From Candidatus Aenigmatarchaeota archaeon (GTDB lineage Archaea > Aenigmatarchaeota > Aenigmatarchaeia > CG10238-14), in the NCBI GenBank assembly GCA_018920345.1, contig JAHLMN010000021.1, positions 1 through 37,817 on the forward strand: a stretch of 37,817 nt of DNA, in the 5' to 3' direction. The notes beneath the pieces are model-generated. The model saw only the letters and a list, made by a program, of their open reading frames with translations. It was not told where the DNA came from and made no database searches. A program made the position numbers and the translations under genes. Below are positions 1 through 37,817 of the stretch, piece by piece (the first letter of the stretch is position 1; the number at the start of each line of letters is the position of its first letter).

Positions 1-127
1 GAAATCAGTAAAACAAAACTTTTTCTACAAGGCACAGGATAGCTATTTCCTCCAGAACCGTCATAGTAAGGGTCTACATTTCCATTTCCTCTATTTATGT
101 AGGCAATTGAAAATGAATGAAAAATTC
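1..127 (-). other. Possible partial coding stretch open to the left window edge
   Basis: On the minus strand one frame stays open from just after a TGA near position 130 to position 1, giving about 40 codons. The peptide is rich in Gly, Asn and Tyr (it contains the run DPYYDGSGG), which looks more like a real extracellular or structural protein than random AT-rich translation. There is no ATG, GTG or TTG at a sensible place and no Shine-Dalgarno sequence before it. It could be the interrupted remnant of a gene cut by insertion of the neighbouring element, or chance. No family is recognised. Confidence 0.22.
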
Positions 128-289
128 AAAGTCAATTTAATCAAAGCAATAGAGGAAAATGAGTATAAGCAAGACATATTTAATCGCAAGTTGCTGCAAG
201 CCTTAAAGCAATTAGCCAATGAAAATTACAGACTTTATGAAAAGCTATTGAGTATTGAGTTAGAGTTAGAACGCTTAAAAAGTGGTTAA
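113..289 (+). CDS. Small charged helical protein of the left element
   Basis: A 58-residue protein starting at ATG 113; a TTG two codons upstream is also possible. It is rich in Lys, Glu, Leu and Asn with heptad-like Leu/Ile spacing (for example KLLQALKQL and SIELELERL), so a helical or coiled-coil fold is likely. No catalytic motif or known family is recognised. It is the first gene of a tightly packed series: its TAA stop is followed one base later by the GTG of the next small gene. The packing resembles an archaeal virus or plasmid operon. Function unknown. Confidence 0.5.
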   Translation: MNEKFKVNLIKAIEENEYKQDIFNRKLLQALKQLANENYRLYEKLLSIELELERLKSG

Positions 290-290
290 A

Positions 291-380
291 GTGCCAAAAA
301 TTTCAGACTATATACAAAACCAAAACGAAGTGTGCAGCTATTGCAAGACCAAATGTTGGCTGGTGTGGGGTGAGATATGA
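291..380 (+). CDS. 29-residue cysteine-containing mini-protein
   Basis: A GTG-initiated frame of 29 codons lying between two genes with a 1-base gap before it and a 4-base ATGA overlap after it. The protein has three cysteines in the arrangement CSYCKTKC, compatible with half of a zinc-binding site. The case for a real gene is positional: it fills the space between neighbours exactly. There is no clear Shine-Dalgarno sequence, and at this length coding potential cannot be judged by eye. It could instead be a translated leader coupling the downstream gene. Confidence 0.35.
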   Translation: MPKISDYIQNQNEVCSYCKTKCWLVWGEI

Positions 381-559
381 TGGGTCGGTATTGCTTGTCA
401 TGCAAAAAATGGATTGATTCAAGATTGCTACGAAAGCACATAATGCAAGGACACACCATAAGCTGGGATAAGATAAAGACTGATAACAAATGCGATGAGA
501 GATATGACACTTTGCTTGACATGATAAGGTGTTTTTATGAGAAAGAAAAAAAGAATTAA
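377..559 (+). CDS. Small C2H2 zinc-finger protein
   Basis: A 60-residue protein with a C-x2-C near the N-terminus followed 12 residues later by H-x4-H (CLSCKKW ... RKHIMQGH), the pattern of a single C2H2 zinc finger. Such mini-proteins are common in archaeal viruses and plasmids, where they are likely DNA-binding regulators. A strong Shine-Dalgarno sequence (GGGGTGAG, 367-374) precedes two consecutive ATGs at 377 and 380; the second has the more usual spacing. The remainder is charged and helical. It overlaps the preceding mini-gene by ATGA and the following one by 23 bases. DNA binding is inferred from the motif only. Confidence 0.6.
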   Translation: MMGRYCLSCKKWIDSRLLRKHIMQGHTISWDKIKTDNKCDERYDTLLDMIRCFYEKEKKN

Positions 560-647
560 TTATGTGAAGTATAGAGCAATGATGCTGCAGCGTCATTATG
601 AGATAGCCAGAAAATTGGCCAAGAACAAGCCTAGCTACATAGGTTGA
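537..647 (+). CDS. Basic 36-residue mini-protein
   Basis: A frame of 36 codons starting at ATG 537 inside the end of the zinc-finger gene, with AGGTG and a 5-base spacer upstream as Shine-Dalgarno sequence. The product starts MRKKKR and is rich in Arg, Lys and Tyr, so it may bind nucleic acid. It ends four bases before the start of the ATPase gene, continuing the gapless layout of this element. No family is recognised, and it could be a coupling leader. Confidence 0.4.
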   Translation: MRKKKRINYVKYRAMMLQRHYEIARKLAKNKPSYIG

Positions 648-651
648 TGTC

Positions 652-1335
652 ATGTTGAGCGAGACTGATGCCAAGTTGTTGGAAAAACTCAAGCAAGAGA
701 TTACAGAACCTTTACAGGATGATAAAAAAACGAAAGTAAAACAAATAGATGATGATAGCCTTTATTATGTCGGTGTCAAGATACCTATGGTTTATGTCAA
801 GCAGCTTAGAAAAAGGACAAAAAACATGAGCAAGTATATACGCGAATTACTCATAGAACATCTTAGTAAGACATCAAGCGAAAATACGATAAAGTCAAGC
901 GAGCATTCAAAGCTGTTCAAATTTTGCTTTAATCATTCTGGAGACAAGCCTGTTCAGTTGATAGGTAATAGTGGCATAGGAAAGACTAGTGCAATGAAAA
1001 ACCTTATTGCAAACGATCCTAGCCATGTGTATATAGTGCTTGATGCTCACAATGAGTATGAGCTGCCTGAGATACAGACAATGACAGATGACCTGACACA
1101 AAGCTGTAGAATAAAGATGCCTGAGCAAATAGCTGCATGTAAAGGATTGTTCCAGGTATACTACAATCAGATACTTAGCAAGAGATGGCCTAGCAACTAT
1201 GTCATTGTCATAGAGGAAGCGCACAGGTATAGAGAGATAAAAGAGCTTCTGAAAGAGGCTAGGAAATTTGTCAAGCTGATAGCGATAACTCAAGAACCAT
1301 TAGGAGATTTCACACCGATAGTCAGAATCAGATAG
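652..1335 (+). CDS. P-loop ATPase of HerA/packaging type with N-terminal RHH-like segment
   Basis: A 227-residue protein. Residues 1-75 contain a segment (about 38-70) with a beta strand followed by two helices, resembling a ribbon-helix-helix DNA-binding domain. A P-loop domain follows: Walker A GNSGIGKT at 105-112, a second strand ending in LDAH at 130-133, Walker B VIVIEEAH at 184-191 and a polar sensor ITQEP at 212-216. The EEAH form is typical of HerA/FtsK/VirB4-like ATPases, which move DNA or pack it into virions. At about 150 residues the ATPase core is minimal. It is the last gene of the left element, with AGGTTGAT upstream as an imperfect Shine-Dalgarno sequence. Base composition is clearly less AT-rich than the genes to the right. 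A packaging or partition role is inference. Confidence 0.7.
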   Translation: MLSETDAKLLEKLKQEITEPLQDDKKTKVKQIDDDSLYYVGVKIPMVYVKQLRKRTKNMSKYIRELLIEHLSKTSSENTIKSSEHSKLFKFCFNHSGDKPVQLIGNSGIGKTSAMKNLIANDPSHVYIVLDAHNEYELPEIQTMTDDLTQSCRIKMPEQIAACKGLFQVYYNQILSKRWPSNYVIVIEEAHRYREIKELLKEARKFVKLIAITQEPLGDFTPIVRIR

Positions 1336-1582
1336 ATATTGAATATCGAATATAGACAATAAAATAATAAGCAGAACAATCATTTTTCAAACATAAGCGA
1401 ATATCCATCTATCACAATACTTTTTGATAATAGATTAACAAAACAGCGCGATATTTGTTTTGAATAATACAATATATATTAGATGTGAATGATATTGACT
1501 GGATTCATACGAAAATTATTTAAGCCGTGATTACTATATGATAATTAAGATATGGAATAATAAAATTCCACCCATCCGAGGC
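1336..1582. other. Intergenic boundary between foreign-looking element and ABC exporter
   Basis: No gene is seen here. The stretch separates the less AT-rich small-gene cluster from the very AT-rich exporter genes, which converge on it. It contains a 13-bp interrupted palindrome GATATTGAATATC starting on the last base of the ATPase stop codon, and a weak 5-bp hairpin at 1554-1569 near the end of the exporter operon. Neither is followed by a convincing T tract in the needed orientation. No tRNA fragment or attachment-site duplication was identified within the window. Confidence 0.4.
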
Positions 1583-3229
1583 TTATTCATTTTTTATCTT
1601 TTTTGCTGATATACACAAAATAAAAGAAAATAATAGCCATTCTATCATGATAAATATCTCTTTAATTATATTTGTTTGATTATAGAATGATACTTTACTT
1701 AATGCAGATAACGCTATTTTTGTTGGAGTATTTGATGAGAAATAACTAAATATAGTTGACATTCTTTCAGAGGGAAGTATAAAACCTGAAAAGAAGACAA
1801 AAAACACTAAAATAAAAGAAGACAAAAGAAATGTTATAGATTCTTTCTTTATAATGTAAGATATAGACATTCCTAAAAATATAAAAGTTGAACAAAGAAA
1901 TAAGATTATTAAAATAATTAAATTAAAATTAAAAAATATATTTATTTTAAACAAGTAATTACCAACTAATAATACAAAAAATGTTGGTATAATTACTATT
2001 ATTAAAGAAGAAAGATATATTGAAAAAATTTCATGAATGAAAACATCTTCTATCAAATTTAATCTAATTTTAGCTTCTGAATTTATATGATTAAGTGAAA
2101 TAAAAGTAGATACAAGTATTGAAAGAAATAATGTTATTAAAATTAAAACATTAGGAAATATTGTTTGTAAACTTATCATATTTATTCCTTTATTAATTTC
2201 TTTCTCTGTTAATTCATTATAATTTATAATTTCAGGTTTGTAAACAGGCTGATTATATAGATATATAGGATTAGATACATCTTCTGGATTAATTTTTTTC
2301 AGGAAGTTTATATTATTTCTGAATTCTTGAATATCAGATTTGATATTTTTTATTTCATAAATATATTTTGAAAACTGATTTTTGGTTTCTATTAATTTTT
2401 CATTATAATTATCTATTTTTTTTATATAACTTTTACCTAAGTTTATTGAATATTTATATGATTCAATTTTGTTTTCTAATTTTAACAAATAAAAATTCAT
2501 ATAGTCGTTAAAATAATTTATTTTATTTTTTATTTCGTTTGATCTTTCATCATTTATTTGATTTATATAAGAAATTGTTGTATCATAAAAATTATTTTTT
2601 TCGATCTTAAATCTGTCTTTTTCATATTCTATTTGATAAATATCACTTTCCATAGTTTCTATATTATTCTGTAGATCTGATTTTGCAGTTTTTAAATCAT
2701 AAATTGTATTATCTAAATCATAAGAAAGTTGATTTATTTGTTTTTCAGCATTTTCTATTTTTGTATAAATAATATCTATTTTATCTGAAGTATATTTTAT
2801 ATTTTCAATGAATGTTCCAGTCTTTTTTTTAGAAATTTCTACTTTTATAAAGTCAAAAGTACCTTTTATTCTTTCGACTATTTCCCATATAACAGGCTCT
2901 CTTGTGTTATCATAAAAAATATTAACATAATAATTTCCATAATTTTTTATTTCAACACATACATATTCTTTATGTTGTTTTAACTCATTTATGCACTTGT
3001 CTAACTCATCATAATATTTTATATCTAAATAATTAAAAAAAGAAACAAAGTTTAGAAAATCATTTGAACTTATTATAAAACCAGCCTTTATTTTTTGCAA
3101 GCCATTTGGGTTAAAAGAAAGAAAAACTAAGCTTATTAAAATGAAAGGTAAAATTATCAAAAAAATTAAATTTTTCCAATTTCTTAAAAAACTTTTTATA
3201 TGAGCTTCCATTAAATAAAAGAGCTTCAT
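1583..3229 (-). CDS. ABC-2 type permease with a large coiled-coil extracytoplasmic domain
   Basis: A 548-residue membrane protein. One membrane segment near residues 20-37 is followed by roughly 300 hydrophilic residues, predicted to lie outside the membrane and strongly coiled-coil from about 150 to 320 (Lys/Glu/Asn/Ile-rich heptads). A block of five or six membrane segments from about 355 to the C-terminus follows. This is the ABC-2 exporter topology, with the loop after TM1 expanded as in YhgE/Pip-like permeases. Its start overlaps the stop of the ATPase gene by four bases (ATGA), so the two are translationally coupled and form one exporter. The cargo is unknown; candidates are a surface polymer, lipid or peptide. 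Confidence 0.8.
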   Translation of the reverse strand: MKLFYLMEAHIKSFLRNWKNLIFLIILPFILISLVFLSFNPNGLQKIKAGFIISSNDFLNFVSFFNYLDIKYYDELDKCINELKQHKEYVCVEIKNYGNYYVNIFYDNTREPVIWEIVERIKGTFDFIKVEISKKKTGTFIENIKYTSDKIDIIYTKIENAEKQINQLSYDLDNTIYDLKTAKSDLQNNIETMESDIYQIEYEKDRFKIEKNNFYDTTISYINQINDERSNEIKNKINYFNDYMNFYLLKLENKIESYKYSINLGKSYIKKIDNYNEKLIETKNQFSKYIYEIKNIKSDIQEFRNNINFLKKINPEDVSNPIYLYNQPVYKPEIINYNELTEKEINKGINMISLQTIFPNVLILITLFLSILVSTFISLNHINSEAKIRLNLIEDVFIHEIFSIYLSSLIIVIIPTFFVLLVGNYLFKINIFFNFNLIILIILFLCSTFIFLGMSISYIIKKESITFLLSSFILVFFVFFSGFILPSERMSTIFSYFSSNTPTKIALSALSKVSFYNQTNIIKEIFIMIEWLLFSFILCISAKKIKNE

Positions 3230-3960
3230 ATATTGTCACCATAATTGTTAGTGAAAACTATTTCTAGAAAATCCTCTAGATTATTGAATCTGTATTGATT
3301 TAAGCTAGCTACAATAGTTTTAGTATCATAAAAAATTCCATTTTCAATTAAACCAAGTTGTGTACAATATTTTTGTAAATCTTTAATCATATGACTGGAT
3401 ATAATTATTATTTTTCCTAATTTAGATAATTCCACCAAAAAATCCCAAATAAATCTTTGCAAAGATATATCTAAACCATTAAAGGGTTCATCTAGAATTA
3501 GGATTTTAGGATCGTTTATCAAAGCAACTGCTATGTCTGCTCTTTTTTGCATACCACCTGACAGTTGATATATCTTTTTTTTCTTATGTTCATAAAGTTC
3601 CAACCTTTTTAGAATTTGATTTGAAAAAAAATCTATATTTTTTTTATTGACTCCATACAATCTTCCAAATATTTTTATATTTTCTTCAAGAGTCAAAAAA
3701 GGAAAAAGAGCATTTTCTTGAGGAGAATAACCCAAATATTTTTTTATAGGTTTTTTTATATTATTAATAAAAAAATTTATCGAGCCTTTGTCTGGCTTCT
3801 TTAAACCGACAATAGTTTTTATAAGTGTAGATTTACCTGAGCCAGATCTTCCCATTAAACCAAAAATATCACCATTTCTTAAACTAAATGATATATTTTT
3901 CAATATAAAATTTTTGTATGATATTCTTAAATCATATACATCAAGTTTTAGAATGTCCAT
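3226..3960 (-). CDS. ABC transporter ATP-binding protein
   Basis: A 244-residue nucleotide-binding subunit with all hallmarks: Walker A GRSGSGKST at 37-45, Q-loop SPQEN near 81, signature LSGGMQKR, Walker B ILILDEP, and a switch histidine in SSHM. Its length is standard for ABC-2-associated ATPases. It lies upstream of and overlaps the permease gene, so both subunits come from one transcript. It should drive export by the adjacent permease at the cytoplasmic face. The gene is very AT-rich like its partner. Substrate is not predictable from the sequence. Confidence 0.92.
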   Translation of the reverse strand: MDILKLDVYDLRISYKNFILKNISFSLRNGDIFGLMGRSGSGKSTLIKTIVGLKKPDKGSINFFINNIKKPIKKYLGYSPQENALFPFLTLEENIKIFGRLYGVNKKNIDFFSNQILKRLELYEHKKKKIYQLSGGMQKRADIAVALINDPKILILDEPFNGLDISLQRFIWDFLVELSKLGKIIIISSHMIKDLQKYCTQLGLIENGIFYDTKTIVASLNQYRFNNLEDFLEIVFTNNYGDNI

Positions 3961-4036
3961 AATATTTTATTTAATTTGTTATTTAATATTTAATGAAGAA
4001 AATTTTATTTTATTTAAAGTTAATACACATAAACAT

Positions 4037-4648
4037 ATGCCAATTTTCACTAACATTTTTATAGGAATGGCCTTTAGCATCATAGTGTTTAATCTTTTTT
4101 TTATGTTTACTAGAAAAAAATCATTACCTGTTGCTTATATCTATATCGTAGCTGCTTTAGGTGGTTTTTTATCAATAATTCCAAATTTATTATTATTTTT
4201 AGGTATAAATTTATCAGGTTATACTTGTAATATATTCTTTTTTAATTGTTATTTGAGAGAATTGGATGTTTTAACACTCTCTACAATATCAAAAATACTT
4301 AACAACATAATAGGTGGTATGTCTATAGGTTTGATGTTTTTCGAGTTAGCTTATTTTTATAATAAAAAAGTAAGAGAAGCGCCAAATCTAAAATATTTCT
4401 ATCTTTTTTCTTTCATTAGCATTCTAGTTGCTTTGTTTCCGACATTTTTACGTTTGGTTATAAAATATGAGATGCCTGAACCTATTTGCAATATATTTTT
4501 ATTTAATTGTTTAATAGAAAAGCTTGATCCTGCAGGCTCAGAAGTATTTTCTTTCATATTCTTTTTCTTGTTTTTTATCACAATAGTTATTGTTTCTGTT
4601 ATGATAAAGAGAGAAAAGAAAAATTATATGCTTCCAACTATTGATTAA
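4037..4648 (+). CDS. Polytopic membrane protein with an internal Cys-motif repeat
   Basis: A 203-residue, very hydrophobic protein with about six membrane segments. An open frame continues further upstream, but that part lies antisense to the ABC ATPase gene; ATG 4037 is the first sensible start outside it. Two halves carry the same loop motif, CNIFFFNC followed by ELD near residue 70 and CNIFLFNC followed by KLD near residue 155, each between membrane segments, so the protein probably arose by tandem duplication. The paired cysteines facing one side could form disulfides or bind a metal. No known family is recognised. It converges on and overlaps the last 11 bases of the flavoprotein gene. 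Confidence 0.65.
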   Translation: MPIFTNIFIGMAFSIIVFNLFFMFTRKKSLPVAYIYIVAALGGFLSIIPNLLLFLGINLSGYTCNIFFFNCYLRELDVLTLSTISKILNNIIGGMSIGLMFFELAYFYNKKVREAPNLKYFYLFSFISILVALFPTFLRLVIKYEMPEPICNIFLFNCLIEKLDPAGSEVFSFIFFFLFFITIVIVSVMIKREKKNYMLPTID

Positions 4649-5723
4649 AAAGTAGATCCATATCCAGATTATTTAATAATGGCCTAAATGGTTTTGCTAT
4701 ATTTAAGGATAAAGAGAACAACCAGTTTGGCATAATATGAATTAAATCGTGAAGAAACAAACCTCTTTTTATAGCAGGAGATAATACTTTTTTCCATTTT
4801 TGATCATACTCTTTATTTAAAAATTCTTTATCAAATCTATTCTTTTCTACAGCTAAAAAACAAGATTCGGCAGCAAATTTTGCAGCTATTAAGCCATAAA
4901 TAATTCCACCACCTGAATATGGTTTTACATGAGAAGCAGCGTCACCAACTAACAAAATATTATCTGCTACAGAAGATTTAATCAAACCGTATCTTATAAC
5001 ACCACCCAAAACATCTTTTTTATCATATTCTTGTTTAAACCTTTTTTTAATAAAATTTCTAAAATAATCTACTGCTTTGTTTTTAGCCGCTAATCCAACT
5101 CTCGCCCAATTCTTATTTTCAGGTACAACCCATGCAAAAAAATCAGGAGTTATATCTTTTCCAAACCACAATTCAACTATATTTTCACTAAAATCATCTT
5201 TTATTGTTTCTTGATAACCTATTAAATATTCTTTCGGTTGCTCTATTTTAGCTTTTCTTGCTACTGAGGAGTTTGGACCATCTGCACCTACTAATAATTT
5301 TGTTTTAAAATTACCTGAAGAAGTATGAACCATTAAATAGTTTCCTGATCTTTTAAAATCTTTGAATCTAGTCCCTGTTAATATTTCAGCACCTTTTTTA
5401 ACAGCATTAATAGCAATATTCTTATCAAGTTTATGTCTATCTATAACATAAACGGTTTTTTTTGATTCTAATTCAAGAAAATTACCGTTTTGACTATAAA
5501 ATCTTGCTCTATTGACTTTGTTTATTACTATATCACTTTCTTTTAACCCCGACAGTTGAATAATTCTATGACTGTCTATTCCAGTACATTGTACAGGTAA
5601 ACCAATCTCTTCGTGTTCTTCTATTACTAGGACATTTAAACCAAGAGAAGCAGCTAACTCAGCTGTCTTTCCACCAGCTGGACCAGCGCCTATTACAATT
5701 ACATCATAAATATTTTTTAACAT
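4638..5723 (-). CDS. Geranylgeranyl reductase family FAD flavoprotein
   Basis: A 361-residue FAD enzyme of the geranylgeranyl/digeranylgeranylglycerophospholipid reductase family, which saturates isoprenoid chains of archaeal lipids. The N-terminus has the dinucleotide-binding GAGPAGG (residues 12-18) and an acidic residue ending the second strand (VIEEHEEIG). These are followed by the family's PVQCTG segment. The catalytic-domain signature resembling YxWxFP appears as FFAWVVP near residue 190, and the second FAD motif as LLVGDAASHVKPYSGGG near 260-275. Length is slightly short of the typical 390-450. It acts at the membrane surface. It is transcribed divergently from tRNA-Trp. A plant-like chlorophyll role is excluded by context. 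Confidence 0.85.
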   Translation of the reverse strand: MLKNIYDVIVIGAGPAGGKTAELAASLGLNVLVIEEHEEIGLPVQCTGIDSHRIIQLSGLKESDIVINKVNRARFYSQNGNFLELESKKTVYVIDRHKLDKNIAINAVKKGAEILTGTRFKDFKRSGNYLMVHTSSGNFKTKLLVGADGPNSSVARKAKIEQPKEYLIGYQETIKDDFSENIVELWFGKDITPDFFAWVVPENKNWARVGLAAKNKAVDYFRNFIKKRFKQEYDKKDVLGGVIRYGLIKSSVADNILLVGDAASHVKPYSGGGIIYGLIAAKFAAESCFLAVEKNRFDKEFLNKEYDQKWKKVLSPAIKRGLFLHDLIHIMPNWLFSLSLNIAKPFRPLLNNLDMDLLFNQ

Positions 5724-5733
5724 TTGTAGTTAA

Positions 5734-5741
5734 TTTAAAAG
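5734..5741 (+). promoter_or_regulatory. Candidate TATA box of tRNA-Trp
   Basis: TTTAAAAG is centred about 27 bases upstream of position 5764, just ahead of the mature tRNA 5' end, which is the expected geometry for an archaeal TATA box. No experimental start is known, and AT-rich DNA produces such matches by chance. Confidence 0.35.
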
Positions 5742-5765
5742 AGTAAAAAGATAAATTTAGCTAGA

Positions 5766-5885
5766 GGGGCTGTCATATAACCAGGCTATTATGCCAGGCT
5801 CCAGATCAAGGTTTGTAGATGGAGCGTTGATTTCCAGATGATGAGAAGAAACCTGGTCATCGGGGTTCAAATCCCTGCAGCCCCA
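5766..5885 (+). tRNA. tRNA-Trp(CCA) with a 46-nt intron
   Basis: The acceptor stem pairs GGGGCTG (5766-5772) with CAGCCCC (5878-5884), with discriminator A5885. D stem 5775-5778/5789-5792 has one T.T mismatch, and the loop contains AA and GG. Anticodon stem CCAGG (5794-5798) pairs with CCTGG (5852-5856); loop C32 T33, anticodon CCA (5801-5803), G37 (5804). T arm CGGGG/CCCTG encloses TTCAAAT. The arm is completed only if 5805-5850 is removed, at the canonical 37/38 site. A bulge-helix-bulge fits: bulges A36-G37|A and AA|A38, a central 4-bp helix 5799-5802/5845-5848 with one C.A mismatch, and inner helix TCA/TGA. No CCA tail is encoded. Confidence 0.95.
5805..5850 (+). ncRNA. tRNA-Trp intron, candidate minimal C/D-box guide for C34 methylation
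   Basis: In several euryarchaea the tRNA-Trp intron is a box C/D RNA that directs 2'-O-methylation of C34 and U39. This intron is only 46 nt but keeps part of that design. It has a perfect box C-like RTGATGA (ATGATGA, 5838-5844) and a D-like box TTGA (5827-5830; consensus CTGA) separated by 7 nt, as in an internal D'/C' pair. TGGAGC (5820-5825) is exactly complementary to GCTCCA (5798-5803), the 5' exon around the anticodon. The fifth base upstream of the D-like box, G5822, pairs with C5801, which is position 34. Position 39 is C here, so the second ancestral guide would have no U39 target. Function is inferred from base pairing. Confidence 0.5.
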
Positions 5886-5948
5886 TAAACCAACAAAATT
5901 TAAATTTGTTTTTGTCAATTATTAGTTGATTATAAAAACAAAACTAGC

Positions 5949-5955
5949 GAGGTGA
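5949..5955 (+). promoter_or_regulatory. Shine-Dalgarno site fixing the TTG start of Alba
   Basis: GAGGTGA is a perfect complement to the usual archaeal 16S rRNA 3' tail and lies six bases before TTG 5962. The GTG inside the motif is out of frame, so TTG is the supported start. Confidence 0.7.
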
Positions 5956-5961
5956 AGAGGT

Positions 5962-6270
5962 TTGGCAGAAAAGAAAAAAACAGAAAATACAACAAAATCT
6001 GACGACAATGTGATATTTGTTGGTAAAAAACCAGCAATGTCTTATGTCTTGGCTGTAATGACACAATTTACAGCCGGTGCAAAAGAAGTTCAAATAAAAG
6101 CTAGAGGCAAGTCCATATCAAGAGCAGTGGACGTTGCCGAAATAGTAAAGAACAAGTTCCTAGGAGATGTTAAAGTTAAAAACATCGAAATAGGAACTGA
6201 GGAAAGAACTGTAGATGGTGGAAATAAAGTAAATGTTTCCACTTTGAGTATTTTATTGGCTAAAGGCTAA
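5962..6270 (+). CDS. albA: Alba chromatin protein
   Basis: A 102-residue DNA/RNA-binding protein of the Alba family, an abundant archaeal nucleoid protein. After a short lysine-rich tail it shows the family pattern [17 protein letters not shown] (about 16-32), in which a lysine in the GKKP loop contacts nucleic acid and is acetylated in Sulfolobus. It continues with [17 protein letters not shown] (about 47-63) and the beta-hairpin region [10 protein letters not shown]. Length is typical. Translation starts at TTG with a strong Shine-Dalgarno sequence. The gene lies between tRNA-Trp and transcription factor B and ends in a hairpin plus T tract, so it is probably monocistronic and highly expressed. 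Confidence 0.95.
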
Positions 6271-6297
6271 TTTTTTGGCCTTTTTCTTTTATTTTTT
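6262..6297 (+). terminator. Hairpin plus T-tract terminator after Alba
   Basis: AAAGGC (6262-6267) pairs with GCCTTT (6278-6283) across a 10-nt loop and is followed by a run of mostly T to about 6297. The stem overlaps the Alba stop codon. Archaeal termination depends mainly on the T tract, which is clear here. Confidence 0.6.
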
Positions 6298-6313
6298 GTG
6301 CATAACAGTAAAC

Positions 6314-6324
6314 TTTATAAATAT
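6314..6324 (+). promoter_or_regulatory. TATA box of the tfb gene
   Basis: TTTATAAATAT is a near-ideal archaeal TATA box. It predicts a start near 6345 and a leader of about 45 nt, which contains the inverted repeat at 6347-6366 and GGTGAT (6380-6385) as Shine-Dalgarno sequence. Confidence 0.65.
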
Positions 6325-6346
6325 CTTTTTTTAATAAAAAGAAAGC

Positions 6347-6366
6347 GAAAAGCTTAAAAGCTTTTC
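6347..6366 (+). promoter_or_regulatory. Inverted repeat at the predicted tfb transcription start
   Basis: Two 9-bp arms, GAAAAGCTT and AAGCTTTTC, flank a 2-bp centre. The repeat sits right at the start site predicted from the TATA box, so it could be an operator that blocks initiation or a 5'-end hairpin in the mRNA. It lacks a following T tract, which argues against a terminator. Confidence 0.4.
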
Positions 6367-6390
6367 TGTATTACTTATAGGTGATGATAT

Positions 6391-7323
6391 ATGAAGTTTA
6401 AATCTAAAGAACATAGAGAATGCCCAGAATGTGGCGGTACTCAATTTATCGAGGATGAAGCTAGAGGAGAAATGATTTGCGCCAGTTGTGGTTTAGTTTT
6501 GAAAGAAGATATGATAGATAGAGGCCAAGAGTGGAGAGCATTTGATTCTGAGCAAATGTCTGATAGGGCTAGAACAGGAGCTCCATTAACATTTACTAAA
6601 CATGATAAGGGTTTAACAACAGAAATTGGCAAGGGTTTGGGAGAATTATATAAAGTCCCTGGAAAGAAAAGAGCTCAATATTACAGACTAAAGAAATGGC
6701 ATAAAAGATTAATAGAAAGTAAAGACAGAAACTTATCTTTTGCCCTATCTGAGTTACAAAGAATGGTTTCTTTCTTGAATATACCAAAACCAGTTCATGA
6801 AAGAATAGCAAGATACTATGAAGAAGCAGTTGATAAAGGGTTAGTAAGAGGAAGATCAATAGAGAGTGTCATAGCAGCTTTAGTCTATGGTGTTTCAAGA
6901 CAATTTGAGAGCCCAAGAACATTAGACGAAGTAGCAGAAGCATCTGGTCTCGAGAAAAGAGAAATAGGAAGAACATATAGATACATATCAAGAGAATTGA
7001 AGATAAGAATACTACCATCAGATCCAAAGGATTTTGTACCAAGATTCTGCTCTATGCTTAATTTGAGCGATAAGGTACAAGCAACAGCTATAAAGATTTT
7101 GGATAAAGCAAAGAAGATGGATATTACTAGTGGTAAAGGACCAACAGGAGTAGCTGCAGCAGCAATATACATAGCATGTGTTTTAACAGGTGAAAAGAGG
7201 ACACAAAGGGAAGTTGCAAGTATAATCAATGTTACAGAAGTTACAATAAGAAACCGCTATAAAGAGCTAGTAGAGAAGCTAGGCCTAGAAGAAGAAATAG
7301 AAAAACAAGAAAACAAAAAATGA
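6391..7323 (+). CDS. tfb: Transcription initiation factor B (TFB)
   Basis: A 310-residue archaeal homologue of TFIIB, which binds the TBP-DNA complex and recruits RNA polymerase. The N-terminal zinc ribbon has Cys11, Cys14, Cys30 and Cys33 (CPECGG ... ICASCG). It is followed by the B-reader region (GQEWRAFDSEQ, then RTGAPLT) and two cyclin-fold repeats, about 110-195 and 205-295. The second ends in a helix-turn-helix (REVASIINVTEVTIRNRYKE) that reads the BRE element. Length is typical. It has its own TATA box and Shine-Dalgarno sequence, and the leader contains an inverted repeat that might mediate autoregulation. No second TFB is present in the window. Confidence 0.97.
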   Translation: MKFKSKEHRECPECGGTQFIEDEARGEMICASCGLVLKEDMIDRGQEWRAFDSEQMSDRARTGAPLTFTKHDKGLTTEIGKGLGELYKVPGKKRAQYYRLKKWHKRLIESKDRNLSFALSELQRMVSFLNIPKPVHERIARYYEEAVDKGLVRGRSIESVIAALVYGVSRQFESPRTLDEVAEASGLEKREIGRTYRYISRELKIRILPSDPKDFVPRFCSMLNLSDKVQATAIKILDKAKKMDITSGKGPTGVAAAAIYIACVLTGEKRTQREVASIINVTEVTIRNRYKELVEKLGLEEEIEKQENKK

Positions 7324-7372
7324 AGGCTTTTTTGAGTAATTTTCTTATTTTATAAATTAGAATAATAATTTC

Positions 7373-7945
7373 ATGTCTGATAAAAAGGCTTTAATAGAAG
7401 CAGCATTATTTATGGCAGCTCAACCTTTAAGTTTAAAAGAGCTTTCAAAAATATCTGGTATTACTTCTGAAGAAAAGATAAAAGAGATATTAAATGAAAT
7501 AAAAAGAGATTTAGATTTGCAAAAAAGAGGCTTTGAGTTAGCAATTTTGCCAGGCGGTTATCAGTTAAGAGTTAGACAAGAATTTTTGAATAAAGTAGCC
7601 TCTTTAACACCACATTCTGATCTTAGCGAAGGTATGTTGAGGACACTTGGAATAGTTGCTTTGAAACAACCCGCTACACAATCAGATGTTGTAAAAATTC
7701 AAGGTAACAAGGCTTATGGTTATATAAAAGAATTAGAAAAAAGAGGTTTAATAAAAACAGAAAAATTTGGTAGAACTAGGAAGTTGATAACAACAAAAGA
7801 GTTTGAAAGATATTTTGGAAAAAGTATAAATGAAATAAGGGAAAGTTTGCAAAAAGTGGTTGGTAATGAAGGAGATAAGCAGTCTGGAATTAATGTTTCT
7901 GATAAAGAAACTGAATTTGAGGAATTCGAAGATACAGAAGATTAA
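7373..7945 (+). CDS. scpB: ScpB, chromosome segregation/condensation protein
   Basis: A 190-residue protein of the ScpB family, the winged-helix kleisin partner (kite) of the SMC-ScpA complex that condenses and separates chromosomes. The N-terminal half (about 1-80) and second half (about 85-160) form two winged-helix domains. The segment LRTLGIVALKQPATQSDVVKIQG near 90-112 is a family hallmark. The C-terminal 30 residues are acidic and low complexity (ending EFEEFEDTED) and are encoded by DNA shared with the start of the next gene. ScpA and SMC are not in the window. It follows the tfb gene by about 50 bp. Confidence 0.9.
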   Translation: MSDKKALIEAALFMAAQPLSLKELSKISGITSEEKIKEILNEIKRDLDLQKRGFELAILPGGYQLRVRQEFLNKVASLTPHSDLSEGMLRTLGIVALKQPATQSDVVKIQGNKAYGYIKELEKRGLIKTEKFGRTRKLITTKEFERYFGKSINEIRESLQKVVGNEGDKQSGINVSDKETEFEEFEDTED

Positions 7946-9488
7946 ACAAATACCTTTTGGTTTTTTGTTTGAGCTTTACCCATCAAAGAAAAATTTGATA
8001 ATAACACAAAAATATCTTTTTGTTACTGAAAAAAATTATGATTCTATTTCACCTAGTAATTTTTGTGAATTTATTAAAAGTAAATTAGTGGGAGAAAAAA
8101 TATTGGAGATTAAACAAAAAGATTTTGATAGAATAGTTGAAATAAAAACTGAAAATTATTTTTTAATTTTGGAATTTTTTGGAAATGGTAATATAATATT
8201 GACTGATAATGAAAAAACCATAATTAATGCTTTAGAGATGAGAGAATGGAAAGATAGAAAAATAAAAAAAGGAGAAAAATATGTCTATCCACCTTTAACT
8301 AGAAATCCATTTACAGTTAGTTTGAAAGAATTAAATGAAATGATAGATGAAAAAGAAATAATAAGAATACTCGCCAAAGATTTAAGTTTTGGAGGAGAAA
8401 TTGCAAGAAAAATTTGTGAAAAATTGAAAATTTCTCCAGATTCAAAAAGCAGCCTGAATGCTGAATTAGTTTACGATTTTCTAAAAAATATTGAAGAAAA
8501 TTTTTCTGAGTTTGAAAATATAAATCAAGATTTAGAAAAAGATTACGAGACAGAGAATCATCTGTATAAGACAAAAGATTTAACAGAAATAGTTGAAAAA
8601 GGTAAAAGAATAAGACAACAACAACTTAAAGCTTTGGAAGATTTGTATAAAAAAATAGAAGAAATTAATCTAAACATAAAAAATATAATGGAAAATTATA
8701 TTGAATTTCAACAAAAATTTGATGAAATGAAAAAGACACCTGAAAAAGAGATAGAGATTAATGGAATAAAATTTAATCCAAGAAAATCATTTAATGAAAA
8801 TATACAAGATTTTTATAAAAAAATAAAAGAAATGAAAAAAAAGATTGAAGGTATAAACAATGCTTTAGATAAATTTGAAATAAAAGCAAAAGAAAAAGTA
8901 GAAAAAAAAGAAAAAGTAGAATGGTATGAAAAATTTAGATGGTTTATTTCTAGCGATAATTTTCTTGTTATAGGTGGAAAAGATGCTGAAAGCAATGAAA
9001 CAATAATAAGAAAGCATTTAAAAGAAGGTGATTTGGTATTCCACGCAGATATAACAGGTTCACCTTTTGTTATTATAAAAAATCCAGAAAAGAAAAAGAT
9101 ACCAGAAACAACTATCAGAGAAGCGGCTGAATTTTGTGCTTGCTATTCTAAAGCTTGGAAAATAGGAATACAAGCAGATGTATATTATATTTTACCAGAG
9201 CAAGTGAAAAAAGAAGGTGGATTGCCTAAGGGTTCATTTATGATTTATGGTAAGAGAGAATGGATAAGAAGGATAGATTTACTTTTAGCAATAGGCGTTT
9301 ATAATGGCAAGATAATTTATGGGCCTATATCTGCTGTTAAAATAAAAACAAAAAAATATATTGTTATAACAACAGGCGAAGAAAATATAAATGAAGATTT
9401 CAACAAATATTTTGGTGAGCTTGCTGAGCAAGCAAAAAAGGCTATACCATATGGAAAATGTAAAATAGTTGAAATTCATGGGAATTAG
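7866..9488 (+). CDS. NFACT/Rqc2-NEMF family ribosome quality control protein
   Basis: A 540-residue member of the NFACT (Rqc2/NEMF/RqcH, FbpA-like) family. These bind obstructed 50S subunits with peptidyl-tRNA and, in bacteria and eukaryotes, help extend the stalled chain. The order is as expected: NFACT-N (about 1-180, starting MKEISSLEL), HhH-like segment, a long coiled coil (about 230-345), then NFACT-R with the DLVFHADITGSPFVIIK region and the KGSFMIYGKREW region near 455-470. The C-terminal NFACT-C domain is absent, as in short archaeal forms. ATG 7866 fits the family N-terminus, so the gene overlaps scpB by 80 bases; a TTG two codons earlier is the alternative start. Confidence 0.9.
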   Translation: MKEISSLELMFLIKKLNLRNSKIQKIKQIPFGFLFELYPSKKNLIITQKYLFVTEKNYDSISPSNFCEFIKSKLVGEKILEIKQKDFDRIVEIKTENYFLILEFFGNGNIILTDNEKTIINALEMREWKDRKIKKGEKYVYPPLTRNPFTVSLKELNEMIDEKEIIRILAKDLSFGGEIARKICEKLKISPDSKSSLNAELVYDFLKNIEENFSEFENINQDLEKDYETENHLYKTKDLTEIVEKGKRIRQQQLKALEDLYKKIEEINLNIKNIMENYIEFQQKFDEMKKTPEKEIEINGIKFNPRKSFNENIQDFYKKIKEMKKKIEGINNALDKFEIKAKEKVEKKEKVEWYEKFRWFISSDNFLVIGGKDAESNETIIRKHLKEGDLVFHADITGSPFVIIKNPEKKKIPETTIREAAEFCACYSKAWKIGIQADVYYILPEQVKKEGGLPKGSFMIYGKREWIRRIDLLLAIGVYNGKIIYGPISAVKIKTKKYIVITTGEENINEDFNKYFGELAEQAKKAIPYGKCKIVEIHGN

Positions 9489-10005
9489 AAATATTTTGAA
9501 TTTTATAACAATACCTGGAGTAATTATTCATGAATATGGTCATAAATTGTTTTGCGATCTAACAAAAGTTAGAGTAAAAAAAGTTTGTTATTTTCGTTTT
9601 GGTAATCCAGCTGGTTATGTTATTCATGAGCAACCAAAAAATTTTTTTCAATCTTTACTTATAGTGTTCGGACCTTTTATATTTGGCACATTTTTTTCTG
9701 TTATTTCCTATTTGTATTCTTATTTTTACAAAGGCGAAATAGCAGAAGTAATATTTATTTGGCTTGGATTTTCAGCTGCTTATAATAGTTTTCCTAGTGA
9801 TGCTGATGCAAAGGTTTTGTGGAAAGAAACAAATAATCATATAAGAAGAAACCCGCTTGCTATAATTGGATATCCCTTTTCTCTTTTTATTTGGTTGCAA
9901 AACAAACTTAGTTATATTTATTTTGATGTATTTTATGCTATTTTGATTTATCTATTTGTATACCATAAACTTTTAAATATAACAATGTTATCATTTTTTG
10001 CTTGA
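9478..10005 (+). CDS. M50-like intramembrane zinc metalloprotease
   Basis: A 175-residue membrane protein with a zincin motif HEYGH near residue 19, placed in or beside the first hydrophobic segment. A second motif, NSFPSDADAK near residue 103, corresponds to the Asn-Pro-Asp segment that supplies the third ligand in site-2-type proteases. Three or four membrane segments are visible. ATG 9478 is chosen because it lies inside the end of the NFACT gene in the usual overlapping style and leaves a compact N-terminus. It may cleave membrane-bound regulators or perform membrane-protein quality control. Small M50-like enzymes of this type are poorly characterised, so the substrate is unknown. Confidence 0.75.
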   Translation: MGIRNILNFITIPGVIIHEYGHKLFCDLTKVRVKKVCYFRFGNPAGYVIHEQPKNFFQSLLIVFGPFIFGTFFSVISYLYSYFYKGEIAEVIFIWLGFSAAYNSFPSDADAKVLWKETNNHIRRNPLAIIGYPFSLFIWLQNKLSYIYFDVFYAILIYLFVYHKLLNITMLSFFA

Positions 10006-10010
10006 TTAAT

Positions 10011-12812
10011 ATGCCTTTCTATAAATTGCATAGTAAAATAAGAGATGGTTTAAAAAAACTAGATTTCGATAGTCCTACCTTACCTCAAGAATTGGGAATA
10101 CCAAAAATACTTGAAGGTAAAAATGTTCTTATAATCGCGCCAACTGGTTTGGGAAAAACAGAGGCTGTAACTTTACCTGTTTTTAGTTTATGGCTTGAAG
10201 AAAAACCAAAACCAACTAGCATATTATACATAACACCATTAAAATCTCTAAATAGGGATTTGTTAAAGAGATTTAATTTTTGGAGTCAAGAACTTGATAT
10301 AAATATTTCTGTCAGGCATGGCGACACATCATCATATGAAAGAAAGAAGCAGGCTGAATTTCCAGATGATATGTTAGTATTGACACCAGAAACTTTACAA
10401 GCAATTTTACCTGCAAAAAAAATGAGAGAAAATTTGAAAAATGTTAAATGGGTGATAATAGATGAAGTGCACGAGTTGGCAGAAAGCAAAAGAGGTACAC
10501 AATTGGCTGTGGGTCTGCAAAGATTAAAACTGCTTTGCAAAGATTTTCAAATAATAATGTTGAGTGCAACTGTTGCTGAACCTGAAAAAATAGCAAGATT
10601 TTTTTCAGGAGAAAAAGACGTTGAAATAATAAAATCAGATTTTGTTAAAAAAATAAAAATAAAGGTTTTATCACCTACAAAAACAAAGGAAGATGAAAAA
10701 ATAGCAGAAATTGTAAATACAAATTTACAGACAGCTGCTAGATTAAGAGAAATAAATAGAATGATAAGAGAACATAAATCTACTTTGATATTTACAAACA
10801 CAAGAGATTTTGCAGAAATATTAACATCAAGACTAAAACACGTTTATCCTGATTTAGAAATAGAAAATCATCATAGCAGCTTAAGTAAAAGTGTGAGAGT
10901 AAAAGTTGAAGATGATTTTAAACAACAAAAGATAAAAGCAATAGTAGCAACATCATCTCTAGAGCTTGGTATAGATATAGGTTCTGTTGATTTTATAATT
11001 CATTATATGTCGCCAAGACAACCTTCTAGAGCTTTACAAAGAATAGGAAGAGCAGGACATCATTTTAATCTAACATCTGAAGGAGTTATAATATCAACAG
11101 ATATTGATGATTGTTTTGAATCTGCTGTGATAGCAAAACATGCTTTAACAAATAAGTTGCAAAAAATAAAGATGCATATAAATTCTCTAGATGTTTTAGC
11201 ACATCAAATTATAGGATTACTAAGAGACAATTATAGAATGTCAATTGAAGAAGCTTTTCAAATAATAAAAAAGGCAACACCATATAAAAATTTGACAAAA
11301 GAAAAATTTCTTTCTGTTTGCATGCAATTAGCAAACTTGAGATATTTATTTATAGATGATAATAGTTTGAAAATTTCTAAAAAAGGTTTGATATATTATT
11401 TGGAAAATTTAAGCACAATACCTGACAGCAAAAATTATACAGTTATAAATATGATGACAAATGAAAAAGTTGGGACATTGGATGAAGAGTTTGTTGCTGT
11501 AAATGCTGAAGAAGGGTCAACCTTCATAATCAAGGGAGTACCGTGGAGAATAGTAAGTGTTGATAGAAAAGAAATTTTTGTTGAACCTTCGGGTGATATA
11601 GAAGCATCTATACCAGGTTGGGAAGGGGAATTAATGCCAGTTCCATTTGAAGTAGCAAAAGATGTTGGTGCTTTAAGAAGAGAAATAGAAGAAATGATAA
11701 AGTTAGAATATACAAAGAAGCAAGTTATAGAAGAGTTGGTTAAAAAATATCCTGTTGATGAAAATGTTGCAAAAAGAATGGCAAACATAATCAAAAAACA
11801 AATGAAGTTTGTTGTACCGACAGATAAAAGAATAGTTATAGAATATAATGATAGCTCTATTATAATTAACTCTTGTTTTGGCAATCAAGTTAATGATACT
11901 TTGGGAAGATTTTTGACAAGCTTGCTTTCTTTGAGATTTGGTTCGGTTGGTTTAAAAACAGATTCTTATAGAATAATACTTGAAATGAGCGGAAGAGGAA
12001 TAGAAGGTTTGAAAGAAATTATTTACAAAACAGATCCTGAATTGATTGAGCATATACTTGAATTGTCTTTAACAAATACAAAATTGTTCCAATGGAAATT
12101 CTTACATGTTGCAAGAAGATTTGGTGTAATAAGTAGAGATGCTGAATTAGGTAAAATAGCAATGACAAAAATAATTGATATATACAAAGATACTCCTGTT
12201 TGGATAGAAGCATTAAATGAAATAAAAATTGAAAAGTTGGATATAGAAAATGCAAAAAAAGTTTTACAAGCAATACAAAAAAAAGAAATAGATTTAGTTT
12301 TTATTAACAGATTAACACCTTTAGGTAAAGCTGGATTGAGACTAAAAAGTGAAGTTGTTGGGCCAGAAAAGCCAGATATACAAATTTTAGATATTTTTAA
12401 GAAAAGGTTAATGACTAAGAAAGTTAAACTTGTTTGTTTAAATTGTGGAAAATGGTCTATGACATTGCAAGTAAAAGATATACCTGAAGATATAAGATGT
12501 CATAACTGTAAAGCTAAACTCGTAGCTGCTTGCAACCCAAGATTTATTGATGCAGAAAAAATAGTTTTGAAAAATATTCAAGGAAAAGATATGACAAATT
12601 CAGAGAAGACTATGTTAGAAAAAATGAGAAAGATTTCTGATCTAGTCATAGTTTATGGAAAAAAGGCAATAATAGCATTAGCAGCAAAGGGTGTTGGGCC
12701 AAAAGTAGCTGTAAGAATTTTAAGAAATATTTATTTTAATGAAGACGATTTCTTTAAAGCTATATTAGAAGCAGAAAAAACATTTATAAGAACAAAAAAA
12801 TTTTGGAAATAA
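10011..12812 (+). CDS. lhr: Lhr-type large ATP-dependent helicase
   Basis: A 933-residue superfamily 2 helicase of the archaeal Lhr type, a 3'-5' translocase linked to recombination and repair. Motif I is APTGLGKTE near 43-51, followed by TPLKSL (Ia), TPETL, DEVH (II) near 147-150 and SAT (III). The RecA2 domain has TSSLELGIDIGSVD and motif VI QRIGRAGH. The Lhr winged-helix and beta-barrel follow. The last 150 residues carry a zinc ribbon (CLNCGK ... CHNCKA), as in archaeal Lhr paralogues. ATG 10011 gives the family N-terminus; the gene overlaps nothing and follows the protease by five bases, suggesting one operon with ScpB, NFACT and the protease. Confidence 0.93.
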   Translation: MPFYKLHSKIRDGLKKLDFDSPTLPQELGIPKILEGKNVLIIAPTGLGKTEAVTLPVFSLWLEEKPKPTSILYITPLKSLNRDLLKRFNFWSQELDINISVRHGDTSSYERKKQAEFPDDMLVLTPETLQAILPAKKMRENLKNVKWVIIDEVHELAESKRGTQLAVGLQRLKLLCKDFQIIMLSATVAEPEKIARFFSGEKDVEIIKSDFVKKIKIKVLSPTKTKEDEKIAEIVNTNLQTAARLREINRMIREHKSTLIFTNTRDFAEILTSRLKHVYPDLEIENHHSSLSKSVRVKVEDDFKQQKIKAIVATSSLELGIDIGSVDFIIHYMSPRQPSRALQRIGRAGHHFNLTSEGVIISTDIDDCFESAVIAKHALTNKLQKIKMHINSLDVLAHQIIGLLRDNYRMSIEEAFQIIKKATPYKNLTKEKFLSVCMQLANLRYLFIDDNSLKISKKGLIYYLENLSTIPDSKNYTVINMMTNEKVGTLDEEFVAVNAEEGSTFIIKGVPWRIVSVDRKEIFVEPSGDIEASIPGWEGELMPVPFEVAKDVGALRREIEEMIKLEYTKKQVIEELVKKYPVDENVAKRMANIIKKQMKFVVPTDKRIVIEYNDSSIIINSCFGNQVNDTLGRFLTSLLSLRFGSVGLKTDSYRIILEMSGRGIEGLKEIIYKTDPELIEHILELSLTNTKLFQWKFLHVARRFGVISRDAELGKIAMTKIIDIYKDTPVWIEALNEIKIEKLDIENAKKVLQAIQKKEIDLVFINRLTPLGKAGLRLKSEVVGPEKPDIQILDIFKKRLMTKKVKLVCLNCGKWSMTLQVKDIPEDIRCHNCKAKLVAACNPRFIDAEKIVLKNIQGKDMTNSEKTMLEKMRKISDLVIVYGKKAIIALAAKGVGPKVAVRILRNIYFNEDDFFKAILEAEKTFIRTKKFWK

Positions 12813-12841
12813 ATTTATTTTTTTGTTTTTAAATAAAAATT

Positions 12842-13927
12842 ATGTCTGAATTTTACCTTTCTTTACTTTTACATTTCTATCAACCACCTTGGCAATATAG
12901 AAATGTTTTAGAAAAAATAATTAATGAATGCTACGACCCATTAATAGAATATTTTCAAAGATTCAAACCGTCATTAACAGTTAATGTAAATTATTCTTTA
13001 ATAGAAGTTTTAGAAAGAAAAGGATTTGATGATATTGCAAGAAGATTTATTGAATCAATAAAAAATTTAGATGTAACTAATTCTGCTGCATATCATATAA
13101 TTATACCTTTAGTTTTAGCTTTAACTAATGGAGAAGCTATTGTGAGAGATCAAATAGAACTGAATAGAAGTTATTTAGAAAAATATGGTATAAAACCAAA
13201 AGGATTTTTTCCACCTGAAATGGCAATTGATGAAAAAACTATTAGTGTTGCTTCAAGTGATTGGATAATTGCAGATTCAGTGAGTTATGACGCCGTTAAT
13301 GATGGAACAATACCATACAATTATGTTGGTATTTTTAATATACCTATATTTTTTAGATCAAGACATTGGAGCAATGAATTAACTCTTGAAATGCCTAAAA
13401 GAAGAGATTATGATATTAGAGAATATACGGAAAGATTATTCAAAGGAATTAGTAAATGGTTTAATGAAAATAATGGTTATATAATTTTAGCTTTTGATGG
13501 AGAAACACTAGGTCATCATGTACCTCAATACAGAAATTTTCTGGAACAATTTTTTAATGAATTAGAGAGATTGAAAATAAAAATTGTTCCTGTAAGTAGA
13601 TTATTAGAAATATTTCCTCAAAGGAAAATTGAGATAATATCAAAAGCAAGTTGGAGTACAAGTTTGGATGATATAAAAGTAGGAAAATATTATCCTTTGT
13701 GGCTTGATACCCAAAATGAAATTCATAGAAGATGGTATGAAATTTTAAGACAATTAGCAGAAGTTTATCCATTTTTAGATGAAGATCAAAAAAAGAGAGT
13801 TCAAAGAGAAATGAATAGCTGTATTCCTTGGCATTCTAGTCATGGAAATAATAGTTTTTTTGATGAATGGATTAAGGGTATAGAAAAATTAAATCAAGAA
13901 ATTTTTCACAACTTGGTGAAAGTATAG
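12842..13927 (+). CDS. Glycoside hydrolase family 57 enzyme (short form)
   Basis: A 361-residue GH57 enzyme. The family opens with a His/Gln-Pro-Pro motif, seen here as LHFYQPP (10-16). The putative nucleophile is Glu126 in GFFPPEMAI and the acid/base is Asp219 in AFDGETLGHH, both in the expected order on a (beta/alpha)7 barrel. The family includes alpha-amylases, 4-alpha-glucanotransferases and branching enzymes, and the sequence alone does not decide between them. It is shorter than characterised glucanotransferases (about 650), so only the catalytic core is present. It starts the glycogen island, 65 bp upstream of the GT4 glycogen synthase. Likely an intracellular alpha-glucan hydrolase or transferase; no signal peptide is seen. 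Confidence 0.88.
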   Translation: MSEFYLSLLLHFYQPPWQYRNVLEKIINECYDPLIEYFQRFKPSLTVNVNYSLIEVLERKGFDDIARRFIESIKNLDVTNSAAYHIIIPLVLALTNGEAIVRDQIELNRSYLEKYGIKPKGFFPPEMAIDEKTISVASSDWIIADSVSYDAVNDGTIPYNYVGIFNIPIFFRSRHWSNELTLEMPKRRDYDIREYTERLFKGISKWFNENNGYIILAFDGETLGHHVPQYRNFLEQFFNELERLKIKIVPVSRLLEIFPQRKIEIISKASWSTSLDDIKVGKYYPLWLDTQNEIHRRWYEILRQLAEVYPFLDEDQKKRVQREMNSCIPWHSSHGNNSFFDEWIKGIEKLNQEIFHNLVKV

Positions 13928-13935
13928 TAAAATTT

Positions 13936-13950
13936 AAATTGGACCAATTT
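13936..13950 (+). promoter_or_regulatory. Inverted repeat upstream of the GT4 glycogen synthase
   Basis: AAATTGG and CCAATTT are perfect 7-bp inverted arms around a single A. They lie just upstream of a TATA-like TTTAATAT (about 13954-13961), the usual place for an operator or activator site. No regulator is identified. Confidence 0.35.
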
Positions 13951-13978
13951 TAATTTAATATTAATTTCAATTATCAAA

Positions 13979-13987
13979 GAGGTTGAT
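13979..13987 (+). promoter_or_regulatory. Shine-Dalgarno-like site preceding an ATT start
   Basis: GAGGTTGAT resembles GAGGTGAT with one extra T, the same variant that precedes the ATPase gene at 652. It ends five bases before ATT 13993. No ATG, GTG or TTG exists in frame between the upstream in-frame TGA (13984-13986) and the conserved N-terminus. Confidence 0.5.
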
Positions 13988-13992
13988 TAAAT

Positions 13993-15159
13993 ATTCGCAT
14001 AGCTCATTTTTCATGGGAGACTCTTCACTCAATACCTGTTGGTGGCATATCACCAGTTGTTACTGAATTAGCAGCAGCACAACAAAGAATGGGGCATGAG
14101 GTGCATGTGTTTACTCGAATAGGTCCTGGACAAGCGCCATATGAAAATATACATGGCGTTCATTATCATCGTTGCTCTTTTTCTTTTCACCCTGATTTAA
14201 TACAAGAAATGCACAATATGAGTAAGGCAATGGCACACGAATTTTTCAAATGTGAAGATTATTCAGGAAGATTTGATATTATTCATGGTCATGACTGGCA
14301 TGTTGTTCCAGCTTTAGATGAAATAAAAAAAGCAAGAGGACACAAAATTGTTTTTCATTTTCATTCAACTCAATATGGAAGAGACGGCAATAAATTCAAT
14401 GGTGGTGCAGCAGAAGCCATTCGTGGTTTGGAATGGTATGGCTCTTATATAGCTGATAGAGTCATAGCTTTAACACATGCATTTAAAGAAGAAGTAAAAT
14501 GGGTACATAGAGTGCCTGAAGATAAGATAAGAATATCGCATAATGGTGTGCATGCTAGCAATTTTGATGGTTGGATAAATCCAGGTGAAGTTAAAGCAAG
14601 ATATCATATAGGCCCTTTAGACCCAACAATTCTTTTTATAGGAAGAATTACTTATATGAAAGGTCCTGATCTACTTATGGAAGCCATACCCGAAGTATTA
14701 AGAGATTATCCTCATGCAAAGTTTATTTTTGCAGGAGATGGAGATATGAAACCATGGCTTGAAAGAAGAGCGCATGAACTTGGTATAGCTCATGCTGTTA
14801 GATTCACAGGTTGGATCAGAGATTGCAAGCAAAAAGCTGATTTATACAAATCTGTGGATGCTGTTTGTGTCCCAAGCAGAAATGAACCTTTTGGTGTTGT
14901 AGTTTTAGAAGCATGGTCTTGTGGTAAACCAGTTTTAGCAATGCATGGCACTGGAGCTGGCGAGATTGTATGGCATGAAGTTACTGGTTTGAGACTTTAT
15001 CAAACGCCTCAATCGATTGCTTGGGGTATAAAATATATATTTTCTGATTTTGAAAGGGCAAGATGGATGGGTAGAAATGGAAGAAGGGCTGCAGAAGAAG
15101 CTTTTAATTGGGATAATATTGCTAAACATTTAGATAATGTTTATAAGGAGTTGGTATAA
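13993..15159 (+). CDS. GT4 glycosyltransferase, glycogen-synthase-like, apparent ATT start
   Basis: A 388-residue GT-B fold enzyme. The N-terminal domain opens with IRIAHFSWE and has the glycine-rich GGISPVV loop for the nucleotide sugar. The C-terminal domain has LFIGRITYMKGPD near 215 and the retaining-GT motif E-x7-E in EPFGVVVLE near 295. Archaeal relatives are annotated as glycogen or starch synthases that transfer glucose from ADP- or UDP-glucose to an alpha-glucan. The first ATG in frame is at 14089, but starting there would remove the conserved first strand and glycine loop. The reading frame aligns with family N-termini (M-R/K-I-A) exactly at ATT 13993. It is followed without a gap by the DUF2180-like gene. 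Confidence 0.88.
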   Translation: MRIAHFSWETLHSIPVGGISPVVTELAAAQQRMGHEVHVFTRIGPGQAPYENIHGVHYHRCSFSFHPDLIQEMHNMSKAMAHEFFKCEDYSGRFDIIHGHDWHVVPALDEIKKARGHKIVFHFHSTQYGRDGNKFNGGAAEAIRGLEWYGSYIADRVIALTHAFKEEVKWVHRVPEDKIRISHNGVHASNFDGWINPGEVKARYHIGPLDPTILFIGRITYMKGPDLLMEAIPEVLRDYPHAKFIFAGDGDMKPWLERRAHELGIAHAVRFTGWIRDCKQKADLYKSVDAVCVPSRNEPFGVVVLEAWSCGKPVLAMHGTGAGEIVWHEVTGLRLYQTPQSIAWGIKYIFSDFERARWMGRNGRRAAEEAFNWDNIAKHLDNVYKELV

Positions 15160-15381
15160 ATGAAGTGTTGGTTTTGTGAAGCAGATGCAAGAGGAGTTTG
15201 CATAGCTTGTGGTAGAGCAGTATGCCATCATCATGGCTACAAATTGGATCAATTTACACATGCAAAGTCAGATACATCAACAGGGTTTGCAACTTACTTT
15301 AAAGCTTTTAATGTTTTAAAGTGCCAGGATTGCAAGCTAGAATGGGAAAGTTGGGAGCAAGGAAAAAGAATAATAAAGTAA
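15160..15381 (+). CDS. Small zinc-binding protein, DUF2180-like
   Basis: A 73-residue protein with two Cys pairs at the start (CWFCEADARGVCIACG), a His-rich CHHHGY segment and a further CQDC near residue 55, giving ligands for one or two zinc ions. It resembles archaeal DUF2180 proteins of unknown function. The start codon follows the stop of the GT4 gene directly, so it is cotranscribed and probably coupled, and may modulate that enzyme. It could also be a general zinc protein caught in the operon. Start supported by the GG-rich end of the preceding gene. Confidence 0.7.
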   Translation: MKCWFCEADARGVCIACGRAVCHHHGYKLDQFTHAKSDTSTGFATYFKAFNVLKCQDCKLEWESWEQGKRIIK

Positions 15382-15388
15382 TTTTTTA

Positions 15389-16312
15389 TTAATGCAAGCT
15401 TTGCAAGAATTCATTTACTTGTTTTTCTGTTGGATATCTATCTATTCCCAATTTAGTTGTTGATAATGCTGCAGCTGCATTTGCATATTTTACTGCATCT
15501 TCAATTGTCTTACCATTAATTAAGGATTTTATAAGGGCTGCATGAAAAACATCTCCTGCTCCTGTAGTATTAATAGAATTTACTTTAAAACTTGGAACAA
15601 GTTTAATATATTCTTTTATACACAACAAACATCCTTTGCTACCTTCCTTTATTAAAACATTTTTTGCACCCAAGTTGATCAATTTTTTTGCCATTAAAAT
15701 ATCATTTTTTGTAAATGTTATTTCTTCTGCCTCATTCATGTCGGGTAAAAAGAAATCTAATTTAGGCAATAAATTATATATATCCTTTATTCTTTCCTCT
15801 TTCCAACCGTCTGGGTCCCAATTAGGATCTAAGCTAACTTTCATGTTTTTGTTTTTAGCAAATTCAATTATTTGTAAAACATCTTTTCTTAAAGAATTTA
15901 ACAAATTATAACCACCTATAGCAAGAAATTTACCTTCTATATCAGAAAAAGAAAAATCTTTTATTGAAAAGTTGTTGTTCGCTCCTTTATAACTAATAAA
16001 AGATCTAGTAGAATCAGCATAAGTTAAGGCAAGTGTTATACCTGTCTCGCCTTCTTGTTTGACATGCATCTTTATTCCGTTTTTCTTTCCTATTTCTATG
16101 AGCATTTTTCCAAAATGATCTTTACCAACTTTTCCTATGAATTTTGTTTTTATACCTAGTCTTGACGCTGCAATTGCAAGATTAAAAGCAGAGCCGCCAG
16201 GAGAAAGCTCAATATCATCAACTATTATTTGTTTATCCTTTTCAGGTATTTTTTTAAAAGGTGTTGTTATAAAATCAACATTTATATCTCCTATAACAGT
16301 CAAATCAGTCAT
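15389..16312 (-). CDS. PfkB family sugar kinase (ribokinase-like)
   Basis: A 307-residue kinase of the ribokinase/PfkB family. The N-terminal signature appears as ELSPGGSAFNLAIAASRLG near 37-55. The C-terminal signature is NTTGAGDVFHAAL, whose Asp is the catalytic base and whose GAG loop forms the anion hole. Length is typical. ATG 16312 (MTDLTVIGDINVD) fits the family start; an ATG seven codons earlier is less likely. The sugar cannot be read from the motif: ribose, fructose, a nucleoside or ADP-dependent substrates all occur in this family. Position between two glycogen synthases suggests handling of a hexose or sugar phosphate. It is transcribed divergently from the GT3 gene. Confidence 0.88.
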   Translation of the reverse strand: MTDLTVIGDINVDFITTPFKKIPEKDKQIIVDDIELSPGGSAFNLAIAASRLGIKTKFIGKVGKDHFGKMLIEIGKKNGIKMHVKQEGETGITLALTYADSTRSFISYKGANNNFSIKDFSFSDIEGKFLAIGGYNLLNSLRKDVLQIIEFAKNKNMKVSLDPNWDPDGWKEERIKDIYNLLPKLDFFLPDMNEAEEITFTKNDILMAKKLINLGAKNVLIKEGSKGCLLCIKEYIKLVPSFKVNSINTTGAGDVFHAALIKSLINGKTIEDAVKYANAAAALSTTKLGIDRYPTEKQVNEFLQSLH

Positions 16313-16383
16313 AATTTTATTAATGGAATTCAAAATATAATTATCTTTATATCAAAGAGAAAACAATAAATTAGTTGATAATT

Positions 16384-18216
16384 ATGAAGCCTGATGTTTG
16401 TTTAGAAGTTTCTTTTGAAGCAGGTAATAAAGTTGGTGGCATTTATACTGTTCTTGTATCTAAAGCGAGACATATGAAAGACATATATGGCGATAATTAT
16501 TATGCTATAGGTTTTTACAATAAAAACAATTTGAAAGATTTTGATGAAGTTGAAACACCAAAAGAATTTAAAAAAATTTTTACAGAGTTGGAAAAAGAAG
16601 GAATAAAATGTTTTTTTGGCAAGTGGATATCTGCTTATGATGCTAATTTAATTTTATTAGATACAAAAGAGTTTAGAGAAAAAATAGTTCAAGGAATGAG
16701 AAATGTAGATTTTATAAAAAAAGAATTTTGGGATAAATTCAAAGTAGATTCATTAAGAACAGGATTTGATTATGACGAGCCTTTAGCATGGTCTTATGCT
16801 GTTGGAATGCTGATAGAAAAGATTTTTGAAAACAAGATCTTTTCTGGAAATATAGTTTGTCAATTTCATGAATGGTTGAGTGGCGGGGCAATATTATATT
16901 TGGTTGATAAAAAGATACCTGTAGCTAAAGTATTTACAACTCATGCTACCAGAATAGGTAGGGCAAAATCTAGTGCAGGAGAAAATCTAATGGAAGAAGT
17001 CGAGACTGGATTAAAAATTAACAAAATTATGAGTGATGATGAAGCTTATAGATTTAATTTAGAAGCTCAACATAAAATAGAGAAATTATGTGCACATATG
17101 TCAGAAGTTTTTACTACTGTTAGCGAGATTGTGGCAGAAGAAGCAGCTTATATTTTAGGTAAAAAACCAGATGTGATAACAATAAATGGTTTGGATTTAT
17201 CAAAATATCCTTCAACAAGGACAATGATGGTTTTGCATGAAAAATATAGGGAAAAAATAAATGAATTCTTGTCTGCTTACTTTTCACCTTATTATTCAAT
17301 TGAAAATATGAAAAATAATATTGTTTTCTTTATTTCTGGCAGATATGAATTTTTCAATAAAGGTGTTGATTTATTCATAGAAGGTCTGGCAAAATTAAAC
17401 GAAAATTTGAAAAAGAAAAAAAGCAATAAAACAGTTTTTGCATTTATTTTAATTCCTTCAGGTATAAAGGGACCCAGACAAGATTTATTAGAAGCATTAT
17501 TGAAATATGAAGAAATTAAGGATTTAGTTGATGATAGTTTGAATTCAATAAAGGATGAAGTTGTAGAGGAAATAGTGAACGGGAGAGAAGTAAAAATAGA
17601 TAATATAATTGATGAAAATTTCAAGATAAAAAGCAAGATATTATCAAGGCTGTTTAGAAGTAAAAGTGATGTAGCACCACTATGTGCATTTGAGCTAAGT
17701 TATGATAATGACATGATATTGTCTGCTTTGCAAAAACATGGTTTGAATAACAAAAAGGATGATAGAGTTAAAGTAATATTTTACCCCACTTATATTTCTG
17801 TAACAGATGGTTTGTTATCAATGGATTATGAAGAATTTGTTCTTGGGAGCTCCATGGGTTTCTTTCCATCAAAATATGAGCCATGGGGCTATACACCATT
17901 TGAAACAGCTGCATTGAGGACATTAATGCTAACAACAGATGTTGCTGGTTTTGGCGTAGAATTGATGAAAGAATGCAAAGATGATAAATGCATAGAAAAT
18001 AGAGTTTTAAGAGTTAAAGGAAGAAGTAGAGAAGAAATAATAAAAGATATGGCAAGGATAATGGAATGGTGTGTGGAATTGGATAAAGAAGTCAGAGTTA
18101 TGGAAAAGGTGAAGACAAGACAATTGGTTGAAAGATTTGATTGGTCTATACAAATTTCTAATTATTTAAGAGCACATGAATTAGCTTTGGAAAGAATTAA
18201 ATCAATCGCAAAATAA
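16384..18216 (+). CDS. Glycogen synthase of GT3 (eukaryote-like) type
   Basis: A 610-residue enzyme resembling fungal/animal glycogen synthase (GT3) rather than bacterial GlgA. The N-terminus has VSFEAGNKVGGIYTVL (about 8-23), matching the GT3 signature with its glycine loop and conserved Lys. Further matches are HEWLSGGAILYL, VFTTHATRIGRA, the loop SGRYEFFNKGVDLFIEGLA near 320 and the catalytic E-x7-E region SKYEPWGYTPFE near 500. The regulatory N- and C-terminal phosphorylation tails of the animal enzymes are missing. ATG 16384 is preferred over the TTG three codons earlier. Its end overlaps the phosphohexomutase gene tail to tail by 20 bp. Donor is probably UDP-glucose by family analogy. 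Confidence 0.9.
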   Translation: MKPDVCLEVSFEAGNKVGGIYTVLVSKARHMKDIYGDNYYAIGFYNKNNLKDFDEVETPKEFKKIFTELEKEGIKCFFGKWISAYDANLILLDTKEFREKIVQGMRNVDFIKKEFWDKFKVDSLRTGFDYDEPLAWSYAVGMLIEKIFENKIFSGNIVCQFHEWLSGGAILYLVDKKIPVAKVFTTHATRIGRAKSSAGENLMEEVETGLKINKIMSDDEAYRFNLEAQHKIEKLCAHMSEVFTTVSEIVAEEAAYILGKKPDVITINGLDLSKYPSTRTMMVLHEKYREKINEFLSAYFSPYYSIENMKNNIVFFISGRYEFFNKGVDLFIEGLAKLNENLKKKKSNKTVFAFILIPSGIKGPRQDLLEALLKYEEIKDLVDDSLNSIKDEVVEEIVNGREVKIDNIIDENFKIKSKILSRLFRSKSDVAPLCAFELSYDNDMILSALQKHGLNNKKDDRVKVIFYPTYISVTDGLLSMDYEEFVLGSSMGFFPSKYEPWGYTPFETAALRTLMLTTDVAGFGVELMKECKDDKCIENRVLRVKGRSREEIIKDMARIMEWCVELDKEVRVMEKVKTRQLVERFDWSIQISNYLRAHELALERIKSIAK

Positions 18217-19534
18217 TTTTTTCAAAATCTTTTGCAATTTTTTTAGTATTATTCTTTTTACTTTCAACAACAATCTCTATTTCCGGCTCTGTTCTTGATG
18301 GCCTTATTAAAACAGTAAAATCATCAGCCAAAATCTTTACTCCATCTATTTTTATCAGTTCATATTTATCTTCAAACATTCTTTCTATTTGTCTAATTAC
18401 ATATTCTTTTTTTCTTTCTGGACATGGCACTCTTTTTGAAGGTAAGAAATTATATTTTGGCAATTCATCTATTATTGCTGCAAGAGACTTTGGTTTTTTG
18501 CTTAATATTTCTAACATTTTAGCTCCTGCATAAATCCCATCATCGATATTAAACCATTCTTTTCCAAACCAAAAATGACCACTCATTTCTCCAGCAAAAA
18601 CAGCTTCTTTTTCAATAACTTCTTGCATTATGTAGCCGCTACCAGCTCTTGTTATTAAAGGCTTTGCACCTAAAGATTTTATATAGTTTATAACAGCATT
18701 AGGTGTTCTTACATCACAAATAACATAACCTTTTTGTTTAGTTAGTTGCTCAGCAGCAAATATATTAAAAATAAGATCAGGCGAAACAATTTTACCTCTA
18801 TTATCAACAAAACCAACCCTATCACAGTCAGCATCTAGTGATATGCCTAAATGAGCTTTTTGTTTTATTACTGCTTTTTGTAGATATTTCAAAGTTTCTG
18901 GCAAAGCAGGATTTGGTAAATGATTAGGAAAATTGCCGTCAGGTTCTTTAAATAATGTTATAACTTCACAACCCAAATTTCTGTAGATCGTTTCAGCTAT
19001 TCCACCCATGCCATTGCCTACATCTAAAACAATCTTTAATCTTTTTTCTAAATTTATTTGGCTGCATATTTTGTTAACATATATTTTTCTCATATCTTTT
19101 TGTATAGTGCTGCCAGAAATTTTTGATTTTAAGAATTTGTTTGACAAAAATATGTTTTCTATTTTTCTTAATTCACCGTCATAAACAAATGCTATAGCAT
19201 TTTTACCTCTCAATTTGAAGCCATTCCATTCAGGAGGATTATGAGAGGCTGTTATAGAAACACCGGCATTTTTTTCTAAAAAAGCAATAGAAAAATAAGT
19301 TAAAGGTGTAGGTACCATACCTATATCTATAGCATTGCAGCCAGTTTTTGTCAATCCCTTAATAAAATATTTTTTTAATTCTTCGCCGCTTTGCCTCATA
19401 TCTCTTCCAATTATAACATCCTCGCAGCCTTGAAGATATGTTCCAAAAGAAAGACCGATTTTTTCAGCTATTTTATTATTTAATTCTTTACCTACTATTC
19501 CTCTAATATCATAGCTTCTGAATATTTTTGGCAT
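18197..19534 (-). CDS. Phosphoglucomutase/phosphomannomutase
   Basis: A 445-residue alpha-D-phosphohexomutase. Domain 1 has the catalytic phosphoserine Ser97 in SITASHNP. Domain 2 has the magnesium loop DADCDR near 230. Domain 3 has the sugar loop GEMSGHFWF, and domain 4 the phosphate-binding RPSRTEPEIEI near 415. All four are intact and length is standard. It interconverts glucose-6-phosphate and glucose-1-phosphate (or the mannose phosphates). In this neighbourhood it would link central sugar phosphates to nucleotide-sugar formation for glycogen. It is transcribed divergently from the GalT-like gene across about 50 bp. Confidence 0.93.
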   Translation of the reverse strand: MPKIFRSYDIRGIVGKELNNKIAEKIGLSFGTYLQGCEDVIIGRDMRQSGEELKKYFIKGLTKTGCNAIDIGMVPTPLTYFSIAFLEKNAGVSITASHNPPEWNGFKLRGKNAIAFVYDGELRKIENIFLSNKFLKSKISGSTIQKDMRKIYVNKICSQINLEKRLKIVLDVGNGMGGIAETIYRNLGCEVITLFKEPDGNFPNHLPNPALPETLKYLQKAVIKQKAHLGISLDADCDRVGFVDNRGKIVSPDLIFNIFAAEQLTKQKGYVICDVRTPNAVINYIKSLGAKPLITRAGSGYIMQEVIEKEAVFAGEMSGHFWFGKEWFNIDDGIYAGAKMLEILSKKPKSLAAIIDELPKYNFLPSKRVPCPERKKEYVIRQIERMFEDKYELIKIDGVKILADDFTVLIRPSRTEPEIEIVVESKKNNTKKIAKDFEKIILRLI

Positions 19535-19583
19535 AAAATAATATTGTTAGTTTTTTATTAAAAAGAAAATAAATTATAGTTTT

Positions 19584-20543
19584 ATGGAAATAAGAAAGGA
19601 TTATCTGCTAGATAGATGGGTTATATTATCACCTAAAAGAGCAAAAAGACCACACACAATAAAAGAGGATCTTCCTTTGAAAGATGAAAGTTGTATTTTT
19701 TGCCCTGGGAATGAAGATAAAACACCTAAAAGTATAATAGAAAAACCTACTAATAACTGGAAGATAAGAGTTTTTGAAAACAAATATCCTGCTGTTGTTA
19801 AAGGAAAAGCTTTTAGTAATATAACAAAATTTACAACTTCTGTTTCTGCATATGGAAAACATTATATAATGATAGACACACCTATTCATAATTTACATCC
19901 AGGTGATTATGACTTAGATCAGTGGAGGATATGGTTTGAAACTTTAAGTGATATAATTTATGAAGAAATGTCTGATGAAAATATAAAATATGTTTCTGTT
20001 TTTAAAAATCATGGAGTTGAAGCAGGTGCATCACAACCACATCCACATACTCAAATAATATCCTTGCCAATTGTACCTACATTAATAAAACAAGAGTTGG
20101 AAAAGGCAAAGGAGTTTTATCAATTTAATGGAAAATGTGCTTTTTGTGAAATTATAGATACTGAAATAAAAAATAAAAAAAGGATTGTTTTTGAAAACAA
20201 TAAAATTCTTGTTATATGTCCATATGCACCACAACAACCATTTGAAGCTTGGATATTTCCAAAACAACATATAGCTTCTATTAATTTAGGTAATAAATTA
20301 AGAGATGAATTGTTAGATGCTTTAGGTAAAATATTGAAAGCTTACAAACAATTAGATGTTTCTTTTAATTTTATGCTTCATATGCTTTATCCGAGAATGG
20401 AGAACCCAGAAAGCTATCACTTTCATATAGAGATTTTGCCTAGAATAGAAAAAGATGCTGGTTTTGAATATGGAACTGGGATGAATATAACTACTGTTAC
20501 ACCAGAAGATTGTGCAAAATTTCTTAGAAAATTTTTCAAGTGA
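19584..20543 (+). CDS. galT: GalT-family hexose-1-phosphate uridylyl/adenylyltransferase
   Basis: A 319-residue HIT-superfamily enzyme of the galactose-1-phosphate uridylyltransferase family. An N-terminal zinc pair is seen in CIFCPGNE (about 32-39). The active site lies in NHGVEAGASQPHPHTQI near 137-153, where the second His of the HPH motif is the nucleotidylated residue. The C-terminal half repeats the fold and keeps FCEI and HFHIEILPR. Related archaeal and thermophilic proteins also make ADP- or UDP-glucose. No GlgC or GalU gene is seen here, so this enzyme may supply the activated glucose for the glycogen synthases; that is inference. It overlaps or abuts the debranching enzyme gene. Confidence 0.88.
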   Translation: MEIRKDYLLDRWVILSPKRAKRPHTIKEDLPLKDESCIFCPGNEDKTPKSIIEKPTNNWKIRVFENKYPAVVKGKAFSNITKFTTSVSAYGKHYIMIDTPIHNLHPGDYDLDQWRIWFETLSDIIYEEMSDENIKYVSVFKNHGVEAGASQPHPHTQIISLPIVPTLIKQELEKAKEFYQFNGKCAFCEIIDTEIKNKKRIVFENNKILVICPYAPQQPFEAWIFPKQHIASINLGNKLRDELLDALGKILKAYKQLDVSFNFMLHMLYPRMENPESYHFHIEILPRIEKDAGFEYGTGMNITTVTPEDCAKFLRKFFK

Positions 20544-20548
20544 TTTTT

Positions 20549-22390
20549 ATGCTACCAAAAATAAAAATAGAAAAAAATACACTTGAAAATATTGAAAAGG
20601 CTAAAAAACTTGAGTGGATAGTGACAAATGGTTTAGGTGGGTATTCATCTTCAACTGTTTTAGGTATGAATACAAGAAAATATCATGGTCTGTTAATAGC
20701 TGGGAATATAGATGAGAGACATGTTTTACTTTCTAAACTGGAAGAAGAAGTAGAATTGAATAATAAAAAATATGAGATTTCAACAAATAGATATTTGGAT
20801 ATTGTTTATCCTAAAGGATTTTTGTTTCTTGAAGAATTTGATTTAGATCCTTTTCCCAGGTTTGTATTTAATATAGATGGAAAAAAATTAGAGAAAAAAA
20901 TATTTATGATAAATGGAAGAAACGCAGTTATAATAATTTATGAGTTTGATCAAGAAATGAAACTTTTTATCAAACCCTTACTTGCTTTTAGATCAATTTA
21001 TTCATTGAATAAGGAAATGAAAAGAATAGAAATAAAGAATTTAGAAAATGGGTTTTTTGTTCTTGATAATAAGTTTAATCTAAAAGTTTATTCTATTAAT
21101 GCTAATTATAAAGAAAATAATTTAGAAGAAGATAAAAAATGGTATTGGAATTTTTTTTATGAGGAAGATGCTAATAGAGGAGAGGATTGTATAGAGCATT
21201 TATATAATCCTGGAGTTTTTATTTCAAATAAAAACAAGGTTGTAATAATTGCTAGCTTAGATGGAGATATTGATTTTGAAAAAGAAATTAAAAAAGAAAT
21301 ACAAAGAAAAAAAAATATTATAAAAAATTTTCAAAAGAAAACAAAAATAAAAGACGAATGGGCAAAATGGTTGGTACTTTCTGCCGATAATCATATAATA
21401 TCTGTGAATGACAGCAAATCTATAATAGCTGGATATCATTGGTTTGGGGAATGGGGAAGAGATACTTTTATTTCTTTACCTGGCTTGTGTTTAGCTACAG
21501 CAAGATATGAAGATGCAAGAGAAATAATAAAGTATTATTTGTCTAAAGTGAAATATGGTCTTATTCCAAATACAAAAGATAATTATAATTCAGTTGATGC
21601 TTCTTTGTGGCTTTTTGACGCTATTTATAAATATTATTTGGAGACAGAAGATTTAGAGTTTATAATGCAAATATATGATAAACTAAAATCGATAATTGCA
21701 TTTTACATGAATGGTACAAAAGGAATAAGTATGGATAAAGATTTTTTGATTTATTCTTCTGCTGGTATGACATGGATGGATGCATTTGTTGATGGAAATC
21801 CAGTTACACCAAGGGAAGGTAAAGCAGTTGAAATACAGGCTTTATGGTATAATGCATTAAAGATAATGGAATTTTTTGCTAGAAAGATTGATAGCAAGTC
21901 TAGCTACAGCTATGCTATTTTTGCTGAAAATGTAAAAGAAAATTTTTTGAAAACTTTTTGGAATGGAAATTATTTGAAGGATACTGATAAAGATGATACT
22001 ATTCGACCTAACCAGCTTGTTGCATTGAATTTACCTTTTGTTATGGTTGAGAAAGAAATGAAAGACTCTATTTTGAAAGTGGTTAGAGAAAATTTAATAA
22101 CAGAATTTGGTGTTAGAACTTTACCAAAAAATCATAAAAATTTTTGTGGAAATTATTCTGGTGGATTAAAGGAAAGAGATTTAGCTTATCACAATGGTAC
22201 TATTTGGCCTTGGTTGTTTGGATTAATTGGAAATAAAGAAGAGATAAAAAAATTTGTTGAGATGGAAATAAATAGATATGGTTTAGGTTGTATAAGTGAA
22301 TTAATAGATGGTGATAATCCATTTGAAAGTAAAGGATGTATTTCACAGGCTTGGAGTGTTGGTAAGATTCTAGAGAAAATGAATAGTTAA
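20549..22390 (+). CDS. Glycogen debranching enzyme (amylo-alpha-1,6-glucosidase type)
   Basis: A 613-residue enzyme with the two-domain layout of archaeal/bacterial debranching enzymes. The N-terminal beta-rich domain carries the signature EWIVTNGLGGYSSST followed by NTRKYHGLLIA (about 20-50). The C-terminal (alpha/alpha)6 barrel carries WFGEWGRDTFISLPGL near 300 and NGTIWPWLFG near 550, with acidic catalytic residues in the barrel as in GH133. It removes alpha-1,6 branches from glycogen. ATG 20549 is favoured over GTG 20540; it follows the GalT stop by five bases, so the two are one transcript. No signal peptide, hence cytoplasmic. Confidence 0.92.
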   Translation: MLPKIKIEKNTLENIEKAKKLEWIVTNGLGGYSSSTVLGMNTRKYHGLLIAGNIDERHVLLSKLEEEVELNNKKYEISTNRYLDIVYPKGFLFLEEFDLDPFPRFVFNIDGKKLEKKIFMINGRNAVIIIYEFDQEMKLFIKPLLAFRSIYSLNKEMKRIEIKNLENGFFVLDNKFNLKVYSINANYKENNLEEDKKWYWNFFYEEDANRGEDCIEHLYNPGVFISNKNKVVIIASLDGDIDFEKEIKKEIQRKKNIIKNFQKKTKIKDEWAKWLVLSADNHIISVNDSKSIIAGYHWFGEWGRDTFISLPGLCLATARYEDAREIIKYYLSKVKYGLIPNTKDNYNSVDASLWLFDAIYKYYLETEDLEFIMQIYDKLKSIIAFYMNGTKGISMDKDFLIYSSAGMTWMDAFVDGNPVTPREGKAVEIQALWYNALKIMEFFARKIDSKSSYSYAIFAENVKENFLKTFWNGNYLKDTDKDDTIRPNQLVALNLPFVMVEKEMKDSILKVVRENLITEFGVRTLPKNHKNFCGNYSGGLKERDLAYHNGTIWPWLFGLIGNKEEIKKFVEMEINRYGLGCISELIDGDNPFESKGCISQAWSVGKILEKMNS

Positions 22391-22422
22391 ATTTAATTAT
22401 TTATTTTTTTTAAAAAAAATGA

Positions 22423-23451
22423 ATGGTTAAGACAATAGGCTTTATTTATAATGTAAGACACAAGTATCCAGATCCAAATGACCCTAGAGCACAATTAGAG
22501 ACAGATTTCGATGATCCTGAAACAATAGAATGGATGATAAAACATTTGGAAAAAATAGGTTTCAAAGTAATAGCAATAGAAGCAAATGAAGATGCTTATG
22601 AGAAATTGAAAAAAAATAAGAAAAATATAGACTTGGTATTCAATTACTCTATGGGAATTTATGGAAGAGACAGATATGCGCATTTGCCTGCAATGTTAGA
22701 AATGCTTCAAATACCTTATACTGGTCCTTCCCCATTGTCAGAAGCATTGTTGCTGAATAAAGCAAAATCAAGAGAAGTTTTTTTGGCAAGAAAAATACCA
22801 ACACCTTTATCACAGACATTTTATTCAATTGAAGAGGAGTTGGATAAAAGAATGAAATTTCCATTAATTGTGAAACCTTGCTGCAGAGGTTCTTCTGCAG
22901 GTATAACAAACAAAAGTATTGTTAAAAATAAAGATGAATTGAAGGAACAAGTAGAATTTATAATTAAAACATTTAATGAGCCAGCTTTAGTTCAAATGTT
23001 TTTGTCAGGTAGAGAATTTTCTGTTCCTATGCTTGGGAATCCACCAGAGTTCTTGCCTATAATAGAAGTAGATCATTCAGTGGTGCCAAAAGGTTATGCT
23101 CCTATAGATTCTCTTGAAGTTAAATGGATAGTAGAAGAGCAAGACAAGACTTTTACAGAAAAGCATTTTTCTTGTCCTGCTAATATTGATAAAAAACTTG
23201 AGAGAAAGATAAAGGAGATATGTTTAAAAGTATGGAATGCTTTGGAGTTGGCTGATCTATGTAGAATAGATATAAGATGTGATAGCAAAGGTAATCCATA
23301 TGTGCTTGATGTTAATAGCCCTCCAGGTTTGATACCGCCAGAAGTTTCTATGACTTCATATTTTCCTTTGGCTGCTAGGGCTGCAGGTATAGATTATGAT
23401 ACTCTATTAAAAAGAATAATAAATGAAGCAGCAAAAAGGCACAATATATGA
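22423..23451 (+). CDS. ATP-grasp ligase, D-Ala-D-Ala-ligase-like (copy A)
   Basis: A 342-residue ATP-grasp protein with the D-alanine-D-alanine ligase architecture. The substrate-binding N-domain ends with IPYTGPSP near 97-104. The ATP-binding loop is PLIVKPCCRGSSAGI near 147-161. The metal-binding strand contains DIRCDSKGNPYVLDVNSPPG near 287-306, with Asp and Asn ligands. Family enzymes join amino acids or peptides via acyl phosphates. No peptidoglycan or pseudomurein genes are visible, so cell-wall dipeptide synthesis is unlikely. A second, divergent copy lies at 29858-30949. The gene is 32 bp after the debranching enzyme and may be cotranscribed with it. Substrate unknown. Confidence 0.85.
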   Translation: MVKTIGFIYNVRHKYPDPNDPRAQLETDFDDPETIEWMIKHLEKIGFKVIAIEANEDAYEKLKKNKKNIDLVFNYSMGIYGRDRYAHLPAMLEMLQIPYTGPSPLSEALLLNKAKSREVFLARKIPTPLSQTFYSIEEELDKRMKFPLIVKPCCRGSSAGITNKSIVKNKDELKEQVEFIIKTFNEPALVQMFLSGREFSVPMLGNPPEFLPIIEVDHSVVPKGYAPIDSLEVKWIVEEQDKTFTEKHFSCPANIDKKLERKIKEICLKVWNALELADLCRIDIRCDSKGNPYVLDVNSPPGLIPPEVSMTSYFPLAARAAGIDYDTLLKRIINEAAKRHNI

Positions 23452-23457
23452 AATGTT

Positions 23458-23969
23458 TCAGTTTTGAGCATTTTTCTTTAAATTTTCTAATATTATCAAA
23501 TGTCTATTTTTTGTATAATCAGGTAGATCTTCAGGTTTAAGACCCAATTTTTGTGAATATAATTCAATTAAATCCAAATAACTCCTATTTTTTTCTGTAT
23601 GGCCTGGAGATGTATTTTTTTAACTTGTGTAACTAAAAAACCTAGACAGACTTGAAGAAGCAACTCTTTAGACTTATCTCTTTTTTTAAAATCATCTAAT
23701 AACAAAAATATTTTTATAGCATATTCATACATATGTGGCATTCTTTTTGCCTCAGATAAATAACCTTTAAAATTTTTTTATATATTTTATTCCTAATTCT
23801 AGGATATGCGAGTAGATATATTCTTCTTGTAATTTCAAGTTTAATTGATCTAAATTCACGACCGTTTGGATCTTTAAAGTTCTTCTAACTGTTCTAAATA
23901 TTTCAAAGCACCATCATAATCTCTTTGTTTTAATTTTATTGGAATTTCTCTCAAGGGATTTTTTTTCAT
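23458..23969 (-). pseudogene. Degenerate gene with at least three frameshifts
   Basis: On the minus strand a coding-like peptide can be followed from ATG 23969 (MKKNPLREIPIKLKQRDYDG) to TGA 23458-23460 only by changing frame three times. Pieces in order include EFRSIKLEITRRIYLL, GYLSEAKRMPHMYEYA, DDFKKRDKSKELLL and NRSYLDLIELYSQKLG. The intact protein would have been about 165 residues, helical and charged, perhaps TPR-like; no family is recognised. Two of the shifts fall at runs of seven A on the coding strand, so sequencing error is possible, but neighbouring genes with similar runs are intact. This accounts for nearly all of the 650-bp gap between the flanking genes. Confidence 0.65.
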
Positions 23970-24045
23970 GAAAAAATAGATAATGAAAATCTATTAAAAA
24001 ATAAGTCTTTATAAAATGTGAACATTACTGAATTTTAAAGTATGT

Positions 24046-24066
24046 TTTTACTACTGAATAGTAAAA
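24046..24066 (+). promoter_or_regulatory. Operator-like inverted repeat upstream of the second GH57 gene
   Basis: TTTTACTA and TAGTAAAA are perfect 8-bp arms around CTGAA and directly abut the TATA box at 24067. One arm recurs as a half site (TTTTACTA) at about 24079-24086. A further perfect 10-bp palindrome, ACTATATAGT, lies at 24090-24099, close to the predicted start of transcription. Confidence 0.5.
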
Positions 24067-24074
24067 TTTATATA
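24067..24074 (+). promoter_or_regulatory. TATA box of the second GH57 gene
   Basis: TTTATATA is located about 39 bases upstream of ATG 24106. That spacing predicts transcription starting near 24097, giving a very short leader. Confidence 0.55.
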
Positions 24075-24105
24075 CTACTTTTACTAACTACTATATAGTG
24101 ATATA

Positions 24106-25296
24106 ATGTTTAAAACCTATTGGGCACCTCTATGGCACATATATCAGCCCCCAGTACAAACAAAAGAATGGCTTGTAAGGATAGCAAATGAATCTTATAG
24201 ACAAATTATTCATCTATACAAAACACATCCTTCATGCAGATTCACACTTAACATCAACGCATCTTTAACATTGCTTTTACAGGAACATGGCTTAATAGAT
24301 GTAATAGAGGGTTTGAAGGAATTAGCAGAAAAAGGCCAGTTAGAGTTTGTTAGCAGTACAGCTTTTCATGCTTTATGTCCTTTACTACCTGAAAAAGAAA
24401 TTATAAGGCAGATCAAGCTTAATGACAAGATTAATAAAAAGGCTTTTGGTAAAGCTTACAAACCTACAGGTGTTTGGCTTCCTGAAATGGCTTATGCTCC
24501 TCATGTCACCCCCGCTATAGCCAAAGCCGGTTACAGCTGGATAATGCTGGCCGGCGTGGCTTCTAATGGCCATTGGACTAATAAAGGTTGGCATACTGTT
24601 AAATACAAGAAACATAGCTTGAAAGTTGTTTTTAGAGATGATGTTGTCAGCCTAAATATAGGTTTTGGTAAGACAGATAGCAATTTCATAGATACACTAG
24701 AAAAAGGAAGCTATTGCTTTACAGCTTTAGATGGTGAAACAATAGGGCATCATGTCAAATCTATGGTAGCTGGTATGAAAGAAACATTAGATAAAATAGA
24801 AGCAAGAGATGATATAGAATCAATATCTGTTAGCGAAATTTTTGAAAAATTTCCTTATTTAGGTGATATTGATGCATTACCATCAAGCTGGTCAACAACA
24901 TACGAAGACATAAAAGAAGGTAATTATTTTCCTTTGTGGTTAGAGAAGAAGGAAGAACCTTTCAAAACTGCACATGAATTAGCATGGAAGCATTTATATC
25001 TAGCTATAGAAACAACACATTATGCTAAGAAAAAGATAAATGGTGATATAAGACAGAGAAGATTGTTTGAAGAAGCTAGACAACTTTTAGATAAAGGAGA
25101 GCACAGCTGCATGTATTGGTGGTTTACAAGAGATAAATGGCATAGAGATCCTGTAAGATTTTTGGTTGGTTTAGAAATTCAAAACAAAGCTTTAGTAAAA
25201 CTTCAACAAGCAGTAAAAGACGAAAAAATATTAAAAGCAATAGAAGAAGCACATCAAATAAGGGAGAGAATATATCAAACATTGCTTAATAGCTAA
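24106..25296 (+). CDS. Glycoside hydrolase family 57 enzyme (second copy)
   Basis: A 396-residue GH57 catalytic core. It begins with WAPLWHIYQPP (H11, QPP 14-16). The family His is in STAFHALCPLL near 84-94, the putative nucleophile Glu127 in GVWLPEMAY, and the acid/base Asp209 in TALDGETIGHH. It is clearly homologous to the enzyme at 12842-13927 but diverged. The Trp at GVW (Phe in the first copy) is closer to characterised amylase/glucanotransferase members. The cytoplasmic product probably hydrolyses or rearranges alpha-1,4-glucan. It has its own TATA box and operator-like repeats, so unlike most of the island it seems separately regulated. Its end overlaps the DUF763 gene by 11 bp. Confidence 0.9.
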   Translation: MFKTYWAPLWHIYQPPVQTKEWLVRIANESYRQIIHLYKTHPSCRFTLNINASLTLLLQEHGLIDVIEGLKELAEKGQLEFVSSTAFHALCPLLPEKEIIRQIKLNDKINKKAFGKAYKPTGVWLPEMAYAPHVTPAIAKAGYSWIMLAGVASNGHWTNKGWHTVKYKKHSLKVVFRDDVVSLNIGFGKTDSNFIDTLEKGSYCFTALDGETIGHHVKSMVAGMKETLDKIEARDDIESISVSEIFEKFPYLGDIDALPSSWSTTYEDIKEGNYFPLWLEKKEEPFKTAHELAWKHLYLAIETTHYAKKKINGDIRQRRLFEEARQLLDKGEHSCMYWWFTRDKWHRDPVRFLVGLEIQNKALVKLQQAVKDEKILKAIEEAHQIRERIYQTLLNS

Positions 25297-26368
25297 GTTT
25301 GTTTAATCTTTTTAGAGCATTTATTTTATCATATTCATTTAATTTAGCTTGTCTTATCGCATCCTTAAGAAAATTAATAGAATCTTCATAAGTTTCTCTA
25401 TCTACAGGATAAGGATGTCCATCTTTACCGCCATGGGCGAAAGTATATTTCAAAGGATCTTTCCATTTTACTTCAACACCAAATATAAGCTCAGATAATA
25501 ATGTCAAAGCCCTTATTTTAGTTGGGCCAATACCATTTAAGGAAACTAATTCTTCATAATTCTTTGGTTGAATTTCATTTGCTTTTTTAAAAAATTCAAT
25601 AGTTTCTTTGCTGAGATTTTTAGGCAATTCATGGTGTTTTGGAAATTTAATAAATTGTATATTATTAAAATCGTTTAATGTTGATTGTCTTGTTATTTGT
25701 TTTATAATTTTGTTAGCATCATTAACTATTTCCACACTTGCTTTTCTTAATTCTTTATTTTCTTTACTTGTTGTGTCTAAAACATTTTCCTCTTTTCTAT
25801 CACCTATTATTCCTGTATGAGGTTCTTCAACAAAACTTTTTACATTTTCAGAAAACCAATGATATCTTCTTGCATATTTATCATTCATTCCTTGTTGAAT
25901 AACAGTCCAATCTCCTTTCTCAGAGAATATCATGCAGTGATGATAAAGATTATAACTATCTTGTACACAAGCATTATCAATTTTAGCAGTCATTTTGCTG
26001 GCATATTTTAATTTTTCAATTTTTTTGTCGTTCAAAAAATCAAATGAGTTTATTTCTTTTTCAACATTTTTTGCTGTTTTCCCCTTACCACCAACTATTT
26101 TTATTCCTAGATCATTTTTTGATAAGGCAATTTTCAAGGCGCCACAAGCAGTAGTTGTTGTTCCGGATGAGTGCCAATCAAATCCAATTGCACAGGCGAA
26201 TGATTGAAACCAAAAAGGGTTTGATAATCTTTTTAGAAATTCTTTTTGTCCATATTCTAATATTATTAGCTCAGAAACGGATTCAGATATTCTTACCATT
26301 TTTTCAAAAAGCCATCTTGGTGCATGACCGCTGTGTAAAGGCAAGTCAACTATACCTGTTCTTTTCAT
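25286..26368 (-). CDS. DUF763 family protein
   Basis: A 360-residue protein matching the DUF763 family of archaea and thermophilic bacteria. Recognisable are the N-terminal RTGIVDLPLHSGHAPRWL (about 3-20), the FDWHSSGTTTTACGAL region near 63-78 and HHCMIFSEKGDWTVIQQGMN near 145-164. A helix-hairpin-helix-like segment, LVSLNGIGPTKIRAL near 272-286, suggests nucleic acid binding. The C-terminus contains FAHGGKDGHPYPVDRETY. Its biochemical role is not established. The HhH and its archaeal distribution hint at DNA repair or nucleic-acid metabolism (inference). It is convergent with the GH57 gene. Confidence 0.85.
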   Translation of the reverse strand: MKRTGIVDLPLHSGHAPRWLFEKMVRISESVSELIILEYGQKEFLKRLSNPFWFQSFACAIGFDWHSSGTTTTACGALKIALSKNDLGIKIVGGKGKTAKNVEKEINSFDFLNDKKIEKLKYASKMTAKIDNACVQDSYNLYHHCMIFSEKGDWTVIQQGMNDKYARRYHWFSENVKSFVEEPHTGIIGDRKEENVLDTTSKENKELRKASVEIVNDANKIIKQITRQSTLNDFNNIQFIKFPKHHELPKNLSKETIEFFKKANEIQPKNYEELVSLNGIGPTKIRALTLLSELIFGVEVKWKDPLKYTFAHGGKDGHPYPVDRETYEDSINFLKDAIRQAKLNEYDKINALKRLNKLSY

Positions 26369-26429
26369 AATAGATTATTGACAAAAACATTTAGAAATAA
26401 TTTTTGAAGTAGACTTTTGATAAAAATAT

Positions 26430-26452
26430 AAAAAAGAGAGCCTCAAGGCTCT
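26430..26452 (-). terminator. GC stem plus T6 terminator of the secreted protein gene
   Basis: AGAGCC (26437-26442) and GGCTCT (26447-26452) form a 6-bp stem with loop TCAA. On the minus strand this is followed by CTC and six T (26430-26435). The stem overlaps the stop codon of the secreted protein gene. Confidence 0.65.
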
Positions 26453-27357
26453 GCAAAGAATGTCATTACACTTGATGTTGTATTACCAGCAGGAATACCT
26501 CTTGGTACAAATACTGTAACATTAACTGTATGCACATCATTTGGTTTGAAAGTTTCTTGTGTCAGATATTTTAAGTTACCGCAATTTGGTAGAGTACTAT
26601 TATGATCCCATTGTGCAACCATTATCTTTTGACAATCTTTGTATATGTAAACACAATATCCAGCTAATGGTCCTGATGAAAAACTCCATGCACTCCATTC
26701 TGTTGTATTTGCTTCAAATGTAGCTGCTACTGTGCCGACTGTCATATCTCTGTTTGGCAATACTATAGATTCAGGTGTTGTCTTTATTCTAAATTGCATT
26801 TCTGTCCCATTCAGGCATTCGCCTGCAGTCGCACTGTCATTAAAATTCCACAAATAGATATCAGTGAAATTCCTGAAATAACCCCATGACACAGCGTCAG
26901 ATGGGTTAGGAACCATATATGTAGGCATTTCTGTTTCATTCCATTCCATTCTGTTGACGAATCTAAATGCATCTTCACCTGTTTGATTTTTTAATGCTAC
27001 AAATGATCCAGCTGAATACAATAGCGGATTACCTTTTCCTAGAGGATTTGTAGTTTCTAAAGCAAATGAATTTACATTCACCCATAATTTTGTGAAATTG
27101 GTAGATCCTGTATTTTTTATATCTAAGCTTTGAAAACTTGCTGCATAACCCGGAACTATATTTATCCATTCTAAAGTTTCTGGTGTTACTGTTATTTCTG
27201 ATAATGCTGATATGTTGACTGAGACTACTACTGTATCATTTGTTAATGCAGATATCAATTGTGTGTTGCTGAATGCTAAAAACCCGACTATTATTAATAT
27301 AGTCAGGAAAAGTGCACTAAAAAGTCTATTACTTGATTTAACAAAAATTTGTTTCAC
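26443..27357 (-). CDS. Secreted or membrane-anchored surface protein
   Basis: A 304-residue protein with a basic N-terminus and a hydrophobic segment LFLTILIIVGFLAF (about 16-30), then a beta-rich extracellular region. At least ten N-x-S/T sequons (NIS, NFT, NET, NGT, NVT and others) suggest heavy N-glycosylation, and four Cys could form disulfides. The segment after the signal (SEITVTPETLEWINIVPG) resembles archaeal surface proteins with immunoglobulin-like or DUF-type beta domains; no specific family is recognised. The marked start is GTG 27357, which is itself inside GGGGGTGA, a strong Shine-Dalgarno sequence. An ATT three codons later (27348) would sit at the usual spacing. A T-tract terminator follows. 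Confidence 0.7.
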   Translation of the reverse strand: MKQIFVKSSNRLFSALFLTILIIVGFLAFSNTQLISALTNDTVVVSVNISALSEITVTPETLEWINIVPGYAASFQSLDIKNTGSTNFTKLWVNVNSFALETTNPLGKGNPLLYSAGSFVALKNQTGEDAFRFVNRMEWNETEMPTYMVPNPSDAVSWGYFRNFTDIYLWNFNDSATAGECLNGTEMQFRIKTTPESIVLPNRDMTVGTVAATFEANTTEWSAWSFSSGPLAGYCVYIYKDCQKIMVAQWDHNSTLPNCGNLKYLTQETFKPNDVHTVNVTVFVPRGIPAGNTTSSVMTFFAEP

Positions 27358-27422
27358 CCCCTTAAATGATAAATATTATTTTTCATTTTATTTAAAAAAT
27401 TTTATATTTTATTGTAGATATT

Positions 27423-28391
27423 TCAAGAAAAACCAAAATATTTTGCAATTATTTTCTTTGCTTCATTTTCATCTTTTACACCTTTTACTATAATTCTACC
27501 ATTTCTAAATACTGAAATCTTAACATTGTTTTTACTAAAATGAAATATATTTTCATTTTGAGTGACTTTGCCTATTTTTTCTAAATTTTTAAAATTAGAA
27601 AAATCTATTTTTTGATCTACATTTAATTGAAACACATATTTACCGCATATTTTAGAAAGTTCATAGTCTTTACCATTTAAATATTCAAAAATTTTCTTTC
27701 CACAACATGGGCAATTTTTGTCTTTTTTTACTTTAAATTTTTTAATTGAATAATCAAGAGAATTAAAAACTATAAAATCAGAATCTTTTTTGTTAAAAAT
27801 TACATAATTTATTGCTCTAGAAACTTGCATTGATGAAATAAAAGCAGGTAAATTGCTTAAAACACCAGCTGATTCACATGTTTCTGTTAATATTGGTTTT
27901 TTAATAAAACATCTTAAACAAGCATTTCCAGGAAAGAAAGCAAAAGAATAACCAGTATCTTTTAAAATGGCTGTATAAAACCATGGAATATTATTTTTGA
28001 CACAATAATCATTTAATAAAAATCTTGTAAGCATATTGTCTGTCGCATCAAATAAAAGGTTAGTTCCAGAGAGAATATTTGTAATATTTTTATAATTTAA
28101 ATCATCTACAATATATTCTATTTTTGCCTCTTTGTTTATACTTTGTAATTTTTTTTGTAGACATAAAGCTTTTGGCAAGCCTAAATCAGTTTCTGTATAA
28201 TTTTGGCAGCATAAATTTTCTATTTCTACAAAATCTCTGTCTATTATTTTTAATCTTTCAAACCCAGACCTTAAAAGATATTCTGCTAAAAAGCTTCCAA
28301 TAGATCCAGCGCCTATTATTGCTACTTTAATTTTTTTAATTTTTTTAATACTTCCAATAAATTTTTCTTGTCTAGAATATCTTTTGTTCAT
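27423..28391 (-). CDS. E1-like/ThiF-MoeB adenylyltransferase
   Basis: A 322-residue E1-like enzyme, which adenylates the C-terminus of a ubiquitin-like or sulfur-carrier protein. The nucleotide loop is GAGSIG (27-32), followed by the acidic DRDFVEIENL. The ATP-binding region is FDATDNMLTR near 114-123. A structural zinc site is formed by C158/C161 (CLRC) and C227/C230. Cys172 in TCESAGVLSNL corresponds to the conserved catalytic cysteine region of MoeB/ThiF. The last 70 residues form an extra domain of unknown function. It lies 23 bp after the PP-loop gene. No ubiquitin-like partner is seen in the window. Confidence 0.85.
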   Translation of the reverse strand: MNKRYSRQEKFIGSIKKIKKIKVAIIGAGSIGSFLAEYLLRSGFERLKIIDRDFVEIENLCCQNYTETDLGLPKALCLQKKLQSINKEAKIEYIVDDLNYKNITNILSGTNLLFDATDNMLTRFLLNDYCVKNNIPWFYTAILKDTGYSFAFFPGNACLRCFIKKPILTETCESAGVLSNLPAFISSMQVSRAINYVIFNKKDSDFIVFNSLDYSIKKFKVKKDKNCPCCGKKIFEYLNGKDYELSKICGKYVFQLNVDQKIDFSNFKNLEKIGKVTQNENIFHFSKNNVKISVFRNGRIIVKGVKDENEAKKIIAKYFGFS

Positions 28392-28414
28392 AAATAAATA
28401 GAAATAATTATAAA

Positions 28415-29770
28415 TTAAAAAGAATTTGTTAATTCTTCTTTGAAAATGCTTAGAACATTTTGTCTAATTTCTTTTGGAATTGTTACAGGTTTAAAAACAC
28501 CGAAAAATTCTTTGAAAAGTTCATCTTCTCTTTGTTTTGCTTCATTTAGATAATTCTTCTTGAAAATATCTATGGCTTTGCCTTTTTGACCATTTTTGTA
28601 GGCGAGATAAAATGCAAATAGCTGCTCATCTCTTCCCAAACCAGAATAATCATATACAACAGAATTTTCTGTTTTTCCATTGAATAGGCTAAAATTATTT
28701 AAAAATTCTTTTCTAAACAAATCTTTTTCAAAACCAACTATTTTTGGATCAACACCTATTGCCTTGAAAAATAGATAAATCCTTGCACATTTGCTGCATG
28801 TATGGCACCATCTTCCATTATAGTTTGCATTATCAGGGAAACAAGAAAACTGATATTTTGCTATATCTGGATATCTATTATGTAAAATTTTCATTATAGC
28901 TATTTCATTCAAAGGTTCCACTATTGAAAATATTGATACTTTACCAGAAGTTATTATTTTTATCATATTATTTACATTTATCATACATTTAATGCTTTGA
29001 TCATAAACAGGATAAGACTTGTAACCATCATTATTGAAAAAATAATTATTGCAGCTTTTCTCATTTCCTAATAAAGTGAATCTATCTCCACTTTCAACAT
29101 TCAAAGGTAAAGATGCAAGTACATATTCTGTTAATTGATTTGAATAACCCCAATTTAGATTTTCTTTAGCACCTATATATTCTCCTATATTAAGATATTC
29201 TACAAGATTTTTTACCATAAAAAATTTTTGATTGAATTTTTTAGAAAAACTTTTTGATAAAATTTTTTTTATTTTTGTTTCAGATTCATTTTCATTTCCA
29301 AAAAAATATACTAAATCTGTTTTTAAACCAATTTCTTTGCAAACACCAAATGTAAGCAAACTTTCTTTACCAAATGTAAAATTTATTAAAGCATCATTGA
29401 AAAAATCATTTTCAAAATTCGGTAATCTGGATTCTACATCATTAAAATAATATTCTAAGTTGTAAAATTTTTTCAAAATTTCGTTTGTATTTTTATTTTC
29501 TATTGAGCAAAAGTTTGGTATATCTCCTATGGCAGCATCTCTGAAAAAAGTTTTAAACAAAGGTTCATTTGTATTATATTTTATGCTGTCTTCATTAAAA
29601 AATAATGGTAAATGAAATGTTGTTAAAAAAGATAAATTATCAAGTAAAAATAATTTATTCTCGTGACTAGTTTTATCAAAGACATTTTTTGGATATTTTA
29701 TGTCATAATTTTTTTTGTTAAATTTTATTCTAAATCCATTTTTTAAAAATTTAGAATTTATTTCAATCAT
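28415..29770 (-). CDS. QueC-like PP-loop ATPase
   Basis: A 451-residue protein. Residues 131-140 (FTFGKESLLT) match a modified PP-loop of N-type ATP pyrophosphatases, normally SGGxDS. A zinc-like cluster at C310, C322, C325 and C328 (SCF ... CHTCSKCAR) closely follows the layout of QueC, the 7-cyano-7-deazaguanine synthase. About 120 N-terminal residues and a long C-terminal extension are not explained by QueC, so this is a diverged relative rather than a housekeeping QueC. PP-loop enzymes activate carboxylates or amides as AMP adducts. It is immediately followed by the E1-like gene and preceded by an ATP-grasp ligase, suggesting a three-enzyme activation/ligation pathway. Substrate unknown. 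Confidence 0.68.
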   Translation of the reverse strand: MIEINSKFLKNGFRIKFNKKNYDIKYPKNVFDKTSHENKLFLLDNLSFLTTFHLPLFFNEDSIKYNTNEPLFKTFFRDAAIGDIPNFCSIENKNTNEILKKFYNLEYYFNDVESRLPNFENDFFNDALINFTFGKESLLTFGVCKEIGLKTDLVYFFGNENESETKIKKILSKSFSKKFNQKFFMVKNLVEYLNIGEYIGAKENLNWGYSNQLTEYVLASLPLNVESGDRFTLLGNEKSCNNYFFNNDGYKSYPVYDQSIKCMINVNNMIKIITSGKVSIFSIVEPLNEIAIMKILHNRYPDIAKYQFSCFPDNANYNGRWCHTCSKCARIYLFFKAIGVDPKIVGFEKDLFRKEFLNNFSLFNGKTENSVVYDYSGLGRDEQLFAFYLAYKNGQKGKAIDIFKKNYLNEAKQREDELFKEFFGVFKPVTIPKEIRQNVLSIFKEELTNSF

Positions 29771-29857
29771 ATTTAATATTTGATTTTAGTTAAATTTAAA
29801 AATTTTTCTAATTTTTTTAAAATTTTGAAATAAATTTTGTTAAATTTTTCAAAAAAA

Positions 29858-30949
29858 TTAATGAAAACCATTATATTTACTTGTTTTAAGAGAATTTTTC
29901 AGAATTCTTGCCAAAATATATTTGAAAGGAACACCATACATTTTTGTTATATTTCCAATTGCGCAATCACATTCAGCTGGACCTAAAGCAGGGTTAGGGT
30001 TGCAATCAATAAAATATGGTTTACCTCTTTTATTTACTCTTACATCAAATTTTGCATAATCAGCCATTTCTAAAAGATCAAATGCTTTTTTTGCTAAATG
30101 AGAAACTTTTCTTGCCAATCTTCTGTCTTTAGGTCTATCAAATTTTTTGTAATAATAAGCATTTTCTTCTATCCAAGTTGCATCAAAACTACAAAAGTTA
30201 TATTTTCTTTTTTTGGTTGGTGCAAAAACCTTTTCTCCAATATAAACACTTTTCTTATCTCCTTCAACAATTATTACAGATAGTTCTCTTCCATCAATAA
30301 ATTCTTCAATTATTACAGGTGATTTGTATGTTTTAAACAAATAACTTAATCTTTTTCTTAAATGCTTTTCATTATCACTAACAGCATCATTTGTTAGACC
30401 AACGCCGCCATTATAATTATTTAGCTTTGTTATCAATGGAAATCTTAGTCTTTTTGATAAAGGTTCTCTTACTCTTTTAACAAGTTGATATTGTGGTGTT
30501 GGAATATTATTTTCAATTAAAATTTCTTTCATTAATGCTTTGTTGGCAGATAATATAAAAGCATACATACCACTGCCTGTGTATGGTATTTGTGTTAAAT
30601 CTAAAGAAGCAGGTATGCATGTGCCAAGAAATTCTAAACCTCTTACTGTGTCAACTAAATTTAATATTAGGTCAGGCTGATCATTACTTAAATGTTGAAA
30701 TAATTTTTCATCTCCAGGATAAAGTTTAGTTTCGAATCCCATATTTTGTAAAATTTTTTCCAAAACTTGAGCTCTTTCAAAAACTTCTTGCTCAGAAATG
30801 TATGCTTCTTCTGTTGGAAAGAAATGTCTTTCTGCTTTACTATATGTAATTCCAATTAACTTTATACCTTTCTTTTTAAGAAAGTTGATTGTTTTTTCAT
30901 AACCATTTTCGTTTTTTGGTACATTAAGATGTGTATCATCATCAGTCAT
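29858..30949 (-). CDS. ATP-grasp ligase, D-Ala-D-Ala-ligase-like (copy B)
   Basis: A 363-residue ATP-grasp enzyme distantly related to copy A. The N-domain carries LNLVDTVRGLEFLG and IPYTGSGM. The ATP loop is PLITKLNNYNGGVGLTN near 180, where most ligases have a Lys plus Gly/Ser-rich loop. The metal region is KFDVRVNKRGKPYFIDCNPNPALGP near 307-331. An N-terminal extension of about 25 residues precedes the first strand; later starts are possible. It is the first gene of the putative ATP-grasp / PP-loop / E1-like operon, 87 bp upstream of the PP-loop gene. It probably forms a peptide or amide bond; the substrates are not predictable. Confidence 0.82.
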   Translation of the reverse strand: MTDDDTHLNVPKNENGYEKTINFLKKKGIKLIGITYSKAERHFFPTEEAYISEQEVFERAQVLEKILQNMGFETKLYPGDEKLFQHLSNDQPDLILNLVDTVRGLEFLGTCIPASLDLTQIPYTGSGMYAFILSANKALMKEILIENNIPTPQYQLVKRVREPLSKRLRFPLITKLNNYNGGVGLTNDAVSDNEKHLRKRLSYLFKTYKSPVIIEEFIDGRELSVIIVEGDKKSVYIGEKVFAPTKKRKYNFCSFDATWIEENAYYYKKFDRPKDRRLARKVSHLAKKAFDLLEMADYAKFDVRVNKRGKPYFIDCNPNPALGPAECDCAIGNITKMYGVPFKYILARILKNSLKTSKYNGFH

Positions 30950-31009
30950 TTTCTTTTAACCACACTCATAAAATAATTCACAATAATAAAATAGTATAAT
31001 TTTTAATAT

Positions 31010-31282
31010 TTAACTTTTTTTGTGAATTTTCGTTTTTTTGTATATGTGTTTCAAATCTTCTTTTACTATTTTTATGAAATCTTTTCTATCGTCTAATATT
31101 GCTAAGAAAGCTGAGACATATATGCTGCCTGAAACAAAAAATATTGCTAGGCAAAAAAGCAATGTTGGCCATGCTAAATAATCATCAGACAAATATCGAG
31201 TAAACCAAGTTCCTGTCAAAAATAAAAAAGAAGCTAGAATCATCATTTTTGTTGCTTTGTTTTTTGTTTCTCTGCTTATCAT
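31010..31282 (-). CDS. Small two-helix membrane protein
   Basis: A 90-residue protein with a short basic N-terminus, two hydrophobic segments (about 12-27 and 37-63, the second long) and a strongly basic C-terminal tail ending KKTKIHKKS. No family is recognised. It lies 26 bp downstream of the NDP kinase gene on the same strand and may be cotranscribed. The tail is likely cytoplasmic. Confidence 0.6.
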   Translation of the reverse strand: MISRETKNKATKMMILASFLFLTGTWFTRYLSDDYLAWPTLLFCLAIFFVSGSIYVSAFLAILDDRKDFIKIVKEDLKHIYKKTKIHKKS

Positions 31283-31308
31283 TGATAATTAATTGGTTTT
31301 ATTATAAT

Positions 31309-31911
31309 TTATTTTTTTAGAAAGTTGCCTAAGACTATGTCCTCGTCGCATCTTTTATATTTTAACAGCTCTGATTCTTTAAACCAAACTTTTATTTCAT
31401 GTTCTGCGTCTTTAGGATTACTAGAAGCATGGATTAAATTAACAGCAGCTCTTGCCATTATGTTACCTAAAGCAATAGAATCACTTGTTAAATCTCCTCT
31501 TATTGTACCAGGCGAAGCAGATAAAGGATCTGTATAGCCAACAATGTTTCTAACTTTTGTAATTGCATGGTTTCCTTCTATAACCATTGCAACAACAGGA
31601 CCAGAGGTTATAAAGTCTATTAACCAACCTTTAATTATTCTTCCTATTTTTTCTAAATCAGTTGTTCCAAAAGTTTTTTTCACATCCAAGCCAGCTTCTT
31701 GATATGCTTTAGTTGTTTTAGTGCCAACAGTTTCAAACCATTCTTTGTCTTTTGGGTAAAAATCTTCCACTTGCTGTTTGGTTGCCAAAACCATTTTCAT
31801 TGCTATAATCTTTAGCCCGGCTCTTTCAAATCTTTGTATTATTTCACCTATTAAACCTCTTTGCACCGCATCAGGTTTAATCATTACAAAAGTTCTTTCT
31901 ATTGTATTCAT
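31309..31911 (-). CDS. ndk: Nucleoside diphosphate kinase, long form
   Basis: A 200-residue NDP kinase that equilibrates nucleoside tri- and diphosphates. The family motifs are intact: TFVMIKPDAVQRG at 7-19, RNIVGYTDP, GTIRGD near 135-140 and the phospho-histidine His161 in NLIHASSN. Typical enzymes have about 140-155 residues; here roughly 45 extra residues (about 50-95) replace the short loop after the Kpn-like region. Similar long forms exist in other archaea. GGTGA with a 5-base spacer precedes ATG 31911. It is divergent from the ZIP transporter. Confidence 0.95.
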   Translation of the reverse strand: MNTIERTFVMIKPDAVQRGLIGEIIQRFERAGLKIIAMKMVLATKQQVEDFYPKDKEWFETVGTKTTKAYQEAGLDVKKTFGTTDLEKIGRIIKGWLIDFITSGPVVAMVIEGNHAITKVRNIVGYTDPLSASPGTIRGDLTSDSIALGNIMARAAVNLIHASSNPKDAEHEIKVWFKESELLKYKRCDEDIVLGNFLKK

Positions 31912-31971
31912 TTAATCACCATTATTTTTATAATCTAAATACATATAACAATTTAAATATTTGGTGAAAAA

Positions 31972-32712
31972 ATGCTAGAAATAATATTGTCAATATTTAT
32001 AATTAGCATAATATCTGTTGTAGGGTTGATTCTAATATTTTTTAAGAAGTTTGATTATGAAAAAAATATTTATTATATGATTTCCTTTGCAGCAGGTACA
32101 ATGCTAGCTGCTAGTTTTTTTGAAGTTATACCAGAATCTTTAGAAGCAACAGGTACTGTAAATTATATTTTTCTAGGTATAATTTTGTTTCTTTTTATAG
32201 AGAAGTATATTCATTGGCACCATTGTAATAGAGAAAGCTGTGAGGACAAACATAAAAAAGTCAAGCCATATGTATTTTTGAATTTACTTGGTGATGGTTT
32301 GCATAATTTCATAGATGGTGCAATTATAACTGCGGCGTATATGACAAATTTCGAGCTTGGGCTGCTTACGACAATTTCTGTGGCTGTACATGAATTGCCG
32401 CAAGAAATAGGGGACTTTAGCATTCTGTTGAAAGGTGGTTTGAAGTTTAGGAAGGCTTTGTTATTCAATTTTTTAACAGCCTTAACAGCTTTTCTTGGAA
32501 TGTTCTTTACAATATTTGCAGGAAATTATATTGAGAATATAAATCCAATATTGCTTTCAATAGCAGCTGGTGGGTTTATATATTTGGCTTTGTCTGACAT
32601 AATTCCAGAAACACATAAAGAGACAGAATCAAAAAAAATATTCAAGCAAACATTGTTTTTAATTTTAGGAATAATATTGGTTTACTTGCTGATAATGCTA
32701 GTGCCAGAATAA
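31972..32712 (+). CDS. ZIP family divalent metal transporter
   Basis: A 246-residue membrane protein with eight predicted helices. The paired metal-binding helices are evident: HNFIDGAIITA at 111-121 (His111, Asn112, Asp115) and HELPQEIGDF at 140-149 (His140, Glu141, Glu145). The cytoplasmic loop between helices 3 and 4 is His/Cys-rich (HWHHCNRESCEDKH), typical for zinc sensing. It likely imports zinc, iron or manganese. GGTGA five bases before ATG supports the start. It shares a short divergent promoter region with ndk. Confidence 0.9.
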   Translation: MLEIILSIFIISIISVVGLILIFFKKFDYEKNIYYMISFAAGTMLAASFFEVIPESLEATGTVNYIFLGIILFLFIEKYIHWHHCNRESCEDKHKKVKPYVFLNLLGDGLHNFIDGAIITAAYMTNFELGLLTTISVAVHELPQEIGDFSILLKGGLKFRKALLFNFLTALTAFLGMFFTIFAGNYIENINPILLSIAAGGFIYLALSDIIPETHKETESKKIFKQTLFLILGIILVYLLIMLVPE

Positions 32713-32745
32713 AATATTAAAGCTTTAGATTTCAAAAATAATTAA

Positions 32746-33060
32746 ATGGTTGATCAAGGGATGATATTTCCAAATTTAAGGGATAAAATTGAAGCATTAG
32801 GGTTTAAATATCAAGGTGTTAATGGCGGGGATGTTATTTGGGGTTTTGATGGTGTAACTAAGAATTTTCCTGAGGATATATATGTTAGAGAGGCTTTAGA
32901 TGGAAAACCTGCTATTTCTTTGAAGATAAAAAAGACATTGGGAGGCATAACTGTTATTTTAAATTCTATACCATTTCAAGAAAAACACCATTTGGATAAA
33001 GCACCTTTGAAAGAAGAGGAAGTTGTTGAGGTTGTTGAGAAATATTTAAAGTTGCTTTGA
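32746..33060 (+). CDS. Hypothetical 104-residue protein
   Basis: A small soluble alpha/beta protein starting MVDQGMIFPNLRDKIEALGF. It has alternating strands (KYQGVNGGDVIWGF, GKPAISLKIKKTLGG) and a C-terminal helix (EEEVVEVVEKYLKLL). No catalytic motif, zinc site or membrane segment is seen, and no family is recognised. It lies 33 bp downstream of the ZIP gene and just before the first 18-bp palindrome. Composition and codon use look native. Confidence 0.65.
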   Translation: MVDQGMIFPNLRDKIEALGFKYQGVNGGDVIWGFDGVTKNFPEDIYVREALDGKPAISLKIKKTLGGITVILNSIPFQEKHHLDKAPLKEEEVVEVVEKYLKLL

Positions 33061-33072
33061 ATTTTTAAAAAG

Positions 33073-33090
33073 ATGTTATACGTATAACAT
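33073..33090. repeat. 18-bp perfect palindrome, copy 1
   Basis: ATGTTATACGTATAACAT equals its own reverse complement. It ends three bases before the ATG of the Cas2-like gene, so a bound protein would block its expression. As RNA it could fold into a 7-bp stem with an ACGT loop. An identical copy lies about 1.5 kb away. Confidence 0.85.
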
Positions 33091-33093
33091 ATT

Positions 33094-33303
33094 ATGGGTT
33101 ATTTGCTGATATTTGATATAAAAAGAGAGAAAGCATCTTTAAGAGTTAAAGTTAACAGACTGCTTAATAGAATAAAAGCTAGGATGGTTCAAGATTCTGT
33201 TTGGGAAAGCGATAATTTGGATGAGTTGAAAACAATATATCAAGTTATAAAAACAAATGGCGGAAAGGCAATGATTTTTGATAAAAAGCATGCAATAAAG
33301 TGA
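33094..33303 (+). CDS. Small Cas2-like ferredoxin-fold protein
   Basis: A 69-residue protein. The first strand YLLIFDIKRE ends in Asp8, as in Cas2 and VapD proteins. It is followed by a basic helix, the strand-loop VQDSVWES that recalls the Cas2 QxSVFE motif, a second helix, and a last strand GKAMIFDKK. Length is below a typical Cas2 (85-100), and no CRISPR array or cas1 is nearby. It may be a stand-alone nuclease or toxin of the VapD/Cas2 superfamily, or merely share the fold. It begins immediately after the palindrome with no Shine-Dalgarno sequence. It overlaps or abuts the nuclease gene. Confidence 0.5.
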   Translation: MGYLLIFDIKREKASLRVKVNRLLNRIKARMVQDSVWESDNLDELKTIYQVIKTNGGKAMIFDKKHAIK

Positions 33304-33335
33304 AAGTTTTTAACCAAATTATTATAAATAATTTC

Positions 33336-33764
33336 ATGGGAATTTTTGAAATTTTGCTGTTGATTGTTATAGGTTTTTTCCTTGTTATTATTGGATATAA
33401 TATTGGAAAAATTATTGAAAGAGAAAGATCAATAAGGGAATGGCAGAAGTTGATTGAGCAAGCAAGAAAAGAATCTGCAGAAAAATCTAGACAAACAGTA
33501 GGTGGTAAATTTGCAGAAAACATAGCACCATATTTGCCTGATTTTAAGTATGATCCCACTGAGATTCGTTTTATAGGTACACCAATAGATTTTATCGTTT
33601 TTAAAGGTTTAAGCAAGAAAGATCCAGAAGAAATTGTTTTTTTGGAAGTAAAATCAGGCAAATCTCAATTGAGTGATCTGCAGAAAAAAATAAGAGAAAT
33701 AATAAAAGAAAAGAAAGTTTATTGGGATGAGTATAGGGCACCAGAAGAAGTGACAAAAAAATAA
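33336..33764 (+). CDS. Membrane-anchored Holliday-junction-resolvase-like endonuclease
   Basis: A 142-residue protein with one N-terminal membrane helix (about 3-22), a basic coiled stretch, and a PD-(D/E)xK-type domain. That domain contains GGKFAEN, then FIGTPIDFIVF with the catalytic Asp, and EIVFLEVKSGKSQLSDLQKKIRE with the E-x-K pair. This is the pattern of predicted archaeal endonucleases distantly related to Holliday junction resolvases. ATG 33336 is chosen; a GTG at 33300 overlapping the previous stop would add 12 residues. Its location at the membrane suggests attack on incoming DNA, or DNA processing at the envelope (inference). Confidence 0.78.
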   Translation: MGIFEILLLIVIGFFLVIIGYNIGKIIERERSIREWQKLIEQARKESAEKSRQTVGGKFAENIAPYLPDFKYDPTEIRFIGTPIDFIVFKGLSKKDPEEIVFLEVKSGKSQLSDLQKKIREIIKEKKVYWDEYRAPEEVTKK

Positions 33765-33785
33765 AAGAAAAAACAATATTATAGT

Positions 33786-34592
33786 ATGTTTAATTTGAAG
33801 TTATCTTCTGGTTATGAGATGCCTTTTATTGGTTTAGGTACTTGGCAATTGGAAGGAAGGAAGTGCAGAGAAATTGTTGCCAAGGCTATTTAGTTAGGAT
33901 ATAGACATATAGATACTGCTGAAGCATATGGGAACCAAAAAGAAATTGGTAAAGCTATAAAAGGCAAGAGAGAGCAGCTATTCATAACTTCTAAAGTTTG
34001 GTTTGAGCATTTGCATTATCAAGATGTTTTAGAAGCTTGTGAGCAGACGTTAAAAGAGTTAAAAACAGATTATTTGGATTTGTATTTGATTCATTGGCCT
34101 AATAGAATTGTAGCAATAGAAGAAACGATGAAGGCGATGAAAAAATTATTGGATGATGGTTTAATAAGGAATATTGGTGTCAGCAATTTCACAATAAATC
34201 ATTTGAAAGATGCTTTAAAGACTAAAGTGAAGATAGTGGCTAATCAAGTTGAGTTTCACCCTTATTTGTATCAGGAAAAGCTGTTAGAGTTTTGTAGGCA
34301 GAATGGAATAGCTATTATTGCTTATTCGCCTTTAGGTAGAGGCAATATATTAAAAGATGATGTTTTGGTTAGGATTGCTAGAAAGCATAATAAAACAACT
34401 GCGCAAGTTTGCTTGAGATGGCTTTATCAGAAAGGAATAGCAGCTATACCAAAGTCTAGCTCTGTTGAAAGGCTGAAAGAGAATATTGATATTTTTGATT
34501 TTTCTTTGGATCAAAAAGATGTTAAAGAGATAGACGGATTAAATAGGAATATTAGGTTTGTTAATCCTGTGTTTTCAGATTTTGATTATTGA
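33786..34592 (+). pseudogene. Aldo/keto reductase interrupted by one in-frame TAG
   Basis: A full-length aldo/keto reductase frame of 269 codons broken only by TAG at 33891-33893 (codon 36). Before it: NLKLSSGYEMPFIGLGTWQLE. After it: LGYRHIDTAEAYGN with catalytic Asp and Tyr, then TSKVWFEHLHYQ with Lys and His, DLYLIHWPN, and the NADP-binding IPKSSS near the end. In relatives the TAG codon position, in the stretch A-x-x-LGYRHIDTA, is usually Glu or another polar residue, so a single G-to-T change would explain it. The rest shows no decay. Either a very young pseudogene, suppression, or a translated remainder starting at an internal codon. Confidence 0.8.
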
Positions 34593-34597
34593 GTGAG

Positions 34598-34617
34598 AAT
34601 GTTATACGTATAACATT
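34598..34617. repeat. 18-bp perfect palindrome, copy 2 (extended to 20 bp)
   Basis: The same 18-bp palindrome as at 33073-33090, here flanked by A and T that extend it to 20 bp. It starts about five bases after the aldo/keto reductase stop codon, so the two copies enclose exactly the Cas2-like, nuclease and reductase genes. Confidence 0.85.
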
Positions 34618-34671
34618 TATTTAGAAATTCGTTTATGATTTTGAAAATAAAGTTAGAAATTATGAATGAAA

Positions 34672-34965
34672 TTATTTCAATTTAGTTTTAATTTCTGGTA
34701 TAAATAAACCTTGTTGCTTTAATCTATCTTCTATCTTTTTTTCCTTTTCAGGATCTTTTATACCCTCCTTTAATGCTTTCTCTATTTCTTTTGCCTTTTT
34801 ACCGCATTTTTCGCAGTCACTTAATACTTCATATTTTTCTTTTGTTCTATAGAATTTTGTTACCGATCCTTTTGCTGCTGAGCGAGAAACAGCTGTTTGC
34901 AAAACTGAAGGATAGAAGTTTGCTTTTATTTTTTCATAGCCGCAAAAAGGGCATTTGATTTCTAT
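34672..34965 (-). CDS. Zinc-ribbon protein with an apparent ATA start
   Basis: A 97-residue protein that makes sense only if translation starts at ATA 34965. The frame then opens with EIKCPFCGYEKIK, and a second pair CEKCGKK near residue 51 completes a four-Cys zinc ribbon. The C-terminal half is a charged helix (KEGIKDPEKEKKIEDRL). A perfect AGGTGAG lies five bases upstream of the ATA, and an in-frame TGA lies just before it. The first conventional in-frame start is TTG 34902, which would delete the first Cys pair. Function unknown; zinc ribbons like this are common in small archaeal nucleic-acid-binding proteins. Confidence 0.72.
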   Translation of the reverse strand: MEIKCPFCGYEKIKANFYPSVLQTAVSRSAAKGSVTKFYRTKEKYEVLSDCEKCGKKAKEIEKALKEGIKDPEKEKKIEDRLKQQGLFIPEIKTKLK

Positions 34966-34970
34966 GGTTT

Positions 34971-34977
34971 CTCACCT
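34971..34977 (-). promoter_or_regulatory. Shine-Dalgarno site upstream of the ATA start
   Basis: AGGTGAG on the minus strand, five bases before ATA 34965, matches the motif and spacing seen at ndk, ZIP and tfb. No other initiation codon lies at a suitable distance. Confidence 0.7.
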
Positions 34978-35160
34978 GGTAATAATTTTATGAAATTTAA
35001 TTAATTTTATATTCTATTCGAATCATCAGAAACATTAAAGAAAAATAAATATGTATTGGAAAATTTTGCTTGTAATCTATAGTTAGAACATCATTTAGAA
35101 TCTTATTTAGATGTTATAAAATTTGTATTTTTTAGAATTTTATTAAAAAATTTCTTGAGA

Positions 35161-37817
35161 TTAGTTTATTTTAATTTTTTGGTTTAAATTAAAAATTGAT
35201 TCAATTCTATCAAACCAATACTTTCTATAACCTTCAGATAAAATATTTTTATCTTCTGTATATAAAAATAAAAACACTTCTATTTTTATATCTCCTAATG
35301 TAAACGATTTTGGTGAATTATTTTTTTCAAAAATTAATTTAAAACCATCTACTTTATACTGAAAGTCTGTATGTTTTGTTCCCTTTGGATCTACAAAAAC
35401 AATCTTATATTTATTTCCTTTTTTAAACCAAAATATAAAATCTGGATAAAAATTAAGAATATCGTTTTTTTCAGGGTCATAGTAAGGTATGTAAATTTTA
35501 TCTACTTTCTCAACAATCTTACTAAATATCCACCAGTCAAAATTAGATTCCAACCTATCTTTATTATTTTCTATGAATTTTTCAAGCTGTTTTATAAAAT
35601 TCACTTCACTTTTTGTTTTAATTATATGTTTAATGTAATTCACTTTTTCTTTTGTTGATAAAATAAGTGGGATATAAAGATGATCAGCGACATACTTTAT
35701 CTTTAAATCTTTAAAATTTTCTTCTTTAGAGTATTTACTTGAAATTTCTTGTAAAAGCTTATCATATTCTTCTTTTGGAATTTTTCCATATTTCTTCTCT
35801 AATAATTTTTCTTGTATATTTTTTTCAGGAAACATTTTGACTTTATTTATTTTCTCTTTTAGTTCTTTTTTCTCTTCAGGATTATCTAGAAAAATTTTTA
35901 TTTTTTTGAAATGAACTATCTCATCTTCCATTTTTTTGAATTCTTTCAAATCTTTTAAATTTAAATTGAAATGTTTTATAAGTTTAGAAATGATTGATTT
36001 AAATGTTATATTATTTTCAGATACCATTCTGTAATAATTATCTTTATTCGAAAAAGTATTTTTAATATCATTAAGCATTTTAGGAGTTATTTCATGAGAA
36101 TTATCATGAGAAATAATAAGAATCCTATCATCTATATTCTTGAAATATTCCTCAAGTAATTCCAAATAATTCTCAGATAAAATAAACTTTTGTGGATTTA
36201 TTTGTGTATATATTTTTCCTACATCTTTATATTCAGGAACAAGTAATGTATAAGACTGTAATTTCGAATTTACTTCTAATTCCAATGTGGTTTCCAATTC
36301 TTTTTTTATTTCTAAATGTCTTATAACTTCTTCTAAAACATTTCTACTTGTTCCAAAAATGAATAAAGTTTCTAATGGCAAAACTAAAATTTCACCACCC
36401 ACTTCCCTAAACAAACCTTCATCTTCGTCTCTATTAAACAAATTTTTCAATCTTTTTCTTTTGTTTTTTATAGGTTCTATTCTTACACCTCTTCCAATTG
36501 ATTGAAGAACAAACTTTTTTGACTCTGTACCTATACCTATGTTAATGAATAATATTAAATTTGGTCTATTCGAATCCCAACCTTCATAAAAAGCTCTTGA
36601 ACCCATTAAAATGCTAATTTCTTCTCTTTCTTCTATCTTTTCAAATATACTTTTGTCTTCATAACTTTCATTAACTTCATAGTCTTTTAAATTGTCTTTT
36701 ATCCATTTTATTGAATCACCTATTTTTATTAAAGCAAAAGGTTTATCGCTTGTTTTTAATTTTAATATAGCTTCTTGACGTTTTTCAGGTATTGTTAAGA
36801 CTTCTATGCTTCCTGGTTTATCAGCATTAAAAATGTATTGTAAAATATCATTTAATGTAGTTTTCATAAGTGTATTTTCGTCTAATTTAATTGAAATATT
36901 TTCATAAGCAAATTTAGGATTTTCAGAGAATTCTTCAATTATTTCTTCAATAGATTCTTTTAATAGATTTTTGTCCACTTCACCTTTTCCTATACTTTCT
37001 ATTTCGTTGAAAAACAATTTCAAGTCAGGCTCTTCTTTTACTTCTGAAAGGTTTACCGTGTTAACTAAAGTTAACATTAGAGGTTCGTGATATGTTTTTG
37101 GATCAACTTGTTTAATTTTTTCTCTAAACTTTTTGATATAGGTAAGTAAAATTAATGCTTTCAAAACAATTTTTTTCTTTTCTCTTCTGTTATAATCTTC
37201 TTTTTCTCTAAATGCTCTAACTTCTTGTTTTAAAATATAGATATGCTTTCCGTATCCTTCAGAAATAAATCTTTCCAAATTGAAATTGAAGCCTGTTGTT
37301 AAAACATCTCTTGGATCAACAAAAGTTGCAGAAAAATTAAATAAAAAACCGTTTCTTGCCATGATAGAATATAAAAATTGTCTTTTAGATTCTTCTTTGT
37401 CTCCTTTATGTGCTTCATCCAAAATTACATACCAATTACCATTATTTTCATAATTTCTAAAATCTATCAATTTTTCTTTTTGTTCATCACTTATACAATC
37501 TGCTTTGTAGTAAAAAACTATTACTTCGTTAAAAAATGGGGTTAAGCTTTCTCTTTTAACTTTTTCATATTCTGTTAGATCTTTCAGATTAATTTTCAAG
37601 CCTCTTTCTATTGACAATTCATTAAATTCTTCCACATGCTTTTTAAATTGATTAATCAAATCTTCTCTATGTGTTAAAAATAGAATATCTTTTTTAGGAA
37701 TTTCTCCAGCATCTATTAATTTTTTTAAAACCTCAATTAGTTTAACAATAACCAAAGTTTTTCCTGAGCCTGTTGCCATCCAGAAAGCTGTTCGATTAAT
37801 GAAATTTTCAAATTTTA
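35161..37817 (-). CDS. Type III restriction (Res)-like helicase-nuclease, 5' end outside window
   Basis: About 884 residues are visible and the frame remains open to the right edge, so the N-terminus is missing. Superfamily 2 motifs are present: Walker A WMATGSGKT, LTHRED, DEAH in VILDEAHKGD, FSAT, GSRAFYEGWDSN and motif VI QSIGRGVRIEP. A long helical insertion separates the helicase from the C-terminal PD-(D/E)xK-type nuclease. That nuclease shows YPDFIFWFKKG ... KIVFVDPKGTKH near the end (Asp, Asp and Lys). This is the layout of Res subunits of Type III restriction enzymes and related defence helicases. A Mod methyltransferase should lie next to it, beyond the window, if it is a true Type III system. 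Very AT-rich. Confidence 0.85.
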   Translation of the reverse strand, partial: KFENFINRTAFWMATGSGKTLVIVKLIEVLKKLIDAGEIPKKDILFLTHREDLINQFKKHVEEFNELSIERGLKINLKDLTEYEKVKRESLTPFFNEVIVFYYKADCISDEQKEKLIDFRNYENNGNWYVILDEAHKGDKEESKRQFLYSIMARNGFLFNFSATFVDPRDVLTTGFNFNLERFISEGYGKHIYILKQEVRAFREKEDYNRREKKKIVLKALILLTYIKKFREKIKQVDPKTYHEPLMLTLVNTVNLSEVKEEPDLKLFFNEIESIGKGEVDKNLLKESIEEIIEEFSENPKFAYENISIKLDENTLMKTTLNDILQYIFNADKPGSIEVLTIPEKRQEAILKLKTSDKPFALIKIGDSIKWIKDNLKDYEVNESYEDKSIFEKIEEREEISILMGSRAFYEGWDSNRPNLILFINIGIGTESKKFVLQSIGRGVRIEPIKNKRKRLKNLFNRDEDEGLFREVGGEILVLPLETLFIFGTSRNVLEEVIRHLEIKKELETTLELEVNSKLQSYTLLVPEYKDVGKIYTQINPQKFILSENYLELLEEYFKNIDDRILIISHDNSHEITPKMLNDIKNTFSNKDNYYRMVSENNITFKSIISKLIKHFNLNLKDLKEFKKMEDEIVHFKKIKIFLDNPEEKKELKEKINKVKMFPEKNIQEKLLEKKYGKIPKEEYDKLLQEISSKYSKEENFKDLKIKYVADHLYIPLILSTKEKVNYIKHIIKTKSEVNFIKQLEKFIENNKDRLESNFDWWIFSKIVEKVDKIYIPYYDPEKNDILNFYPDFIFWFKKGNKYKIVFVDPKGTKHTDFQYKVDGFKLIFEKNNSPKSFTLGDIKIEVFLFLYTEDKNILSEGYRKYWFDRIESIFNLNQKIKIN

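Follow-up and report, generated by a model that had tools for sequence, protein, structure and literature searches.

The window analysed here, a stretch of 37,817 nucleotides that is contig 12 of the 0.82-Mb genome of a small archaeon of the Aenigmatarchaeota, carries a tRNA-Trp(CCA) gene (5766-5885), which lies on the forward strand, as do the elements described within it. The gene matches Rfam family RF00005 with 40.1 bits over its whole span and was missed by ARAGORN, which called no tRNA in the window. The 5' exon (5766-5804) comprises positions 1-37, with the CCA anticodon at 5801-5803, and ends with G37 (5804), and the 3' exon (5851-5885) comprises positions 38-73, starting with A38 (5851) and without an encoded CCA. 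The acceptor, anticodon and T stems pair, but the anticodon stem CCAGG/CCTGG closes only across an insert of 46 nt (5805-5850). Both the RF00005 score and the closure of the stems across the insert indicate a tRNA fold with an intron at the canonical 37/38 position, the same place as in the relatives, and the 46-nt tRNA-Trp intron proposed in an earlier sequence-only reading of this DNA is thereby borne out. No Rfam family matches the intron element itself. The tRNA gene is flanked by an Alba-like gene (5962-6270) and, on the minus strand, by a divergent gene (4638-5723) resembling FAD-dependent reductases, both named by eye. A TTTAAA sequence at 5734-5739, about 29 nt upstream of the tRNA gene, is a possible TATA-like promoter element.

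The intron begins with a spacer (5805-5819) that is variable within the genus and separates the 5' splice site from the hexamer TGGAGC (5820-5825). This hexamer is the exact complement of G31-A36 (GCTCCA, 5798-5803) and would represent positions N+7 to N+2 of a guide, since the D box TTGA (D'-type, 5827-5830) that follows sets N+5 on C34 (5801), as the sequence-only reading had claimed and as in the intronic guides of tRNA-Trp. Next come a putative K-loop of 6 nt (5831-5836), which replaces the closing stem of larger relatives, and the conserved core GATGA of a C'-type box (5837-5841). The sequence-only reading had paired TTGA with a perfect C box, ATGATGA, at a distance of 7 nt. Both motifs are present, but the latter (RUGAUGA, 5838-5844) is an overlapping alternative register that reads ATGATAA in G001 of the same genus, whereas the C box that is homologous by its distance from the D box in the relatives is GATGA, 6 nt after the D box. 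Within the window's genus this gap measures 6 nt, and most members of the order have one of 2-7 nt. A comparison of four congeneric species shows 11 variable positions, 4 in the spacer and 5 in the K-loop, with no substitutions in the guide, the D box or the GATGA core.

The proteins of a box C/D particle are all encoded in the genome, which contains genes for L7Ae-family proteins, Nop5 and fibrillarin, the latter two adjacent to each other on contig 8. There is also one match to the EndA family of splicing endonucleases. A second L7Ae-family match (L193; G000 contig 6, 5717-5977, minus strand) appears to contain one in-frame TGA.

The window intron holds only one D-C pair, rather than the C/D plus C'/D' set of an archaeal box C/D sRNA, and inspection by eye revealed no conserved C box upstream of the guide that could belong to a classical second box pair. 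Likewise, a second guide to position 39 is absent from the intron, which has no room for one after the C box, where just 3 nt precede the splicing strand. No more than 3 nt follow the C box in nearly all short introns, which supports the one-guide reading and the claim that only the C34 guide remains, whereas larger introns can hold a second guide to position 39. In several clades, such larger introns contain a second segment that pairs across the 3' splice site. In G039 (L058) the segment UGGUAU is followed by TTGA, with N+5 on C39, and in several Iainarchaeota introns the pairing runs across the 3' splice site for 7-8 nt. Such a segment for the region of position 39, likely a remnant of a two-guide form, was seen in L058, L108, L135, L139, L155, L156 and L173. 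Position 39 of the window gene is indeed a C (5852), but the suggestion that this accounts for the missing second guide fails, because C39 is a reported or predicted target elsewhere: Cm39 is listed for archaea in a review, and in P. furiosus methylation of C39 has been predicted.

To place the element in a broader context, we gathered tRNA-Trp genes mostly with patterns for the 5' exon only, plus a similarity search with the tRNA region. The 5'-exon pattern matched in 54 of 122 genomes that were at least 75% complete, a few matches not being tRNAs, and the detection was thus incomplete, leaving genes with unusual 5' halves unsampled. For the Aenigmatarchaeota, 55 distinct tRNA-Trp genes were parsed, 3 of which are intronless and 52 contain an intron of 26 to 204 nt. 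Every one of these introns (52/52) carries a guide whose N+5 position falls on C34, together with a D-like box of the form NNGA at an unvarying distance. Relatives that keep the bulge-helix-bulge but have lost the guide had been named in advance as the pattern that would speak against a guide; in the Aenigmatarchaeota we find the opposite. Together with the presence of the protein genes, the invariant spacing of guide and box supports the C/D guide interpretation. A strict version of the motif occurs in 75 of 89 sampled introns versus 0.33 expected from dinucleotide shuffles, but some of these sequences were selected by the motif itself, and the 52/52 is therefore the cleaner figure.

With all clades taken together, none of the 81 guide-bearing introns deviates at N+5, N+6 or N+7, and N+3 and N+4 are conserved in 80 of them, while the D box is always NNGA at a fixed distance from the guide (TTGA or CTGA in 65). 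Covariation of guide and target, which had been proposed as a check, was found for the pair 31:N+2 (P 0.003) and was not significant for 37:N+8 (P 0.19). The covariation is weak overall because the anticodon is invariant. As for intron length, the expectation that known tRNA-Trp introns measure about 100 nt or more holds for H. volcanii (103 nt) but is not general, with a median of 65 nt and about 62 nt in T. kodakarensis.

The relatives also provide clues to the structure of the element. Where the gap between the D and C boxes is at least 8 nt, it is closed by a covarying stem, of which the second pair is formed in 42 of 44 cases versus 19.5 in shuffles, and the third in 31 of 34 versus 15.8. 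Such an arrangement is a K-turn capped by a hairpin. Within the order of the window, the closing stem has shrunk to a short loop, giving the K-loop form that reviews describe for archaeal C'/D' motifs, an assignment that for the window itself is made by homology.

The target and the guide may also form a structural unit. In three relatives with introns of only 26 nt, the spacer is 3 nt (G014 and G020) or 4 nt (G022) long, and target and guide can be drawn as one short hairpin (GCUCCA-GAAA-UGGAGC, GCUCCA-GCAA-UGGAGC and GCUCCA-GUUUA-UGGAGC). In the 60 introns with spacers of at least 7 nt, the hairpin extends into the spacer by a mean of 2.30 bp, compared with 1.30 bp for shuffled spacers, often taking in exon G37, and the mean folding z is -1.70 over 62 introns. 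In G010, G011 and G008, the stem sequences are GCAC/GUGC, GUAC/GUGC and GUAC/GUAC, with one pair being C-G, U-G and U-A, respectively. Since spacers either shrink to 3-4 nt or, when longer, extend the helix, selection seems, in most relatives, to have favoured the guide-target duplex as a single intramolecular hairpin that bridges the 5' splice site. The window's own genus departs from this pattern: its spacer of 15 nt contributes no stability (z 0.48 to 1.05, extension 0), and it is thus exactly here that action in cis is least supported.

A bulge-helix-bulge can be drawn for the window intron, with 3-nt bulges (AGA and AAA), an inner helix of 3 bp between UCA (5806-5808) and UGA (5842-5844), and a central helix in which the strand GAAG (5845-5848) pairs with C32, U33 and C35, leaving C34 opposite A5846, where the canonical motif has a central helix of 4 bp between two 3-nt bulges. 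The inner helix UCA/UGA is replaced by UUA/UAA in G001, which is one compensatory change, and in the Aenigmatarchaeota the inner helix lies only slightly above the null expectation (1.81 versus 1.56 of 4 pairs, P 0.018). The sequence-only reading had held that splicing and guide folding exclude each other because the C box overlaps the inner helix. The conserved GATGA does not overlap it, but the exclusivity still holds, since C32-C35 take part in the guide duplex as well as in the central splicing helix. Folding energies of the isolated RNA do not decide between the guide and the splicing state, and the predicted minimum for the window RNA is a third fold that corresponds to neither. C34 is left unpaired by the splicing strand in 53 of 81 guide-bearing introns versus none of 8 guide-less introns (Fisher P 0.0004), a contrast that is confounded by phylogeny because all 8 guide-less introns come from one phylum. 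These patterns are consistent with a splicing helix whose weakness at C34 is maintained to let the guide pair first.

We hypothesize, with a probability of roughly 0.7, that the intron contains a reduced box C/D element with one guide and a single K-loop, which probably acts in cis and methylates C34 before the intron is removed. In the precursor that still contains the intron, UGGAGC would pair with G31-A36 across the 5' splice junction, while the D box, the 6-nt loop and the C box would form a single K-loop bound by L7Ae. The 2'-OH of C34 could then be methylated by Nop5 and fibrillarin, after which the guide duplex would open, CUCC would pair with GAAG and the splicing endonuclease would cut. 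Methylation should precede splicing because the duplex must open before CUCC-GAAG pairing and cleavage can occur. An ancestral second guide, directed at position 39, and its boxes would have been lost. We infer from the sequence patterns that C34 is methylated, that this happens in cis rather than in trans, that one K-loop is sufficient and that the events follow this order. A stronger version of the hypothesis would be that these introns form a class of their own, with one guide and a single K-loop, that acts strictly in cis, packs a complete methylation unit into 26-46 nt and has a splicing helix mismatched at C34 so that splicing waits. This version we put forward only tentatively, as it seems to us to have somewhat less than an even chance of being correct.

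We also considered the possibility that the same guide acts in trans, as reviews report from experimental results for the tRNA-Trp guide of H. volcanii. The excised and circularised 46-nt intron would then methylate other tRNA-Trp molecules, its single D and C boxes enclosing a guide-bearing arc of about 30 nt; the tRNA-Trp intron of T. kodakarensis is known to accumulate as a circle. However, target and guide would be joined by no more than about 6 bp, and a circle of 26 nt leaves little room. Furthermore, a guide that acts in trans needs neither the distance of 3-4 nt between target and guide nor the spacer-stabilised hairpin, exon G37 included, that is seen in most relatives. We therefore regard this explanation as unlikely, although it is the best of the alternatives.

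Far less probable is that the segment complementary to the anticodon serves as a splicing or folding element, which holds the anticodon loop until the body of the tRNA has folded, and is no methylation guide at all. In favour of such an element, the duplex bridges the 5' splice site and is in competition with the splicing helix, but this role requires neither an invariant offset to the D box nor a covarying stem in a D/C K-turn, and the guide-less introns of the Iainarchaeota mostly show strong inner helices instead. An equally improbable explanation is that the guide is an inactive relic of a two-guide ancestor, for although the second guide is gone, the spacer of the window's genus is unstructured and guide-less introns exist in the Iainarchaeota, the guide, the D box and the GATGA core are free of changes within the genus, in contrast to the drifting spacer and loop, and the guide is retained in 52/52 introns.

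The guide and the intron have nevertheless been lost in some lineages. Among the Aenigmatarchaeota, the tRNA-Trp gene is intronless in G056, G059, G099 and G132. The Iainarchaeota, the phylum with both G156 and the Diapherotrites genome G158, has guide-bearing, guide-less and many intronless tRNA-Trp genes, and the guide-less introns (L162, L164, L166, L167, L170 and L171), several of which have strong hairpin-like ends, show that the guide can go before the intron does. A search with one pattern for stand-alone replacement guides in intronless or guide-less genomes found none in G099, G132, G178, G199, G205 and G207, and in G183 a weak match with a mismatched guide, which is no convincing replacement. 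These losses agree with the dispensability reported for H. volcanii. Many tRNA-Trp genes of the Aenigmatarchaeota and some of the Nanoarchaeota also appear to contain a second intron, which follows TTCAAA or TTCGAA within or close to the T-loop (L059, L070, L076, L077, L081, L082, L084-L086, L088 and L089; also L099, L112, L125 and L139) and is absent from the window's genus.

The current view is that archaeal C/D guides require two box pairs and a dimeric particle. Single-K-loop guides across a whole phylum, in introns down to 26 nt, would offer a natural way of testing how little RNA suffices for the machine. The findings also bear on the question of whether modification is what keeps introns in tRNA-Trp genes, given that in the sampled Aenigmatarchaeota the intron is either found with the guide or is lost altogether.

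Three known systems resemble the element in the window. Introns of tRNA-Trp are known from reviews to guide the formation of Cm34, and the euryarchaeal pre-tRNA-Trp guides, as in H. volcanii and Pyrococcus sR50, share with the window the tRNA, the intron, the C34 target, the logic of the boxes, the N+5 rule and an intronic guide that pairs with the anticodon region of its own tRNA. These forms, which we compared by description, have two guides, for C34 and position 39, and reported lengths of 62-103 nt, whereas the window form fits a single guide and a single D/C K-loop into 46 nt, and the three shortest relatives have 26 nt. Stand-alone archaeal box C/D sRNAs are similar in that their C'/D' motif is a short K-loop, and the genes for L7Ae, Nop5 and fibrillarin are present, but these RNAs contain both C/D and C'/D' and usually two guides, and archaeal guides are described as normally needing the second box pair, whereas the window intron has only the D'-C' half. 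The tRNA-Met intron of N. equitans, which has a reduced DPANN genome, is another case in which a tRNA intron contains C/D elements, but it is 66 nt long, resides in another tRNA and has a GC-rich hairpin. The element in the window resembles the intronic guide known for C34 of pre-tRNA-Trp in its mode of action and most likely shares its descent from one design, but it lacks the position-39 guide and the second box pair, which makes "reduced one-guide variant" the most fitting name.
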